A stretch of 64,000 bases of DNA from Pseudovibrio japonicus. GTDB taxonomy: Bacteria > Pseudomonadota > Alphaproteobacteria > Rhizobiales > Stappiaceae. Below, piece after piece: positions 1 through 64,000 of the stretch. The stretch is taken from contig NZ_BMXE01000007.1 in the NCBI RefSeq assembly GCF_014651595.1, forward strand, positions 124,001-188,000, read 5' to 3'. Positions within the stretch are counted from its first letter, which is position 1. The number at the start of each line of letters is the position of its first letter. Position numbers and translations under genes: made by a program. The notes under the pieces were generated by a model, which made no database searches, was not told the origin of the DNA, and saw only the letters and a program-made list of their open reading frames with translations.

Positions 1-977
1 CCTTTTTCGATAGCATCAGCAACCTGCTCGCGCACCAAAACTGCAAAGCGGACGCTGGCCATTGGGCCAAGGGTTGTTGCCTCGTCCAGCGGATTGCCGA
101 GTTTGTAGGCAGAAACAATCTCTACGGCCTTCTTCACAAACGCATCGTACTTGGAAGAATGCACATAAATACGCTCAATACCGCAGCAGCACTGGCCGGA
201 GTTGAACATAGCACCGTCAATGAGGGTCTCGGCAGCTGCCTCAACATCTGCATCATCCATCACGTAGCCGGGATCTTTGCCGCCAAGCTCAAGGCCAAGG
301 CCTGTGAAGGTGCCAGCCGCCGCAATCTCCATGGCGCGTCCACCACCGACAGAGCCGGTGAAGTTGACGAAGCCGAAGTTGCGGCCCGCGATCAGGTGCG
401 AGGTGGTATCGTGATCAAGGAACAGGTTCTGGAACACTTCTGCCGGAACACCTGCTTCAGCAAAGGCACCGGCCATGCGCTCACCCACCACAAGGGTCTG
501 GGTTGCATGTTTCAAGATCACTGCGTTGCCTGCAATCAGGGCCGGTGCAACGGTGTTGATTGCGGTCATGTACGGATAGTTCCATGGCGCAATCATGAGA
601 ATAACGCCATGTGGCTCTTTCTCGATGCGGCGTTCGAAGTCGCCACTTTCCTCGACAACGATCGGCTTCAGGCTTTCTTCCGCGATCTTAGCCATGTACG
701 ACGCGCGCTCGTTAAAGCCACCAAACTCACCGCCATAACGCACCGGACGGCCCATCATTTTTGCAAGTTCAGGAACGATCTGGTCGTTCTGTTCACCAAT
801 CTTTGCAACCCCAGCCATCACCAGACTAATGCGCTCCTGCACCGGGCGTGCCGCCCATTCTTTCTGTGCAGCCCTGGCTCTAGCGATGACGGCTTCTGCT
901 TCTTTCTGGGTCGCGACCGGACGTTCTGCAAATACAGAACCATCAACCGGCGAAATACATTTTAGTGTTTTTGTCAT
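1..977 (-). CDS. Aldehyde dehydrogenase family protein (C-terminus beyond window)
   Basis: NAD(P)-dependent oxidation of an aldehyde to a carboxylate in the cytoplasm is expected. Reading the minus strand from ATG at 977 gives a continuous frame to base 1. The N-terminal Rossmann part contains APWNYP and the coenzyme-loop FTGSVGGGR; the conserved Glu lies in LELGGKDP, and the nucleophile Cys is in FNSGQCCCGIERIYV. About 325 residues are present; ALDHs are usually 450-500, so the C-terminal oligomerisation part lies left of the window. It is the last gene of the minus-strand run that begins with the amidohydrolase at 6389, 34 bases after the glutamine-synthetase-like gene. A GS-like ligase followed by an ALDH recalls the PuuA/PuuC pair of the gamma-glutamylated putrescine pathway, but the substrate here is not shown by sequence. 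Confidence 0.93.
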   Translation of the reverse strand, partial: MTKTLKCISPVDGSVFAERPVATQKEAEAVIARARAAQKEWAARPVQERISLVMAGVAKIGEQNDQIVPELAKMMGRPVRYGGEFGGFNERASYMAKIAEESLKPIVVEESGDFERRIEKEPHGVILMIAPWNYPYMTAINTVAPALIAGNAVILKHATQTLVVGERMAGAFAEAGVPAEVFQNLFLDHDTTSHLIAGRNFGFVNFTGSVGGGRAMEIAAAGTFTGLGLELGGKDPGYVMDDADVEAAAETLIDGAMFNSGQCCCGIERIYVHSSKYDAFVKKAVEIVSAYKLGNPLDEATTLGPMASVRFAVLVREQVADAIEK

Positions 978-1011
978 GGTCAACTCATCATTCACAGCGA
1001 GGCTGTTCACA

Positions 1012-2409
1012 TCAGGCTCGTTCAAACCCGCGGGCAACTTCCCAATCAGTTACACGGCGGTCGTATTCATCCTGCTCGATTTTGGCGGAGTGTGCGTAGT
1101 GATCAATCACATCCTCTCCAAAGGCAGTCCGAAGCATTTCAGAGGACTTCATCTGGGCTGCGGCTTCGCGCAGAGTCTTGGGAATTTCGCGAACCCCCTC
1201 ACCGCCATAGGCATCGCCTCGGAACTCAGGCTCCAGCTCCAGCTCGTTTTCGATCCCGTCGATACCAGCTGCCAGAAGGGCGGACATGGCCAGATATGGG
1301 TTCAGATCCGCGCCGCCAACACGGCACTCAACACGAACAGCCTTGGTGCCGTCCCCACACACGCGATATCCGGCGGTACGGTTGTCGAGGCTCCAGATGG
1401 CTTTGGTTGGCGCAAATGTTCCGGCTGCGAAGCGTTTATAGGAATTGATGTTTGGCGCAAGGAAATAGGTGATCTCACTGGCGTGCTTCAACAGACCTGC
1501 AAGGTAATGACGCATCATCTTGGACATGCCGTATTCGGCGGATGGGTCGTAAAACAGCGACTCGCCATCCTTGCCCCACAGTGACTGGTGCACATGTGAG
1601 GAACTGCCGGACGCTTTGTCATTCCACTTGGCCATAAAGCTCACGCTCTGGTCATTTTGCCATGCAATCTCTTTACACCCGTTTTTTATGATGGAATGAC
1701 GGTCGGCCATGGTCAGTGCGTCTGAATAACGCACGTTAATTTCCTCTTGCCCGGCGTCAGCCTCACCCTTGGAACATTCAACGGGAATGTCAGCGCCGTT
1801 CAGACCGTTTCGGATCGCGCGCATCACGTTCTCTTCCTTAGTGGTCTGGAAGATGTGATAGTCCTCGTTATAGGAGGAAATTGGCGAGACACCGCGGTAG
1901 CCCTTGCTGTGGGCTTCGTCGTAGCTTTCTTTAAAGAGGAAGAACTCCAGCTCGGTCGCCATGTTTGCGGTCAAGCCCATGCCTTCCAGCCGGTCGATCT
2001 GGCGTTTCAAAACTGCGCGCGGGGAGTGAGGAATCTCTTTGTGAGTGTGGTGGTCCAGAACATCGCACAGAACCAGTGCAGTGCCTTCCAACCATGGAAT
2101 AACGCGCAAGGTATTAAGGTCCGGCTTCATAACGTAATCGCCGTAACCTGCCTCCCAGCTTGTTGCCTTGTAGCCATCCGGAGTGGCCATCTCCATATCG
2201 GTTGCAAGCAGGTAGTTGCAGCTGTGGGTCTCTTCCCAGGCGCTGTTCACGAAGAACTCAGCCTGAAAACGCTTGCCCATCAGACGGCCCTGCATGTCCA
2301 CCTGCGCGACAACTACCGTGTCAATCTCACCTGCATCGACCAGCTCGCGAAGCTCGTCGAGGGTCAGTTTTCCGGTTTTACGTGTCTTTTTGGTTTCTTC
2401 TCGCAACAT
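1012..2409 (-). CDS. Glutamine synthetase family protein (gamma-glutamyl-amine ligase type)
   Basis: ATP-dependent ligation of glutamate to an amine is the family reaction. The 465-residue protein shows the GS fold: a beta-grasp N-terminal region, then MATELEFFLF (catalytic metal Glu), NVRYSDALTMADRH, KWNDKASGSSSHVHQSLW (metal His loop), NSYKRF, NRTAGYRV, and VECRVGGADLNPYLAMSALL near the C-terminus. The length and motif spacing fit PuuA/GlnA3-like ligases rather than housekeeping GlnA; the adenylylation-site tyrosine region of GlnA was not recognised. The operon context (amide hydrolase, TRAP importer, ALDH) points to catabolism of an amine or amide, not ammonium assimilation. A GGGGAACAGGT stretch precedes the ATG as a possible ribosome-binding region. 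Confidence 0.9.
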   Translation of the reverse strand: MLREETKKTRKTGKLTLDELRELVDAGEIDTVVVAQVDMQGRLMGKRFQAEFFVNSAWEETHSCNYLLATDMEMATPDGYKATSWEAGYGDYVMKPDLNTLRVIPWLEGTALVLCDVLDHHTHKEIPHSPRAVLKRQIDRLEGMGLTANMATELEFFLFKESYDEAHSKGYRGVSPISSYNEDYHIFQTTKEENVMRAIRNGLNGADIPVECSKGEADAGQEEINVRYSDALTMADRHSIIKNGCKEIAWQNDQSVSFMAKWNDKASGSSSHVHQSLWGKDGESLFYDPSAEYGMSKMMRHYLAGLLKHASEITYFLAPNINSYKRFAAGTFAPTKAIWSLDNRTAGYRVCGDGTKAVRVECRVGGADLNPYLAMSALLAAGIDGIENELELEPEFRGDAYGGEGVREIPKTLREAAAQMKSSEMLRTAFGEDVIDHYAHSAKIEQDEYDRRVTDWEVARGFERA

Positions 2410-2492
2410 ACCTGTTCCCCGAGGACCTTGTTAAAGCGGCGAATGCCCTGCCTCTCCTGCGCGGCATCACCGATATTGCCTAGTGACTATAC

Positions 2493-2517
2493 GGCCAGCC
2501 CGGAACCCGGACCGGCC
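2493..2517 (-). terminator. GC-rich imperfect hairpin after the TRAP binding-protein gene
   Basis: GGCC and CCGG arms flank a GTT loop just past the dctP-like stop on the minus strand, without a clear U-tract. Placed between the binding-protein gene and the GS-like gene, it could attenuate transcription or stabilise the upstream mRNA. This is inference from the fold only. Confidence 0.3.
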
Positions 2518-2533
2518 CTTCTTGAAAACCAGT

Positions 2534-3595
2534 TTAACCGTACCGGTAAGGACGTCCAGCCTTTGTCATTGCTGCATTGTATTCCTTAAGGATCTTTACA
2601 ACGCGGGCATTTCGCTCGGATTTTGCTGCAATTTCATCCCAGAACTTGTGCGCTTCTGCTTCCACAGTTGCCCACTCTTCATCAGGAATGGTGGTCAACT
2701 CCATCTTTTCGCCTTGCGTGCGCAGCTTTGCTTCACCCGCCCAGTACCAGTGCTGGCGATAGTAGTGAGAGCTGTCCATGCACAGGTTGAAGAGTGTCTT
2801 CAGATGCTCTGGCAGTTCATTCCAACGCTCGGAGTTAGCGAAGTAAGAGCCGGCCCATGCACCTGAGATGTTGTTGGTCAGGAAGTAGTTGGTCACATCT
2901 GCCCAGCCTACGGTGTAATCTTCGGTGATACCGGACCACGCAATACCGTCCAGCTCGCCGGTCTGCATTGCAACTTCAATGTCTTCCCATGGCAGGGTGA
3001 CCGGAACAACGCCGAAGCGCGTCAGGAACTTACCTGCGGTCGGGAAGGTAAAGACGCGCTTGCCTTTCAGGTCTGCAAGGCTGCGGATCGGGTCTTTTGT
3101 CGCAAAGTGACAAGGGTCCCATGCACCGGCAGAAAGCCATTTCACGCCTTCCACTTCGTCATAAGCTTCTTCCCAGATCTCTTTCAGACCCCAGTGGTTG
3201 AACAGGGCCGGAACGTCGAGGCTGTAGCGTGAGGCAAATGGGAAGTAGCCACCGAAAACGGAAACATCTACCGGCGCCGCAATGGAGTCATCATCGGATT
3301 GCACGGCATCAATTGTACCGCGCTGCATGGCACGGAAAAGCTCACCGGTTGGAACCAGCTGGTCCGCATAATAAAGCTCGATCTCCATCTCACCGTTTGC
3401 CGCCTTGTTGAAGGCGTCGATGGATGGCTTGATCACATGCTGCGCAAGTGAGGCACCGGCATAGGTTTGCAAGCGCCATTTGATTGGACGGCCCGCAGCA
3501 TGCACAGCCGGAGCAGCAAGAGTGGACGCCCCAGCAGCTGCAACGGTTGTTAAACCGGCTTTCTTAAGAAAATCACGTCTATTCGTCATACTCAA
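2534..3595 (-). CDS. TRAP transporter substrate-binding protein, DctP family
   Basis: Periplasmic receptor that captures an organic anion and delivers it to the DctQ/DctM permease. The 353-residue protein starts with a Tat-type signal: MTNRRDFLKKAG followed by a hydrophobic stretch ending at AAPAVHA, so cleavage near residue 33 is expected. The mature part has DctP features: IELYYADQLVPTGELFRAMQRG and the LADLKGKRVFTFP region that usually carries the carboxylate-binding arginine environment. The sequence around TLPWEDIEVAMQTGELDGI is typical of the mannonate/2-oxocarboxylate-type DctP branch, but the ligand cannot be assigned. The large and small permease genes lie upstream in the same operon, and a hairpin follows. 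Confidence 0.95.
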   Translation of the reverse strand: MSMTNRRDFLKKAGLTTVAAAGASTLAAPAVHAAGRPIKWRLQTYAGASLAQHVIKPSIDAFNKAANGEMEIELYYADQLVPTGELFRAMQRGTIDAVQSDDDSIAAPVDVSVFGGYFPFASRYSLDVPALFNHWGLKEIWEEAYDEVEGVKWLSAGAWDPCHFATKDPIRSLADLKGKRVFTFPTAGKFLTRFGVVPVTLPWEDIEVAMQTGELDGIAWSGITEDYTVGWADVTNYFLTNNISGAWAGSYFANSERWNELPEHLKTLFNLCMDSSHYYRQHWYWAGEAKLRTQGEKMELTTIPDEEWATVEAEAHKFWDEIAAKSERNARVVKILKEYNAAMTKAGRPYRYG

Positions 3596-3727
3596 TTTCC
3601 CCTTGGAATATGAATTTTGGAGCCCTCTGACCGGTGGATTTCTTGTAGTGAGGGCTGTGATTTTTATCTGACTCCATCCGGAATTTATAAATTACTTCAA
3701 TAGGTACGCTGGTGAGATCAACCCGCG

Positions 3728-5053
3728 TCAGCGTGCGTAATATAGGTTTGGTAGCCATAATGCGATTTGCGGGAAGACCGTTACCAGACCCAAGCCAAAG
3801 ACCATGATTGCCACAAATGGAATGATGGACTTATAGATGTCTGTCAGCGAAATTTCCGGCGGGGCCATGGCGCGCATTAAAAACAGGTTGTAGCCGAACG
3901 GCGGTGTCATATAGGCGATCTGACAGGTGATGGTGTAAAGCACGCCGTACCAGACCAAATCGAAGCCAAGTAGCTTGACCAGCGGCACGTAAAGCGGTGC
4001 CACAATCACAAGCATGGCGGTGTCATCCAGGAACATGCCCATGATGATGTAGGAGAGCTGCATCAGAAGGAGGATCTCCCAAGGGCCAAGACCCAGATCG
4101 CCCACAAAGAAACCTTCAATGGCACGCACGGCACCCAGTCCATCAAACACAGCACCAAAGGCAAGTGCCGCGAGGATGATCCACATGAACATACAGCTAA
4201 TCTGAAGCGTCTTCTCAGTGGTAATGTGTAAGAGGCGGAAGGTAAGTCGGCGCTTGAAGGCAGCCGCAAGCGTTGCTGCTGTCGCACCAACTGCGGAACT
4301 TTCCACGAGACTGGTCACACCCATCAAGAATAGGCCAGTCATTGCAAAGAAGATGAACAGCGGGATCACACCGGCTTTCAGAAGGCTGATCTTTTCAGCC
4401 CATGTTATCGCTTTGCGCTCTTCTTCAGAAAGTGTTGGCCCCAGTTGCGGCTGAAGGCGGCAGCGGATAACGATGTAAAGGATAAACAGACCGGCGAGCA
4501 GAAGACCCGGAATAGCGCCAGCAAGCCAGAGCTTACCAACCGGCTGACGGGCGATCATGCCGTAAAGCACCAGAACCACACTTGGCGGAACAAGAATGCC
4601 CAGTGAGGAACCTGCCTGAATAACGCCGGTCACCATGACCTTATCATAGCCACGGCGAAGCAGCTCAGGCAGAGCAATGGTTGCGCCGATGGCCATACCG
4701 GCCACAGACAGGCCGTTCATGCCAGAAATCATCACCATGAGGCCCACTGTGCCGATGGCCAATCCACCATGAAGGCCACCTGTCCAGACATGGAACATCT
4801 TATAAAGATCTTCTGCAATGCCTGATTCAGAGAGCATATAGCCCATGAAAATGAACAGTGGCAGCGTGAGGAGTGGGTACCACTTCATCAACTTCATGCT
4901 GGCGGAGAAGGCAATTTCCGAGCCACCCTCGCCCCACAGCAGTAGGGCAGCAATCACAGCAACGGAACCAATAGCAGCAAAAACGCGTTGCCCGGTCAGG
5001 AGCATCAACATCATGCTGGAGAACATCAAAATTGCGATCAGCTCATAACTCAT
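3728..5053 (-). CDS. TRAP transporter large permease subunit, DctM family
   Basis: Inner-membrane subunit carrying the Na+-coupled transport path. The 441-residue protein is almost entirely hydrophobic, with about 12 predicted membrane segments. DctM-like signatures are seen: LLTLPLFIFMGYMLSESGIAEDLY, GAIPGLLLAGLF, SSLGILVPPSVVLVLYGMI and IIMGMFLDDTAMLVIVAPLYVPLV. It begins within the end of the small permease gene (4-base ATGA overlap at 5050-5053), so translation is probably coupled, and it is followed after 132 bases by the binding-protein gene. The gene order small-large-receptor is regular for TRAP systems. Confidence 0.96.
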   Translation of the reverse strand: MSYELIAILMFSSMMLMLLTGQRVFAAIGSVAVIAALLLWGEGGSEIAFSASMKLMKWYPLLTLPLFIFMGYMLSESGIAEDLYKMFHVWTGGLHGGLAIGTVGLMVMISGMNGLSVAGMAIGATIALPELLRRGYDKVMVTGVIQAGSSLGILVPPSVVLVLYGMIARQPVGKLWLAGAIPGLLLAGLFILYIVIRCRLQPQLGPTLSEEERKAITWAEKISLLKAGVIPLFIFFAMTGLFLMGVTSLVESSAVGATAATLAAAFKRRLTFRLLHITTEKTLQISCMFMWIILAALAFGAVFDGLGAVRAIEGFFVGDLGLGPWEILLLMQLSYIIMGMFLDDTAMLVIVAPLYVPLVKLLGFDLVWYGVLYTITCQIAYMTPPFGYNLFLMRAMAPPEISLTDIYKSIIPFVAIMVFGLGLVTVFPQIALWLPNLYYAR

Positions 5054-5559
5054 GGCGTAGGCCTCCCGAGGGCTGCGGCCAGATCCTTAAAGAACGTCGC
5101 GATTGCCTGAAGCAGCATCAAAAATATTCCAAAACACATAATGGCTTTGATCGGCGCCATTGGAGGCGCCCAAGCCGAGTAGCTTTCCTCACCGTATTTG
5201 ATGGCGTATTCCAGAGAGGAAAGACCGCCGTAAAAGAGGAAGATGAGGTAGAAGATGAGGAGCAGGATGGTCATCACATCCATGGTGGCTTTGCGCCGCG
5301 GAGACCAGCTTCCGTAAAACAGATCCATGCGTACATGCGAGTTGGTTTGCATGGAATAAGCACCACCCAGAAGATAGTAAGCTGCCATGGTGAACTGAGC
5401 GGTTTCCAGCGTCCAAAGCGGTGGTGCGAAAAAGGTTTTCGCGATGGAGGAGTACAACAAGACCCCCAGCATCACGAAGATAAGGTACATGGCAAAACGG
5501 CCAACATATTTGCTGATCCAGTCCACGCACCTGACGAAAACAACTATTCCCCTCGGCAT
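5050..5559 (-). CDS. TRAP transporter small permease subunit, DctQ family
   Basis: Four-helix membrane partner of DctM. The 169-residue protein starts MPRGIVVFVRCVDWISKYVG and has four hydrophobic segments, with the DctQ-type stretch ETAQFTMAAYYLLGGAYSMQTNSHVRMDLFY between helices two and three. The stop overlaps the DctM start by four bases, and the start overlaps the amidohydrolase stop by one base, so the three genes are tightly co-translated. This coupling suggests that the amidohydrolase substrate is the ligand taken up by the transporter. Confidence 0.95.
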   Translation of the reverse strand: MPRGIVVFVRCVDWISKYVGRFAMYLIFVMLGVLLYSSIAKTFFAPPLWTLETAQFTMAAYYLLGGAYSMQTNSHVRMDLFYGSWSPRRKATMDVMTILLLIFYLIFLFYGGLSSLEYAIKYGEESYSAWAPPMAPIKAIMCFGIFLMLLQAIATFFKDLAAALGRPTP

Positions 5560-6389
5560 TATTTTTTTGCCCTTGCTTTTCTTGTTACTTGCGCCTCACT
5601 CGCAGATGTTTCCTTGCTAAACTGCGGTAAGGCCTGCAATATTGCCTCTCCTAACAATTTTGCGATTTGCTTCTGGTCTGCATCTTGCGCGATTAAATCA
5701 TTGCGAATTTCAATCATAACGTTTAACAGGCCGCGGGATTGTGCCTGATCAACGAGGGTATGGGTAACCCCGTCTTCTGGCCCATATGGCTCGTTTCTCT
5801 GGATGTCGTAGCGCTCTGACGGGCACAGAGCCTCCAGCAGAGCATCTGCAAAGCGGGTATCGCTGTCATGCAAGACGCCAACCTCAACCGCCCTCCTTTG
5901 GCCGTTGTAAACCGGTGTGAACGAATGGATGGTGATGAGAACTGGCTGTTGACCGGATGCCTGCTTTGCGTCGATCACCTGCCTTACGGCGGACTGGAAC
6001 GGTCGGTAGAATCTGGTGACCCGGTCCTGTTTTTGTTCGTCACTTAGGGAAACGTTGCCCGGGATCTCGTAGATCTCACTCTTGACCGGCATCGCGCTTG
6101 GGGCTTCCGGTGGCCGATTGCAATCATAAACCAGACGGGACACCCGTTGAGCGACGAGCGGAGCGTTTAGTCTGGTGGACAGGAGCGTTGCAACGGCTAA
6201 AGCTCCCGGATCCCACGCCGCGTGGCTGTTAGCTGCCTCTACGCTCAAGCCAAGTCCATTTAGGTCTTCGGGGATAAATTTGGATGCATGTTCACAAACC
6301 AAAACAACCGGCGCAACGCCCTCTGTATTGATCGTTTCAACAGTGCCGTTGCCAGCAGATTCTATCTGGTCAGTTCTGCCTTCAGACAA
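5559..6389 (-). CDS. N-formylglutamate amidohydrolase family protein
   Basis: Family reaction: hydrolysis of an N-acyl (N-formyl) amino acid, as in HutG of the histidine pathway. The 276-residue protein shows the metal-binding and substrate motifs of the family: VLVCEHASKFIPEDLNGLG near residue 30, HAAWDPGALAVA, VSRLVYDCNRPPEAPSAMP, ITIHSFTPVYNGQ and MIEIRNDLI. No other hut genes (hutU, hutH, hutI) occur in the window, so a role in histidine breakdown is unlikely to be local. It is the first gene of the minus-strand operon, directly opposite the RpiR-type regulator, and overlaps dctQ by one base. The 25 C-terminal residues are charged (ending TRKARAKK) and probably flexible. Confidence 0.88.
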   Translation of the reverse strand: MSEGRTDQIESAGNGTVETINTEGVAPVVLVCEHASKFIPEDLNGLGLSVEAANSHAAWDPGALAVATLLSTRLNAPLVAQRVSRLVYDCNRPPEAPSAMPVKSEIYEIPGNVSLSDEQKQDRVTRFYRPFQSAVRQVIDAKQASGQQPVLITIHSFTPVYNGQRRAVEVGVLHDSDTRFADALLEALCPSERYDIQRNEPYGPEDGVTHTLVDQAQSRGLLNVMIEIRNDLIAQDADQKQIAKLLGEAILQALPQFSKETSASEAQVTRKARAKK

Positions 6390-6456
6390 GAATGATCCCC
6401 CCGATTCATCTTGTTTTTCCGTGTACTTTCAGTCTTTTTATTCGTAAAAGAAGAAA

Positions 6457-6501
6457 TGAACGAAACGTTTCTAAAAAGACTAGTCTGAATGAATCGTTTC
6501 A
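6457..6501. promoter_or_regulatory. Pair of direct repeats, likely RpiR-family operator
   Basis: Two copies of TGAAYGAAWCGTTTC (6457-6472 and 6486-6501, 29 bases apart) lie in the 143-base gap between the divergent amidohydrolase operon and the RpiR gene. The first copy contains the perfect dyad GAAACGTTTC. Position and repetition make them the best candidates for binding by the adjacent regulator. Confidence 0.55.
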
Positions 6502-6532
6502 CAAAGCCTAAAAAATAGGCAGGTATACATAC

Positions 6533-7426
6533 GTGAAGCAGGTGAGTGACGTGCGCGACCCGAACGAACAGACCGTTGCAGAGAAATTACGCGGACATTT
6601 TAATGGGTTAACTCGTGCTGAGCGCCAGTTGGCTGTCTCTTTGTTGGCAAATTATCCCGTTAGCGGACTGGGAAGCGTTTCTGAACTGGCCAAACTTGCA
6701 AACGTCTCGGGTCCGACTGTCGTCAGGATGGCGCAAAAGATTGGTTTTGCGGGGTTTTCTGAATTGCAGGCGGCGCTGAGATCGGAAGTGGAAGAAACCA
6801 TTTCCAACCCGATTTCCAAACAGGAACGCTGGACGAGTAATGCGCCCGATACGCATATTCTCAACAGATTCGCTGATGCTGTCATCGACAACCTGAAACA
6901 AACCTTACAGCAGCTCAATACGCAGGATTTTGATCACGCAGTGCGGTTGCTGACCGACCGGGAGCGCGCTGTGCACATCGTTGGGGGCCGTATTACCCGT
7001 GCATTGTCGGATTATTTCTTCACCCATCTGCAGGTGATCCGCGACGACGTGATTGCAATTGCCTCCAACTCCAACACATGGCCTCATTATCTGCTCAATA
7101 TGAAGCCGGGAGATGTGGTGGTGGTCTTTGATATCCGTCGATACGAACACGACATTCTGCGCTTTGTCGATCTTGCACGCGAGCGTGGTGCGGTTGTGAT
7201 TGTCTTTACGGATCAATGGACATCCCCAGCGGCGGTAAATGCAGAGTATGTTTTCAACGCCCGTATCGAAGCACCATCGGCATGGGACAGCAGCGTGGTG
7301 ATTATGTTCATTCTGGAAGCGATGATTGAGGCAATGACCACCTCCACGTGGGACGTGACCAGAGAGCGCATGAACACGCTGGAGAAGCTGTTCGATAAAA
7401 CCAAGATGTTCAGTAAATCGAGTTAG
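6533..7426 (+). CDS. MurR/RpiR family transcriptional regulator
   Basis: Cytoplasmic DNA-binding regulator with an N-terminal helix-turn-helix (residues about 15-90, with GSVSELAKLANVSGPTVVRMAQKIGFAGFSEL) and a C-terminal SIS sugar-phosphate-type domain (about 130-260, with VHIVGGRITRALSDYF and PGDVVVVFDIRRYEHDI). The start is GTG at 6533, preceded by GGCAGGT; an ATG-initiated alternative does not include the whole HTH. In this subgroup of RpiR proteins next to TRAP and GS-like genes the SIS domain may sense a non-sugar ligand; that is inference. It is divergent from the amidohydrolase/TRAP operon, and the two direct repeats at 6457-6501 are its likely targets. Confidence 0.92.
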   Translation: MKQVSDVRDPNEQTVAEKLRGHFNGLTRAERQLAVSLLANYPVSGLGSVSELAKLANVSGPTVVRMAQKIGFAGFSELQAALRSEVEETISNPISKQERWTSNAPDTHILNRFADAVIDNLKQTLQQLNTQDFDHAVRLLTDRERAVHIVGGRITRALSDYFFTHLQVIRDDVIAIASNSNTWPHYLLNMKPGDVVVVFDIRRYEHDILRFVDLARERGAVVIVFTDQWTSPAAVNAEYVFNARIEAPSAWDSSVVIMFILEAMIEAMTTSTWDVTRERMNTLEKLFDKTKMFSKSS

Positions 7427-7503
7427 GTCTCTGATGCCGGATCGGCGTGATTGGGAGCGGGATACTCAGACCGCTGGACAATCGGAAACGGCGGATCGGA
7501 AAT

Positions 7504-7616
7504 TTACCCCGGGCTCATTTGAGGTGCGGTGAAGACCTGAACAGGTGTTTGGGGGTTTGTTCAGAAATTTGAGCCCGGGGTAATCACATCCCATGGTTTC
7601 AAGGCGTGAACCATGG
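7504..7616. repeat. Nested inverted repeats between rpiR-like and DUF1127-like genes
   Basis: The 255-base convergent gap 7427-7681 holds a 14-bp perfect inverted repeat TTACCCCGGGCTCA (7504-7517 with 7570-7583), inside it a small ACCT/AGGT hairpin (about 7535-7546), and directly after it a second perfect stem CCATGGTT/AACCATGG (7591-7598 with 7609-7616). No U-tract follows, so it is not a standard terminator. It could be a structured RNA, an mRNA-end stabiliser or the remains of a small palindromic mobile element. A ten-codon frame with a good ribosome-binding site (GGGAGGAG, ATG near 7633) follows but is too short to call. Confidence 0.6.
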
Positions 7617-7681
7617 TGGTTTTGGGAGGAGTAATGGAAACTGTAGGGACAACGGAATTCATATAAAAAGTTTATGCTGTC

Positions 7682-7876
7682 TTATCTGATAGATGGCCCT
7701 GAATCGATTCCAAACCCAATGTCTCTTTTTAGGTGTGGCGGTAGATCGCGACCGTAGATTACTTTTGTTTTTGGTGTGCTGAGAATTGCGAATATTCCGC
7801 TAAATACTCTCGCTAAGCCGCTGAAACCTATAGGTCTTACTTCTGCGCTCTGAACTTCACATACACAATCTGTCAT
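7682..7876 (-). CDS. Small DUF1127-like protein
   Basis: A 64-residue protein whose C-terminal part, YGRDLPPHLKRDIGFGIDSGP, resembles the LPxxLLRDIGL core of the DUF1127/YjiS-like family of short, often arginine-rich alphaproteobacterial proteins; some members bind RNA or influence phosphate and carbon metabolism. The N-terminal part is less typical and contains two cysteines. A clear AGGAG ribosome-binding site lies six bases before the ATG. It is divergent from the LysR gene at 7975, an arrangement in which the LysR protein often controls the small gene. The family assignment rests on one short motif. Confidence 0.65.
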   Translation of the reverse strand: MTDCVCEVQSAEVRPIGFSGLARVFSGIFAILSTPKTKVIYGRDLPPHLKRDIGFGIDSGPSIR

Positions 7877-7974
7877 TGCTTTTCTCCTGACTTCGTTGGA
7901 ACAACTAATGCCGGAAGTTGTATTCTCGGTCCAATTGAATATAAGGATGAATACATAAGGAAATTTAATCGTAT

Positions 7975-8868
7975 ATGACTAACAGTCTGCCTCCCCTCAA
8001 CGCTCTTCGTGCATTTGAAGCCGCCGCCAGACATTCCAATTTCACCCGTGCTGCGGAGGAACTAGGGATGACGCAGGCCGCGGTTAGCTACCAAATCAAA
8101 GTGCTGGAGGACCGCTCGGGTAAGCCGCTGTTCAAGAGAGTGGGACGGCAGGTTGTACTGACAGAAGCAGGCATGCAGTTCGCTGCTATTGCAAGTGAAG
8201 CGTTTCAGTCTATTCGCAATGGGTTTGCTGCCCTGCAAGAAACCAATGAAGTAACACTGAAAGTTAGTGTGCTTCCCACCTTTGCAATGAATTGGCTGTC
8301 TTTGCGTATCGGTGCTTTCCAGATACAGAATCCCAAGATGGCTGTGCAGTTGAATACGAGCACTGACCTAATAGATTTTGCATCTGCAGGTGTTGATGTT
8401 GGAATTCGGAATGGGTCCGGTGACTGGCCCGGGCTATGTAAGCATAAGCTTTGTAATATTACATACTCTCCCATGCTTAGCCCTAAACTTGCTGAAAGTG
8501 TGGGTGGCATCCACAAGCCCGAGGATCTTCTCAAACTTCCTCTTGTAGATATAGGGGATCCGTGGTGGTTGAGTTGGTTTGAAGCCGCTGGGGTTGAGGC
8601 CACGGACTTCTTAAATCAGCATTCTTCGCAAATGGGCCCGCAGACAGTTGATGGTAACATCGCACTTGCAGGGCACGGCGTGGCGATTTTGTCTCCAATA
8701 TATTATGATTCGGAATTGCGGGACGGGCGGTTGGTCCAGCCATTTGAGTTAGAGTGCGTGGAAGAAAAACCAATCTGGTTGGTTTATCGTGAAGCACAGC
8801 GAAATCATCGGACGATAAAGCTGTTTCGCAATTGGATTTTCAGCGAAATGGAAAAAGACGGATGTTGA
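7975..8868 (+). CDS. LysR family transcriptional regulator, GcvA-like
   Basis: A 297-residue regulator with an N-terminal winged HTH (MTNSLPPLNALRAFEAAARHSNFTRAAEELGMTQAAVSYQIK) matching the GcvA branch of LysR proteins, and a periplasmic-binding-like effector domain from about residue 90. AAGGAAA lies upstream of the ATG. The gene is divergent from the small DUF1127-like gene across 98 bases, which is the expected location of its operator, and convergent with the TDT transporter gene. The effector is unknown. Confidence 0.92.
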   Translation: MTNSLPPLNALRAFEAAARHSNFTRAAEELGMTQAAVSYQIKVLEDRSGKPLFKRVGRQVVLTEAGMQFAAIASEAFQSIRNGFAALQETNEVTLKVSVLPTFAMNWLSLRIGAFQIQNPKMAVQLNTSTDLIDFASAGVDVGIRNGSGDWPGLCKHKLCNITYSPMLSPKLAESVGGIHKPEDLLKLPLVDIGDPWWLSWFEAAGVEATDFLNQHSSQMGPQTVDGNIALAGHGVAILSPIYYDSELRDGRLVQPFELECVEEKPIWLVYREAQRNHRTIKLFRNWIFSEMEKDGC

Positions 8869-8925
8869 GCTGATTGCCCCTCTTGCTCAGGACGGGCAAT
8901 CACGACTGCGATCCCTGATCAGCTC
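8867..8925. terminator. Two-level inverted repeat between convergent genes
   Basis: Outer arms GAGCTGAT/ATCAGCTC (8867-8874 and 8918-8925) enclose inner arms GATTGCCC/GGGCAATC (8872-8879 and 8894-8901); the two sets share bases and are mutually exclusive. The element sits directly after the LysR stop and before the end of the convergent TDT gene. No strong U-tract, so terminator function is moderate inference. Confidence 0.5.
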
Positions 8926-9003
8926 CATTTGAGAGAAGATCAGAGACTGCATAACTGTCCCAACGCTGCTGTTCGACAAAGTCAAAATGCTGAGTAAAGC
9001 GAA

Positions 9004-9981
9004 TTAGTTGATCTGCTGTTCAGCAGCGCGTACTGGTAGCAGGGCTGGTGCGAAGTGGAGGAGGTAGCGGCAGCTCACATATAGCACGACTGCTGTTGCT
9101 ACATAGAGCTCAAGGTTCGCCAATACCCTTACCTGCTCCACAAGGTTGGCACTCGCCCCCAGACTTTCCATCCATGTCACAGTCTTGAAAAGTGCCGTTG
9201 CGCCGATGACAAGGGGAAAGGTGAAGGCGGAAAAGCCCAGAGAGAACGGCATGCGCAGCAAGTGCAGGAATGACAGGTAGATCAGTGCAGTCATGGCCAC
9301 GGCAATACCCCCCAGAACAGCAACAACCACGGGTGATGGATTGACCATGAGTGTCAGATAACCGGCAAGGGAAAGACTTGCAGGAGCTGCCAGGATTGCG
9401 ATCGTTGGCTTTGCGGCATCCGGGACTTCTGGATGGAAAATCAGGCGGTACAGCATCATGGGCAGCATGACGGCGTAGGCGATAAGTCCAACCCAGAGCA
9501 ATGCATGGGCAAGTCCCTCGAACGCACCGCCGGGAAAGGCAACCGCTGCAGCGACGATCCCGATGGGTGGTACAAACCAACTTGGAACCATGTGGTGCAG
9601 GTTGAAGTTCCTTGCCCGGTGATAAGCAAAGGAAGCCAGAAACACCAGATGCAGGCCGACGCCGATCAACCAGAGCGCTTCCCCTACGCCAAAGTTATAT
9701 TGCGAAACGGCATTGGACACGATCACCAGTGCCATGGCTGTTGTCGGCATCACGCTGCCAACGACCGGGTGTTTCAGGTCCTCGGAAATCGCATTGCTCG
9801 CAAAGATGACTTTACCGAGAAGAAGCACCAATAAGATGCCGGAGATCAGCGCACCTGTGAGTTGCAGCGTGCCACCAAAATTTCCGGCATTTTCCAATGA
9901 CCAGCCGAGACTGGCGATGCCAAGTGCCAGTCCGCCAAGCGGCGCTGGAACCTGTCCGAGTTTGGTTCGCAGAGTGTTCAT
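9004..9981 (-). CDS. TDT/SLAC1-family anion transporter (TehA-like)
   Basis: Inner-membrane protein of 325 residues with ten predicted helices, starting with PAPLGGLALGIASLGWSLEN, the conserved first helix of the tellurite-resistance/dicarboxylate transporter (TDT) family. HHMVPSWFVPPIGIVAAAVAFPG and MPFSLGFSAFTFPLVIGATA are also typical. Known members move dicarboxylates, chloride/nitrate (plant SLAC1) or sulfite (Ssu1). The divergent LysR gene is YeiE-like, and YeiE in Escherichia coli responds to sulfite, so an anion or sulfite exporter is a reasonable but unproven role. A promoter region of 154 bases separates the pair. Confidence 0.88.
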   Translation of the reverse strand: MNTLRTKLGQVPAPLGGLALGIASLGWSLENAGNFGGTLQLTGALISGILLVLLLGKVIFASNAISEDLKHPVVGSVMPTTAMALVIVSNAVSQYNFGVGEALWLIGVGLHLVFLASFAYHRARNFNLHHMVPSWFVPPIGIVAAAVAFPGGAFEGLAHALLWVGLIAYAVMLPMMLYRLIFHPEVPDAAKPTIAILAAPASLSLAGYLTLMVNPSPVVVAVLGGIAVAMTALIYLSFLHLLRMPFSLGFSAFTFPLVIGATALFKTVTWMESLGASANLVEQVRVLANLELYVATAVVLYVSCRYLLHFAPALLPVRAAEQQIN

Positions 9982-10135
9982 TGAAAATGCCCGTAACCTG
10001 AGGGTGAGAGGGAAAAGCTTACAACTGAGGTCCTAGAGCATTTGAAGTGTCCTGAAAATCTGAATATATTGAATGGTAGGTTCAATTAAAATGAACTAAG
10101 GGTAATACTGTCCCAATTAATGGATATCTATCGAA

Positions 10136-11029
10136 ATGAATGTGACGTTCCGCCAGCTGAAAGTGTTTGTCTGCATTACTCAGGAAGGCTCCATCACGGC
10201 GGCGGCAGAAAAACTGTTTCTGACAAAGTCAGCCGTTTCCATGGCTCTTGCTGAGCTTGAGCGGCAGTTGGGGCGTAAGATGTTTGACCGCACCAACAAG
10301 CAGCTTATCCTGAATGAACAAGGGCGCCGTCTATTGCCCCTGGCGGACGAGCTTCTGGACAGAGTCGACGCGATAACCCAGCTTTTTGAAGGGGAAGATG
10401 CAACCAACGGTAATCTGCGTGTCGGGTCCAGCTACACAATCGGTAACCATTTGCTCCCGACTCTGTTGGGAGATTTTCGCAAGCATACCGGCTACTTGCA
10501 TCAGTCACTCAGTCTGTCAAACTCCACTACGACCTGCAGGATGCTATTGGATTTCGAGCTGGATCTGGGGTTCATCGAGGCAAAAATTAGTGACAAACAC
10601 CTGGTAATCGAACCGTGGATGACAGATGAAATGGTCGTTGTTTGCGCGCCATCACAGGCGCCTCAGGCTGACAGTCCGTTCGATCTGGAGGTGCTGGAAG
10701 GGAGAAACTGGGTGCTGCGGGAACCAGGATCCGGCACGCGGGAGTTCTTTGTCATGGAAGTTGCAGCAAAGCTTGAGGAGTGGACGGTTGCCTTTGAACT
10801 GAGCAGCACAACGGCAATCATCAATTCCGTGATTGCGGGGCTTGGATATACCATGCTCTCGCGGCGCTCGGTCAGCACGGCCATTGAGGACGGTCGATTA
10901 GCGGTCGTCCCGTTAAAGCATACAATGATCCGGCAGTTCTCACTCGTCTACAATAAAGAAAAGTACCAGAGCCCCGTCTTCAAATCCTTCCGCGAATACG
11001 CACATAAATGGGCCTTGGGTCGCGAATAA
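10136..11029 (+). CDS. LysR family transcriptional regulator, YeiE-like
   Basis: A 297-residue regulator whose HTH (VTFRQLKVFVCITQEGSI ... TKSAVSMALAELERQLG) and effector domain follow the YeiE pattern closely: RVGSSYTIGNHLLP, LDFELDLGFIEAKI, WVLREPGSGTREFF and GLGYTMLSRRSV. YeiE proteins activate genes for iron or sulfite handling; family resemblance was judged from memory of the E. coli protein. It is divergent from the TDT transporter gene, which is its likely target. The start is ATG at 10136 without a strong ribosome-binding site. Confidence 0.9.
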   Translation: MNVTFRQLKVFVCITQEGSITAAAEKLFLTKSAVSMALAELERQLGRKMFDRTNKQLILNEQGRRLLPLADELLDRVDAITQLFEGEDATNGNLRVGSSYTIGNHLLPTLLGDFRKHTGYLHQSLSLSNSTTTCRMLLDFELDLGFIEAKISDKHLVIEPWMTDEMVVVCAPSQAPQADSPFDLEVLEGRNWVLREPGSGTREFFVMEVAAKLEEWTVAFELSSTTAIINSVIAGLGYTMLSRRSVSTAIEDGRLAVVPLKHTMIRQFSLVYNKEKYQSPVFKSFREYAHKWALGRE

Positions 11030-11281
11030 TGCTTTGTATGGGTTTGCAAGTAAATAGTGTTTGAATTTATTGGAGCCGCCCTGATTTGTTGACGGCGCAT
11101 GCGCACTTCGAAAATATCCGTTAGTCTAGAATATAGTTACGGGAAGTTGGGCGCGCATGTGTTAGAGGGTCTTCCTGTTTTCTCATTGTGTGAATTTCGC
11201 GAAATATAGGTAAGTGCATATATCTAACTTGATTGCCCCTTAGATTCTCTCTAGCATTCCCTTTGGTAAAGGGAGGCGCCA

Positions 11282-12253
11282 GTGTGTATTGAAATTCCTT
11301 CAAATCAACCCTGTCGGTTTGAGCTGGATGAATGGAACACACGCCTGACCGAAATCTGCGGTCACTTTGTCACCACATCAGACAGCGCCAGCGTGACGGG
11401 CAACGCCAGCTTGCTCCAGCTTGGGGAGGTTGATTGTGCCCGGGTCACGCACAATGCAAACCAAATCGCCCGCAGTGCTTCCGATATAAGTAAGGATGGC
11501 GATGCTTTTTACTTCCTGATCCTCCAGCTGCGCGGTGAAGCGGAGCTGGAACAGAACGGGCAGACTGCCCTTCTCTCCAAGGCTGGCGATATGACGCTGA
11601 TCGATTCCGTCAAATCTTCGGTTTTCCGCGCCAACCGGACACTGGGATCGGACCAGATCTCCATCCACATCCCGCGCCATTTGCTGCACAAGCAGTTCAA
11701 CTCCTCCTATGCCTGCGGACGCAAAGTCTCGGGGTCGTCCGGTGCAGGACAGTTGATCAACGGGCATCTGAATATGCTGATGACTGCTCAGCCCGGAAGT
11801 CAGAAGCAACACTTGCTCTCCGGCGCCTTCAATAATGTGGTGAGTGCAACGTTTCTGGAAGAAGATACCAATCCGCTGCAAGAGGGCTACGACAAGCTGC
11901 AGTTGCTGCTCTCGCTTATTCATGACAATGCGCTGGAAGAGAGCTTCAATATGGATGAGCTCTGCAAGCTCTCCAACATGTCCCGTAGTAGCATTTACCG
12001 GCTGTTCAAAGAACATGGCCTGAGCTGCAATGAGCAGATTGCCAAGGTGCGTGTTGGCCGGTTCAAGCGGGAGCTGTCGCGCCGCTTGTATTCCAGACAG
12101 GACTTCAGGATCTCGCAGATGGCGTTCGAATTTGGGTTTCGTGACCTTTCGACCTTCAACCGTGCGTTTCGCGCTCAGGTTGGCATGTCCCCGCGCACGT
12201 TCGCAGAGCAGATCCGGCAGCGGGAACCAGCGCTGCAACGATATGCCCAGTAA
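11282..12253 (+). CDS. AraC family regulator, FeaR-like
   Basis: A 323-residue regulator starting at GTG 11282 (GGGAGG lies just upstream). It has an AraC-binding-like N-terminal domain (about 20-200, with FYFLILQLRGEAELEQNGQ and GDMTLIDS) and a C-terminal double HTH (about 225-318, with NMDELCKLSNMSRSSIYRLFKEHG and QMAFEFGFRDLSTFNRAFRAQVGMSPRTF). The architecture and the GDMTLIDS element match FeaR, the E. coli activator of the tyramine oxidase gene tynA. The copper amine oxidase gene starts 114 bases downstream on the same strand, supporting that role. The promoter gap 11030-11281 shows no recognised site. Confidence 0.9.
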   Translation: MCIEIPSNQPCRFELDEWNTRLTEICGHFVTTSDSASVTGNASLLQLGEVDCARVTHNANQIARSASDISKDGDAFYFLILQLRGEAELEQNGQTALLSKAGDMTLIDSVKSSVFRANRTLGSDQISIHIPRHLLHKQFNSSYACGRKVSGSSGAGQLINGHLNMLMTAQPGSQKQHLLSGAFNNVVSATFLEEDTNPLQEGYDKLQLLLSLIHDNALEESFNMDELCKLSNMSRSSIYRLFKEHGLSCNEQIAKVRVGRFKRELSRRLYSRQDFRISQMAFEFGFRDLSTFNRAFRAQVGMSPRTFAEQIRQREPALQRYAQ

Positions 12254-12367
12254 ATTGTACAGGATGCGCAGACACACTGTTGAGGGCTCGCCTAAGCTTT
12301 CACAGGACGGAATTTTGAGGGGAGACAACGCAGGTGGGTTCATCTCCCCTTTTTAGGGAGGGAACCA

Positions 12368-14359
12368 ATGACTCTTAAAATGCTGGGGGGGCTTGTTGCT
12401 GCCTCGATGCTCACGTCTGCGGCGTATGCTGCAGACATTCATCCGCTTGATGGCCTGACAGGAGAGGAACTCAATGCGGTTCGCGCAGCACTGATCAAAG
12501 CCGAAGTTGCAAGCGATCAAACCCTTTATCCGCTGATTGAGCTTCTGGAGCCGCATAAACAAGCGGTACTAAGCAACGCGATGGATGGGCGTCTCGATCG
12601 TCGCGCCACAGTGCACTTTCAGGCAGACGGTAAGTTCCAACAGGCCGTCGTGAACATCACCAAGGGAACAGTTGAAAGTAATTCGGAGCTTGAAGGCCAG
12701 CCTATGATCATGCTGGCAGACTTTATGTCAGCCATGGAGATTGCGCTGGGGGATGAACGCATGGTCGCGGGTCTTGCTAAACGCGGTCTGACACCGGATG
12801 ACGTTTATTGTCTGCCGCTCACTGCAGGAAACTTCTTTAGCGATGCGGAACAGGGCAAACGCCTGATGAAGGTGCCGTGCTACGTGAACCCGACAGGCTC
12901 CAACTTCTACGCCAAACCGATTGAGGGATTGGTGGCTGTCGTAGAGCTTTCCGAGCGCAAGGTGCTTGAGGTTCTGGATGAAGGCGTCGTTCCACTGCCC
13001 GAAGATGCGTGGGGCTATTATGAGGAGGAGGTTGCCAAGCGCGTTGCGCTGCGAGCCAAAACCAATCCGGCACGTCTGCAACAGGATGGCGGCCCGAACT
13101 TCACGATTGAGGGCAGTGAAATCACATGGGACATCTGGAAGATGCGCTATCGCGTCGACAAACGTCCGGGCCTTGTGCTTTCACAAGTCAAAGCCAATGA
13201 TGGTGAGAACTGGCGCTCCGTGCTCTATCAGGCCTCTCTTTCCGAAGTGTTCGTGCCATATATGGACCCATCCGAGGGGTGGTACTGGCGCACCTATATG
13301 GACAGTGGCGAATATGGTTTCGGGCTGTTCTTAACACCGCTGCGCAAGAACGTGGATTGCCCGGACTACGCAACTTTCTTGCCTGCTCTCATACACGATG
13401 ATATGGGCCAGCCACTGGAGATCCCGGACGCGATCTGTATCTTCGAGCGTGATATCGGAGATCCGGCATGGCGCCATTTTGAAGTATTTGCCCAGTCCGA
13501 GACCGAATTCGTTCCCGCCGAAGGTCGCCCCGAAACGGAACTCGTGATCCGCACGGCCTCCGAGGTTGGCAACTATGACTACCTGATCGACTACCGCTTC
13601 AAGCAGGATGGGACGATTTACCTGAAGGTCGGTGCATCTGGTCTTGATGCGGTTAAAGGCGTTGCTTCCAAAAGCTTGAGCGATCCGACCGCTGCCGAAG
13701 ATACAAAATATGGCTCACTGATTGCACCGAATCTTGTGGCACCCTTCCACGACCACTACTTCAACTTCCGCTTGGACTTTGACGTGGATGGACCTGACAA
13801 CACCATGATGGTTCAGGAAATCGTTGGCGGTTCGCCTCCGGTCAACGTTCCGCGCCGCTCGCTCTGGACGGTCAGGAACACACCAGTCAAAAGCGAGCTG
13901 GAAGGCCGCTTCCGCCTCAGTTCCGCAAAGCCAAAAGCTTTTATGGTGATGAACAATAATGTGGACGGGCATCTGGGCCATAAACCGGCCTACATGATTC
14001 TTCATGGCAGCGTGTCCTATGCCCCGTTTGACTTTGAAAACGACGCCCCATTCGTGCGCAACCGCTATATTGAGTACAGCGTCTGGAACACAGCTTATGA
14101 TCCGGAAGAGCGCTACGCCGGTGGTGCATTGGCCATGGGGTCTGATGGGTCCGACGGGCTGGCTGAATGGGTGAAGCAGGACCGAGAGCTCATCAACAAA
14201 GATGTGGTTACATGGTTCTCCGCTGGCTTCCATCATGTACCGCGTTTGGAAGACTGGCCGGTGATGTCGACCGAATGGAAGACAATCCACATCCAGCCGA
14301 TGAACTTCTTCCCACGCAACCCGGCGCTTACAATCCGGTTGCCTGACGAAACCAGTTAA
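12368..14359 (+). CDS. Copper-containing primary-amine oxidase, secreted
   Basis: Oxidises primary amines (for example tyramine or phenethylamine) to aldehydes with release of ammonia and peroxide in the periplasm. The 663-residue protein has a Sec signal (MTLKMLGGLVAASMLTSAAYA). Key sites are present: the catalytic Asp in YMDSGEYGFG (D312), the topaquinone precursor Tyr403 in the NYDY motif, the copper His-x-His 461/463 in HDHYFNF, and the third copper His near 622-623 in GFHHVPRLEDWPVM. The length matches the bacterial family without the extra N-terminal D1 domain of E. coli TynA. GGGAGG precedes the ATG. It follows the FeaR-like gene and ends at a strong terminator. No dedicated aldehyde dehydrogenase is adjacent. 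Confidence 0.94.
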   Translation: MTLKMLGGLVAASMLTSAAYAADIHPLDGLTGEELNAVRAALIKAEVASDQTLYPLIELLEPHKQAVLSNAMDGRLDRRATVHFQADGKFQQAVVNITKGTVESNSELEGQPMIMLADFMSAMEIALGDERMVAGLAKRGLTPDDVYCLPLTAGNFFSDAEQGKRLMKVPCYVNPTGSNFYAKPIEGLVAVVELSERKVLEVLDEGVVPLPEDAWGYYEEEVAKRVALRAKTNPARLQQDGGPNFTIEGSEITWDIWKMRYRVDKRPGLVLSQVKANDGENWRSVLYQASLSEVFVPYMDPSEGWYWRTYMDSGEYGFGLFLTPLRKNVDCPDYATFLPALIHDDMGQPLEIPDAICIFERDIGDPAWRHFEVFAQSETEFVPAEGRPETELVIRTASEVGNYDYLIDYRFKQDGTIYLKVGASGLDAVKGVASKSLSDPTAAEDTKYGSLIAPNLVAPFHDHYFNFRLDFDVDGPDNTMMVQEIVGGSPPVNVPRRSLWTVRNTPVKSELEGRFRLSSAKPKAFMVMNNNVDGHLGHKPAYMILHGSVSYAPFDFENDAPFVRNRYIEYSVWNTAYDPEERYAGGALAMGSDGSDGLAEWVKQDRELINKDVVTWFSAGFHHVPRLEDWPVMSTEWKTIHIQPMNFFPRNPALTIRLPDETS

Positions 14360-14366
14360 CGTGTAT

Positions 14367-14412
14367 CCTCGGTTGGAGCATCTGATTGATTGGTGCTCTA
14401 ACCGAGGCTTTT
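14367..14412 (+). terminator. Rho-independent terminator of the amine oxidase gene
   Basis: CCTCGGTT plus GAGCA (14367-14380) pair with TGCTC plus AACCGAGG (14394-14407) and are followed by CTTTTG. It lies eight bases past the amine oxidase stop. Confidence 0.85.
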
Positions 14413-14441
14413 GTAGGTATACCCTTCTCCCGGAATAGGCT

Positions 14442-15041
14442 TTACCCGCCCACCTTTGGCGGCAAGTCAATTGTCACGCCGAGTTTTTCGATAAATGCCT
14501 GCATCCAGGCCCATAGGCCATGCCACTCCACGCCATAGACGATGTTTCCATCAACGACGACCCCCTCGTAGCCGAGCTTTTCGTAGGTGTTTCCGGCCAT
14601 CTCTACTTCAGTCTGACATACAAAGTTGCCGGTCATGGTTTTGCCCTTCAACAGACCCGTGGCAAGCAGGATCTGAACCCCGCGGCAGATGGAGGCGATG
14701 GGTTTGTTTTCCGTGATGAAATGGGCAGTTACATCTCTCACAATCGCATAGGTGCGCAAGTATTCGCAGGATCGGCCACCGGGAAGCACAAGTGCGAGGT
14801 AGTCCGCTGGATTGATATGCTCTAGCGAAACGTTGATGTTGATGCGGTGCCCCTCCCATTCTGTGACCGTTTGATAGTCTTTGTTGATGTCGTGAATGCA
14901 GGAGGCAACTGTCTCCCCTTCCCGCTTTTGCGGGCAAGCAATATGCACCTCATAGCCAAGGGCTTTGAGCAGCATAAAGGGAACTATGACTTCATAATCC
15001 TCGCCAAAGTCACCGGTAATCAGGAGTATCTTGCGCTTCAT
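14442..15041 (-). CDS. DJ-1/PfpI family protein
   Basis: A 199-residue protein of the DJ-1/PfpI flavodoxin-like fold: KILLITGDFGEDYEVIVPFMLLKALGYEVHIACP, then YLALVLPGGRSCEYLR, the nucleophile-elbow Cys in ASICRGVQILLATGLL, and a glutamate early in the chain (GEDYE). Family members act as glyoxalases, amidases or stress proteins. The residue after the Cys is Arg, where PfpI and DJ-1 proteins usually have His or Gly, so catalysis may differ. The start was set at ATG 15041, because AAAGG stands seven bases upstream; a GTG six bases earlier is the alternative. It converges with the amine oxidase gene. Confidence 0.88.
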   Translation of the reverse strand: MKRKILLITGDFGEDYEVIVPFMLLKALGYEVHIACPQKREGETVASCIHDINKDYQTVTEWEGHRININVSLEHINPADYLALVLPGGRSCEYLRTYAIVRDVTAHFITENKPIASICRGVQILLATGLLKGKTMTGNFVCQTEVEMAGNTYEKLGYEGVVVDGNIVYGVEWHGLWAWMQAFIEKLGVTIDLPPKVGG

Positions 15042-15338
15042 AGGCACGCCTTTCGAAAATGATCTGTGGCAACGATGGCATGGCGCACTGAGAAAACTGT
15101 TTGACGATCAGCTCTATTTTGAACCGTGGTTAAGTCAGTTTGCACGCTTTGCGTGTGCGGGAGCGCAAGATATTGCTGCTTATTGGTAGACGACGAATGA
15201 TGCCCAGAAGTATGGCTACAAACCAGACTGAGGCGACCATACAAGAGCGTGCGCCCAACACTGGATAGTGGAGCGCCGCTTCCTAACTTCCTGGGAAGTG
15301 ATGGTGGATGGTTTGACAAAGAGATAGCAGGGTGTGTT
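15042..15338. other. Intergenic stretch with possible decayed coding remnants
   Basis: No gene is supported here. The plus strand carries three short stop-interrupted pieces in one frame (15061-15186, to 15231, to about 15330); the last reads HWIVERRFLTSWE, which loosely recalls the WVVERTFAWL motif of IS5-type transposases. This is weak evidence for an old insertion-sequence remnant. A plus-strand terminator follows at 15339. Confidence 0.3.
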
Positions 15339-15369
15339 GAGAGCCTGCGGGGACCACAGGCTCTCTTTT
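15339..15369 (+). terminator. Rho-independent terminator facing right, without an upstream gene
   Basis: Nine-base stem GAGAGCCTG/CAGGCTCTC (15339-15347 and 15357-15365) followed by TTTT. The U-tract is on the plus strand, but both flanking genes are on the minus strand, so it may end a small RNA or be left from a decayed gene. Confidence 0.65.
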
Positions 15370-15395
15370 GTTGTAAGAGGGCGTTCTTATCTTGT

Positions 15396-16391
15396 TTACG
15401 CTGGAGCTGAAGTTATCTCTGACGCTGCGCGGTGGCTGTTCATGACACTCATAAAAGTTGCCAGGCCGATATTGCCGCCGGTTAGGATCGTCGCAACGCG
15501 CTTGCCTTGCAGATTATGGCGGTTTGCCATTAACGCAGCCAGTGGAGCAGCCCCTGCCCCTTCCGCCAGGTTGTGGGTATCCGTGTAGTAGACTGCCAAG
15601 GCCTCTGCAATTTGGTCTTCACTCACAGTCACCACATCTTCCGCACCCTTAAGGATGATCTCGAGTGGCTCTGGCTGCGGGTCCCGGCAGGCCATGCCAT
15701 CGGCAAATGTGTTGGCAGTCTCTGTCTGCACCGGCTTACCCGCCGTAAATGACAGTGCAAATGCTGCAGCATTTTCGGCAGTGACACCAATGATTTTTGT
15801 CTTCAGGCCAAGCAGGTCGCGCACGGTGATCAGGCTGCAAATGCCGGAACCCATGCCGATTGGGACGTAGACCACATCCAGATCAGCAACCGCGCGGTAC
15901 AGCTCCAACGCGTAAGTGGAAACGCCCTTAACCAGATTCTCGTGGAACGGCGGCACCATGTGGTAGCCGTGTTCCTCTTGCAGCTTTTGTGCAACCTTGC
16001 GGCTTTCATCAAAGTCTTTGCCAGAAATGATCACGTTGGCCCCAAAGGCCCGCATGGCTGCGATCTTTTCCTGCGAGTTGCCCTCGGGCACGACGATGTA
16101 GGAGGGGATGCCATTACGGGTCGCGCCAAGTGCTACGGACTGGCCGTGATTGCCACGTGTCGCTGTGACAAGCCCTGTCGGTTTTTCCCCCGACTTCATC
16201 AGCGCGTCCACATACGTAACCCCACCGCGCGCCTTGAAGGAGCCGGTCGGTGTATGGTTCTCGTGTTTCACAAAGATATCAACGCCTGTACGCTTCTTGA
16301 GCAGCGGCCAGGCGTAAGTTGGGGTTTCGGGCACAAACTGCCGGACGGTGGCATGGGCAGCTTCCAGATCTTGCAGAGAAAACAGCGGCAT
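15396..16391 (-). CDS. Threonine/serine dehydratase-like PLP enzyme
   Basis: A fold-type II PLP enzyme of 331 residues. The Schiff-base Lys is in PTGSFKARGG, the asparagine loop in TRGNHGQSVA, the phosphate-binding glycine loop in PIGMGSGICSLI, and TGGNIGLATF closes the active site. It lacks the C-terminal ACT regulatory domain of biosynthetic IlvA, so a catabolic threonine/serine ammonia-lyase or a related 2,3-eliminase is likely. AGAAGG precedes the ATG. It is divergent from the AraC regulator at 16488, which probably controls it. The exact substrate is not determined. Confidence 0.9.
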   Translation of the reverse strand: MPLFSLQDLEAAHATVRQFVPETPTYAWPLLKKRTGVDIFVKHENHTPTGSFKARGGVTYVDALMKSGEKPTGLVTATRGNHGQSVALGATRNGIPSYIVVPEGNSQEKIAAMRAFGANVIISGKDFDESRKVAQKLQEEHGYHMVPPFHENLVKGVSTYALELYRAVADLDVVYVPIGMGSGICSLITVRDLLGLKTKIIGVTAENAAAFALSFTAGKPVQTETANTFADGMACRDPQPEPLEIILKGAEDVVTVSEDQIAEALAVYYTDTHNLAEGAGAAPLAALMANRHNLQGKRVATILTGGNIGLATFMSVMNSHRAASEITSAPA

Positions 16392-16487
16392 TCATTTTCC
16401 TTCTATTATCGTGAAACATTTTGCCAACACTTTACCCAGCTCGTCTCTTCCCGGCTTTCAAAATACTGACCTATTCGCCATTTACTT

Positions 16488-17381
16488 ATGGCCTCTTGTT
16501 CATGTCAGACAAGTTGGCCTATAGGTGGGTCTTGGAAGTATGCGGGTGTCGAGAGAGAACCCATTGAAATAAATAAGATTATGAGTTCAGCATCGGAAAT
16601 CATCGGCAAGTGGAAGCTGCAACTGCTCCCAAGCAGCGCCTACTGTGTCGCCTATACCGCACCTCAGGCTTCAGTGGGGTTTGCCTTCGAAAGCCAGCGC
16701 GGGGTCCATTCATTTGACAGTGACCGGCGGGTGGACTTCTGGACCCACCCCAATAGCCTCGCTTTTGTGCCTGAAGGGTGCAACGTTAGGTCGGAAAGTG
16801 ACCGCGGCGGAGAGTATCTGACCTTCACTGTTCCAGCAGAGCATGTGCGCACCGATGAAAACGCTCTGCGCTTCAATCATGCAGTCTCTCCTACAGCTAT
16901 TGCCGCTGCTTACCAACTGCGCAAATCTCTTATCTCAGGTGAGCTTGCAGATGGTCTGTTTCTGGAAACGCAATTGTTTGCCTTGCTGAATGTGGTGGAA
17001 CAGGTACACGCAGGCGCCTACGAAGTACCTCAATCCGGTGCGTCCATGACACCTGCACGCTTGAGGCGCATCGAGGATTATGTTGAAGCGCAGCTGGATA
17101 AGACAATTTCGATTGATGATCTGGCAAAGTGCGTTGACCTGTCTGCAGGCTTCTTCAACCGATCGTTCAAGGCAGCAACCGGCAAAACACCGCATGAATA
17201 TGTGGTGGAACGCCGCGTGGCGCGTGCCCGCCTGCATCTTAGCACGTCGCGGAAAAGCCTTAGCGACATTGCCCTTGCCTGCGGGTTTTCCTCCCATGCC
17301 CACATGAGCACAACCCTGCGCAAACGCCTCGACGTGACCCCCAGCCAACTCATAAGCATTGGTCAGACCCGCCGAGTGTAG
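16488..17381 (+). CDS. AraC family transcriptional regulator
   Basis: A regulator of 297 residues from ATG 16488, with an N-terminal sensing part (about 40-165) and a C-terminal double HTH (about 185-290: RRIEDYVEAQLDKTISIDDLAKCVDLSAGFFNRSFK and SDIALACGFSSHAHMSTTLRKRL). Family similarity begins near residue 36, so translation may start at ATG 16581 (MSSASEIIGKW); no convincing ribosome-binding site decides between them. It is divergent from the dehydratase-like gene across 96 bases. The long gap 17382-17587 to the next gene shows nothing recognised. Confidence 0.88.
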   Translation: MASCSCQTSWPIGGSWKYAGVEREPIEINKIMSSASEIIGKWKLQLLPSSAYCVAYTAPQASVGFAFESQRGVHSFDSDRRVDFWTHPNSLAFVPEGCNVRSESDRGGEYLTFTVPAEHVRTDENALRFNHAVSPTAIAAAYQLRKSLISGELADGLFLETQLFALLNVVEQVHAGAYEVPQSGASMTPARLRRIEDYVEAQLDKTISIDDLAKCVDLSAGFFNRSFKAATGKTPHEYVVERRVARARLHLSTSRKSLSDIALACGFSSHAHMSTTLRKRLDVTPSQLISIGQTRRV

Positions 17382-17587
17382 GTAAGCTCTGGAGCTGCCG
17401 GTCCTATCGCCTTGCATAGTTGAGATGCAATGCGGCGTTCACTGAAACACACTGCGGCTTCAAAAACTCATGCAGGATCATTAGTGAGAGGAAAGTGTAT
17501 CTGACCCAATGGGGCTAATTGCTTTTGCTGGCATGGGTCAGGTCCTTGGTTCTTTCCCCAAAAGAGCGCGATCTAATTAAAGTAACG

Positions 17588-17929
17588 CTACTCCGATACC
17601 TCAATCACCTTCGCCCATTCTTTCGCTAAAGCACCCAATGGCACCAGTTGCCGGTAGGTTTTCTCGCCCAAAGGCGTGGCTGCGTATCCTTCGTCGACGC
17701 GATGGATAAACTGGGCATCGCGAAGGTCCTTCAGTCGGCTGTTTAAAACCGCTGGTGAAATGCCCTCGCACTTTGCTTGCAGGTCGCGAAATGTGAGCGG
17801 GCCATTCTCGCAGGTAACCCACAAAACGCCCATTGCCCATCTCCGGCCAAACAGGTCAAAGAGCGCCATAATTGGGGCACCACTGCGTGATCCGCGAACG
17901 GGCTCTCCGGGCTTTGGAATATTACTCAT
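17588..17929 (-). CDS. HxlR family transcriptional regulator
   Basis: A compact winged-HTH regulator of 113 residues: SGAPIMALFDLFGRRWAMGVLWVTCENGPLTFRDLQAKCEGISPAVLNSRLKDLRDAQFIHR is the HxlR core. I set the start at ATG 17929 (MSNIPKPGEP); a longer in-frame extension to 18094 would run through the operator region and lacks family similarity. Many HxlR proteins sense aldehydes or redox stress. It lies divergent from the SMP-30 gene, with two copies of GCTAT-N7-ATAGC between the start codons, which suits autoregulation and control of the neighbour. Confidence 0.9.
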   Translation of the reverse strand: MSNIPKPGEPVRGSRSGAPIMALFDLFGRRWAMGVLWVTCENGPLTFRDLQAKCEGISPAVLNSRLKDLRDAQFIHRVDEGYAATPLGEKTYRQLVPLGALAKEWAKVIEVSE

Positions 17930-17935
17930 GATATT

Positions 17936-17989
17936 GCTATTGATTTCATAGCGGATCTCCATTAATGCTGTCGCTATCAAATCAATAGC
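17936..17989. promoter_or_regulatory. Double dyad operator, GCTAT-N7-ATAGC twice
   Basis: Two 17-bp dyads, at 17936-17952 and 17973-17989, each read GCTAT-N7-ATAGC. The two are also inverted copies of each other: the 20-base segments 17934-17953 and 17972-17991 form an inverted repeat with one mismatch. Centres are 37 bases apart, between the hxlR-like and SMP-30 starts. This strongly suggests two regulator dimers. Confidence 0.75.
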
Positions 17990-18013
17990 AACTTGCAGAT
18001 CCAGGGTAAACCC

Positions 18014-18931
18014 ATGCAACTGAAAACCGAAAACTATGAAGTTAGAGATCCACGGTTTCGTAGGAGTGTGAAACTGGCGGAACCAGTTGAGCAAATCTGG
18101 ACGGGCGGGAAATGGACCGAGGGGCCCGTTTATTCACCAGCTTATCGGTCGTTCTTATGGAGCGATATTCCAAACGACAGGAAACTCAGGTGGGATGAGT
18201 TAACTGGGGCCGTGGGAGATTTTAAGAGTGGTCAAGGCAGATACACAAACGGCAGTACTTTGGATCGCGAAGGACGGATCGTGAGTTGCGAGCATGGAAC
18301 TCGCAGTTTGACTCGCATAGAGCACGATGGTTCCGTCAAAACCCTTGTCGATCGTTTTCAGGGAAAAAAGCTTAACAGTCCCAACGACGTCGTTGTTCAC
18401 AGCGATGGATCTATATGGTTCACCGATCCGGCATATGGAATCGAAACGGATTATGAAGGCTTTCAGGCAGAGCAGGAACAAGACGGTGAACACGTCTATC
18501 GTTTTGATCCGGTCTCTGGGGAATGCAAGCGCGTGGCAGACGATTTTGCCTGTCCGAATGGCTTGGCGTTCTCTCTCGATCAACAGACACTTTATATAGT
18601 CGATTCGGGCGGGACGCGTTACCAAAGCGGCGAACACCACATTCGCAAGTTTGCTGTAAACGCGGATGGCAGCCTGTCAGGCGGGGAAGTTTTCGCTGAG
18701 TGTGAGAGTGGCTTCTTTGATGGTTTCAGGCTGGATACTCAGGGCCGCATCTGGACCAGTGCGGGTGATGGTGTTCATTGTTACCATCCTGACGGTACAC
18801 TGCTTGGCAAAGTGTTTGTTCCTGAGGAGGTTTCAAATCTTTGTTTTGGCGGGCTGAAACGTAATCGGTTATTTATCACTGCCTCATCCAGCGTTTATTC
18901 CGTGCTTCTGGCAACAACAGGCGCTCCGTGA
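18014..18931 (+). CDS. SMP-30/gluconolactonase family protein
   Basis: A six-bladed beta-propeller lactonase of about 305 residues. The metal-site residues of the family are visible: Glu in WTEGPVYSP, Asn in LNSPNDVVVHSDGSIWFTDPAYG, Asn in CPNGLAFSLD and Asp in FFDGFRLDTQGRIWTS. Sugar or other lactones are the usual substrates. Start at ATG 18014 was chosen because CAGGG is placed before it and because an earlier ATG (17993) directly abuts the operator. There is no signal peptide. It is divergent from hxlR and likely repressed by it; transcription ends toward the bidirectional hairpin at 18965. Confidence 0.9.
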   Translation: MQLKTENYEVRDPRFRRSVKLAEPVEQIWTGGKWTEGPVYSPAYRSFLWSDIPNDRKLRWDELTGAVGDFKSGQGRYTNGSTLDREGRIVSCEHGTRSLTRIEHDGSVKTLVDRFQGKKLNSPNDVVVHSDGSIWFTDPAYGIETDYEGFQAEQEQDGEHVYRFDPVSGECKRVADDFACPNGLAFSLDQQTLYIVDSGGTRYQSGEHHIRKFAVNADGSLSGGEVFAECESGFFDGFRLDTQGRIWTSAGDGVHCYHPDGTLLGKVFVPEEVSNLCFGGLKRNRLFITASSSVYSVLLATTGAP

Positions 18932-18957
18932 CCTGCCTTGGTATTGGGGCATACGTA

Positions 18958-19000
18958 ATAAAAAATGGGCCAGAGCATTTCAAAGTATGCTCTGGCCCAT
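18958..19000 (-). terminator. Strong terminator of the PTS operon
   Basis: A perfect 14-bp stem ATGGGCCAGAGCAT (18965-18978) with its complement (18987-19000). Read on the minus strand it is followed by TTTTTTATT. It lies between the convergent SMP-30 and PTS genes; on the plus strand the U-tract is missing, so it mainly serves the minus-strand operon. Confidence 0.88.
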
Positions 19001-19048
19001 ATTGTTCTGGGTCAACTCTTAGTCTTCCCAGTGGGGGAACTTGATGGC

Positions 19049-20731
19049 TCAGGCGCCGACCATTTGCTCTTTAATTTCACTTGCAAGCTGGTCTGCGATT
19101 GGGCCGACAACCACCTGTACAGAACCGGCAGCTGGTTTGATCACGCCGTGGGCGCCAAGGCGTTTCAAGGCGCCCTCATCAATCTGGGTGTTGCTGACAA
19201 CTTCCAGACGCAACCGGGTCGCACAGGCATCCACACTCTTGATGTTGGCTTGCCCGCCAAGTGCACGCAGATACGATGCAGCGCGATTATCGGCAGGAGC
19301 TGGTGCTGAGCTGGCACTCAGGACCGCCTTCACTTCAGCGGAGAGCTGGTCTGCGATTGGACCAACAACCACCTGCACGGAACCCACAGCTGGCTTGATC
19401 AGTCCAAACGCGCCGAGTGCTTTGAGCGGAGCCTCTGTGATGATGGCGTTGTCCTTAACCTTCAGGCGCAGGCGAGTTGCACATGCATCCACCTCTACGA
19501 TGTTTTGAGCACCTCCCAGTGCTTTCACAAAGCCAACTGCTTTATTGACTTCCTCTACCGGAGTTGCTGTAGCGTCATCTTGAGCTTCTGCGTCCTCTTC
19601 ACGGCCAATTGTGTGAAGGTTGAACAACTTGATCGCACCAACAAACAGGAAGTAGTAGATGGCGAAGAACACAGCGCCAACTGGGATTAGCAGAAGCGGC
19701 TTGGTGGAAATGCCAAAGTTGATAACATAGTCAAACAGACCGGCAGAGAACCCGAAGCCCAACTTCACGCCCAGCACATCCATGACAGCCATAGATACAC
19801 CAGTCAGGATAGCGTGGATCACGAACAGTGCAGGTGCAAGGAACATGAACGTAAATTCGATCGGCTCTGTAATGCCGGTCAGGAAAGACGTCAGGCCCAT
19901 TGAAAGCAGGACACCACCCACCGCAGCGCGGTTTTCAGGCTTAGCACAGCGGTACATGGCCAGACATGCGGCTGGCAGACCAAACATCATGACCGGGAAG
20001 TAACCCGCCATATAAGAGCCAGCGGTTGGGTCCAGAGCAAAGAAGCGGTTCAGGTCACCCGTGATCACGTCACCAGCTGCATTGGTGAAGTCGCCAAGAA
20101 TAAACCAAACGATGTTGTTCAGGATGTGGTGCAGACCCGTGATGATCAGCAGGCGGTTCAGCATGCCATAGAGGAACAGACCAAACTCACCCATGTGGGT
20201 TAGGCCGTCGGTCAGGGCAGTCAAAGCACTGTCAAATGTTGACCAACCATAGCCGAAGAAAGCGGCAACGACCAATCCTGCGAAACCGGTGACGATTGGC
20301 ACAAAACGGCGGCCACCGAAGAAGGCAAGGTAATCCGGAAGTTTGATGTCCTTGTACTTGTTGTAAAGCGTACCAGCGACAATCCCCATGATAATGCCGA
20401 TTGGAATGGAGATACGGCCTTCCATGTTAGTCGCCATATCTGGATCAAGGTTGGCCAGGACGACGGCTCCCTGTTGGGCAATCAAGAACCCAACAAGGCC
20501 AGCAAGACCTGCTGCCCCGTGATTTTCCTTAGCAAAGCCAACCGCAATACCTACTGCAAACAACATACCCAGATTGGCAAAGATCGCGCCACCTGCGGAG
20601 GCGATGAAGGGAATGTTGAGAAGGTCTGGTTGACCGATGCGCAGCAAAATTGCTGCCACGGGCAACACAGCGATTGGAAGCATCAAAGAGCGGCCAAGTT
20701 TCTGGACACCCGCGAATGCGTTGTTTGACAT
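19049..20731 (-). CDS. PTS permease EIIC with two EIIB domains (GlcNAc/glucose class)
   Basis: Inner-membrane sugar importer that phosphorylates its substrate. The 560-residue protein starts with LGRSLMLPIAVLPVAAILLRIG, the first helix of the glucose/N-acetylglucosamine EIIC class; ITEPIEFTFMFLAP is the conserved substrate-site loop. After a linker (about 375-392) two EIIB domains follow, each with the phosphocysteine motif VDACATRLRL (Cys near 415 and near 500). About 80-residue EIIB units in tandem are not the standard NagE layout. The EIIA domain is absent. It is the last gene of the operon murQ-like/EI-like/PTS and lies 15 bases after the EI-like gene. The co-located NagB-II and NagA support GlcNAc, and the MurQ-like etherase supports MurNAc, as substrate. 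Confidence 0.93.
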   Translation of the reverse strand: MSNNAFAGVQKLGRSLMLPIAVLPVAAILLRIGQPDLLNIPFIASAGGAIFANLGMLFAVGIAVGFAKENHGAAGLAGLVGFLIAQQGAVVLANLDPDMATNMEGRISIPIGIIMGIVAGTLYNKYKDIKLPDYLAFFGGRRFVPIVTGFAGLVVAAFFGYGWSTFDSALTALTDGLTHMGEFGLFLYGMLNRLLIITGLHHILNNIVWFILGDFTNAAGDVITGDLNRFFALDPTAGSYMAGYFPVMMFGLPAACLAMYRCAKPENRAAVGGVLLSMGLTSFLTGITEPIEFTFMFLAPALFVIHAILTGVSMAVMDVLGVKLGFGFSAGLFDYVINFGISTKPLLLIPVGAVFFAIYYFLFVGAIKLFNLHTIGREEDAEAQDDATATPVEEVNKAVGFVKALGGAQNIVEVDACATRLRLKVKDNAIITEAPLKALGAFGLIKPAVGSVQVVVGPIADQLSAEVKAVLSASSAPAPADNRAASYLRALGGQANIKSVDACATRLRLEVVSNTQIDEGALKRLGAHGVIKPAAGSVQVVVGPIADQLASEIKEQMVGA

Positions 20732-20746
20732 TTTATGTCCTCCCTC

Positions 20747-21481
20747 TCAGTGCTCTCGTGAGACTGAGACTAACCCATTTATTATGGTCGGCATTTTCTC
20801 TTCAGGTTCGGAGAGCAAATACCTCACATCAGTTGATGTTTCGGTGTTCAAAGCAGACCCAGCCCAAACTCTGGAATCTGCCAGACGTAAAGTGCGAATA
20901 AGCGTTTTGACTGGAGCGCTCATCGCTGGTGTTCCTGCAAGTTCAGTCACACCCAACCCAATAGGAAAGCGAGCAGCGGCCTGATCGTAGGCAGCTGTGC
21001 CACATACTGCGACCCTCCGTTTTTTGGAGCAGGCGCTGCTGGTAATATGATCGTTCGATGGCAATGCGTCCTTTGTGGACGTGTGCGCTGGATTTCCGCA
21101 GTCCATTACCAAATCGAACTGGTTTAAATCGCGGGTGCTGAGGGAGAAGAACACTGCTTCTTCCGCAAGCTGTGCTGTGCTTAACGCAGCAGTCGGAACT
21201 ATAAATAGGGCGCCAATATCAATGGGGTCTTCTGGACCCAACCTGCTCTGCCCTTGGTCTTTATTTATCATGCGGACGCGCAGTTTGTTGACATCGGCTG
21301 CCATTGGAACCAAGCGCCTTTTAAGGCCATAAGCCTCGAAGTGCAAGCTCGCCCGCAGCAATGCGCTTAAAAGCGCCTCGTTCTTAAATATTCCGCACTC
21401 AGACGCAGGCATTTCATCGGCGCCTTTACTTAGTGCGGTTGCATAGGCATGAACAGGAGTTTGTTGCTCTTTTAGCATCAT
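20747..21481 (-). CDS. Free-standing, degenerate C-terminal domain of PTS enzyme I
   Basis: A 244-residue protein aligning, from memory of E. coli EI, with the second half of the PEP-binding barrel: LLSALLRAS, RRLVPMAADVNKLR, DIGALFIVPTAALSTAQLAEEAVFFSLSTRDLNQFDLVMDCGN, VAVCGTAAYD and IGLGVTELAGTPAMSAPVKTLIRTL. The N-terminal HPr-binding/phosphohistidine domain and the first barrel strands are missing. Active-site positions look lost: the metal Glu of the VETPAA motif is Ile, the Asn of GTND is Arg (STRD), and the Arg of DRGN is Cys; the Asp and the acid Cys remain. It overlaps murQ by four bases and is followed 15 bases later by the PTS permease, so it is probably translated. A regulatory or scaffold role is speculation; a decaying gene is the alternative. 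Confidence 0.78.
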   Translation of the reverse strand: MMLKEQQTPVHAYATALSKGADEMPASECGIFKNEALLSALLRASLHFEAYGLKRRLVPMAADVNKLRVRMINKDQGQSRLGPEDPIDIGALFIVPTAALSTAQLAEEAVFFSLSTRDLNQFDLVMDCGNPAHTSTKDALPSNDHITSSACSKKRRVAVCGTAAYDQAAARFPIGLGVTELAGTPAMSAPVKTLIRTLRLADSRVWAGSALNTETSTDVRYLLSEPEEKMPTIINGLVSVSREH

Positions 21482-22383
21482 GAGCTGCTGGCCTTGCTCG
21501 GAAGGGCGTGGCGCAATACACCGTTGGCGAGGTGGAGCTGATCGTCAATTTGGTCTGCAGGCACTCCGGCCAATCCCAACACCGCGCGCTTGACTGAACC
21601 CAATTCTGTAAACGCATTTCTTGCCAGCTCTTCGGAGACTTCAGCAATTTGCGCAGTCATGGTGACACAGCGGTTCTGTAGTTTTTTGTTAGATGGCCGC
21701 ACGTTGACCATAAGGTTGTCGTGCACGGCGCCCAGCTGTGTCATGAGCCCTGTCGAAAACAGATTGAAGAGGATTTTTTGAGCGGTTCCAGCGCCCATCC
21801 GGGTGGACCCAGCGATCACTTCCGCTCCTGTTTCGGCCACGACCATATATTGGGCGACAGCTTCCATGTCTGACTGGCTGTTATTGGCAAAGCCCACTGT
21901 CAGTGCGCCAAGGTCGCGTGCTCTTTTCAGTGCTTGCAGGGTAAATTCAACAGCACCGCTGGCAGAAACGCCAATCACAACATCTGCCTCACAAACTCTG
22001 AGTGCATTGATCCTGTCGATGGCAACATCTCCAGAATCTTCAAGAGCATCAGACAAGCCATTGGTCAAGTCAGTGCCGCCTGGCAACACAACAACCATGC
22101 GTTCCTCTGGCCAGTCAAATGTCGAGCCCAGTTCAAGGCTATCAAGTAGGGAAATGACGCCGGAGGAGCCTGCCCCCACATAAATGAGCCGACCGTCGGT
22201 GGTGCGGAGGTGATGGGCAGCTGCTTGGATGGAGCGTGAGAGAGACGGCAGGGCTGGTAGCACAGAAGCGGTGGCGCGCATTTGACCATCCCACAGCGCA
22301 GACAGAATTTCACTGGTCTCCCAGGTGTCCAGTCCGCGATACTTGCTTGAGATTGCTTCTGTGTTTTTTGACATTTCCCCCAC
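21478..22383 (-). CDS. murQ: N-acetylmuramic acid 6-phosphate etherase (MurQ-like)
   Basis: Cleaves the lactyl ether of MurNAc-6-phosphate to give GlcNAc-6-phosphate. The 301-residue SIS protein matches MurQ at LDTWETSEIL, GRLIYVGAGSSGVISLLDSLELGSTF, VVIGVSASGAVEFTLQAL, GAEVIAGSTRMGAGTAQKILFNLFSTGLMTQLG and NLMVNVRPSNKKLQNR. The first glycine loop reads GAGSSGVISLLDSLE rather than GAGTSGRLGVLDASE, so it is divergent, but the STRM-AGTAQK and NLMV signatures are specific. It may start at 22383 (MGEMSKN) or nine bases later at MSKN. It is first in the minus-strand operon; a TGGYAT repeat pair lies 18 bases before the start. Confidence 0.88.
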   Translation of the reverse strand: MGEMSKNTEAISSKYRGLDTWETSEILSALWDGQMRATASVLPALPSLSRSIQAAAHHLRTTDGRLIYVGAGSSGVISLLDSLELGSTFDWPEERMVVVLPGGTDLTNGLSDALEDSGDVAIDRINALRVCEADVVIGVSASGAVEFTLQALKRARDLGALTVGFANNSQSDMEAVAQYMVVAETGAEVIAGSTRMGAGTAQKILFNLFSTGLMTQLGAVHDNLMVNVRPSNKKLQNRCVTMTAQIAEVSEELARNAFTELGSVKRAVLGLAGVPADQIDDQLHLANGVLRHALPSKASSS

Positions 22384-22400
22384 CCGACGTAGCGTCTAAA

Positions 22401-22417
22401 TGGCATTACATTGGCAT
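22401..22417. promoter_or_regulatory. TGGYAT direct-repeat operator copy 1
   Basis: TGGCAT at 22401-22406 and again at 22412-22417, 11 bases start to start, just upstream of the murQ-like start. Probable GntR binding site controlling the minus-strand operon; an additional TACCAAT half-site lies at 22431. Confidence 0.6.
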
Positions 22418-22462
22418 TTCTTTAACCTAGTACCAATTATTTCCTTATGCAACATAAAATTA

Positions 22463-22479
22463 ATGCCAAAAGGATACCA
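22463..22479. promoter_or_regulatory. TGGYAT direct-repeat operator copy 2 (inverted orientation)
   Basis: ATGCCA at 22463-22468 and ATACCA at 22474-22479; on the minus strand this reads TGGTAT-N5-TGGCAT with the same 11-base period. Confidence 0.55.
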
Positions 22480-22620
22480 AAGCGGAGATGCTTTGGATAT
22501 AAACAGGCCCGTTTTATAGATATATCATTGAAATATATGGAAATAATAGCGATAAATAAGAAGTATTACGAATGCATACAAAATCTTTCGGAAAAACTAT
22601 CATAAGCGATACTTGCAAAA

Positions 22621-22637
22621 TGGTATGTTATTGGTAT
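22621..22637. promoter_or_regulatory. TGGYAT direct-repeat operator copy 3
   Basis: TGGTAT at 22621-22626 and 22632-22637, 32 bases before the GntR start codon at 22669. The same 11-base spacing suggests one regulator binds all three copies and autoregulates. Confidence 0.6.
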
Positions 22638-22668
22638 TTTGAATTATCGTCGTGAAATTGGAAATCCT

Positions 22669-23430
22669 ATGTCTCTGATTGGGAAGAAACTCGGTGCGCT
22701 TCAGCCAACGGATTTGTCCGCTGATTTGCCACTCCCGTTGTATCTGCAATTGGCGAAGCATCTGCGCGCGCAGATAACAAGCGGCAAGCTGGGGGCCAAC
22801 GAATCCCTGCCCGCTGAGCGGGAGTTGGCTGAGTTCCTGAATGTGTCCCGCGTGACGGTCCGCAAAGCGCTGGGGGTGCTGGCGAAGGAAGGGTTACTGA
22901 GCAACCGTCAAGGGTCCGGTTGGTTCACCAATTCCAGTCCCTATGTTGAGCAGCGGCTGTCGACGCTCACCAGTTTTACAGAGGACATGCAATCTCGAGG
23001 GCTCAACGCTGGCGTCAGCTGGTTGGATCGAACAGTGTCCGCTGCAACCCCTGAAGAGACCCTTTTGCTGAATCTGAGGCCAGGAGAGCGCGTGAGCCGT
23101 TTGAACCGGCTGCGGCTTGCTGGCGATAAACCCTTGTGCATTGAGCTGAGCGTGCTTCCGGTTAAGTACCTTCCCGATCCGTTTGCCGTTCAGGGCTCCC
23201 TCTACGGCCACTTACGAGAACTGGGAGCCGCCCCTTTCCGGGCTTTGCAACGACTGAGTGCGGTGAGCTTGATCGCGGATCTGGCAGGGAAGCTTGATCT
23301 GCCGGAAGGAGCCCCTGCTCTTTACATCGAACGGCGTACCTTTCTTAAAGATGGTGCGCCTCTTGAATTTGTGTCTTCCCACTATAGAGGCGACGCTTAC
23401 GATTTCGTCGTAGAGCTTGCGCTGGCGTAA
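22669..23430 (+). CDS. GntR family regulator (HutC/UTRA type), likely amino-sugar repressor
   Basis: A 253-residue regulator with an N-terminal winged HTH (PLYLQLAKHLRAQITSGKLGANESLPAERELAEFLNVSRVTVRKALGVLAKEGLL) and a UTRA ligand domain (about 95-250, with RLRLAGDKPLCIELSVLP and PLEFVSSHYRGDAYDFVVEL). Domain layout equals NagR/NagQ/DasR-type proteins, which sense GlcN-6-P or GlcNAc-6-P. Start ATG 22669 was chosen over the upstream TTG at 22639 because similarity begins after it. It is followed 21 bases later by the NagB-II gene and then nagA; the TGGYAT repeats on both sides of the divergent gap are its probable sites. Confidence 0.93.
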   Translation: MSLIGKKLGALQPTDLSADLPLPLYLQLAKHLRAQITSGKLGANESLPAERELAEFLNVSRVTVRKALGVLAKEGLLSNRQGSGWFTNSSPYVEQRLSTLTSFTEDMQSRGLNAGVSWLDRTVSAATPEETLLLNLRPGERVSRLNRLRLAGDKPLCIELSVLPVKYLPDPFAVQGSLYGHLRELGAAPFRALQRLSAVSLIADLAGKLDLPEGAPALYIERRTFLKDGAPLEFVSSHYRGDAYDFVVELALA

Positions 23431-23451
23431 CTCCGAAAAAAGGCAATAACA

Positions 23452-24489
23452 ATGGACTTAAAGCAACCCGACCGAACGCTCCTGGGCAAGGAAGCACTGG
23501 AAACTGCGGACCGGACCGTGCTTCAGTTTGAGCGCAACGCCGCTGTCCTTGCAGATCTTGGTGAGCGCCTAAAAAAGAACCCGCCACGCTTTGTTGTAAC
23601 GTGCGCCCGTGGCAGTTCTGATCATGCTGCGATGTATGGTAAGACGCTTATTGAAAACTATGCGGGCCGGGCCGTCGCTTCCGTCGGTATGAGCATCGCT
23701 TCTGTCTATGAACGCAGTCTTGACCTGCAGGACGCCTTGTTTATCGCGGTTTCACAATCCGGCCAAAGCCCTGATCTCTTGCATTTAACAGAAATGGCCA
23801 AGGCGCAAGGCGCACTAGTGCTTGCACTGGTGAATGAGGAAACAGCCCCGCTCAACGATCTGGCAGATGTGGCCATCCCATTGTGTGCGGGACCTGAGCG
23901 CAGTGTGGCGGCAACCAAGTCTTATATTTTGGCCTGTTCCGCCTTCCTCAGCCTCGTTGCTAAGTGGACGGACAATCCGGATCTTCTGAAAGCTATGGAG
24001 CAATTGCCAGAAGCGCTGCGCGCAGCCTCCAAGTTGGACTGGTCTCCGGCACTTGATCAGTTGCATGACACAAGAAACATGTTCGTTCTGGGCCGTGGGC
24101 TGAGCTTCGGTGTTGCGCTGGAAGCTGCCCTCAAACTGAAGGAAACCAGCCGTATCCATGCTGAAGCCTTTAGTGCAGCTGAGGTGATTCATGGACCTCT
24201 CGGCCTTGCCGGGTCGGGTCTGCCTGTTCTTGCGTTTGGCCAGAACGATGCAGCAGCTGACTCATTGCGCCAGACGATTGAACGGTTTGCATCTTTGGAA
24301 GGCAAAGTCCTTTCCGCTCTTGATGTGCCAGGTACGCAGAAGCTTCCGGTTGTTTCTGATGTTCATCCAGTCATCGAGCCGCTGTGCCAGCTGCAGAGTT
24401 TTTATCTGGCTGTTCAGCACCTTGCCATCAGCCGGGGAATTGACCCGGACAATCCACCGAACCTTCGCAAAGTGACGGAGACGCGGTAA
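23452..24489 (+). CDS. Glucosamine-6-phosphate deaminase, NagB-II (SIS) type
   Basis: Converts GlcN-6-P to fructose-6-P and ammonia using a GlmS-like double SIS fold without the glutaminase half. The 345-residue protein shows VTCARGSSDHAAMYGK, FIAVSQSGQSPDLLHL, PERSVAATKSYI, NMFVLGRGLSFGVALEAALKLKETSRIHAEAFSAAEVIHGPLGL and the C-terminal HLAISRGIDPDNPPNLRKVTET. This signature is typical of NagB-II/AgaS relatives adjacent to nagA. It lies between the GntR gene and nagA, overlapping nagA by one base (TAATG). An AAAAAAGGC element precedes the start. Confidence 0.92.
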   Translation: MDLKQPDRTLLGKEALETADRTVLQFERNAAVLADLGERLKKNPPRFVVTCARGSSDHAAMYGKTLIENYAGRAVASVGMSIASVYERSLDLQDALFIAVSQSGQSPDLLHLTEMAKAQGALVLALVNEETAPLNDLADVAIPLCAGPERSVAATKSYILACSAFLSLVAKWTDNPDLLKAMEQLPEALRAASKLDWSPALDQLHDTRNMFVLGRGLSFGVALEAALKLKETSRIHAEAFSAAEVIHGPLGLAGSGLPVLAFGQNDAAADSLRQTIERFASLEGKVLSALDVPGTQKLPVVSDVHPVIEPLCQLQSFYLAVQHLAISRGIDPDNPPNLRKVTETR

Positions 24490-25664
24490 TGCTTCAGTTT
24501 TTCACAGGAGCACCTGTGTTTGATGGCGAATGCATTCGTGAAGATATCGGCGTCGCTGTTGACGATGGAGTTGTTCTGGCTCTGCGTTCTGCTGATGAGA
24601 TACCGGAAGGTGCGCATGTTGTTCGGCTTGATCCTTCAGCAGTGCTTGCACCGGGTTTTCTTGATCTTCAGATAAATGGTGCGGGCGGGGTTCTCTTTAA
24701 CGCGGAGCCAACCGCTGATACTGCCATCCATATCGCAAAGTCTGTGCGCTGCCATGGCGTAACTCGCATTCTGCCGACGCTTATCACCGATTGCAAAGAA
24801 ACGCTTGCAAGCGCTTGTCAAACGATTGGTGAGGCCGCAGAAGATGAAATGAGCGGGGTCCTTGGTATTCATGTTGAAGGGCCGTTTATCAGCGTAGAAC
24901 GCAAAGGCATCCATAAGCCCTCTTATATTCGCGTGCCAGAAGAAGAGGATTTGGTCAGGCTGGCGGAACTCTCCTTAGCGCTAAGGCAGAATGGCGCAAG
25001 GCTCTTGCTGACCATTGCACCTGAAAATGTTCCCGATGATGCTATCGCCCGTTTTGCGCAAAGCGGAGTTGTGGTTTCCGCCGGGCATACGGCTGCTAGT
25101 TATGAGCGCATCCATGAAGCCATTGCCAATGGGGTGACCGGCTTTACGCATCTGGGCAATGCAATGCCAGCCATTCAAAACCGTGAGCCCGGCCCTGTTG
25201 CAGCCGCTCTTGCCTCTCGCGATACATGGTGTGGCCTCATTGTTGACGGGCACCATATTCATCCGGGTTTGATGAAGGTGATGCTTGCAGCCAAGCCTGA
25301 GGGCAAGGTGTTTCTGGTTACAGACGCAATGCCACCTGTCGGCACGGACATGCAGTCTTTTGAGCTCTACGGACAAACCATCCATCGTTCCGGCGGTCGG
25401 CTGGTTTCATCGCAAGGTGTTTTGGCTGGCGCTGATATTGATATGGCGAACGCCGTGCGCAACTGTACCACCCTTCTGGACCTGCCGCTGTCGGAGGCCC
25501 TCAGAATGGCCTCTCTGTATCCGGCAGGTCATCTGGGATTGGACAACCGCTTTGGTAGAATTGCGCCGGGATATACAGCGGACTTTGCTCTGATCACCAA
25601 AGACGTAGAGCCGCTGGAAACATTTGTTGCGGGCCGCTCTGTCTGGAAACGGTCAGAGGTGTAG
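24489..25664 (+). CDS. nagA: N-acetylglucosamine-6-phosphate deacetylase
   Basis: Removes acetate from GlcNAc-6-P. The 391-residue amidohydrolase contains APGFLDLQINGAGG, the metal Glu in GIHVEGPFIS, His in VVSAGHTAASYE and FTHLGNAM, and the catalytic Asp in FLVTDAMPPVGT. PGYTADFALI near the C-terminus is typical. It is the third gene of the plus-strand arm and completes the path MurNAc-6-P/GlcNAc-6-P to fructose-6-P together with the MurQ-like and NagB-II proteins. Confidence 0.95.
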   Translation: MLQFFTGAPVFDGECIREDIGVAVDDGVVLALRSADEIPEGAHVVRLDPSAVLAPGFLDLQINGAGGVLFNAEPTADTAIHIAKSVRCHGVTRILPTLITDCKETLASACQTIGEAAEDEMSGVLGIHVEGPFISVERKGIHKPSYIRVPEEEDLVRLAELSLALRQNGARLLLTIAPENVPDDAIARFAQSGVVVSAGHTAASYERIHEAIANGVTGFTHLGNAMPAIQNREPGPVAAALASRDTWCGLIVDGHHIHPGLMKVMLAAKPEGKVFLVTDAMPPVGTDMQSFELYGQTIHRSGGRLVSSQGVLAGADIDMANAVRNCTTLLDLPLSEALRMASLYPAGHLGLDNRFGRIAPGYTADFALITKDVEPLETFVAGRSVWKRSEV

Positions 25665-25996
25665 CCAAACTAACCAAGGGCCGATGGACAGAGAGTCTTA
25701 TCATCGGTTCCTTTCCAAAATTGTGCGCACGGAGACGCTCGCTCAGCCACAGGTACTTCGTGCGCGAGCGTCTAACGCACTTAGAGCTCTCTTCCCAATA
25801 CTGTCGGTGCAGTGTTGACGCCCTGGCTTGCTTGAATGTGCGAAGCTGCATGCAATCAAAACTAAGGGCTGCTACCCATGCGGGACCAGCGGCCATTTCA
25901 AAGCCAAGCTGACGCTATCCCCAGATTATCCAGAGGCCAACTGCCTGCCGCAAGGGCACTATCTGTCAGGCACGTAGAAATTTACATTAAGGGTTG
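25665..25996. other. Intergenic stretch after nagA with one hairpin
   Basis: No gene is supported in these 332 bases. A perfect 10-bp stem AGACGCTCGC/GCGAGCGTCT (25733-25742 and 25764-25773, 21-base loop) may act as a terminator or processing site for the nag operon, but no U-tract follows. Confidence 0.4.
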
Positions 25997-26044
25997 ATGT
26001 AAGCGTTTACATATGCCTATTCTGATTCATGTAAGCGCTTACGG
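25997..26044. promoter_or_regulatory. Two LacI-type operators
   Basis: ATGTAAGCGTTTACAT (25997-26012) and ATGTAAGCGCTTACGG (26029-26044) are the CG-centred palindromes recognised by many LacI-family proteins. They are 32 bases apart and precede the LacI gene by 63 bases, so the regulator and the downstream ABC/glucosidase operon are probably controlled here. Confidence 0.8.
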
Positions 26045-26107
26045 GAGGAATCATCTGCGACAGCAGGATGATCGTAAGAGCTTCAGTTTTGGGGGAATAC
26101 AAGCCTG

Positions 26108-27121
26108 ATGGCGACGATCGCACAAGTTGCTCTTTTTGCTGGCGTTTCGACTGCAACAGTGTCGCGTGCTTTGAACAAGCCCGATGTTGTTGATGAGAAA
26201 ACCAAGGCAAAAGTGCGTGAAGCAGTTGATGCACTTGGATATCGGCCCAATCAGGTGGCTCGGGGGCTAGCCTCTCGCTCTTCCCGGACCGTTGGTGTTG
26301 TTATCAACCGCTTCGATTCTGCCTACTATGGTCAGATGATGCAAGGGGCCGAAAAGGGCCTGCGTAGCGTCGGGTACAAAACCATTGCTGAATCAACCTG
26401 TGAGCACGCTGATGGGGAAAGGGCTGCATGGAACTCGCTGCTGGATCGTCAGTGTGAAGCGATCATTCTGCACGCTGATGCACTTTCCGATGATGAACTC
26501 CGGGAGCTGTACAAAGCACGGCGAAATACGGTTCTTATGAACCGGTATCATCCAGATTTTGCTGATCGCTGTGTGTACCTGGACAACATCAAAGGTGGGC
26601 AACTGGCTGGGGAGTACCTTCTGAGCAAGGGACATCGTTCCATTGCGACCATTACCGGCCCATCAAGCTACTACGAAGCTCGTGATCGATTGACCGGATT
26701 GCGGCAAAGTCTCGCGAATGCTGGTATTGAGCTAGACCCGGCACTCGTGGAGGAAGGGAACTTCCGCGATGACATGGGTTTCACATGCATGAACCGTCTC
26801 ATTGATAGCGGCAAGACATTGTCTGCAGTGTTCTGCCAGTCTGATGAGATGGCGGCCGGTGCGTTGGATGCCTGTAGGCAGCGGGGCGTGCGCGTGCCAG
26901 AGGATATTTCTGTGCTTGGCTTCGATGGGTTGGATCTTGCATATCACCTGACACCGAAACTGACGACGGTCCGTCAGCCACTAAGGGAGATAGGCGAAGC
27001 AGCGGGACTGCTGGCCTATGCAGTGGCGACCAAGTCTACGGATCACTCTGACATTAAAAGGATTTTTGCGGCGGAAGTTGTTGAGCGATCTTCCGTGCGG
27101 GACCTGAACGACGGGTCTTGA
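26108..27121 (+). CDS. LacI family transcriptional regulator
   Basis: A 337-residue repressor with the LacI HTH and hinge (ATIAQVALFAGVSTATVSRALNKPDVVDEKTKAKVREAVDALGYRPNQVARGLAS) and a periplasmic-binding-like ligand domain (YYGQMMQGAEKGLRSVGYK, GPSSYYEARDRLTGLRQSL, CQSDEMAAGALDACRQRGVRVPEDISVLGFDGLDLAYHLTPKLTTVRQP). It precedes and is co-directional with the beta-glucoside import genes, 32 bases before the solute-binding protein. The two TGTAAGCG palindromes upstream are its likely sites. The inducer is presumably a glucoside or glucose. Confidence 0.94.
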   Translation: MATIAQVALFAGVSTATVSRALNKPDVVDEKTKAKVREAVDALGYRPNQVARGLASRSSRTVGVVINRFDSAYYGQMMQGAEKGLRSVGYKTIAESTCEHADGERAAWNSLLDRQCEAIILHADALSDDELRELYKARRNTVLMNRYHPDFADRCVYLDNIKGGQLAGEYLLSKGHRSIATITGPSSYYEARDRLTGLRQSLANAGIELDPALVEEGNFRDDMGFTCMNRLIDSGKTLSAVFCQSDEMAAGALDACRQRGVRVPEDISVLGFDGLDLAYHLTPKLTTVRQPLREIGEAAGLLAYAVATKSTDHSDIKRIFAAEVVERSSVRDLNDGS

Positions 27122-27153
27122 AATTCGCTCTACGTATTGTGTGGAGGAGTACA

Positions 27154-28389
27154 ATGAAGTTCCAATTGATGGCCGGTCTGGCCTCCCTCGTCATGCTTGG
27201 CGCGTCCGCGTCTGCTGATGAAATTGTTTTTGATGGGTTCCCTGACTTCAATAGTCACCTGGATATTCTGATCCCCGACTATGAAGAAACCCACCCGGGC
27301 GTTTCAATTTCCTATCGCATGAACCAGCATGGCGATCACCACAAGAAGCTGACAACCAACCTTGCGACCGGCTCCGGTGCTGGCGACGTGGTTGTCGTTG
27401 ACGTTTCCTTTGTTGGCTCCTTTATTAATGCTGGTGGTTTTGAGAACCTCTCCTCCCCTGAATATGGCGCGGATGCCATGTCCGAGGACTTTGTTGGCTA
27501 CGCATGGAGCCAGGGCAAAGGCGCCGATGGCAACCAGTACGCAATCCCTGTCGATATCGGACCGGGCGTTATGTACTACCGCCGCGATCTTGCTGAATCT
27601 GTTGGCGCTGACATGGAAAAAGCCATCACCGACTGGGACAGTTATATTGAATATGGCCGCAAGCTAAAAGAGAAGAACGTATACCTGATTGCCGATGCTG
27701 CTGATGTTGCGCAGATCATCATCTACACCACCATTAAAGATGGTGAGGGCTACTACTTCGACGAAAATGGCAAACCGCTCGTCACTTCTGAACGCTTTGT
27801 AAAAGCCTTCTCAGTTGCAAAGCAAATTCGTGATGAAGGTCTTGATGGCCAGATTCAGGCCTGGACCAACGAATGGTACGAAGGCTTCAAGAACGGAACT
27901 GTTGCGACCCAGCTCTCCGGCGCATGGTTGCTAGGTCACCTCCAAAACTGGATGGCTCCGGACACCGCCGGCCTGTGGGGTGCGTCCAACCTGCCAGACG
28001 GTATCTACGGATCCTGGGGCGGCTCGTTCCTCGCTATTCCAAAGCAGGCGAAGAACAAGAAAGAAGCTTGGGAATTCATTAAGTACCTGACCAACACATC
28101 TGAAGCCCAGCTTGCTGGAATGAAGAATATCGGCTCCTTCCCTGCGCTGACAGGCACCTATGGGGATGCTGCATTTGAAGAGTCAATTGACTTCCTGGAT
28201 GGTCAGAAAGCTCGCTTGTTGTTTGCTGAAGTTGCAAACAAAGTTCCGGCAGTTGCCCCACGCAAGGGTGATCTGATTGCCGATGATCTGGTGATCCGCG
28301 GAGCTCTTTACGAAGTCCTGAACGACGGCAAAGACGTCGAGGCAGCGCTTCGTGACGCAGAGCGACTGATCAAGCGCCGCGTGAAATAG
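27154..28389 (+). CDS. Sugar ABC transporter substrate-binding protein (family 1)
   Basis: Periplasmic receptor of 411 residues with a Sec signal ([21 protein letters not shown], cleavage before DEIVF). Binding-protein features include [62 protein letters not shown] and [26 protein letters not shown]. The start at ATG 27154 follows GGAGG; an in-frame TTG at 27118 is too early. It belongs to the LacI-GH1-ABC operon, so a beta-glucoside or cello-oligosaccharide is the expected ligand; this is inference from context. Confidence 0.94.
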
Positions 28390-28400
28390 GCGTTCCTTTT

Positions 28401-28434
28401 GTAAACCCCGAATGAATTGTCTTTCGGGGTTTAC
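28401..28434 (+). terminator. Intra-operon hairpin after the binding-protein gene
   Basis: A perfect 12-bp stem GTAAACCCCGAA (28401-28412) with TTCGGGGTTTAC (28423-28434) lies between the binding-protein and permease genes. Such hairpins often allow higher expression of the receptor than of the membrane parts; read-through is expected since the downstream genes have no evident promoter. Confidence 0.7.
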
Positions 28435-28468
28435 TTCCCTTCCCTCTCCAGAGCACCGGCGACCACCC

Positions 28469-29485
28469 ATGAGTATTACCGGAAGTCAGATCGATGGTGT
28501 TGCAGTGGCGACAGCCCCTGCCGCGCGCAAACGCAGGTTATCCAAATCGTTGAAAAAGAGGCTGATACCGTGGCTCTTCATTAGCCCATTCATCATTCTC
28601 TTTCTGACCTTTACCTTATTTCCCATGCTGTTCTCCGTCTATTTGTCGGTTCACGAATGGAACCCCGTAGCCGGGCTTTCCAGCATGGAGTATGTGGGTC
28701 TTGCAAACTATCAGCTGACACTCACCGACCCATGGTTGTGGCAATCGCTTTACAATACGGTGTGGCTGGCGGTGGTCAGCGGCGTGCCGCAGCATTTGCT
28801 TGCCATCCCCGTGGCCTATCTTCTTGTAACGGGACTGCGCGGCGGCTTGCGCCATTTCTACACCGCGTTCATGTTCATTCCTTACATCACCTCAACGGTG
28901 GCAGTCTCTCTGATCTTCTTCAGCATCTATTCGGCCAACTCCGGCATCTTGAACCAGATGCTGCTGGGGCTTTCCGACATGCCCGTTTTCTCCTGGTTTT
29001 TCTCCTGGGTGCCTGATGTGATGCCAATCCGTTGGTTGACTTCTTCAGATCTCCTGAAGCCCTCCATCGCCATGGTGGTGATCTGGAAATACACCGGCTT
29101 CAACATTGTTGTTTATTCTGCAGGTTTCCTGACGGTTTCCCGCGATCTTTATGATGCAGCCCGTGTTGATGGCTGCAACCGTTGGCAGCAGTTCTGGCAT
29201 GTTGCCCTGCCGATGATCCGCCCCTTCGTCTTCTTCGCAGTGACCTTGACCATCATCGGTAACCTGCAGTTGTTCGAAGAGCCGTTTGTTCTGACACAGG
29301 CCCAGAGCGGAGGTGTTGCCCAAGCTGGTCTCACAGCTTCCTACTACCTGTATCTGGTTGGCTGGCAGTGGTTGGAAATGGGCTCAGCTGCCGCGATTTC
29401 CTGGATCCTGTTCCTGTTCATCGCCATCGCAACTTCCGTGCACTTCTACTTTAATGGCCGCAAGGGCCTTGGGGAGGACAGATAA
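28469..29485 (+). CDS. Sugar ABC transporter permease, MalF-like
   Basis: Inner-membrane subunit of 338 residues with six predicted helices and the EAA loop [27 protein letters not shown] that contacts the ATPase. The N-terminus ([35 protein letters not shown]) is cytoplasmic and basic. The start at ATG 28469 was chosen because the earlier in-frame candidate at 28412 lies inside the hairpin region. The gene ends with TAATG overlapping the next permease start. Confidence 0.94.
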
Positions 29486-30318
29486 TGACCAAACTGGTTC
29501 GCTTACTTCCCAGGATCAGCATGCAGGCCTTTTTGATGGTGAGTGTGTGCATCACCATCTTCCCGTTTGTTTGGGTGGCGATGATGGGCACCCATTCTCG
29601 CAGCGAGATCTACTCCTCTCCGCCACCGTTTTACTTCGGCACACGGCTTCTTGAGAACTATGAAAAGCTACTTGAGGTTATGCCGTTCTGGACTGTGTTG
29701 GGGAACTCCCTGCTCGTTTCCGTTCTTGGAACCATCGTCACGGTGCTGTTTTGCTCCATGTGTGCCTTTGGTTTCTTTGCCTACGAGTTCCGCGGCAAGA
29801 ACATAGTGTTTGGTGTGATGGTTGCATCCATGATGGTGCCGCCCGTGCTGACCCTCATTCCGTTCTTCCTGACGGTTAAGTTTCTAGGAATTCTGGACAC
29901 TCACTTTGCGCTCTGGTTCCCGACTTCGGCGAACGCAATGGGCATCTTCCTGATACGCCAATACATGGTCACCTCCGTATCCAGGGACCTGCTGGATGCA
30001 GCCAAAGTGGATGGGGCCTCTGACCTGCGGATCTATTGGTCGGTTGTGCTACCGCTGATCAAACCTGTCTTGGCAACACTTGCAATTATCGTGTTTATCG
30101 CACTTTGGAATAACTTCCTCACACCGCTCATCGTGATCTCCAGCCCAGAGAAGTATGTTTTGACGCTTGCTCTGCGGTCTTTGCAGTCGGTGGCTAATAC
30201 CCCTTGGGGCGCGGTGATGCTGGGCACATTCATGTCCATGATTCCACTGCTGCTCGCCTTCCTCTTCTTCTCAAAACAAATGATGGCAGGTCTCACCGCC
30301 GGCGCCGTGAAAGGATAA
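29485..30318 (+). CDS. Sugar ABC transporter permease, MalG-like
   Basis: Second permease of the heterodimer, 277 residues, six helices, EAA loop DLLDAAKVDGASDLRIYWSVVLPLIKPVLATLAI. It starts one base inside the MalF-like stop and is followed six bases later by the beta-glucosidase gene, so all are one operon. Confidence 0.94.
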   Translation: MTKLVRLLPRISMQAFLMVSVCITIFPFVWVAMMGTHSRSEIYSSPPPFYFGTRLLENYEKLLEVMPFWTVLGNSLLVSVLGTIVTVLFCSMCAFGFFAYEFRGKNIVFGVMVASMMVPPVLTLIPFFLTVKFLGILDTHFALWFPTSANAMGIFLIRQYMVTSVSRDLLDAAKVDGASDLRIYWSVVLPLIKPVLATLAIIVFIALWNNFLTPLIVISSPEKYVLTLALRSLQSVANTPWGAVMLGTFMSMIPLLLAFLFFSKQMMAGLTAGAVKG

Positions 30319-30324
30319 TATGCT

Positions 30325-31710
30325 ATGAAAAAGACTGATCTTTTAGCGCAAAGGTTTCCATCCCAATTCAAGTTTGGTGTTGCGACCGCTGCCTTCCAGA
30401 TTGAAGGTGCTGCCCATGAAGATGGCCGCAAGCCGAGCATTTGGGATGCTTTCTGCAACATGCCGGGCCGCGTTTACAAGCAGCACAACGGCGATGTCGC
30501 CTGTGACCATTACCATCGCTGGGAGAGCGACCTTGACCTGATCAAGTCGCTTGGTGTTGATGCCTACCGCTTCTCCATCGCATGGCCGCGCATTATTCCT
30601 GACGGGCGCGGCGCGGTGAACGAAAAGGGCCTCGATTTTTATGACCGCCTGATTGACGGTCTGATCGCCCGAGACATCAAGGTCTTTCCAACGCTCTACC
30701 ACTGGGACCTGCCGATTCAACTCGCTGGCTACGGCGGTTGGACGTCCCGCAATACCGCTGAGGCCTTTGCCGAATACACCGAGGTGGTTGTGAAGCGTCT
30801 TGGGGACCGGATTGATGCGCTGGCCACCTTCAACGAACCGTGGTGTGCCTGTTACCTGAGCCACCTGATGGGGGTGCATGCGCCGGGTGAAAAGAACATG
30901 GACGCAGCTGTTGCTGCCGTGCATGTGATGAACCTTGCGCACGGTATGGGCGTACAGGCAGCGCGGTCTGTGCGCGCTGACATCCCTATGGGAACTGTGC
31001 TGAACCTGCATGCAATCTATCCGGACAGTGAGAGCGAAGCAGATAAAGCAGCTGCGGAGCGCGCGTTCCAGTTCCACAACGGTGCCTTCATGAGCCCGAT
31101 TTTCGACGGCAAGTATGACGACCAGTTCATGGATGCCCTCGGCGACAAGTTGCGTATGCAGGAAGGTGATCTGGAGATCATCAGCCAGAAACTGGACTGG
31201 TGGGGACTGAACTACTATGCACCGGCTGGTGTTAAGGATGACCCATCCAAGGAAAGCGAGTTCCCGCATACGCTGCCGGTTGAGGTGACTGATACGGGCG
31301 AGCGCACTGACATTGGCTGGGAGATTTCCGAAAAGGGACTGAGCGATGTCATGAAGCAGGTCTACGAACGCTATGACCTGCCGGAAGTTTACATCACCGA
31401 GAACGGCGCTTGCTACAACACCGAAGTGGTGGACGGGGTGGTTGATGACCAGCAACGCATTGACTATCTGGATCGTCACCTGAATGCCAGCGCTGATATT
31501 GTCGATGCAGGGATTCCACTCAAAGGCTATTTCCTCTGGAGCCTGATGGACAACTTCGAGTGGGCTGAAGGCTACAAGATGCGCTTTGGTATTGTCCACG
31601 TTGACTACGATACGCAGGTTCGCACACTAAAGAACAGCGCGTACTGGTACCGCGATCTGGTTGCGACCCACCATGCAAAGGCAACAGCGACCGAAGAAGT
31701 TGGAGGCTGA
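30325..31710 (+). CDS. Beta-glucosidase, glycoside hydrolase family 1
   Basis: Retaining beta-glucosidase of 461 residues without signal peptide, so it acts on imported substrate. GH1 N-terminal signature [30 protein letters not shown]; acid/base Glu171 in TFNEPWC; nucleophile Glu359 in [10 protein letters not shown]; aglycone/glycone-site segment [26 protein letters not shown]. The length is normal for the family. Placed between the permease and ATPase genes of an ABC importer, it probably hydrolyses cellobiose-type or aryl beta-glucosides that the transporter brings in. Confidence 0.96.
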
Positions 31711-31711
31711 C

Positions 31712-32785
31712 ATGGCAGGCGTTGAACTTCGTAATCTGCGAAAATCCTTCGGCAAGGTAGAAGTCCTCAAAGGCCTTGACCTAAAAGTGGAGGATGGAGA
31801 ATTCGTGGCTCTTGTTGGCCCGTCTGGCTGCGGTAAATCCACTTTGCTGCGTATTCTGGCAGGCCTTGAAGAGGAAACTGCGGGGGATGTGCTGATTGGT
31901 GGGGAAGTGGTCAATGACCTGTCTCCCCGTGAGCGCAACATCGCTATGGTGTTCCAGTCCTATGCGCTTTACCCGCATATGACGGTGGCGGAGAACATGG
32001 GTTTCAACCTCAAGATCTCCTCGAAACCCAAAGCGGAAATCAAGGCGCGGGTGCAGGAAACTGCGGAGATTCTGGATCTTGTTCATTTGCTCGACCGCAA
32101 GCCCTCCCAACTTTCGGGGGGGCAGCGCCAGCGCGTTGCCATGGGGCGTGCTCTTGTGCGCAACCCTGATGTCTTCCTGTTTGATGAACCGCTTTCCAAC
32201 CTTGATGCAAAACTGCGTGTGCAGATGCGTGAGGAGATCAAACGGCTTCACCATAAGGTGCGGACCACAAAGATCTATGTGACCCATGACCAGATCGAGG
32301 CCATGACCCTTGCTGACCGGGTGGTTATTCTTGATCGGGGCATCATTCAGCAGGTGGGCACGCCAACCGAGCTTTATCGCAACCCTGCTAATGCATTTGT
32401 CGCAGGGTTCATTGGCTCTCCGGCCATGAACTTCCTGCCCGGCATGCTGCAATCGGACAGTGATACGGCCCGCATCGAGCTGGAAGACGGAAGTGTTTTG
32501 ACAGCCCCTCGCAAACCCAATCATCCACGCGATGGCAAGGTACTGCTTGGTTTGCGTCCAGAGCACATTATGCTGGGAGAAGGTACAGGTACGAGCAATG
32601 CTTTAACCGGGCGCATTGACCTGATAGAGCCGACGGGAGCCCAAAACCATCTCCGGATCAAACTGGGCGGGCAGTCAACAACCGTTGTCGATAACAACCT
32701 GACGGAGGTTGAGCTGGGCCAGAACGTCGCCGTGCATGTTGACCCAGACAAGATCCACATCTTCGAGGCAGGAAACACAGCCTAG
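31712..32785 (+). CDS. Sugar ABC transporter ATP-binding protein (UgpC/MsmK type)
   Basis: ATPase of 357 residues: Walker [11 protein letters not shown]-loop [12 protein letters not shown], signature [16 protein letters not shown], Walker [19 protein letters not shown]-loop [13 protein letters not shown], then a C-terminal TOBE/MalK-type regulatory domain ([14 protein letters not shown]). Start ATG 31712 follows TGGAGG, one base after the glucosidase stop. It energises the MalF/MalG-like permease pair and closes the operon; no clear terminator was seen directly after it. Confidence 0.95.
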
Positions 32786-33639
32786 GATTGGTGCAAAGAG
32801 GTACTACCAGAAATCAGAGGAATGAAGGTTTGAAGTAGAGCTGTGCTGCCAGTTCTCACTTGGGTACTGGCGCAAAGCCTGCGACAGTTGTGTGCACACG
32901 CCCTTGAGGTTTTTGCCAGTACCAAGACAAGCCAGCTAACGTCCTTTGCACGCAGCAAGCCGCAGAGTGAATTGCTGTGCCTGTACCTGTCTTAGGCTCA
33001 GCTCCGCTTGCTTATGGACACTGTGACTAAGCCGTACGGTCGGCGTCCTTACTAATACAACACACGGGCAGCTCCCTTTCTTGTCGTGATGTCTACGAAA
33101 AGGGAGCGCGGGTCTCCTCATGCATAAGGCATGAGAAGAGCGGTTACGGAATGCATTTGATTATTCTATCAGAACCCGGATGGGTCCTGTTTCCAGCCAA
33201 GCAATCGAGCTTCTGCTTAGACTGTACGATCTTACGTTTCGTTGCAGTACACCGCGGTCTTCCCACCAATATGAACTGCCTTGCTGACGGTATTGGTTAA
33301 CCCGAACAGATGCCCCCTATCACACTGCAATGTCTCACTTAACTCTTCCGCTCGTGCGATGCAGAGTATGGGTGGGTATGCCTACAATTGTTAGGGTCAA
33401 TAGATCGCCATCATTCGCTGACTAATGAATTAATGACGAAATCCAGAGCCTATTTCTTCAATGGAGCGGCATTGCCGAGAGAGGGTGCAAATCAGTTTGG
33501 CTGGGACGGTCTGATTATAGTGTTACCAGTAATGCTGATATCAGAGATCGAAACTACAAGTTTGAATAGTTGCCGCGCCCAATCTACCTAAGTCACATCA
33601 CACGAAACGAGAATGTGAACCGACGAAGGAAGTCAAACG
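32786..33639. other. Long non-coding gap with several hairpins
   Basis: No convincing gene in 854 bases. Inverted repeats seen: an imperfect long stem (32859-32871 with 32915-32926, arms CTTGGGTACTGGC and GCCAGTACCAAG) enclosing a GTGTGCACAC dyad; GCTCCCTTT/AAAGGGAGC (33071-33079 and 33099-33107); CTCATGC/GCATGAG (33117-33123 and 33129-33135); and ACCAATA/TATTGGT near 33265-33300. A 67-codon frame at 33388-33591 lacks a ribosome-binding site. The stretch could be a decayed insert or hold structured RNA. A GAAGGAAG ribosome-binding site for the next gene lies at its right end. Confidence 0.5.
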
Positions 33640-34131
33640 ATGTTTGCAACAACAATAAAAAAAGCCCGCTTCATTGCAGCAGCAGCGGTCATCGCAGCTA
33701 GCAGCACTTCAGCCTTTGCGCAGGATGCGATGGGTGTGGTCAACAAATATCTTGTTGCATGGAATGCGCAGAATTCAACAGTAGCCGCCAGCATTCTGGC
33801 TGAAGACGCACGCTATTATGACTCTGCACTTGGTGCCACCGTTGAAGGTCGTGAAGAAGCGAAAGCACAGGTGATCGATGCATTCATGAATGCCGCGCCG
33901 GATATCTATTGGAACCTTGTTGGGTCTCCGGTCATCTCAGGCCAGCAGGTTGCTTTTGAATGGGTTTTGGGCGGCACGAATACTGGCGACTGGGCCGACG
34001 GCACCCCTGCAACAGGTAAGAGTTTCCGTATCTACGGCATGTCCAACTTCACCGTTGAAGGCGACAAAGTTATCGCTCAGTCCGATTACTACGACGCGCT
34101 GAACTTCTACAAGCAGCTGGGTTTGGATTAA
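33640..34131 (+). CDS. Secreted SnoaL/NTF2-like protein
   Basis: A 163-residue protein with a Sec signal (KKARFIAAAAVIAASSTSAFAQ) followed by an NTF2-fold domain of the SnoaL type: VVNKYLVAWNAQNSTVAASILAEDARYYDSALGATVEGREEAKAQV, and TGKSFRIYGMSNFTVEGDKVIAQSDYYDALNFYKQLG at the end. Such proteins bind or convert small hydrophobic compounds; many have no known activity. The signal peptide places it in the periplasm. It starts a same-strand run with an SDR and a luciferase-like oxidoreductase, a combination that suggests processing of a small organic compound. Confidence 0.85.
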   Translation: MFATTIKKARFIAAAAVIAASSTSAFAQDAMGVVNKYLVAWNAQNSTVAASILAEDARYYDSALGATVEGREEAKAQVIDAFMNAAPDIYWNLVGSPVISGQQVAFEWVLGGTNTGDWADGTPATGKSFRIYGMSNFTVEGDKVIAQSDYYDALNFYKQLGLD

Positions 34132-34286
34132 TCCGCTCGCGCACCGTACCCCAAACAAAGAGCCATCCAGGAGATGGTCTTTTGAAGCTCCAAACTGAAC
34201 CAGCAGCACGATTGACTGAAGACCGGGAACCCCATGTAGCCGGTAATCGCCCTCGTCTCGTGGTTTGATCCAAAGAGGAAACTCCA

Positions 34287-34895
34287 ATGAAAACTGTAAT
34301 CTTAATCGGCGCTAACGGAAAAATGGGTCAGGCAGCCCTCACCGGCCTCGGCAATCATAAAGTGATCACTGCGGGACGGTCTGCTGATACCTATGACTAT
34401 CAGGTAGACATCACCAGCGAAGATTCGCTTCGCAATCTGTACGAGTCGGTCGGTGAGTTTGATGCAGTCGTCAACACGGTTGGTCTGTGTGAATACGCTA
34501 CCTTCGAAGAAATGACGCAAGAGCAGTGGATGACCACTGTCATGAGCAAGATGATGGGTCAGATCAATCTGGTGCGCATCGGTCAGGAATATATCGCTGA
34601 CAAAGGGTCTTTCACTCTGATCACCGGTATCTTGAACCTCAAGCCAATCCCGTATGCTGTTGCTGATGCAACCACCAGCGGTGCAATTGACACGTTTGTA
34701 CAGGTTGTTGCACATGAGCTGCCACGTGGCATCCGCATCAACTCCGTCAACCCAACCGTTCTGGAAGAAGCTTGGGATGTCTACGGCGAAATGATGCCTG
34801 GCTTCCAGCCTGTTCCTGGTGCACTCGTTGGCAAGGCGTTTGAAAGATCTGTCGATGGATTCATCTCTGGACAGGTTCTGTATGTAGACGCATAA
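34287..34895 (+). CDS. Short-chain dehydrogenase-like protein (atypical active site)
   Basis: A 202-residue short Rossmann protein: the NAD(P) glycine motif ILIGANGKMGQAAL, DAVVNTVGLCEYATFEEMT for the nucleotide-adenine region, SFTLITGILNLKPIPYAVADATTSGAIDTFVQVVAHEL and RGIRINSVNPTVLEEAWD. The classical YxxxK catalytic pair is missing: the region reads YAVAD. It is short for an SDR. The protein at 39007 is a paralogue with the same features. AAGAGG precedes the start. It may be a redox sensor or an enzyme with altered chemistry; dehydrogenase activity is not assured. Confidence 0.85.
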   Translation: MKTVILIGANGKMGQAALTGLGNHKVITAGRSADTYDYQVDITSEDSLRNLYESVGEFDAVVNTVGLCEYATFEEMTQEQWMTTVMSKMMGQINLVRIGQEYIADKGSFTLITGILNLKPIPYAVADATTSGAIDTFVQVVAHELPRGIRINSVNPTVLEEAWDVYGEMMPGFQPVPGALVGKAFERSVDGFISGQVLYVDA

Positions 34896-34940
34896 GAAAC
34901 GTCACACCAAACTGACGACCCTTCGGCAGAAAGAAAAGAC

Positions 34941-35927
34941 ATGATAAACTATTCAATCCTGGACCTTATTCCAATTGCTGAGGGGTCGAACGCTCGCGCC
35001 GCCATTCAAAATTCAGTCAAGCTTGCTCAGCACGCTGATCAAGCCGGATACACCAGATACTGGCTGGCTGAGCACCACAATATGCCCGGTGTGGCAAGTT
35101 CTGCAACAGCGGTTTTGATTGGCCTCATTGCGGGCGCCACAACGAATATCCGGGTTGGGTCTGGCGGCGTCATGCTGCCAAACCATGCACCACTCGTTGT
35201 TGCCGAGCAGTTTGGAACGCTTGCAACAATGTACCCCGATCGCATCGATCTGGGTCTGGGGCGTGCGCCGGGAACCGATCAGCGCACTGCACGGGCCTTG
35301 CGGCGGAATATGAACCAGCAAGGTGATGACTTCCCTGATGATGTGGTCGAGCTGATGGAGTATCTGGGAGATAACGCTGGTGGCTCTGTCCACGCCGTTC
35401 CGGGCGAAGGGACGAAGGTTCCTGTTTGGATTCTGGGTTCAAGCCTTTACGGGGCGCAGCTTGCTGCCTATCTGGGTCTGCCCTTTGCGTTTGCATCCCA
35501 CTTTGCGCCAGACAGCCTTGAGCAGGCGGTGGACATTTACCGTCGAACATTCAAGCGCTCAAGTCAGCTTGAAGAGCCGTATTTTGCCCTCTCCGTCAAT
35601 GTGTTCGCGGCCGATACCAATGAGGAAGCCACATTTATCAAGACCTCGCACCAGCAAGGTTTTGCCAATGTGATCACGGGCAAACCAAATTTCCTGCCCA
35701 AACCGGTTGAAGACATTTCCAGTGTCCTTGAGCCAAGTCTTCTGAACTCCGTCAATCATGCGCTGCGGTTTACAGCGGCGGGTGATGCTGAGAGTGTTCA
35801 TCAGGAGCTTTCAAAGATGGTGGACAAGCACAAACCCGATGAGTTGATCATTAATAGCGCAATCCATAACTCAGAAAGCAGGATAAAGTCCTATGATATC
35901 GCTGCTAAAGTCGTGAAATCACTTTAG
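34941..35927 (+). CDS. Luciferase-like flavin-dependent oxidoreductase
   Basis: A 328-residue TIM-barrel protein of the bacterial luciferase-like monooxygenase family: [110 protein letters not shown]. This LLM subclass (MsnO8-like, YhbW-like) uses FMNH2 supplied by a partner reductase. The gene follows the SDR by 45 bases, with a short AGAAAG ribosome-binding site. The substrate is unknown. Confidence 0.92.
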
Positions 35928-36079
35928 TCTGCCTGGGCAAGGCCGCCATATGAGCTGCGATTGTTTTGTTTACAGGGAACGGAAAGCGTTGCAGCAGATC
36001 AGAAATTTGCGACTGTTCCGACACGCGAAACGCAATGTCGGAGCAGCTTGGGACGTGGGTTGCGGAAGGAGCAAAGCTT

Positions 36080-36958
36080 TTGAGTAAGATCAACAGAGTG
36101 GACCTGAAGCAGCTCCGTATCTTGCAAGCCTTGCTCAGAGAACGCAGCGCATCCCGTGCAGGGGACGCGGTGGGGCTGACGCAACAGGCTGTCAGCGATC
36201 AGCTGCGAAAACTGCGCGATGTGTTTGATGATCCGCTCTTCGTGCGTCGAAGCAACGGTTTAACGGCCACGCCGCTGGCAGAAAAACTGCAGCTGAAAGT
36301 TGATCGTATCCTGAAGGAGATCGATGGCCTGTTGCAGCCCGATGAGTTTGACCCAGCGCGCGTAGAGGGCAAAATAGTCATTGCCGCAACTGATTATGCG
36401 CAGCAAGCCATCCTGCCCGAGCTATTGCAGGAGATGCTGTTGCAAGCGCCTCGCTTGAAGATCGAAGTGCAGGATTTTGATGCCGCGAAAAGTCGCGACC
36501 AGATGGCCGCCGGGCAGATCGATATTTGCATTGGGTTTCCAGATAGTTTCCCAGAGAACTTTCCCTCTGTCCCCCTGCTGCGGGAAAGCTATAGCTGCGT
36601 TGCCGCCAAAGACTTAGACCTCACGAACAAATCCCTGACGTTGGAAACCGTTGCCGATCTTCCTCAGATCACTGTTGCGCCAGATAACCTGGTGACCTCG
36701 TGGTTCAAAGAGGCAGGCTTTGCGCCTAATATTGTGGTGTCGGCGCCCTGTTTCTCCGCAGTCCCCAAATACCTTGTCACTACCCAAACAATTGCGTTCC
36801 TGCCCTCCCGTATCCCGCTCAATCCCGGCATTGAACATATCGCGCTTGATGATTGCCCCATCGAGTTCGAAATCGTGGCCGCCTGGCATATCCGTGCTGA
36901 CAATGATCCGCTGCTCAACTGGTTGATAAGATTGTTACAAAGCGCGTGTGCTGACTAA
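36080..36958 (+). CDS. LysR family transcriptional regulator
   Basis: A regulator of 292 residues beginning at TTG 36080 (SKINRVDLKQLRILQALLRERSASRAGDAVGLTQQAVSDQLRKLRDVFDDPLFVRRSNGLTATPLA). TTG was preferred because GGAAGGAG lies eight bases upstream and similarity begins there; in-frame ATGs at 35966 and 36035 lack this. FDDPLFVR places it in the NodD/NahR-like branch that has aromatic or flavonoid-like inducers. The C-terminal effector domain is complete. It lies behind the luciferase-like gene and before the PNPOx-like gene. Confidence 0.9.
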   Translation: MSKINRVDLKQLRILQALLRERSASRAGDAVGLTQQAVSDQLRKLRDVFDDPLFVRRSNGLTATPLAEKLQLKVDRILKEIDGLLQPDEFDPARVEGKIVIAATDYAQQAILPELLQEMLLQAPRLKIEVQDFDAAKSRDQMAAGQIDICIGFPDSFPENFPSVPLLRESYSCVAAKDLDLTNKSLTLETVADLPQITVAPDNLVTSWFKEAGFAPNIVVSAPCFSAVPKYLVTTQTIAFLPSRIPLNPGIEHIALDDCPIEFEIVAAWHIRADNDPLLNWLIRLLQSACAD

Positions 36959-37023
36959 AACTGGGGTATACTCCGCCTGTCTTCTGTTCCCGCAGGTCTC
37001 TGAGGTTGGAGTGAAAAGCCAAG

Positions 37024-37608
37024 ATGGAATTATCTGACTACGATAAATCGTGCTGGGAACAGCTTGAAAAGGCGTCACGTGATCCAGAGGCGCCTTTCCG
37101 ATATCTGACGGTCTGTTCGGTTGATCAAAACCTCCAGCCACAGGCACGGACAATGGTCTTGCGGGCGGTCACAGTAAGATCCCGCGAACTAGAATTCCAT
37201 ACTGACATACGGAGCCCGAAATGGGAGGAATTCCAGAAGAACAAGCGTGCAACCGTTCTGGGATATTGCCCGAATACCCGCCTTCAATTGCGTCTTCAGG
37301 GAACAATCACACTCCACGCACCGGGAACACTACAGGCGCAATCCGCATGGTCAAAGCTATCCCACTGGACAAAGCAAACCTATGCAGGCGGTCCACCCGG
37401 TGATGAACTGGCCTTCGAGCCTGCCCCAGTGACAGCAACCAGTCCCGAAAGCACAGATAGCTCAAGGGGCGAAGTCTACTTCGGCGCCCTCATATTCCAC
37501 GCCACATCACTGGACCGCTTCCAACTCCAACGCCAAAACAATCAACGCATACTTTTCGAATACGACAGCTCTGGATCGCTTGTCTCTGGTAACTGGGTAA
37601 ACCCCTGA
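37024..37608 (+). CDS. Pyridoxamine 5'-phosphate oxidase-like FMN-binding protein
   Basis: A 194-residue split-barrel flavoprotein: RYLTVCSVDQNLQPQARTMVLRAV, LEFHTDIRSPKWEEFQKNKRATVLGYCPNTRLQLRLQGT, QSAWSKLSHWTKQTYAGGPPG and a C-terminal FQLQRQNNQRILFEYD. This layout corresponds to the Alr4036/PdxH-like FMN-binding branch. It may be a flavin reductase or B6 oxidase; the genuine PdxH C-terminal substrate residues were not confirmed. It is co-directional with the LysR gene and convergent with the S66 peptidase gene. Confidence 0.85.
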   Translation: MELSDYDKSCWEQLEKASRDPEAPFRYLTVCSVDQNLQPQARTMVLRAVTVRSRELEFHTDIRSPKWEEFQKNKRATVLGYCPNTRLQLRLQGTITLHAPGTLQAQSAWSKLSHWTKQTYAGGPPGDELAFEPAPVTATSPESTDSSRGEVYFGALIFHATSLDRFQLQRQNNQRILFEYDSSGSLVSGNWVNP

Positions 37609-37686
37609 GCTTCAATCGAGCTGTCCAGTGATAGTGTACCTCTGCGAGGTGGTCTGTTCCTTTCCGCCGCTCTCACGTTTGAAACT

Positions 37687-38730
37687 TTAAACGAAAAGCT
37701 GCTCAACAGTTCCATTCCCATTTGCAACAGTGATCTTCGCATAGCTGCCGTTAATAAGGGCCATGTTGGGTTGTTTATGACCGATATCGGCATCAAGTAT
37801 GATCGGGAATGAGTAGTCTTGAAGGACAGAAGAGAGGGCCTCCAGATACGTCAAGCCAGCCTTGTCGCAGTCAACTCCGGAGTTTCGGCCTATCAGAATA
37901 CCATTCACTGCCTCAAACCAGCCTCGAAGCTTTAAGCTGTTAAGTGTGCGCACAAGGCCGGCTGGAGAAAGTTCTGCATTCTCAAAATAAAAGATGATGC
38001 CGTCGTCAGGGTGATATCCTGAAAGATCATGAAGATTGAAATACTCTGTCCCCGCCAAGTGAGAGACTGTATCCAGGCAACCTCCCACCAAACGTCCTTC
38101 AAGTGAAATGGGTGTGCCCGTGTTCTTAAGGGGCTTCCACTGTGTGACCTCGGTTTTATTCAGCGTGCAGTCGATCTGAGTATCAAACCCAATATAAGCT
38201 TCCTGATACTTCTTTGAGGAGTGTTGGATCACACTCTCCCCCGCATGAGTTTGCATGCAGTTGAGTGAGTTCCTGGTCAGGCTGTCGGTTTCTGATGGGA
38301 TCATGTCCATGAGATTGGCACAGTGCGTTGTGGCCCAACCACATTTGGTCGTAATCGCCACCGTGATCGTGCTCACATCAGAAAAGCCGAAGACCCACTT
38401 TGGCTTGGCTCGTTTTATGGCCTCGAAGTCCAGTAGTGGCAGGAGCTCGATCGCGAACTCGCCTCCCCATGGCGGCGCAATCGCGTCAATGGAATCGTCA
38501 AGCAAAAAGCGCATCAGTTCAGCAGCCCGTTCAGACCTCGGAGCACTGACATGCTTCTCGTCTTGCCGTAAGCACTTGCCTTCAATCACCTCATAGCCAA
38601 GATTGTTAAGGTTTTGAATGGCCTGATCTAACCTGCCGTGATAGTGCGGTATGACACCTGAAGAAAAAGCCGTAATCGCAATCTTGCTTCCTTGCCGCAA
38701 TGGTTTCGGGTACTTCAATAAAAACTCCAT
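37687..38730 (-). CDS. S66 family LD-carboxypeptidase-like protein (LdcA/MccF)
   Basis: Serine peptidase of 347 residues from the S66 family, which cleaves LD-bonds in murein tetrapeptides (LdcA) or detoxifies microcin C (MccF). Features: GSKIAITAFSSGVIPHYHGRLDQAIQNLNNLGYEVIEG, APPWGGE, the nucleophile Ser117 in GFSDVST, the Glu in FYFENAELSPAG and the His in ILDADIGHKQPN. In standard S66 enzymes the loop reads GYSD; GFSD is close. The start was set at ATG 38730; an upstream TTG adds four residues. With MurQ and the amino-sugar permease elsewhere in the window, a muropeptide role is possible. Confidence 0.9.
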   Translation of the reverse strand: MEFLLKYPKPLRQGSKIAITAFSSGVIPHYHGRLDQAIQNLNNLGYEVIEGKCLRQDEKHVSAPRSERAAELMRFLLDDSIDAIAPPWGGEFAIELLPLLDFEAIKRAKPKWVFGFSDVSTITVAITTKCGWATTHCANLMDMIPSETDSLTRNSLNCMQTHAGESVIQHSSKKYQEAYIGFDTQIDCTLNKTEVTQWKPLKNTGTPISLEGRLVGGCLDTVSHLAGTEYFNLHDLSGYHPDDGIIFYFENAELSPAGLVRTLNSLKLRGWFEAVNGILIGRNSGVDCDKAGLTYLEALSSVLQDYSFPIILDADIGHKQPNMALINGSYAKITVANGNGTVEQLFV

Positions 38731-39006
38731 AAACTGGAACAAACACGTGCTGAAATGCCATGTTCTCGCGCGTTGGCAGAGATGCTGTCAAGGGCACCGT
38801 AATCTTGAACTCTCGAGCTTAAGACAAGACGTCTGAGTAAGACGGCCTTCGCTGCCTCAGAAATTGATCTGGTCCGTGATCCGCCTCACTTGGCATTCTA
38901 CTCATTTAGCAGATCAAGTATTAAGTCATTTCAAAACCGGCTGTTTTGCTTTTATTCGGCTGTTCTTATTGTTGGGTCAGGAAAAACCCAGCAAGGGATA
39001 CGGGAA

Positions 39007-39606
39007 ATGAAAATCCTCCTCATTGGTGCAAGTGGAACCATCGGCAAGGCAGTCAAGGAAGAACTCAAAGATCACGATGTGATTGCCGTGAACAGGTCGA
39101 GCGGTGACGTCCGGGTCGATTTGAATGACAATGCCTCCATCAAGGCCTTGTTTAACCAGATTGGCAAGGTTGATGCCATCGTCTCAACCGCTGGTCATAT
39201 CGTCTTTGCTCCAGTGCGCGACCTTACCGAAGAGCAATTCAAAGAAGCGATGGATGGTAAGATTTTCAACCACCTGAACCTGTTTCGCATCGGTGCCGAT
39301 TACATCATCGAAGGTGGGAGCTTTACGCTAACAACTGGCGAGTTGGCCACCAATCCAATGCCGGGCGGGGCTGCGGTGAGTCTGGTGAACGGAGCTCTGA
39401 ACGCATTTGCAGTAGCGGCTGCGCTGGACACCGGTCCCTCCCTTCGCGTGAATGCCGTCAGCCCACGTTTTGTCACAGAGACAATGGAAATCATGGGCAT
39501 GGACAGCAGTACGGGGATCTCCGCCGCAGACACAGCAAAAGCTTATAGACATGCCGTGGAATGCAAAGAGACCGGCAAAATCTTCGATGTGCCCGACTAT
39601 ATCTAG
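39007..39606 (+). CDS. Short-chain dehydrogenase-like protein, paralogue of 34287
   Basis: A 199-residue short Rossmann protein: KILLIGASGTIGKAV, DAIVSTAGHIVFAPVRDLTEEQF, GGSFTLTTGELATNPMPGGAAVSLVNGALNAFAVAAALD and LRVNAVSPRFVTETMEIMG. The catalytic YxxxK is replaced by GAAVSLVNGAL-type residues, as in a subgroup of short bacterial SDR-like proteins. The start was set at ATG 39007, after AAGGGATACGGG; an upstream extension to 38890 is unlikely. It is divergent from the S66 peptidase gene and convergent with the ATP-grasp gene. Confidence 0.88.
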   Translation: MKILLIGASGTIGKAVKEELKDHDVIAVNRSSGDVRVDLNDNASIKALFNQIGKVDAIVSTAGHIVFAPVRDLTEEQFKEAMDGKIFNHLNLFRIGADYIIEGGSFTLTTGELATNPMPGGAAVSLVNGALNAFAVAAALDTGPSLRVNAVSPRFVTETMEIMGMDSSTGISAADTAKAYRHAVECKETGKIFDVPDYI

Positions 39607-39656
39607 GTGATCTGAGTGTCGGCTGCTGTTAGCGCTGCGATATAGCGAAGCATAAC

Positions 39657-39681
39657 GGTGAGGTTTGTTCTTCACCTCACC
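39657..39681. terminator. Hairpin between convergent SDR and ATP-grasp genes
   Basis: GGTGAGGT (39657-39664) pairs with ACCTCACC (39674-39681). The right arm overlaps the stop of the ATP-grasp gene. No U-tract, so modest support. Confidence 0.4.
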
Positions 39682-41077
39682 CCGCCTTCCTGCCGAAACC
39701 GGAGAGATACGCACCGTAGTCTATGCTGGCCTGGAGGGTTGCGGTGCGGGCTTCGTCGTGGCGTGGGTCGAGGAAGATCATGCGGCCCGGTTTGGCGTTG
39801 ATTTCTAGCAGCTTTGGGCATCCGCCTTTGTCGACACCAATATCAAGGCCCAGCTCGCCGATCGGTGAGGTATGATAATCATCCATGCAGTTGGCGATGG
39901 CAAAGGCACATTCTTCCACGGCAGCTTGGACGTCAGCTGCCTGCTTGCCATAAGCATTGCGGAAGTAGGCCTCAGGGTCCACCAGATCCGCACCCTGTTC
40001 GAGTTGGGAGGAAATGCCACCATGCGCGCGGGCGCGGGGGGCGATCATCAGGCAGCGCCATGTGCCGCTGATGTCTTTATGCATTTGCACCCGGCAATCA
40101 ACGGCGCGGCCATCAAACGCCGAAAAATCCAGACTTTGCTGCACCAGATACTGATCCACCGAGGCGTGAGAAAAGGCAAACTCAAACGCATCTTGCAGCT
40201 GAACGAAATCTGCGTGCAGACATGAAAGGCCGGTCAACCATTGCAACCGGTAGCCTCTTTCCAGTTTTGACAGCCGCATGAGAAACTTGCCGCCCCGGCC
40301 GTCGACAGGCTTGAGATAGGCCGAGTCATGACGCGCGAGTATCCTCTTCAACAGCTCGGGCGTGGGTGCCCGATGGGTCTCGGGCAGATACTTGCGCAGC
40401 TTTTGCCCCTGTATCAGATGCTCATGCACCTCCCACTTGTCAAAGAAACCGGGATTGTAGATGTGCGCGCCCAAAGCTCGCATGCGGTTTTTCACGGCTC
40501 CCACACGCAGCTTTTGTTCCTCACTGCGGGTGTGGATTCGGTTGTAAATGGCGCTTGGCAGGGGCAGGCCCGGCTGGCGATGGCCAGCCATGGTCTCGCC
40601 GGTGATGGTATTGGACGCCCAGTTGTAGTCTTCCGGCGCAAACAGGTAAGCGATATAGCCGCAGTCATGAGCGTATGCGAGCATACCCTGCTGGTGGCGC
40701 CGTTCGGGATCAAACTTGCCCGAGCACATGATGCCGATGGTCGGCCCGATGTGAATGGTGTCCCCTTCCCTTCTCACATGAAGACCATCCACCAGTGCCA
40801 GGCCGTACTCGTCAAACACATCTGCAGGCAGGCCAAGCGATGCGCTGCGCTCCGGTGTTACGGCAGTTTTGCCGGAAAAGCGGTGACAGGCGCCAATCTG
40901 GAAGGTGAGGTGTTCACCCTCGCTGGCACCAATGCGTTCAAGTGCACCTTGTGAGAAGACCACGTCGCTGCTTGAACTCGACACACGGTAAAGATGAAGT
41001 TTGACAGCTGAAACCACGGGCACCCCAATTCTGACGAAACCGGTTGGCGGGGAATGTAAAGCAGAGGTTCTCGCCAA
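39677..41077 (-). CDS. YheC/YheD-type ATP-grasp protein
   Basis: A protein of up to 466 residues: an N-terminal part (LHLYRVSSSSSDVVFSQGALERIG ... IGIMCSGKFDPERRHQQGMLAYAHDCGYIAYLFAPEDYNW) and a C-terminal ATP-grasp-like domain (KPVDGRGGKFLMRL, GRAVDCRVQMHKDISGTWRCLMIAPRA, CMDDYHTSPIGELGLDIGVDKGGCPKLLEINAKPGR). This is the YheC/YheD family, known from spore coats of Bacillus but present with unknown function elsewhere. ATP-grasp enzymes form amide or ester bonds. The start is uncertain: TTG at 41077 has no ribosome-binding site. It is divergent from repA and convergent with the SDR gene. Confidence 0.82.
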   Translation of the reverse strand: MARTSALHSPPTGFVRIGVPVVSAVKLHLYRVSSSSSDVVFSQGALERIGASEGEHLTFQIGACHRFSGKTAVTPERSASLGLPADVFDEYGLALVDGLHVRREGDTIHIGPTIGIMCSGKFDPERRHQQGMLAYAHDCGYIAYLFAPEDYNWASNTITGETMAGHRQPGLPLPSAIYNRIHTRSEEQKLRVGAVKNRMRALGAHIYNPGFFDKWEVHEHLIQGQKLRKYLPETHRAPTPELLKRILARHDSAYLKPVDGRGGKFLMRLSKLERGYRLQWLTGLSCLHADFVQLQDAFEFAFSHASVDQYLVQQSLDFSAFDGRAVDCRVQMHKDISGTWRCLMIAPRARAHGGISSQLEQGADLVDPEAYFRNAYGKQAADVQAAVEECAFAIANCMDDYHTSPIGELGLDIGVDKGGCPKLLEINAKPGRMIFLDPRHDEARTATLQASIDYGAYLSGFGRKAG

Positions 41078-41410
41078 AGGCTTGAGGAACTTGAGAAAGC
41101 TCTAATAGTTTAAGAATTTGCGTGGATCTTGGAAAAACGACTCAGTGCGAATCTATGAGTGATTCACATTGGGTTGGGTGCGGCACACCTGTTATTGAAC
41201 TGTCAAATCGGTAATTTGTCGATTTTTGCACAAAAACCGTCATGGCCAAATTCTTTTATTTGCGCGTCAAAAGCAGCGGTCTTTATTAGCAATGTTTTGC
41301 GGGGCTATGAAAATATTGCTGAAAAAACTGGGGGTTACGCAAGATCTGGTAATTTCGCGGTGGAGCGGGCCTAGCTCAAGTGAAATTTTGTTAATAGTCT
41401 CTTAATATTG

Positions 41411-41426
41411 GTTAATCTCTGTTAAC
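41411..41426. promoter_or_regulatory. parS: parS-like palindrome upstream of repA
   Basis: GTTAATCTCTGTTAAC has the GTT-N10-AAC frame of repABC centromeres (consensus GTTNNCNGCNGNNAAC), with conserved C and G in the right half but T for C and T for G at positions six and eight. It lies 101 bases before repA, surrounded by further GTTAA repeats (GTTAA at 41393 and 41411). It could be a parS or a RepA/RepB operator. The rest of the 449-base gap 41078-41526 is AT-rich and holds no gene. Confidence 0.5.
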
Positions 41427-41526
41427 TATAAAGATATTGACGCCTTCTTTGAATCGGAGAAGGATGCGCTGTGACGGATTATTTTCGCCCTGCACTTCAA
41501 AACCGTCATAAGAGGTAAGAGGCAAT

Positions 41527-42735
41527 ATGCTGCTCGCTGCTGAACATGATGAAACGTCTTCTGAGAAGATTGCACGCCATTCTGACTTGTTGTCCCGGCA
41601 ACTGCAATCCCTAAGGGAGAAGATGTATCCGCCTGAGGCTCAAAAGAAGCTAAAGACGTTCTCTTCGCGCGAGGTCGCAGGCCTGCTCGGCGTTGCCGAA
41701 TCCAGTTTGCGCCAGCTTTCGCTCAATGGTGAAGCAGTTATCCCCGAAAGGCTGGAGAACGGCAGACGCATTTATACCCTTCCTCAGATCAACGAATTAC
41801 GCCGCTATCTGGCTGAAAAACGCCCTGCAGATGCGCTGCGTCTGGACCCGCGCCGCCGTCATGGCGATAAGATGCAGGTGCTGGCCGTGGCCAACTTCAA
41901 AGGCGGCTCTGCGAAGACCACCACAACCGTCCATTTGGCGCACTATCTGGGGCTTCAGGGCCTGCGCGTGCTGGCGATTGACCTTGATCCGCAGGCGTCC
42001 TTGTCTGCCATGTTCGGCTATCAGCCAGAGTTCGATGTTGACGAGAACCAGACGCTTTATGCCGCGATCCGTTATGACGACGATGAACGCGTTCCTCTCA
42101 GCCATGTTATCCGCAAAACTTACTTTGATGGACTCGATCTTGTCCCCGGTAACCTGGAACTGATGGAATATGAGCACGAAACCCCGCAGGCAATTGCTCA
42201 GGGGCTTTCGCGCGGCGATGGCATGTTCTTCCGCCGCATGGCGACCGTCCTTGAGGAGGTGGAAGATGATTATGATGTTGTGCTTATCGATGCCCCGCCG
42301 CAGCTGGGTTACCTCACCCTTGGGGCGCTTTATGCGGCGACCGGCATTGTCATTACCGTTCATCCGGCCATGCTGGACGTGTCATCCATGAACCAGTTCC
42401 TCTCCATGACCTCCGAGTTGCTGGCGGTGATTGAAGAGGCTGGCGGCAGTTTGAGCCACGATTTCGTGCGCTACCTGCTCACCCGCCATACGCCGCACGA
42501 TGTGCCGCAGGTGAACGTTGCAGCGCTGCTACGAGGATTGTTTGGAGAAGATGTGCTGGCAGCCTCTATTGTCGAGACCACTGCTATTGCTAATGCAGGA
42601 CTTGAGAAGAAGAGCCTTTACGAGGTTGAGCGCGGAAATATGACCCGCGATACCCTCAATCGTGCTCTGGAGTCCGTTGATGCGGCCAATGCGGAAATCT
42701 TCCAGTTGCTCAAACAGGTTTGGGGACGTCCATGA
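41527..42735 (+). CDS. repA: Plasmid partitioning ATPase RepA
   Basis: ParA-type ATPase of 402 residues that segregates the replicon and represses repABC. The N-terminal HTH-like part (FSSREVAGLLGVAESSLRQLSLNGE) is followed by the deviant Walker A KGGSAKTTTTVHLAHYL, IDLDPQASLSAMFG, and VVLIDAPPQLGYLTLGALYAA. The C-terminal helices include DTLNRALESVDAANAEIFQLL. AAGAGG precedes the start. Its stop overlaps the repB start by four bases. Confidence 0.97.
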   Translation: MLLAAEHDETSSEKIARHSDLLSRQLQSLREKMYPPEAQKKLKTFSSREVAGLLGVAESSLRQLSLNGEAVIPERLENGRRIYTLPQINELRRYLAEKRPADALRLDPRRRHGDKMQVLAVANFKGGSAKTTTTVHLAHYLGLQGLRVLAIDLDPQASLSAMFGYQPEFDVDENQTLYAAIRYDDDERVPLSHVIRKTYFDGLDLVPGNLELMEYEHETPQAIAQGLSRGDGMFFRRMATVLEEVEDDYDVVLIDAPPQLGYLTLGALYAATGIVITVHPAMLDVSSMNQFLSMTSELLAVIEEAGGSLSHDFVRYLLTRHTPHDVPQVNVAALLRGLFGEDVLAASIVETTAIANAGLEKKSLYEVERGNMTRDTLNRALESVDAANAEIFQLLKQVWGRP

Positions 42736-43781
42736 ACAAGGCAAGTGATCGCTCAAAGAAAATGCGCGCTATGTTCGGTGGGGTCGATCCAGCAGAACTG
42801 GCAAAATCCACGGGCCCTACCCCGTCCATGACGGCAACCACAAAGCAGCGTGTGTCGTCAGGCGCGATCAAATCCATGCGCAACACCTTTTCCAACGTGG
42901 AGAAGGAAAACGAAAAGCTGCGCCAGTTGATCGAAGAAGGCAGCGTTGCCCATGAGCTGGACCCAGAGGATCTGGATCCCTCGTTTGTCTCTGACCGCAT
43001 GGTTGTGGCCAATGACGAAGACTTTGAGAAGCTTAAGGCTTCCATTTCCGCAAGCGGTCAACAGGTGCCTATTCTGGTGCGCCCACATCCGGACGAGTCC
43101 GGCCGTTATCAGATCGCGTTTGGTCACCGTCGTTGGCGCGCTTGTAAAGATCTGGGTATTTCCGTTCGCGGCATCATCAAGGAGCTTTCCGATGAAGCGC
43201 TTCTGATTGCTCAAGGTCAGGAAAACCATGAGCGTAAGAACCTGTCGTTTATCGAGACCGCTCTGTTTGCCTCCCGTCTGGCAAAAACCTTCCCGCAAAC
43301 GGTGATTTCCAAGGCAATCGGTAAGGACGCAACAACCGTGTCCAAGCTGCTGAAGCTGATGAACGCGCTGCCGGAAGAGTTTGTGCGCGAGATTGGTCCT
43401 GCGCCAAAGATCGGCCGCCCTCGCTGGGAGGAGTTGGCCAGTCATTTTGTCAATGGCGAGTTGCCTGCGCCTTTCAAGGCCCGGGTGGATGCTGTGATGA
43501 TCAGTGCGGACTTTGAGCTTTCTGGCAGTGATGATCGCTTCAGTGCAATCTTTTCTGCCTGCAAGTCAGCCGAGGCGAATACGGCAACAACAAACGGTTC
43601 TGTTGCCACTGCTGCCAAAAGCTGGATCGGCAACAAACGGATCTTGATGAAGGATGGCCCGAACGCGCTCAGCTTTCAGGTGGATGCCAAAAAGCAGCCT
43701 GAGCTTGCCGCGTTTCTGAAACGCCGCCTGCCGGATCTGATGGACGAATTTGAACAAGACTTTCTGAAGGAGGATGCATGA
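42732..43781 (+). CDS. repB: Plasmid partitioning protein RepB
   Basis: ParB-type centromere-binding protein of 349 residues: ParB/Srx-like box PILVRPHPDESGRYQIAFGHRRWRACKDLG, ENHERKNLSFIETALFASRLAKTFP, and the HTH KAIGKDATTVSKLLKLMNALPEEFVREIG. ATG 42732 overlaps the repA stop by four bases; an in-frame TTG at 42720 is less likely. It binds parS sites of this replicon; the palindrome at 41411 is one candidate. Confidence 0.96.
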   Translation: MNKASDRSKKMRAMFGGVDPAELAKSTGPTPSMTATTKQRVSSGAIKSMRNTFSNVEKENEKLRQLIEEGSVAHELDPEDLDPSFVSDRMVVANDEDFEKLKASISASGQQVPILVRPHPDESGRYQIAFGHRRWRACKDLGISVRGIIKELSDEALLIAQGQENHERKNLSFIETALFASRLAKTFPQTVISKAIGKDATTVSKLLKLMNALPEEFVREIGPAPKIGRPRWEELASHFVNGELPAPFKARVDAVMISADFELSGSDDRFSAIFSACKSAEANTATTNGSVATAAKSWIGNKRILMKDGPNALSFQVDAKKQPELAAFLKRRLPDLMDEFEQDFLKEDA

Positions 43782-43805
43782 CGGTTTAGTTACGCCTCTT
43801 CCTAA

Positions 43806-43892
43806 GAAAAACGGCCCTGCTGACGGCAATCAGCAAGACCGAAATTCCTTGGGTACAAACAAACGATAGCGCTCGATGTAACCATATTTTGC
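43806..43892 (-). ncRNA. repABC counter-transcribed antisense RNA (incompatibility RNA)
   Basis: In repABC plasmids a small antisense RNA between repB and repC limits RepC synthesis. On the minus strand a promoter TTGATT (43922-43927), 17-base spacer and TAATTT (43899-43904) points to a start near 43892. A hairpin with arms TGCTGA/TCAGCA, read at about 43838-43812, is followed by GTTTTTC, a Rho-independent end near 43806. Both are seen in the sequence; the exact ends are estimates. Confidence 0.65.
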
Positions 43893-43910
43893 ATTCCTAA
43901 ATTACTTCGA

Positions 43911-43952
43911 GACGCGGTACGAATCAACCCTTCCGTAAGGTGTTGAAGCGTC
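43911..43952 (+). promoter_or_regulatory. Leader stem-loop in repC mRNA
   Basis: GACGC (43911-43915) pairs with GCGTC (43948-43952), and TCAAC plus CCTT (43924-43932) pair with AAGG plus GTTGA (43937-43946) with a CCGT loop; TTTC follows. It overlaps the antisense promoter region and could be the conditional terminator of the repC leader. Confidence 0.55.
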
Positions 43953-44029
43953 TTTCTGCATGCTAATCGCTGGTTTGGCCTGTTTATCCTCAGTTCGGGG
44001 AGGACCTTTTGCGTCCTGACCCATGAGAA

Positions 44030-44051
44030 CACCTACTACACTTGGTAGGTG
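44030..44051 (+). promoter_or_regulatory. Hairpin masking the repC ribosome-binding site
   Basis: CACCTAC (44030-44036) pairs perfectly with GTAGGTG (44045-44051). The right arm is the Shine-Dalgarno-like stretch 13 bases before the repC ATG at 44064, so folding would shut off repC translation. This fits known S-element control in repABC operons. Confidence 0.65.
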
Positions 44052-44063
44052 AACGGTGCAGCT

Positions 44064-45431
44064 ATGCAATCTGTTGGTTCAGTGGCGTCCTTTAGGAAAC
44101 TGACGCCGGCAATGGTTGCCAGTCAAAAGCTGGCAATGGCCAATGATATCGTAAAGACCACTAAATCAGAGGTGGCCATGGCTTTGAAAAAGGCCGCGCC
44201 TGCTTTGGGAATTGATGGGACCACCTATCACATTCTCGATATTCTGATTGGCCTGACGGCCGCTGAGGACTGGTCGCAGGACCGCCGTCCGCTGGTGGCA
44301 ATCTCCAATGAAAAACTGGCTGAATATGTCAGCCGTTCGTCGCGCACCGTGGTTCGGTCGCTGCGCAGATTGGTTGAAGCTGGTGTTCTTGCCTACAAGG
44401 ACAGCCCGACCGGTCGTCGCTATATCTACCGTGCGGGGGAAGATCGTCAGATTGAGCGTGGTTACGGGCTCGATTTTTCGCCTGCACGTCAGCGTTTGGG
44501 CGAGCTGAAGCAGATCGGCGCAGAATTTGCCGCCCGCCTCGCCCAGGAAAAAGAAGCCAAACGCACAGTCAGCCGACTTTCAAGAGCAATGACTGATCTG
44601 TTTCGTCTTGCCAGCATTGAAGATCTCGATACCTGCGAGATTGCCCGTGCTTTTGAGCAGCTGATGGAACAACCCATGGGTGTTGTTGAGCGTGCTGAGG
44701 CGTTGACCATGCTTCATGAGCTTTTGGTTGCACAGTTTGATAGCGAGCGAACACGGGCAGAGCGGGGATCTTCTGAAGGTGCTAAGCACTCTGATTTTTT
44801 TGATGAAAATACAGAAATGTCATGCGCACCGGACACAAATGTCACCCCTTATAATAATACAACCTCTCAAGACTCATGTTTAAAAAGTAAACCTAGGCGG
44901 AATGCGTCTACCGACGCATTCTTAAACACCAACAAATCCGGTTACACCGAATTTGAAATGGCTCCTGAAAAGGAACCAAAAAGCGAAATTCGTGCCACAG
45001 ATCGAACGCTTGGCAAACCTGAACCGTTGAATTGGTCAGAACATGTTGATCCTCATGACAGCGATCAATTCTCCCCTCTCCTGTCAGAGGTTTCCCTTGG
45101 TTTGCTCAGTTCAGCAACTGCTGAAACTCAAAGTACACTTGGGTTGGACCTTTCCAGCTGGAACAGTTTGATTGAAACCTGCGATGACATGCGCTTGCTG
45201 ATCGGCCTCTCTGAAAAAGGCTGGTTTGATGCGAAAAACAGGGTTGGCGACTATACGGCTTCGGCGGTTTTGATCACCACTGTTGAGAAAGCCCTGCGCG
45301 ATCCGCAAAGCATTGCGCGTCCTGCTGGATACTTCCGTGCTTGTATCGATCGGGCCGTTGATGGCAAGCTGGCGTTGCATCGCACCCTGTTTGGTCTGGC
45401 CGCCTCAGGGTCCGCGGCGCCGGAAAACTAA
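44064..45431 (+). CDS. repC: Replication initiator RepC
   Basis: Initiator of repABC replicons, 455 residues. The N-terminal winged-helix region (SNEKLAEYVSRSSRTVVRSLRRLVEAGVLAYKDSPTGRRYIYR) binds the origin, which lies within repC itself in this family. A C-terminal domain (LDLSSWNSLIETCDDMRLLIGLSEKGWFDAKNRVG ... GYFRACIDRAVDGKLALHRTLFGL) is typical. ATG 44064 (MQSVGSVASF) is preferred over GTG 44049, which sits in the hairpin. A central low-complexity, AT-rich section of the gene separates the domains. Confidence 0.95.
   Translation: MQSVGSVASFRKLTPAMVASQKLAMANDIVKTTKSEVAMALKKAAPALGIDGTTYHILDILIGLTAAEDWSQDRRPLVAISNEKLAEYVSRSSRTVVRSLRRLVEAGVLAYKDSPTGRRYIYRAGEDRQIERGYGLDFSPARQRLGELKQIGAEFAARLAQEKEAKRTVSRLSRAMTDLFRLASIEDLDTCEIARAFEQLMEQPMGVVERAEALTMLHELLVAQFDSERTRAERGSSEGAKHSDFFDENTEMSCAPDTNVTPYNNTTSQDSCLKSKPRRNASTDAFLNTNKSGYTEFEMAPEKEPKSEIRATDRTLGKPEPLNWSEHVDPHDSDQFSPLLSEVSLGLLSSATAETQSTLGLDLSSWNSLIETCDDMRLLIGLSEKGWFDAKNRVGDYTASAVLITTVEKALRDPQSIARPAGYFRACIDRAVDGKLALHRTLFGLAASGSAAPEN
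44800..44960. other. oriV: AT-rich segment in repC, candidate oriV
   Basis: Between the conserved halves of RepC the DNA becomes rich in A and T (for example CTTATAATAATACAAC near 44849 and TTTAAAAAGTAAAC near 44880). Replication origins of repABC plasmids are reported within repC in such a stretch. Position only; not proven here. Confidence 0.45.
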
Positions 45432-45450
45432 CGTAGGTTGGGGCTCATTT

Positions 45451-46017
45451 ATGCCGAGCGACAGCAAAACAGAATTGGATGTGATCGCAATGTCTGAAGG
45501 GGCAGTCTCAATGGAAACACTGAAAATCTCCCTCTTTGAGGAGCTTGATAAGCTAGCATTGCGTGAATTTCTAGTCGCAGCCTGGACGGAAGCGCATGAG
45601 GCCGACTTTGGCGAAGAGCTGACTAAGCAATTGGTTGCCAGACTTGATTCAGATGATCTTGGGGGTGTTATTCCGGCCAGCGATGGGCAGCTTTACCTTG
45701 CGAAGATTGGAGAGAATATCATTGGATCTCTGGCCTGTGCTCTGCGCGGCGAAGTGGTCTACATCTGGGCGTGTTATTTGGCGAATGACTATCAAAGCAA
45801 GGGATTGGGACGGCGGGTCCTCAAGCATGCGCTCTTTGCCTATGCAACAGATCTGGTTGCTTGCGTTCACGTTCTGGAAGGCAGTCAGGATGCGCGGCAA
45901 TTTTATAAGAAACTGGGCTTCATCGATTGTGAAGCCACTAAGTTCGAGGTGGTGTCCGGCAAATCCACCCCTGCCCGCATAATGCAAGCGCGTATTCGAA
46001 ACCTGAAGCTGGACTGA
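45451..46017 (+). CDS. GNAT family N-acetyltransferase
   Basis: A 188-residue protein with a C-terminal GNAT fold: GQLYLAKIGENIIGSLACALRGEVVYIWACYLANDYQSKGLGRRVLKHALFAYATDLVACVHVLEGSQDARQFYKKLGFIDCEATKF. The acetyl-CoA loop is YQSKGLGRRVL. The N-terminus is acidic and without recognised motif. The start was set at ATG 45451, 20 bases after repC, preceded by GGTTGGGG; ATGs at 45490 and 45511 are alternatives. It may be transcribed with repABC. Substrate unknown. Confidence 0.86.
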   Translation: MPSDSKTELDVIAMSEGAVSMETLKISLFEELDKLALREFLVAAWTEAHEADFGEELTKQLVARLDSDDLGGVIPASDGQLYLAKIGENIIGSLACALRGEVVYIWACYLANDYQSKGLGRRVLKHALFAYATDLVACVHVLEGSQDARQFYKKLGFIDCEATKFEVVSGKSTPARIMQARIRNLKLD

Positions 46018-46248
46018 GCATCTGCCAAACCGGCCCTACATATTTGCTTGTTCTGTCCTCGACCGAACACACCGCTTCCGCTTACCTTCACCTACAATCT
46101 TGGCACCCTTAAATTACCTATCCTTAATAAGTGCCCGAAAACCGTGTGTACGCTTGGGCACCTTGATATACAAAATATTTATAGCAGAACGGCCTTGTTC
46201 GTGCCCGGAATGTCGAGCAGAATTTGTGGTTTGTAGAGGAGGTATCTC

Positions 46249-46635
46249 ATGGGAAATGAAAGCGAGTCTGAGGGCAAGACTGCTTTGGGTGTGCCAAAGC
46301 ATTTGCGGCGTGAGGACTGGGCCACCGGAGATGGCTTTTGGCGGGGGCGGGTTGAAGGCAAAGACATCGGAACGCAAGTGACTGTCCTGTTTTTTTCCTC
46401 CGACCGCATTGGAGCTGGCCCGCCGCTTCATGTTCATAAGTACGATGAGGTCTTCATCGTCAGAACCGGCAGGGCTGAGTTCACCGTTGGGGACGATAAG
46501 TTCATTGCTGAAAAGGGCGCCGTTATTTTTGGCCCAGCCAACATTCCGCATAAATTTGAAAATGTAGGCCCCGGCCCCCTGGAAACGACGGATATTCACC
46601 TCAGTGATCACTTTGAACAAGTGGTGCTTGAATAA
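46249..46635 (+). CDS. Small cupin domain protein
   Basis: A single-domain cupin of 128 residues: metal-binding motif one GPPLHVHKYDEVFIVRTGRAEFTVGDDKF and motif two GAVIFGPANIPHKFENVG. AGAGGAGG stands before the ATG. Such stand-alone cupins often act in metal-bound small-molecule sensing or isomerisation. It lies alone between the GNAT and Ada genes. The gap 46018-46248 holds no recognised feature. Confidence 0.88.
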   Translation: MGNESESEGKTALGVPKHLRREDWATGDGFWRGRVEGKDIGTQVTVLFFSSDRIGAGPPLHVHKYDEVFIVRTGRAEFTVGDDKFIAEKGAVIFGPANIPHKFENVGPGPLETTDIHLSDHFEQVVLE

Positions 46636-46770
46636 GCTGGTCCTGTTTGCGTCGTAGCGCAAGGTTACTTTTCGCAAGTCCTTGAAAAACTTAGGCGAAG
46701 CTTGCGGATTGAGGATATCGTTTGGGTATCATTCAGCTCTTCCAACCAATACACATTCCAATAGGAAACC

Positions 46771-47850
46771 ATGCTTTTTGAATTGCCAGAGGATAAGGTG
46801 CTCTTTCAGGCGCTGATTTCAAGAGACCCGAGTTTTGATGGGCGTGCCTATGTGGGGGTGCGCTCGACCGGGGTGTTTTGCCGCCTCACCTGCCCTGCCC
46901 GCAAACCGAAGTATGAGAACTGCTGCTTCTTCGAGACAATTGCAGAATGTTTCGAAGCCGGATTTCGCCCGTGCAAACGTTGCCATCCGGTAGGCACATC
47001 CGCCGACAATGATGAGGTGGTGACCAAGCTGCTGTGCGAGTTTGAAGCAAAGCCTCACCATAAATGGTCCGAAGCAGATATCGTGCGGCTTGGGTTGGAC
47101 CCCTCAACGGTTCGCAGAAGTTTCAAGCGCCAATTCGGGATTACGTTTCTGGAAATGGCGCGGCTCTCCCGGTTGCGAGATGGGTTTGAGACGTTGTCCG
47201 AGGGAGGCAAGGTAATTGATGCCCAGTTGGCCTCCGGTTTCTCCTCGCCAGATGCGTTTCGGCAGGCTTTCGCCAAACTGTTGGGCTGTAAACCTGCCGA
47301 ACTGAAAGGTGATGGCCTTCTCAAGGCTGATTGGTTTGATACGCCACTCGGCGCAATGCTTGCCGTTGCTGATGAGCGTGCCTTGCACTTGCTTGAGTTT
47401 GCCGATCGCAAAGCATTGCCTGCAGAACTCTCACGGCTGCGCAAGCAGGTGAAGGGAGATCTGGGTCTTGGCCGCACGGCACCGATTGACCAGATTGAAC
47501 GTGAACTTAGTGAATTCTTTGCTGGCACTCGTCTCGATTTTGATGTGCCGCTCGCGTTGCATGGCACCAGCTTTACCAAGGATGTCTGGCGCGAACTGCG
47601 GGCTATCCCAATCGGTGCCACCAAAAGTTACGGTGAATTGGCGAAGCAAATAGGAAAGCCGAGTGCGGCCCGCGCTGTTGCCCGTGCCAATGGTGCAAAC
47701 CAGATTGCCATCGTCATTCCGTGCCACCGGGTTGTTGGTATGGATGGTAGCCTGACCGGTTATGGTGGCGGGCTGTGGCGAAAACAGAAATTGATTGATT
47801 TGGAATTGAAAATAGCAAGATCGAAAGGCCTATTTCATGTCTCAGGCTGA
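46771..47850 (+). CDS. ada: Ada: methylphosphotriester/O6-methylguanine repair protein and activator
   Basis: A complete 359-residue Ada protein. The N-terminal zinc domain (YVGVRSTGVFCRLTCPARKPKYENCCFFETIAECFEAGFRPCKRCHP) takes up methyl groups from phosphotriesters; an AraC-type HTH follows (about 90-180), then the methyltransferase domain with IPIGATKSYGELAKQIGKPSAARAVARANGANQIAIVIPCHRVVG, the acceptor Cys being in PCHRV. AATAGG lies before the ATG. It overlaps the next gene by 14 bases, so translation of both is linked. Confidence 0.95.
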   Translation: MLFELPEDKVLFQALISRDPSFDGRAYVGVRSTGVFCRLTCPARKPKYENCCFFETIAECFEAGFRPCKRCHPVGTSADNDEVVTKLLCEFEAKPHHKWSEADIVRLGLDPSTVRRSFKRQFGITFLEMARLSRLRDGFETLSEGGKVIDAQLASGFSSPDAFRQAFAKLLGCKPAELKGDGLLKADWFDTPLGAMLAVADERALHLLEFADRKALPAELSRLRKQVKGDLGLGRTAPIDQIERELSEFFAGTRLDFDVPLALHGTSFTKDVWRELRAIPIGATKSYGELAKQIGKPSAARAVARANGANQIAIVIPCHRVVGMDGSLTGYGGGLWRKQKLIDLELKIARSKGLFHVSG

Positions 47851-48598
47851 AAAAGCGAAGGAATTTGCGGCTCTCCATAAAAAGGGTGAGCCCGTTATTA
47901 TTTATAATATTTGGGATGCTGGCACAGCGCAGGCCGTCGCCAAGGCAGGTGCCAGGGCAGTGGCAACAGGAAGCGCGAGCGTTGCGGCGGCGCATGGTTA
48001 CAGCGATGGTGAGCAGATACCGCTTTCTCTGGTGGAAATCATCGCAAGCCGGATTGCAGCGAGTGTAGACCTCCCCTTCTCGCTGGATTTTGAAGGTGGA
48101 TACGCGCAAAGCCCGGCTGATGTGAAGGTAAATGCTGCCCGGATCATCAAAACCGGTGCTGTTGGTGTCAATTTCGAGGACCAGAAAGTTCAGGGAACCG
48201 GCCTTTATAGCATTGACGAACAGTGCGCACGCATTTCAGCCTTCCGGGAAGCCTCGGATGGGGCAGGATTTCCGTTTTTCATTAACGCAAGAACCGATTT
48301 GTTCCTGCAAGAGCCTGATGCGGCCAAACATGGCGCACTGGTGGATGAAGCAATCTTGCGTGGACGGCGCTATGCGGCAGCTGGAGCGAGTGGGTTCTTC
48401 ATTCCGGCGCTTACAGATCCTGCTCAGATTGCAAGAGTCTGCCAGCATGTTCCGCTGCCGGTGAATGCCTACATGATGAAAGGCATGCCAGAAATTGCAG
48501 AGCTGGGAAGACTGGGAGTTTCAAGAGTGAGCTTCGGTCCGCGGCCTTACCGTGAGGCGATGACGGACCTGAAGGAAAAAGCAAAGCGTGTTCTTTAA
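47837..48598 (+). CDS. PEP mutase/isocitrate lyase family protein
   Basis: A TIM-barrel enzyme of 253 residues of the carboxyvinyl-carboxyphosphonate phosphorylmutase/oxaloacetate decarboxylase-like group: IIYNIWDAGTAQAVAKAGARAVATGSASVAAAHGYSDGEQIPLSLV, DLPFSLDFEGGYAQSPADVKVNAARIIKTGAVGVNFEDQ, FFINARTDLFL. The metal-binding Asp/Glu set is visible. GAAAGG precedes the ATG, inside the ada gene. These proteins often travel with ada in Proteobacteria; the substrate is not established. A strong hairpin follows. Confidence 0.9.
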   Translation: MSQAEKAKEFAALHKKGEPVIIYNIWDAGTAQAVAKAGARAVATGSASVAAAHGYSDGEQIPLSLVEIIASRIAASVDLPFSLDFEGGYAQSPADVKVNAARIIKTGAVGVNFEDQKVQGTGLYSIDEQCARISAFREASDGAGFPFFINARTDLFLQEPDAAKHGALVDEAILRGRRYAAAGASGFFIPALTDPAQIARVCQHVPLPVNAYMMKGMPEIAELGRLGVSRVSFGPRPYREAMTDLKEKAKRVL

Positions 48599-48604
48599 CA
48601 GGTC

Positions 48605-48623
48605 GGGGGGCATGCAGCCCCCC
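48605..48623 (+). terminator. Terminator after ada and PEP-mutase genes
   Basis: GGGGGGC (48605-48611) and GCCCCCC (48617-48623) form a short, very stable stem, followed by TTCCCTTTTCC. It lies between convergent genes. Confidence 0.75.
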
Positions 48624-48649
48624 TTCCCTTTTCCTCAAAGCCGTTTGGC

Positions 48650-49090
48650 TTAGTTGGTTGTTGAGGAATCGGTGTCCATGGAATCTGAAGCGTCAGAGTC
48701 TGTCGCACCGGAACCAGATCCCATCTTGTTTTGCATGCGGTCGCGCATCTGCTGTTGCATTTCGTTGAACGTAGTCATCTGTTCAGGGCTCAGAACCGCT
48801 GCCAGTGCCTGATCCCGTCGGTCTCTGGCTTCTTGGAGTGGCATGCGAATTGCGTCCAGCTGTTCTTGTGTTGGGGGAGTGCCGCGTTCAATTCCTGCAT
48901 TGGTTAGGATCGCACGGCGGTCTTCCCTATGTTGCTCCAGTATTGGTTGAACCTGCGTCTTTTGCTCATCGGTCAATTGCAGGCGCTCGGAAATCATATC
49001 CATATGTGGAGGTGAGTCGCCTGGCGCTGCAAAAGCAACGAGTGGGGACGCAAAAAGAAGTGTTGCGGTGAGAGCTAGTGCCTTATACAT
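48650..49090 (-). CDS. Spy/CpxP-like LTXXQ periplasmic protein
   Basis: A 146-residue protein with a Sec signal (MYKALALTATLLFASPLVAFAA). The mature part has two LTXXQ-type segments: RLQLTDEQKTQVQPILEQHREDRRAI and AVLSPEQMTTFNEMQQQMRDRMQNKM, both helical, as in Spy/CpxP chaperones and metal-resistance relatives. The C-terminal tail is rich in Ser and Asp. Periplasmic stress or chaperone function is likely. AGGAG precedes the ATG. No two-component regulator is nearby. Confidence 0.85.
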   Translation of the reverse strand: MYKALALTATLLFASPLVAFAAPGDSPPHMDMISERLQLTDEQKTQVQPILEQHREDRRAILTNAGIERGTPPTQEQLDAIRMPLQEARDRRDQALAAVLSPEQMTTFNEMQQQMRDRMQNKMGSGSGATDSDASDSMDTDSSTTN

Positions 49091-49437
49091 GGGGGCTCCT
49101 ATTTTTTCTTGTTATTGTCGAGCACCTGGATACTGAAGCGACGTTACGTCATCTGCAAACCAATAAATGTAAGAGAACGTCACCGTATCGCGCCGTGCGA
49201 CAGCTCGTTACACTTTCATTAAGCTCTTAAAATTGCTAGGAGAAATCCGCGCGCAATTACTTTAGGTTTTCTTAAAGACTTGGCAGCTTGGAGTGGTAGT
49301 TGTTGCCGCAACAGGCAACAACCTTCTTTGCAAGGACCGCAGCACAGTTTCATGCAAAGATGGCAGTACTCCGACCAAGTTTGGGCGGGGCGGGCCGCAA
49401 AGACGGAATTCTGATTCCTGTTACCGAGGATGGAGGT
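49091..49437. other. Non-coding stretch with one strong hairpin
   Basis: No gene is supported. A 9-bp stem GTTGTTGCC/GGCAACAAC (49299-49307 and 49314-49322) lies here. An incomplete ACTTGGCAGCT copy (49278-49288) of the palindrome found at 49438 and 51564 stands just before it. Confidence 0.5.
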
Positions 49438-49470
49438 GACTTGGCAGCTGCCAACATTTGCTGCCAAGTC
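49438..49470. repeat. ACTTGGCAGC inverted repeat after the GST-like gene
   Basis: GACTTGGCAGC (49438-49448) and GCTGCCAAGTC (49460-49470) form an 11-bp perfect inverted repeat; the left arm also belongs to an overlapping TTGGCAGCTGCCAA palindrome. It lies seven bases past the minus-strand GST gene, so it may act in termination or as a protein-binding site. Confidence 0.6.
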
Positions 49471-49476
49471 GATTTG

Positions 49477-50490
49477 TCAGGTCGCTGGTTGGGCGAGTGA
49501 GCTGTGCAGGATCTCCGTGCCGCCGATCAGGAATTCACTCAGCGTTTCGCGGTGTTCTGGTGTGAGCTTCGCCCACTCGTCGTGCAGCCGGTCGAGACAT
49601 CTTTTGTGGTACTTGAAGGTGTCTTGTGTGAAGGGACCCTCCGGAAGATCAACTGTAAAGGTGGCCTCATCTTTTTCAATGGCTCTGGAGTTTGCTGCCA
49701 GATACGGAAGATAGGTATCGCCCGCCACCTTCAAGAGATCTGCAATGACCGGAGTGACTTCAGAGCTCCATTTGCCGTCAAACCCGCTGGCATCATCGAT
49801 ATGATCCAGCCAGCGATGAACAAACGGAAACTCCTTCTGCATTAATGCGGAAGATGTTGGGTCGTCCTTAAGCTGGTAGAGCTGACCAAAGAGAGATACA
49901 TCGGCCAGAGACGCCATATCACCGAACACAAAGTGCTGTTTGGACAGCACGGCCTTCTCCAGAACGCTCAGTATTCGCTTGGTTGAGGCTTCCAGAACTG
50001 GAGCATTCTCCGGTGTGCAGCCAACCTTTGGCATTCGGCCGATCTGACGAGCTGCAAATTGCTGGCCCATGGCTTTGATTGTGCCCTTGTCCAGCCCCAG
50101 ACAGGCATCATAAAGCAGTCTGTTACCGATAGTCTCGCGGTCGTCTTCGTTATGCCAGCGGTAATGGAACATGGCCTTGACGAGCCACTCATCGGCCATG
50201 TCCTCGATGAGGTAGTTTGCGAACTTGAGCAGCGGGTCCTCGGGCAGAAGGGACCTCCCCTCCCCTCTGGTTTCAAGTTCCAGCAAGACCGGAGTGGAGT
50301 CATTCATCCATGTCTCGTCTGGAAACTTAACGACCGGGATCACCGGAACCTTCACGTGCTTAGTTGGGCTGTTCGGGCCCAGTGGTGCGCATAGTGTCCA
50401 TGTGTGCGGAATACGTTTTGCGCGGAATGCAGCACGGACCTTCATTGAGTATGGCGAACCCAATGCGCCATGAATTTCGAAATTTTCCAT
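49477..50490 (-). CDS. Glutathione S-transferase family protein
   Basis: A 337-residue protein with an N-terminal thioredoxin-like domain (ENFEIHGALGSPYSMKVRAAFRAKRIPHTWT, VPVIPVVKFPDETWMNDSTPVLLELE) and a helical GST C-terminal domain (ADVSLFGQLYQLKDDPTSSALMQKEFPFVHRWLDHI). It is longer than usual GSTs (about 210) owing to additional C-terminal helices. The start at ATG 50490 follows AGGGGAGGGG. The gene is downstream of the alpha/beta hydrolase (60-base gap), probably in one operon. A typical catalytic Ser/Cys is likely Ser in GSPYSMK. Confidence 0.88.
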   Translation of the reverse strand: MENFEIHGALGSPYSMKVRAAFRAKRIPHTWTLCAPLGPNSPTKHVKVPVIPVVKFPDETWMNDSTPVLLELETRGEGRSLLPEDPLLKFANYLIEDMADEWLVKAMFHYRWHNEDDRETIGNRLLYDACLGLDKGTIKAMGQQFAARQIGRMPKVGCTPENAPVLEASTKRILSVLEKAVLSKQHFVFGDMASLADVSLFGQLYQLKDDPTSSALMQKEFPFVHRWLDHIDDASGFDGKWSSEVTPVIADLLKVAGDTYLPYLAANSRAIEKDEATFTVDLPEGPFTQDTFKYHKRCLDRLHDEWAKLTPEHRETLSEFLIGGTEILHSSLAQPAT

Positions 50491-50550
50491 AGTCCCCTCC
50501 CCTGTTGGCAGGTTCATTTTTTGTGATAGCGCCCTGCCATATGTTCTTTT

Positions 50551-51465
50551 CTACATGTCTTCCAGAATAGCTCCGTCACCTTGCCACTGGACCTCCTCTC
50601 CCCTCTCCATCTGAACCATCATATTCAGGATAGCAGCGGGATTTTCCATTGGCATGAAGTGTGTGTGATTTGGAACGTAAATGTCTCTTGCGTTGGGCAA
50701 GTTCTCTGCCAACAGCTCCCAGGTGGGCGATGGTGAGAAGTCATTCAAAGGCTCATCTGGTCTGCGCCGACGTGCGCGAACCACATTGGTTGGTGTCGTC
50801 ACTGCCTCCAGAAGCGGATAGATGTGGTCGCCGTAGCAACTGCGGTAGACTGCAGCCTCTGCTATCGGTGGGCAGGCTAGCTGAAACCCCTCGCCCTGCT
50901 CTGAGGGAACCAAGCCATATTCGCAATAGTCCTGGAGGATTTCTGGACGCCAGGTGACATAGGGTTTGCGATCCTTGAAGCGCTCAAGCATTTCATCTGC
51001 ATCGGTCCACTGGTTGCGGCGCCGGGCGACTGGATGCTCTTGGGATGCAATCTGCTTGAAGAATTGTAGGAGCGGTTTGGGAAATACCACCGGATCTAAG
51101 AGCAGAAGACCCTTAAACAGGTCTGGATACTTGGCAGCTGCCATGAGTGCCAGATGCCCACCGCAGGAATGGCCAACACCATAGATTTGCTTGAGCCCGA
51201 GCTGCTCAATCACAGCGTAAAGGTCTTCAGCAAGGTCTGGCCAGAGCTGGGGCAGCGATGCGTTTTCGCTTAGCCCGTGGCTGCGCATATCCCAGGCGAT
51301 CACGTGGCGGTTTGGAAACCGCTTTATCATGTAGTCCCAGATGCGACCATGAAATCCGGTCGCGTGAAGCAGAAAGAATGTCGGCCCTTCGCCCGCCCAT
51401 TCATGAAGGCAGATCTTATGATCTCCCGCGTCGACGTATGTTTGAATGGGGGTATCTGAGCGCAT
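50551..51465 (-). CDS. Alpha/beta hydrolase
   Basis: A 304-residue hydrolase without signal peptide. Nucleophile elbow GHSCGGHLALMAAAKYPDLF; oxyanion region FFLLHATGFHGRIWDYMIKRFPNRHVIAWDMRSHGLS; catalytic His near the end in VPNHTHFMPMENPAAILNMM. Similar enzymes act as esterases, haloperoxidase-like or dehalogenase-like hydrolases. AGAGGA precedes the ATG. It and the GST-like gene form a minus-strand pair downstream of the adhesin gene. The substrate is not known. Confidence 0.92.
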   Translation of the reverse strand: MRSDTPIQTYVDAGDHKICLHEWAGEGPTFFLLHATGFHGRIWDYMIKRFPNRHVIAWDMRSHGLSENASLPQLWPDLAEDLYAVIEQLGLKQIYGVGHSCGGHLALMAAAKYPDLFKGLLLLDPVVFPKPLLQFFKQIASQEHPVARRRNQWTDADEMLERFKDRKPYVTWRPEILQDYCEYGLVPSEQGEGFQLACPPIAEAAVYRSCYGDHIYPLLEAVTTPTNVVRARRRRPDEPLNDFSPSPTWELLAENLPNARDIYVPNHTHFMPMENPAAILNMMVQMERGEEVQWQGDGAILEDM

Positions 51466-51563
51466 AAAATATCCTCTGATGTTCTACCAGAAGAAGTGTA
51501 CCCATTACGTAAGGGAGAACAAGCTCTACCTAAGCAGAATACGAATTTTTATTGGTCACGACC

Positions 51564-51585
51564 CGACTTGGCAGCTGCCAAGTCG
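51564..51585. repeat. 22-bp perfect palindrome between adhesin and hydrolase genes
   Basis: The palindrome has core ACTTGGCAGCTGCCAAGT flanked by CG on both sides and no central loop. It lies 15 bases after the adhesin stop and 99 bases before the hydrolase start. Without a loop or U-tract it suits a dimeric protein-binding site better than a terminator. Confidence 0.65.
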
Positions 51586-51599
51586 CTGTCGGACTGATT

Positions 51600-54500
51600 T
51601 CAAGTCACCGGAAACGCGCTGGTGATGGGGATCTCTATCTCGGGCATGATTGTTCTCACATCGATACTGATGGTCGCGCCGACCGCTTCGGTATTCTGTA
51701 CCTCCATAGTCGTGACGGTCTCCCAATCGTAATCGTTATCATTGACCCCATCCAGATCGACCTGAACCAGATAATGACCCTCCTCAGATTGCAGGACGCG
51801 AATATATTGTGCTGAAAAGTGGAGATATTGGCCCCAATCATCAACGCAGTAGTCATCAAGCAGTTTGGAGAGATTGAGGATGTCGTGCTCGCCTCCGCCC
51901 GGTGTCTTCAATTGGAAATCTGTGATGTGATCGGCGGCTCCATCCAGCTGTTCAAAGAAGAAGATATCATTCCCTTCACCGCCGGTAAGTTCATCCGCTC
52001 CTGCTCCGGCCGTTAGCTCGTCATCTCCTTCAAACCCGTTGATCACGTCGTTGTCCTCTGTGCTCTTGAGAATGTCATCACCAGGGGTTCCATTCACCGG
52101 ATTCTTGCGCGGGCTCTGATCGTCAGTCAGGATTGGGGTTACATGAATTGTTGTTGTAGAAGGACTAGAATCCCCGTCAACCGTATGCAGGATTACAGTG
52201 AGGTTGCGATCCTCCAGGCTCTCTGAAGTGCTCGAAAAGCCAACGGAATTAAGAAGCGCCTGATAAGTCTCTGCGCTCGCAGCGCCAGAAAATGTTAGTG
52301 TCAGAACGCCATTCCCATCTTCATCAAGGCTGTTGGTAACACCCGAAGCTGGATCAAAGACCAGTTCATCGCCATCCTTTGCGTTGCTCAGCGTGAGCGT
52401 CATTCCGGTGACTTCACTCTGAGCCCCATCAATTTCTGCGGACTTGGCAACTGCCAAGGTTTCTCCGCCAAGCTGATACGAGCTTTCGAAGTTCTGCTGT
52501 TGCAACACCTCCGATTGCTCAATCGCCATCAAAAGATCCGCGATTCGTAAAACATCCGAGCCAGTGAGCTCCGCTGGGGCGACCACCCGAAGCGTTGTTG
52601 CTGGTGAAATGTAGGGGCTGAGATCAAGGCTTATGGACTTCGACTGAGTGAGATCTTCCATGCTGGTGATCTCAGAGATCCGGTGGATCGACCCATCAGG
52701 TATCTCAACCTCGATGTAAAACAGTTTTCCAGGATCAACCTGCGCGAATTCTGCAGAGAGCGTGAGCGTTACCTCCGCGGATTGCGCGCCAGAAAGGTCG
52801 AAGGTTTTGGAAATGCTGACGGGCTCATCGTCTCCACCGTCGGAATTCTCAGCGCGATTAGACAGGACGAGTTCGCCGGAGGCTGTGTCGATGAAGATAT
52901 CGGAGGACGTATCATCACGTGCCCACGCGAGACCGTCGTCGCCGACTTCCGCCCAAGCGTTGGACTGGATAATGTCTGTGGGACGGACGGCGTAAGTGGC
53001 GTCTGTAAAGTCCCAGCTGACTTGGTAGCTGCCAGCTTCGCGTGTGTGCAGGTAAAGCGTGGGTGGGGGCACTTCGCCCGCAGTGACCTCAATGCGGTAG
53101 TGGTGCTCAGCTTCCGCCCCAGCAGGATCTTGCACAACCACGGTGATTTCGTAGAAGTTGTCTCCGTTGGCATCCGTGGGGGTGTTGAAGGAGATCACAT
53201 CCTTCCAGCTTACGTCGCCGGTTTGTTCATCTATGTTGAAACGGGCCTTGTCAGGCCCTTGGAGAAAAAAACGCAAACTGTCTCCGTCTGCATCCGCGGC
53301 ACTGGCTTGGAATACCTCGCTCGGGCCCGTGTCTTCCACTGTAAGGTGAGTGGGCGTGCCCTGAGTAACGCCGGTAAAGATTGGGATGTCATTGTCTGGC
53401 GCAAGCTCAATGGAAACAGTCACAGTTTCACTGCGTTCGCCATCGGCGTCCTTGATGTAATAGCTGAAGCTGTCGGTTCCGTTTGCGTGTTGGTGGCCGA
53501 GATAGTTAAACGACCCGTCTGGATTCTGCGTGAGGGTGCCCTTGGCAGGTACCAAGACGAGGTGGATCGTAAAGCCTCCGCTATCGATCATGTCATTGGC
53601 CAGCAGATCCAGAACAAGAGGTTTGTCCTCGGTGCCGGAAAACTGATCAGGCGTTGCGACAGACCTGCCATCTCCAAGTGTGAAGGAGAAGTTAAACGGA
53701 ATAGTATCGCCGTCTCCATCAGATGCCAGTGCAGAGAAGGAAAGGGGAGCTTCGCGTCCTGCCCCATGATCAATGGGGGTAAAAAATTCGACGTGGTACT
53801 GCCCGTTCCCGCTTCTGTCCAATGTTACCGTGAAGACCAGTGTTCCATCCTGTGTCTTGGCAGCAAGTTGGTTTCCAGTGCCATCAAGGGAATAGAAGAC
53901 CCGTGCGCCATTCACGGAGAAGGGGGCCGGAAGTCCGCTCATGTTGGAAGCAAAAGTGAGCGAAGTCCCAACCCCCGTGTCTGCGCCCCATTGAATGTTC
54001 AAGGCACCGGATTGCGCGTATGATGGCTCCCCGTTCAAGCGCGCTGCAAATAGATCGTTTTCAGATAGTGTAATGGCTTCAGGCGCTGAGCCAAGCACAG
54101 GCACGGTGTCGGCTATTGTGACCTGAAGCTGGCCCTTGGCGCTATCCCCATCCGTATCTGTCACTCTATAGTGCAGTTGGAACTGGTCGTGTCCGCCCGC
54201 ATGGTTCAAAGCGCTGTGCTGAGTAATGGAATAGGCGCCACTGCTCGAATTGAGCGTCGCACCAAAAATCGCCGTCGTCCCCTGAAAAAGCGTCAGAGTG
54301 GCGCCGTCAAGGCTCCAACTAAAGCCGGAGGGGAGGGGGGATTGAGCCCACGATATGCTCCCTTCATCTACACCAGTTGAGACAGGGAGTACACCGGTCA
54401 ATGACTGACTGTCCTCAGCTTGCTCCGGATCAGATCCGTTTGGAGCGAGTATCTCGTCATCAAGCGCCAGATCGATTTCCCTTTTAATCACAGGCACATC

Positions 54501-57500
54501 GTCTTTGATCGACACGTTGATATTGCCGTTTGCGGTATCACCATCTCCATCGGTAATCCGGTACGGCAGCTTGATGGTCTGCAAGTCCATCCCGTTTTGG
54601 TGCTGCAGGGGATTGTGCTGCGTGACGGTGTACGTGCCGCTGTTCCCAGTCAGTTGTGCAGTGAGGATGAGGGTCCGACCTTGCAGGATGCTAAGCAGGG
54701 CTCCCTCGACCATATAGGTGAGGCCGTCGACGGGATCTGGAAGCTGCCAAGTAATGTGCGCGCCATCTGCTCCGGTTGTGTGCGCAATATTGCCTGAGGA
54801 CGAGGGCTGTCCGGCATCAATACCCAGTTGGCTCTCATCAAACTCGATTGGGTCGAGTGGAAAGGCACGGGGGACACCGTCCTTGATGGCGACCTCGATA
54901 TGACCTGCTGCAGTGTCACCATCGCCATCTGTAATCCGGTAAGGCAGCTTGAGTGTCTGCAGGTCGATGCCGTTTTTGTGCTGCAGGGCGTTGTGCTGTG
55001 TCACGGTGTAGGCGCCGCTGTTATCGGTAAACTGCGCTGTGAGGATGAGAGTACCGCTTTGCAGAATGCTGAGCCGGGGACCGTCGACCATGTAGGTCAG
55101 GCCCTCGACCGGGTCAGGGAGTTGCCACGAGATGTGCCCACCGTCTGCGCCAGTAGTGTGAGGAATATTGCCTGAGCAGGAGGGGTGCCCGGCATCGGTC
55201 CCCAGGTGACTTTCATCAAACTCGATCGGATCGTGGGGCAAGGCGCGTGGCACGTCGTCTTTGATGGCGACCTCGATTTGCCCTTCCGCGCTGTCACCGT
55301 CCCCATCGGTGATCTGGTAAGGCAGCTTGAGTGTCTGCAGATCTACGCCGCTTTCGTGCTGCAACGCGTTGTGCTGGGTGACGGTGTAGGCGCCGGTGCT
55401 CCCTGTCAGTTGCGCAGTGAGGATGAGGCTCCCGCCCTGCAGTACGCTGAGCAATTGGCCCTCGACCATATAGGTGAGGCCCTCGACGGGCTCAGGGAGC
55501 TGCCACGTGACCTGTCCGCCATCGGCGCCTGTGGTGTAAGGCAGCGTGCCTGAGGAGGAGGGCGGTCCGGCCTCCGTTCCAAGATGACTTTCATCAAACT
55601 CGATCGGGTCTATTGGCAAGGCGCGTGGCACATCATCTTTGATGGCGACTTCGATATGACCTGCTGCAGTGTCGCCATCGCCGTCGGTAATTTGGTAAGG
55701 CAGCTTGAGTGTGTGCAGATCCATCCCGCTTTGGTGCTGCAGGGCGTTGTGCTGTTGGATGGTGTAGCCACCGTTGTTATCGGTAAGCTGCGCCGTGAGG
55801 ATGAGGGTGCCGCCTTGCAGAATGCTGAGTTGCTGGCCGTCGATCATGTAGGTCAGGCCCTCGACGGGCTCAGGAAGCTGCCATGTGATCTGTGCGCCAT
55901 CGGCCCCAGCGCTGTGAGGCAGCGTGGCTGAGGAGGAGGGCAGGCTGGGCTCGGTACCCAACTGGCTTTCATCGAACTCGATTGGGTCTACAGGAAAGGC
56001 GCGGGGCGCGTCGTCCTTGATGGCGACCTCGATATGGCCTGCTGCAGTGTCACCATCCCCATCCGTGATCCGATAGGGCAGCTTGAGTGTCTGCAGATCT
56101 AGCCCGTTTTGGTGCTTCAGCGCGTTGTGCTGAGTGACGGTGTATTCGCCGCCGCTGCCTGTCAGTTGCGCAGTGAGAATGAGGGTACCGCCTTGCAAGA
56201 TGCTGAGCAGCGGGCCGTCGACCATATAGCTCAGACCCTCGATAGGATCAGGAAGCTGCCACGTGATCTGTGCGCCATCCGCGCCTGTGTCGTGAGGCAG
56301 GGTGCCGGAGGCAGAGGGTTGAGCGGCATTGGTCCCGAACACGCTTTCGTCGAACTCGATCTGATCAAGGGGAAACGCTTTGGGTGCGTCATCCATTGAA
56401 GTGACGATTAGTTTTGCATCTACCTGCTGGCCGTGGCTGTTGGTGGCTGTAAAGCTTAGGTTAAAAATCGCTTCACCGCCGGATGTATGGCTGATTGGGT
56501 TGTGCTGGGTGGCGCTGTAACGGCCTGATGCAGAATCCAGCGTCACGGTCAGGACAACCTGTCCTGCCTGCAAGATAACGAATGTCTGCCCTTCCCGAAC
56601 GAAGTTGAAGCCCGCCATGGGCGAAGGGTCGTTCCACGTAAGAGTGACTGGACCCTGACCTGCGCTGACCGGCAAGGTTCCGGTTGTTGTGGTGCCTGAT
56701 GAGTCCGCCTCGCTTCCTTCGGGAAGAGCTGCCTCTGAATGTGTTGTGGACAGGTTCCATTCCAGCGGCATCAGGTCATCATGGATGCGCAGATCCAGAT
56801 AGGAAACCAGCGTGTCCGTATCTGCATCTTTTGCAACGAAACGGAAGCTCAGCAGAAGTTCTGAAGTGTCTGTTTCATGATCAAGCGGGGCGAATTGCTG
56901 ATAGCTGTAGGCACCGTTAAGCTGGGTTGGGTCAAGCGTAACCTTGAGGATGAGCTTTCCGTCTTGTGTGAACCCTTTCAATACGTGTTGGCCTTGCGGT
57001 CCAAATTCGGATTGAAAAAGAACCCGCGCACCGCCTGAGGTAATATCGAGCGGATCACCTGAGCGGCCGAGTGGGCGTCCGGCTGCATCAAGTGTAAAAA
57101 GCAGTGCGCGGGAGTTAGTTCCATCCACACCGAAATCAATGGCGAGTGTGCCGCTGAGCGAGATGCTGGTGGATGTGCGGAGGTCGGCCTCCTCAATGAC
57201 AGGCACGGGAACATCCTCGGCCTGAGTAACGATAGTATTTGGTTTGACGTAAAGGTCTGATGGGGTCAGCTCCGGAAACCTAATGCTCTCCGGTTGCGGT
57301 GTGAGTGCAGGCGGAACGAGCGTGCTGTAATCGCTCTCCTGTTTGCTCTCAAAAAGCTGCTTGGGCTGAATGCGGGTGTTCAGATTATCAAGAGCAGGCT
57401 CTCTTTGTGCGTTGTGAACATTTGTTTGTGCTGGTTTTGGCGGAGTAAACGCCTCTGCGTTCCTAGCATCGTCCTCCGTTTCGTTCTGGGCAGGGGAGGG

Positions 57501-57854
57501 GAGGGGATCCTGAAAGCTGCCAAGTCGCGGGGCGATTTCAACCGGTACTGCATCAAGAAATTTGCCTTGCGTGGCCATGGGGCCGGACGGCATGAGGATG
57601 AAGAATTCGTTGGCAGGTCCGCCAAAGAAACCTTCTATGACGATGATCTGCCCGTCGCTCTGGAGGATATGCAGCTCATCTCCATCGCGAATGAGGCGTG
57701 CTTGCCCGACGATCTTGGAAAGATCAACGAGCTGGCCTTCCTGCCGGATGAAAAGGATAGGGGTTTTCGATGGGGCCGGCGGTTCGTGAAGCAAGATCGG
57801 CGGCAGCGCGTTTTGCGAAGACGCATGTGCGGGCACTGAACGGGTCGTGGTCAT
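51600..57854 (-). CDS. Large type I secretion adhesin, T1SS-143-like repeats and RTX C-terminus
   Basis: A 2084-residue surface or secreted protein without Sec signal, exported C-terminus first by a type I system. Layout: N-terminal domain (about 30-105, LFIRQEGQLVDLSKIVGQARLIRDGDELHILQSDGQIIVIEGFF) as in LapA/BapA-type proteins; a low-complexity linker; two divergent repeats (about 227-500); five near-identical 126-residue repeats (about 500-1130, each with ITWQLPDPVEGLTYMVDG and YRITDGDGDTAAGHIEVAIKDD); two further repeats; a tandem-95/Ig-like and a cadherin-like domain; a lectin-like section; RTX nonapeptides (about 1921-1970, NVINGFEGDDELTAGAGADELTGGEGNDIFFF-like, calcium binding); and a C-terminal secretion region. 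ATG 57854 with GAGGAG upstream is preferred to a longer frame to 58049. No ABC exporter or membrane-fusion gene is nearby. Confidence 0.93.
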   Translation of the reverse strand: MTTTRSVPAHASSQNALPPILLHEPPAPSKTPILFIRQEGQLVDLSKIVGQARLIRDGDELHILQSDGQIIVIEGFFGGPANEFFILMPSGPMATQGKFLDAVPVEIAPRLGSFQDPLPSPAQNETEDDARNAEAFTPPKPAQTNVHNAQREPALDNLNTRIQPKQLFESKQESDYSTLVPPALTPQPESIRFPELTPSDLYVKPNTIVTQAEDVPVPVIEEADLRTSTSISLSGTLAIDFGVDGTNSRALLFTLDAAGRPLGRSGDPLDITSGGARVLFQSEFGPQGQHVLKGFTQDGKLILKVTLDPTQLNGAYSYQQFAPLDHETDTSELLLSFRFVAKDADTDTLVSYLDLRIHDDLMPLEWNLSTTHSEAALPEGSEADSSGTTTTGTLPVSAGQGPVTLTWNDPSPMAGFNFVREGQTFVILQAGQVVLTVTLDSASGRYSATQHNPISHTSGGEAIFNLSFTATNSHGQQVDAKLIVTSMDDAPKAFPLDQIEFDESVFGTNAAQPSASGTLPHDTGADGAQITWQLPDPIEGLSYMVDGPLLSILQGGTLILTAQLTGSGGEYTVTQHNALKHQNGLDLQTLKLPYRITDGDGDTAAGHIEVAIKDDAPRAFPVDPIEFDESQLGTEPSLPSSSATLPHSAGADGAQITWQLPEPVEGLTYMIDGQQLSILQGGTLILTAQLTDNNGGYTIQQHNALQHQSGMDLHTLKLPYQITDGDGDTAAGHIEVAIKDDVPRALPIDPIEFDESHLGTEAGPPSSSGTLPYTTGADGGQVTWQLPEPVEGLTYMVEGQLLSVLQGGSLILTAQLTGSTGAYTVTQHNALQHESGVDLQTLKLPYQITDGDGDSAEGQIEVAIKDDVPRALPHDPIEFDESHLGTDAGHPSCSGNIPHTTGADGGHISWQLPDPVEGLTYMVDGPRLSILQSGTLILTAQFTDNSGAYTVTQHNALQHKNGIDLQTLKLPYRITDGDGDTAAGHIEVAIKDGVPRAFPLDPIEFDESQLGIDAGQPSSSGNIAHTTGADGAHITWQLPDPVDGLTYMVEGALLSILQGRTLILTAQLTGNSGTYTVTQHNPLQHQNGMDLQTIKLPYRITDGDGDTANGNINVSIKDDVPVIKREIDLALDDEILAPNGSDPEQAEDSQSLTGVLPVSTGVDEGSISWAQSPLPSGFSWSLDGATLTLFQGTTAIFGATLNSSSGAYSITQHSALNHAGGHDQFQLHYRVTDTDGDSAKGQLQVTIADTVPVLGSAPEAITLSENDLFAARLNGEPSYAQSGALNIQWGADTGVGTSLTFASNMSGLPAPFSVNGARVFYSLDGTGNQLAAKTQDGTLVFTVTLDRSGNGQYHVEFFTPIDHGAGREAPLSFSALASDGDGDTIPFNFSFTLGDGRSVATPDQFSGTEDKPLVLDLLANDMIDSGGFTIHLVLVPAKGTLTQNPDGSFNYLGHQHANGTDSFSYYIKDADGERSETVTVSIELAPDNDIPIFTGVTQGTPTHLTVEDTGPSEVFQASAADADGDSLRFFLQGPDKARFNIDEQTGDVSWKDVISFNTPTDANGDNFYEITVVVQDPAGAEAEHHYRIEVTAGEVPPPTLYLHTREAGSYQVSWDFTDATYAVRPTDIIQSNAWAEVGDDGLAWARDDTSSDIFIDTASGELVLSNRAENSDGGDDEPVSISKTFDLSGAQSAEVTLTLSAEFAQVDPGKLFYIEVEIPDGSIHRISEITSMEDLTQSKSISLDLSPYISPATTLRVVAPAELTGSDVLRIADLLMAIEQSEVLQQQNFESSYQLGGETLAVAKSAEIDGAQSEVTGMTLTLSNAKDGDELVFDPASGVTNSLDEDGNGVLTLTFSGAASAETYQALLNSVGFSSTSESLEDRNLTVILHTVDGDSSPSTTTIHVTPILTDDQSPRKNPVNGTPGDDILKSTEDNDVINGFEGDDELTAGAGADELTGGEGNDIFFFEQLDGAADHITDFQLKTPGGGEHDILNLSKLLDDYCVDDWGQYLHFSAQYIRVLQSEEGHYLVQVDLDGVNDNDYDWETVTTMEVQNTEAVGATISIDVRTIMPEIEIPITSAFPVT
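54457..56346 (-). repeat. Five tandem 378-bp coding repeats
   Basis: The segment coding for FDES recurs at 54457, 54835, 55213, 55591, 55969 and 56347: exactly 378 bases apart each time, so every unit encodes 126 residues without any length change. Units differ by scattered substitutions. Such exact period points to recent duplication or homogenisation by recombination, and unit number may vary among strains. Confidence 0.92.
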
Positions 57855-57891
57855 AACTGCGTCTCCTCTCGTTTTGAGTTGATCATCACGC

Positions 57892-58737
57892 TCATTGCGT
57901 GTGTTGCTGCGCCAGAAGGTCCAGCTGTGATTGTTTCTTCTTTTCAAGCAACCGCACTGAGAGCCCCAGATGTCGCAGGGCGTTGGTGTGCTGAAACTTC
58001 TCCTGATAGTAGAGCTGCACGAGCGTTGTCTCTGAGGTAAACAGCGCAAGCTCCGCCTTCCGCAGCTCGTCGAGTGCGGTTAAAACCTGCGCGAACTGTG
58101 CAGGCGCCGCCAGCGTTTCTCTGCGTGCGGCCTCATAGGCACGTGCGCGGCGGGCGGCCTGAAACTGCAGCTTCTTGTGTCCTGCAAGTGCCAGCTGGAA
58201 CAGATTGCTCGGGCTGGCATCTTCTCTTGCGGGTCTGGATCCGTTCAACACAGATGGGGTGAGCACGGGCTGTAAGTGTGAGGCGCGCTTTCCGGTGAGT
58301 GCGGCGTATCTTGCATGAGCGACAAAAAGCTCGTTCTGGATCAAGACGCGGAGTTCCTTCATGGATACAAGTGTTTGATCCTGCAGGTCTTCTGCTTGTG
58401 AAACGATTTCCGGTGCTATCTCCTGACTGTTGCTTTTAAGGTGGGCGAGCAGGGTTTCCAGCTGAGTGGTATATGTGCCGTACAGGTAGAACACCCGCGT
58501 CTTCTGGTAGAGATCCAGATAGGCCTCCAAAACCTCAAGACAGTGCTGGTTTTGCTCTTCTAGCTTGGCGTACTCCCAACTTTCGGTGGTTTGTGCGTTG
58601 GTGAAGAGGAAATGGTCTTCAACCGCATCGCGAAACGTGCTGGCGCTGCTTGATGGGGCCGCGGCTGAAAGGACAACTGCGCAGGCCAGAGGGAGGGCCC
58701 AATTTTGTTTTAAACGCAGATTGTGCCACTCCAACAT
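57892..58737 (-). CDS. Short TolC-like coiled-coil envelope protein
   Basis: A 281-residue protein with a Sec signal (LPLACAVVLSAAAPSSSA). The rest is almost wholly helical: HCLEVLEAYLDLYQKTRVFYLYGTYTTQLETLLAHLKSNSQEIAPEIVSQAEDLQDQTLVSMKELRVLIQNELFVAHARYAALTGKRASHLQPV followed by FQLALAGHKKLQFQAARRARAYEAARRET and LDELRKAELALFTSETTLVQLYYQEKF. This follows the order of motifs in LapE/AggA-type TolC proteins (LEAYLDVLRA, ARYRRLTG, ALANNPAL, second helical pair), but is much shorter than the usual 430-480 residues and may lack the beta-barrel strands. It is 37 bases upstream of the adhesin and likely co-transcribed. Identification is by pattern only. Confidence 0.6.
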   Translation of the reverse strand: MLEWHNLRLKQNWALPLACAVVLSAAAPSSSASTFRDAVEDHFLFTNAQTTESWEYAKLEEQNQHCLEVLEAYLDLYQKTRVFYLYGTYTTQLETLLAHLKSNSQEIAPEIVSQAEDLQDQTLVSMKELRVLIQNELFVAHARYAALTGKRASHLQPVLTPSVLNGSRPAREDASPSNLFQLALAGHKKLQFQAARRARAYEAARRETLAAPAQFAQVLTALDELRKAELALFTSETTLVQLYYQEKFQHTNALRHLGLSVRLLEKKKQSQLDLLAQQHTQ

Positions 58738-58991
58738 CCCGCAGCTCCAAACACTTGTCTGCCGAAATCCGGCAGGCCAACACCATTAAGATTTTATTAA
58801 CAATTGCACCTAGGGAACCTGAATTGGCTGAAAGTGACAATTCTGAAATCAGGGTGCCGAGATGGTGTAGATGAAAAAGAGGGGGTAGTTTTTGGAAGAT
58901 GTGGAGGTGCTAATTGGAAGGCGCGCCGTGTGTGTCGCAGCGGGCAGGGTGTTTTGGGAGTGTTCATTTCAACAAACGGAGATACTAGAGC

Positions 58992-59636
58992 ATGTCTTCT
59001 CTTCAACTACACTTTTTGAATGCGCGCGGCACATTTGCGGATCTTCGCGATTGGATACATGATTGCCTGACAGAGACACACCAACTGGCTGTTCAACTGA
59101 TGCCGCTTCGATCGCTTGATGTCGTTATCTCAACGGGTAAGCGGGTTATAAAGGAAAAGGGACATCTCGGATATGCCCCTGGGCCAGGCACCATATTTGT
59201 TACCGTTGATCCCGACAGTCCGGCTCTAAGAGCTAATGCAGTTTCCTCCCTGGAACGCATGTTTGCACACGAGCTTCACCATGCAGCACGATGGGATGGG
59301 CCCGGTTATGGGGCGTCCCTGGGAGAGGCCTTGGTATCGGAAGGCCTTGCAGGACATTTCGCACGAGAGGTTTGTGGCGACGTTCCGGAGCCGTGGGAGC
59401 AATTGCCGGAAGACGAAATTCGTCGACATGTGGGAAGGGCAAAGCAGAGGTGGACCCAGACAAACTACAATCATGGTGAGTGGTTTTTTGGTTCAGGCGA
59501 TTTGCCCAGATGGCTCGGGTATTCGATGGGGTCCCGCATCATTGAGCGGTTCTTCGCTCAGCATCCTGCTCAAACGGCATCCCGTTTAGTGGACGCAGAT
59601 GTAGGTGAGTTTCGAGCTAGTCTCGAAATGCTATGA
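58992..59636 (+). CDS. DUF2268-type putative zinc protease
   Basis: A 214-residue protein with the gluzincin-like motif ERMFAHELHHAARWDGPGYGASLGEALVSEGLAGHFAREV: HExxH is present as HELHH, and a downstream Glu in SEGLA may be the third ligand. This is the signature of DUF2268 predicted Zn-dependent proteases. There is no signal peptide. The ATG is preceded by GGAG. It is divergent from the TolC-like gene. Role unknown; some relatives are found near stress and sporulation genes. Confidence 0.85.
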   Translation: MSSLQLHFLNARGTFADLRDWIHDCLTETHQLAVQLMPLRSLDVVISTGKRVIKEKGHLGYAPGPGTIFVTVDPDSPALRANAVSSLERMFAHELHHAARWDGPGYGASLGEALVSEGLAGHFAREVCGDVPEPWEQLPEDEIRRHVGRAKQRWTQTNYNHGEWFFGSGDLPRWLGYSMGSRIIERFFAQHPAQTASRLVDADVGEFRASLEML

Positions 59637-59742
59637 TAGCGTCATTCCTAAGATGAACTAGGCCCTTAGCTGCCCTGTAAAAATCGATACCAGCGCACTC
59701 AGCGTGGGCGCTTTCTCTCAACTCTGGGACAGATACAGCAAA

Positions 59743-59773
59743 AAAGCCTGAGCACAGGCGGTGCTCAGGCTTT
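59743..59773 (-). terminator. Terminator of the Hsp70-like gene
   Basis: A 13-bp perfect stem AAAGCCTGAGCAC (59743-59755) with its complement (59761-59773); read on the minus strand it runs into TTTTTTGC. It lies between convergent genes. Confidence 0.88.
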
Positions 59774-59795
59774 GGATTGTTTGTGATCCGGCTGT

Positions 59796-61052
59796 TTAAG
59801 CGAACTTGCGGCGGGCGTCGGCGGCGAGGCCAAGGCCTACGGCGCCGAAGACATTGCCTTCAACCACAGACGCGTTTGGCATCAGGGACTTGAAGTGTTC
59901 GCGCAGCATGGGGATGCGGGTCGTGCCGCCGGTGAGGAACATGCTGTTGATCTGGTCTGCAGTCACGCCAGCTTTGTTCAGCGCTTCCTGAATGGTGGTT
60001 TCAATTTTGCTCACAGAAGCGGCAATGGCAGCGTGGAAATCGGCGTTGGTTGCTTCAACCAGTACGTCCTCTTCTTCCAGCTCAATCTTAAGGCTCGCAA
60101 CTTCGGCGGAGGACAGGTCAATCTTGGTCTGTTCCACACGGGTGGCGAGCAAGTGGCCGTCCTTGGCGCGGATCACTTCGCGCAGACGCTCCACCAGATG
60201 CGGCTGTGCGGCTTCGCGGCGGACTTCACTCAGTTCTCGCAGGATGTTGGGGGAGTAGAGCTGGTTGATGAACTGCCAGGTGGCCAGATCAAAATAGTAT
60301 TTGGAAGGCAGTGCACGCTTGCCATCCTTGGTCATGGTTTTGTAGCCCAGCTGCGGCATCACCTGCGAAAGCGACAGCAGGCGATCAAAGTCTGTTCCGC
60401 CGATATGGATACCGGTGTTCGCGAGAATATCGCTGGACCGGTCCGCCGCGTTCTTGCGCTCCGGTGATACGCGGATCACGGAAAAGTCTGCAGTACCACC
60501 GCCAATATCCAGCACCAGAATAAGCTCCTCGCGCGTCACGGTTTGCTCATAGGCGAGCGCTGCAGCAATCGGCTCATATTGGAAGGCGATGTGTTGGAAA
60601 CCCTCTTGACGCGCGATTCCTTCCAGCGTGTTTTGTGCTGCACGGTCAGCCACTTCATTGCCGTCTATGAAGTGCACAGGACGCCCCAGAACCACCTTGG
60701 TCACATCTTCCTGCATGTGCGCATCAAGCTTTTTCTTCAGCTGGCGCAAGTAAAGCGCGATGATATCGCGAAAAGCCATGCGGCCGCCCATAACAGCGGT
60801 TTTTTCCTGAATGAGGGAGGTGCCCAACACGCTTTTCAGCGCCTGCATAAGGCGGCCCTCATCCCCCCGGATGTACTCTTCCTTGGCTTTGCGGCCATAA
60901 ACGATTTGCTCGTCTTCAAAGTTGAAGAAGATCGCAGACGGCATTTCCGTGTGGTCCTTTTCCAGCATCACCAGCTCTGGGCTCGTGCCGGAAAAAATGC
61001 CCACGGTTGAGTTCGAGGTTCCAAAATCGATGCCTGCGAATGCGCTGTTCAT
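59796..61052 (-). CDS. Hsp70 family protein, YegD-like
   Basis: A 418-residue actin-fold ATPase: AGIDFGTSNSTVGIF (phosphate 1), VVLGRPVHF, YEPIAAALAYEQTVTREELILVLDIGGGTADFSVIRV (phosphate 2), and FLTGGTTRIPMLREHF (adenosine). The substrate-binding domain of DnaK is missing, and the length is that of YegD. Start ATG 61052 follows GAGAGG; the longer frame to 61106 is less likely. No DnaJ or GrpE gene is near. Its function in E. coli is not well known. Confidence 0.92.
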   Translation of the reverse strand: MNSAFAGIDFGTSNSTVGIFSGTSPELVMLEKDHTEMPSAIFFNFEDEQIVYGRKAKEEYIRGDEGRLMQALKSVLGTSLIQEKTAVMGGRMAFRDIIALYLRQLKKKLDAHMQEDVTKVVLGRPVHFIDGNEVADRAAQNTLEGIARQEGFQHIAFQYEPIAAALAYEQTVTREELILVLDIGGGTADFSVIRVSPERKNAADRSSDILANTGIHIGGTDFDRLLSLSQVMPQLGYKTMTKDGKRALPSKYYFDLATWQFINQLYSPNILRELSEVRREAAQPHLVERLREVIRAKDGHLLATRVEQTKIDLSSAEVASLKIELEEEDVLVEATNADFHAAIAASVSKIETTIQEALNKAGVTADQINSMFLTGGTTRIPMLREHFKSLMPNASVVEGNVFGAVGLGLAADARRKFA

Positions 61053-61366
61053 TTTAGACCTCTCAGTATGCCTCACGTCAGGCAAAAGTGTACTTGCGCC
61101 AGACAAATGGCCGCTTCAGTGGATTTTCAGGTTCGGGATGCCCCCCAAAGGCATTTGGGAGGTCGGGCTTGATACACGCTGCTCGGTGGGATTGCCAGTT
61201 AATTTTGAGGGGGCTTGGATATCTTTGTGGGGGAAGAGCGAATTCCCTTAAGAAACAGAGTCCTGAGCAAGCACCCAAAGAATACGGGGGTGTGTTTTCA
61301 GAATTGCAACAATAGCTAGTATGGCCCTAGGTTCATGCTCTGTTTCCCTCAAATCCTGAGTGTGCC
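61053..61366. other. Divergent promoter region between Hsp70-like gene and gmd
   Basis: These 314 bases hold no gene. A weak hairpin CCCAAA-GGCA-TTTGGG lies near 61145. Promoters for both sides are expected but none was recognised with confidence. Confidence 0.4.
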
Positions 61367-62434
61367 ATGACCTCGCAGAAAACAGCTTTGATTACAGGTG
61401 TGACTGGGCAGGATGGCGCCTACCTCAGCCGCTTTCTGCTGGAAAAGGGCTACCGGGTGCACGGGGTCAAACGGCGGTCCTCCAGTTTCAATACAGGCCG
61501 GATTGAGGGGATCTATCAGGACCCGCACGAGCAGGATGCCCGCTTCATCCTGCATTATGGTGACCTGACCGATGCAACCAATCTCATCCGCATCATGCAG
61601 GAGGTTCAGCCCGATGAAGTCTATAACCTTGGGGCGCAATCTCATGTGAAAGTGAGCTTTGAGACACCGGAATACACCGCTGACAGCGTCGCACTTGGCA
61701 CATTACGGTTGTTGGAGGCGATCCGCATTCTCGGGCTTGAGAAGAAAACGAAGTTCTATCAGGCAACAACATCTGAGCTGTACGGGGTGGTGCAGGAAGT
61801 GCCGCAACGCGAAACCACGCCGTTTTATCCGCGCTCGCCATATGCAGCGGCCAAGCTTTATGCCTACTGGATCACGGTCAACTATCGTGAAGCCTACGGA
61901 ATTCACGCAAGCAACGGCATCCTGTTCAATCACGAAAGCCCACTGCGCGGGGAAACGTTCGTGACGCGCAAGATCACACGCGCGGCGGCGGCGATCAGTC
62001 TTGGCCTGCAAGATAAGCTTTATCTGGGCAACATAGATGCCATCCGCGATTGGGGCCATGCCCGTGATTTCGTTGAGGGCATGTGGGCCATGCTGCAGCA
62101 GGATGAGCCGGATGATTATGTGCTGGCGACCGGCACCATGACATCGGTACGCCGGTTTGCAGAGCTGGCCTTTGCCAAATGCGGCCTGCCGATCACATGG
62201 CGGGGGAGTGGGGTGAGCGAGACCGGTATCTGCGCAGAAACCGGACGCACGCTGATTGAGATTGATAGCCGCTACTTCCGGCCCTCCGAGGTGAATGAGC
62301 TGTGCGGGGATGCCAGCAAAGCCAAGGAAAAGTTGGGGTGGCAGGCCAAAACATCACTGGAAACACTGATCGAAGAGATGGTGCAGGCCGACCTGATTGA
62401 GGCGAAGAAGCAAAGGGTGTTTGAAGATGCCTGA
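61367..62434 (+). CDS. gmd: GDP-mannose 4,6-dehydratase
   Basis: Converts GDP-D-mannose to GDP-4-keto-6-deoxymannose, the first step to GDP-L-fucose or related sugars of surface polysaccharide. The 355-residue extended SDR shows [90 protein letters not shown] and the [15 protein letters not shown] active-site pair. The end overlaps the fcl start by eight bases. Confidence 0.97.
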
Positions 62435-63383
62435 TCTGTTTAATCTTGAGGGGAAAAAGGTTTTTGTTGCCGGACATAAGGGCATGGTCGGGCAGGCGCT
62501 CATGCGGCGGCTGGAGCGTGAGGATTGCGAGCTGCTGACCGCCGATCGCAGTCAGGTGGACCTGACTGTTCAGAGCAAAACACAGGCGTTCATGCAGGAG
62601 GCGCGGCCCGATGTTGTGATCGTTGCCGCTGCCAAAGTGGGCGGGATCTGGGCAAACAACGAATACCCCGCTGACTTCCTTTATGAAAACCTTGCTATTG
62701 AGACAAACCTCATTCGCGGCGCGTTTGCAGCGCAGGTACAAAAACTGTTGTTTTTGGGGTCCTCGTGCATCTATCCCAAACATGCGCCGCAGCCGATCAA
62801 AGAGGAAACGCTGCTTTCAGGGGAGTTGGAGCCCACAAACGAGTGGTATGCCATTGCCAAGATTGCAGGAATTAAGCTCTGTCAGGCGTTCCGGCGCCAG
62901 TACGGGTGTGATTTCATCTCCGCCATGCCCACCAATCTTTATGGACCGGGCGATAATTTTTCTCGCGCGAGCAGCCACGTGCTGCCAGCCTTAATGCGCA
63001 AGGTGCATGAAGCCAAAGTGAGCGGCGCCTCGTCCTTTGAGATTTGGGGAACGGGCACTCCGCGCAGAGAGTTCCTGCATTGTGATGATTGTGCCGATGC
63101 ACTGGTACACTTGCTCAAAAACTATTCGGCTGAAGAGCACATCAATGTGGGCTTTGGTGAAGACATCTCCATACTGGAGCTGGCGCAGCGTATCGCCGGG
63201 TTGGTTGGCTATCAGGGGGCCATTCATCAGGACACCTCAAGGCCAGATGGAACGCCGCGCAAACTCATGAGTTCGGCCCGCCTGCGGCAACTGGGATGGC
63301 AGCCCTCCATCTCGCTGGATCGCGGTATTCAGGAGACCTATCAGTGGTTTTTAGAGAACCGGGCACAAGAAGAAGCGGTTTGA
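62427..63383 (+). CDS. fcl: GDP-L-fucose synthase
   Basis: Bifunctional epimerase/reductase completing GDP-L-fucose with NADPH. The 318-residue protein has [66 protein letters not shown], the catalytic [20 protein letters not shown] and [12 protein letters not shown]. The start at ATG 62427 lies inside the gmd end. Both genes feed fucosylated capsule or lipopolysaccharide. No glycosyltransferase is adjacent. Confidence 0.96.
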
Positions 63384-63529
63384 TCCAGCTTCCTTGAAAA
63401 CACTTGGATACCCGCAAATACCGCAGTGAAATTGCAAGACGTCTCAGCCATGTTATCCCGCTGGTATCGGGCGTTGACGCAGGGGGATCCCTCAGCGTGC
63501 TTCAGCCTCGAAGTAAAAGGGATAACAAC

Positions 63530-63874
63530 ATGATTGAACGCATGCACACCAAGCAGCGTATGAGCAAGATCGTCAAGCACAACGGTACGGTCTATCTGTG
63601 CGGTCAGGTGGGTGTTCGCGGTGAGAGCATCAAAGAACAGACAGCAGAATGCCTGCGCCGCGTGGACGAGCTGCTCATCGAGGCAGGCTCGAGCCGCGAA
63701 CAGATCCTTCAGGCAATCGTCTGGCTTTCCGACATGCGAGACTTTGCGGAAATGAACGAAGTTTGGGATGCATGGGTCCCAGAAGGCCACGCCCCCGCCC
63801 GCGCCTGCGGCGAAGCCCGCCTTGCCTCTCAGGAACTGCTCGTCGAAGTCATCATCACCGCCGCTTATGAGTAA
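63530..63874 (+). CDS. RidA family protein
   Basis: A 114-residue enamine/imine deaminase-like protein: [91 protein letters not shown]. The arginine that binds the substrate carboxylate in RidA is seen in [15 protein letters not shown] lies before the ATG; an upstream frame to 63404 is not needed. A terminator-like hairpin follows. Confidence 0.92.
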
Positions 63875-63897
63875 GCCCTGCCGGTGTTTGGAGCAAC

Positions 63898-63933
63898 TGC
63901 CGCTTGATTACATTTGATCAGGCGGCATGTTTC
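63898..63933 (+). terminator. Terminator-like hairpin after the RidA gene
   Basis: TGCCGC (63898-63903) with GCGGCA (63922-63927), continued by TGAT/ATCA through one wobble pair, and followed by TGTTTCTT. Located 24 bases past the stop. No gene is seen from here to base 64000. Confidence 0.6.
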
Positions 63934-64000
63934 TTACCATGTGCGCACCAACGGCTGGGATTGTCCGGCTATGTGAGCATCTGGCCAGTTTGAAAGATCC

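Follow-up and report, generated by a model that had tools for sequence, protein, structure and literature searches.

The window, a 64,000-nucleotide stretch of the Pseudovibrio japonicus genome, carries an amino-sugar PTS operon with an unusual middle gene. On the minus strand, murQ (21478–22383), encoding N-acetylmuramic acid 6-phosphate etherase, is the first operon gene; a 244-codon open reading frame (ORF) at 20747–21481 follows, and then a well conserved nagE-type EIICBB permease of the GlcNAc type (19049–20731). Divergent from these, on the plus strand, lie a GntR/UTRA regulator (22639–23430; PF07702, PF00392), a NagB-II-like glucosamine-6-phosphate deaminase with SIS domains (23452–24489) and nagA, the GlcNAc-6-phosphate deacetylase (24489–25664). 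Profile scores exceed the cut-offs for murQ (PRK05441 of NCBIfam, 269.2 bits), the permease (TIGR01998, 678.5 bits) and nagA (TIGR00221, 295.9 bits), and fall below them for murQ against TIGR00274 (195.6 bits, cut-off 302) and for the deaminase against NF046059 (347.4 bits, cut-off 430). With murQ, a GlcNAc-type EIICB with two EIIB domains and the divergent regulator, deaminase and nagA all in place, the amino-sugar PTS setting assigned by the first-pass annotation of this DNA stands.

The short ORF is tightly packed between its neighbors. Its ATG start overlaps murQ by 4 bases (ATGA) and its end lies 15 bases before the permease ATG, both as first described. A weak consensus scan of the minus strand of 20600–22700 found no sigma-70-like site, and a consensus scan of the same strand and interval gave four terminator-like sites, two of them inside the ORF (7 in all, against 2.2 expected). 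The permease on the minus strand at 19049–20731 contains two EIIB stretches in tandem; its counterparts in two congeners are similarly long (567 aa in G012, 559 aa in G003) and in two others short (480 aa in G008, 482 aa in G001), so the EIIB duplication seems variable within the genus. A second murQ, 43% identical to that of the window, lies at G000 C8:32553–33401, and in seven congeners the sole murQ copy is one at 40–44% identity.

The ORF encodes half of an enzyme I (EI) barrel. Residues 34–198 match positions 117–291 of the 293 in PF02896 (E 2.4e-15; 56.9 bits against a cut-off of 22.8), that is, the second half only, and no other Pfam family matches up to E 1. In particular, the EI N-terminal HPr-binding and phosphohistidine domains (PF05524 and PF00391) find no match in the ORF. 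Alignment to other EI barrels shows isoleucine at residue 94 in place of the metal-binding glutamate, arginine at 117 in place of the asparagine of the GTND motif and cysteine at 128 in place of the arginine of the DRGN motif; the second metal aspartate (D118) and the active-site cysteine (C160) are retained. Against the C-terminal domain of E. coli EI (PDB 2hwg), ORF residues 37–225 align with residues 369–567, the front half is absent, and the E, N and R are replaced. The profile search and the alignments thus bear out what had been read from the letters alone: a likeness to the second half of the barrel only, a missing phosphohistidine domain and three substituted active-site positions.

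Intact genes occupy the same position in close relatives. The closest genome matches to the ORF come from four of 15 congeners (47–49% identity), each inside an open frame of 852–854 codons. All four (G008, G012, G003 and G001) share the order murQ, an 851- or 852-aa EIIA-HPr-EI fusion and nagE, with a divergent regulator; the one such gene scanned contains EIIA, HPr, EI N-terminal, mobile and PEP-binding domains. Fusions of EI with HPr, usually with a IIA domain, are called multiphosphoryl transfer proteins (MTPs) in a passage of one paper (PMC2405797). The whole gene overlaps murQ by 4 bases in G008 and G003, by 1 base in G012 and by 4 or 1 in G001 depending on the start chosen, so the overlap in the window was probably inherited. 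The first-pass annotation, which favored a free-standing EI fragment kept for a function, had said beforehand that a full-length gene at this locus in close relatives would point to decay instead, and that is what four of the 15 congeners carry. Its suggestion of comparing neighborhoods did recover the murQ-EI-nagE order in congeners, with the EI member there a full-length fusion and not a short form.

Both ends of the fusion can be recognized in the ORF. Residues 1–23 (21413–21481, minus strand) match the EIIA start of the congener fusions without gaps at offset 0, as expected of a former EIIA N-terminus. At widths of 18, 23 and 25 residues, offset 0 outscores every other position in each of the four congeners; at width 20 it drops to second place in G001. 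When residues 2–23 were compared with the N-termini of G008, G012 and G003, none of 100,000 shuffles reached the observed score, and the ORF itself was the single one to do so among the 67,413 stop-free 22-mers that the six frames contain. At the DNA level the match is weak (29–33 of 69 bases), with offset 0 coming first in two of the four congeners, sharing first place in a third and being outscored in G001. An alignment of residues 1–32 onto EI was abandoned, the EIIA match being far better. The earlier description of the ORF was therefore right about the half barrel and missed that residues 1–23 are the start of a glucose-family EIIA, not EI.

From about residue 33 onward the ORF tracks the rest of the EI barrel as far as its end; the sole clear indel within the core is a single in-frame gap of 5 codons. 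This segment, approximately residues 33–228 (20798–21385), would be the former second half of the PEP-binding barrel down to the old C-terminus. The ancestral stop has been lost, and approximately residues 229–244 with the stop (20747–20797), as aligned with the four congeners and bounded by eye, would represent an extension of the frame into the former spacer before nagE. This 3' extension runs in frame for 15 codons, and its TGA stop lies just upstream of the ribosome-binding site of nagE. With the EIIA start at residues 1–23 and the EI barrel end from about residue 33, some 625 codons are missing between the two. The ORF is not an enzyme I, since it holds half a barrel and no complete PEP-binding barrel, nor an EIIA-HPr-EI protein, since the EIIA and HPr phosphohistidine domains are missing and only the first ~23 EIIA residues are left. 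It is nevertheless a real open frame: although the ancestral stop is gone, no internal stop or frameshift interrupts the 244 codons. It thus resembles the Pseudovibrio EIIA-HPr-EI MTPs of GlcNAc/MurNAc operons in its locus, its neighbors and the homology of both protein ends, which points to descent from an MTP gene located between murQ and nagE; unlike them, it has lost ~625 internal codons, the sites of the EIIA, HPr and EI N-domains and the ancestral stop.

Among the best 80 of 525 nagE loci, 64 have an EI-containing ORF of at least 803 aa upstream of nagE, eight have only a shorter EI ORF, each starting within 140 bases of a contig end, and eight have no EI match. An additional EI, of 581 aa, is present in L129. 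In three of the eight loci with no EI match, nagE itself starts less than 100 bases from a contig end, and the remaining five comprise two Pseudovibrio and three Azospirillum loci. The two Pseudovibrio loci (L057 and L058, 6001–7404), from two other strains, have a nagE of ~78% identity and no murQ or EI match in the flanks examined. The Azospirillum loci (L061–L063) keep the order of divergent nagR and murQ-nagE with no EI match between murQ and nagE, so an adjacent EI appears dispensable there too.

Among the genomes searched, the short form itself appears to be unique to this one. Among matches at E ≤ 1e-8 in 87 family genomes, 53 of which gave a match, there was no second free-standing short copy; the only short frames were the window's own, which spans 265 codons between stops, and one of 417 aa in G006, the next shortest EI frame being 668 aa. 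The G006 frame (L014, on its contig C4) lies at a different locus, where the ORF list shows an EIIA-HPr-EI-like gene beside a permease, split into two overlapping frames by either a frameshift or a sequencing error. We likewise found no short-form orthologue in 61 relatives at E ≤ 0.001, where the next shortest frame (585 aa) has a stop inside, and no short form away from a contig end among the best 80 of 525 nagE loci. A distinct conserved family of free-standing EI halves was accordingly rejected on the absence of a second short form from the 87 family genomes (E ≤ 1e-8). A search of titles and abstract openings in one open-access library found no published free-standing EI C-terminal half.

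The ORF has diverged far faster than its surroundings. Over 190 codons, the G008 protein is 80% identical to that of G003 and 76% to that of G001, whereas the ORF is only 45–50% identical to all four congeners; between the window and the same four, nagE is 74–86% identical and murQ 54–64%. The protein branch leading to the ORF measures 0.94, about four times the 0.245 of the concatenated flanking genes. In a joint codon model with branch lengths tied to the neighbors (nagE alone, or nagE, nagR and murQ), omega on the ORF branch was 0.386 and 0.362, respectively, against 0.077 and 0.079 for the rest of EI. Equality with this background was rejected (LRT 69.4 and 78.5), as was neutrality of the whole branch (dN/dS 1; LRT 28.3 and 42.6), a rejection that can reflect either constraint before a deletion or weak constraint after it. 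One-gene fits, in which branch tests are weakened by saturated synonymous sites, showed less relaxation, with an omega of 0.27 for the EI region (LRT 6.4 against background, 14.6 against neutrality) and, on the same branch, 0.27 for murQ (LRT 5.8), 0.10 for nagE and 0.07 for nagR. The omega figures would fit a branch under constraint over most of its length, with about one third of it neutral.

Which sites changed is as telling as how many. Across residues 33–224, with G008 as reference, the ORF keeps 43 (61%) of the 70 columns that 80% or more of EIs share, and 32 (41%) of the 79 shared by fewer than 60%. By comparison, 38 other EIs with 42–56% overall identity to G008 keep 79–90% of conserved and 11–28% of variable columns; these 38 include the C6 gene from the window genome itself and three sequences truncated at contig ends. 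The full comparison set comprised 66 EIs, namely 77 less six that were too close (the four congeners and two copies) and five with more than 10 gaps. The lowest of the 66 keeps 63% of conserved columns, but at 36% overall identity, and the next lowest keeps 79%. Judged by its variable sites, the ORF is a close relative of the congener genes, yet on these counts it has shed conserved sites with nearly the same ease as variable ones.

Base composition and codon usage point the same way. GC at codon positions 1, 2 and 3 is 55, 47 and 50% in the ORF, compared with 66–70, 43–48 and 36–59% in the four whole intact genes. Codon-usage likeness is −0.03 bits per codon, third lowest of 48 ORFs in the window (murQ scores 0.20, nagE 0.29), a supportive result only, as the two lower-scoring ORFs have Pfam matches.

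Structure prediction of the ORF alone, among the checks proposed at the outset, came out far worse than for an intact relative. AlphaFold gave the ORF a mean pLDDT of 59.4 and a pTM of 0.57; the corresponding half barrel of the intact P. exalbescens gene, predicted with the same 22 sequences, reached 87.9 and 0.88. Truncation alone is therefore not what spoils the prediction, though the lower pLDDT may stem in part from lower identity to the aligned rows (27–43%, against 49–80% for the control).

Combining these observations, we propose that the ORF at 20747–21481 is very probably a decayed deletion remnant of a dedicated EIIA-HPr-EI (MTP) gene in a GlcNAc/MurNAc PTS operon: it retains the second half of PF02896 only, intact 851/852-aa genes occupy the locus in four congeners, and constraint is relaxed. 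Ancestrally, an EIIA-HPr-EI fusion of ~850 residues would have lain between murQ and nagE. An in-frame internal deletion of ~625 codons (~1.9 kb) would then have fused the first ~23 codons of EIIA with the final ~195 of the EI barrel. The alignments show that the front half of the barrel is gone, along with the phosphohistidine sites of EIIA, HPr and EI. The substitution statistics show that EI constraint had little or no hold on the remnant as it subsequently drifted. A decaying gene was the second option of the first-pass annotation, and the intact congener genes at the locus and the strongly relaxed protein constraint favor it over the option preferred there.

Loss of this gene need not have cost the cell its amino-sugar uptake. 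The window genome encodes an intact 888-aa glucose-type EIIA-HPr-EI on contig C6, beside a PtsG-type permease. A gene in a 758-aa frame on C2 is a further EI by PF02896 and PtsP-like by length, the third strong PF02896 match is pyruvate phosphate dikinase-like (PF01326), and a fifth falls below cut-off. Since nagE is conserved on this branch (omega ~0.10), sugar uptake has probably been retained. The 888-aa C6 protein probably supplies NagE in trans, and with the conserved permease phosphorylated in this way the operon would probably still work.

Why the frame remains open deserves separate consideration. In neutral-drift simulations of 190 codons, with 25–30% of the branch neutral to match the observed identity and frameshifts outside the model, only 14–21 of 300 runs (5–7%) stayed free of stops, a result that weighs against simple decay. 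The open frame may reflect luck, the ORF having been chosen for being open, or a frame held open for a time. In the latter case the ORF could serve as a translated spacer of irrelevant sequence, kept open so that ribosomes passing from murQ to nagE prevent Rho-dependent polarity or couple nagE translation. The ATGA overlap with murQ, the stop 15 bases before the nagE ATG, the in-frame state of the one clear core indel and the lack of a sigma-70-like site in the weak scan of the minus strand of 20600–22700 would all suit such a role, as would a frame open longer than drift predicts. Yet the whole gene overlaps murQ too, a 5–7% chance is not strong for an ORF picked for being open, and chance could account for the 15 codons by which the frame extends into the spacer. 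We regard a translated spacer as possible but rather unlikely, and as compatible with a deletion remnant; both may hold. Should the frame be kept open by selection, the case would be a clean example of selection on translation and not on the protein.

Far less probable is the regulatory role preferred by the first-pass annotation, in which a non-catalytic half barrel is kept to bind EI, HPr or EIIB, or to sense PEP, and so tunes NagE and amino-sugar uptake. Under it the lost EI constraint would mark a change of function and not decay, and an open frame within an operon, a retained metal aspartate and active-site cysteine and a whole-branch omega below 1 count in its favor. The loss of conserved columns almost as readily as variable ones and a predicted fold much worse than the intact relative's weigh against it. 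So does its singularity: there is no orthologous short protein in the 87 family genomes (E ≤ 1e-8), and no short form clear of contig ends among the best 80 of 525 nagE loci. Strongly relaxed constraint also counts against it, and the regulatory pseudo-EI reading lacks positive support.

Two further origins for the ORF are scarcely credible. Collapse of an intact gene in the assembly was considered, the searches having included no second genome of the species, and rejected, as the retained part is itself strongly diverged (45–50% identity over 190 codons) although nagE is not, which also indicates that the loss of constraint is old. Horizontal acquisition of a distantly related EI half could account for the low identity (45–50%) to congener genes, but the best matches come from this very position in congeners, the ORF still starts with the EIIA N-terminus, and the variable columns agree with the congener in 41% of cases, against 11–28% for other EIs of equal identity, on which this origin was rejected.

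Bacterial pseudogenes can arise by internal deletion, and the deletion remnant proposed here is of this ordinary kind (internal deletion and drift with an intact paralogue), caught at an instructive stage. Like other such pseudogenes, it shows an in-frame join, accelerated drift and an intact paralogue elsewhere; unlike them, its frame is still open over 244 codons. The case illustrates how an operon can lose its fused phosphoryl-transfer gene and still conserve its permease, a situation that implies cross-talk from a second EIIA-HPr-EI. There is a warning in it, too: an open frame with operon overlaps is by itself no evidence of a new regulator.

Elsewhere in the window, a 2149-residue protein at 51600–58049 on the minus strand combines DUF5801, bacterial Ig/cadherin-like and RTX calcium-binding repeats and is probably a secreted adhesin. 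A copper amine oxidase (PF01179, E 1.6e-119) at 12368–14359 on the plus strand adjoins an AraC-like regulator ORF, named by eye.
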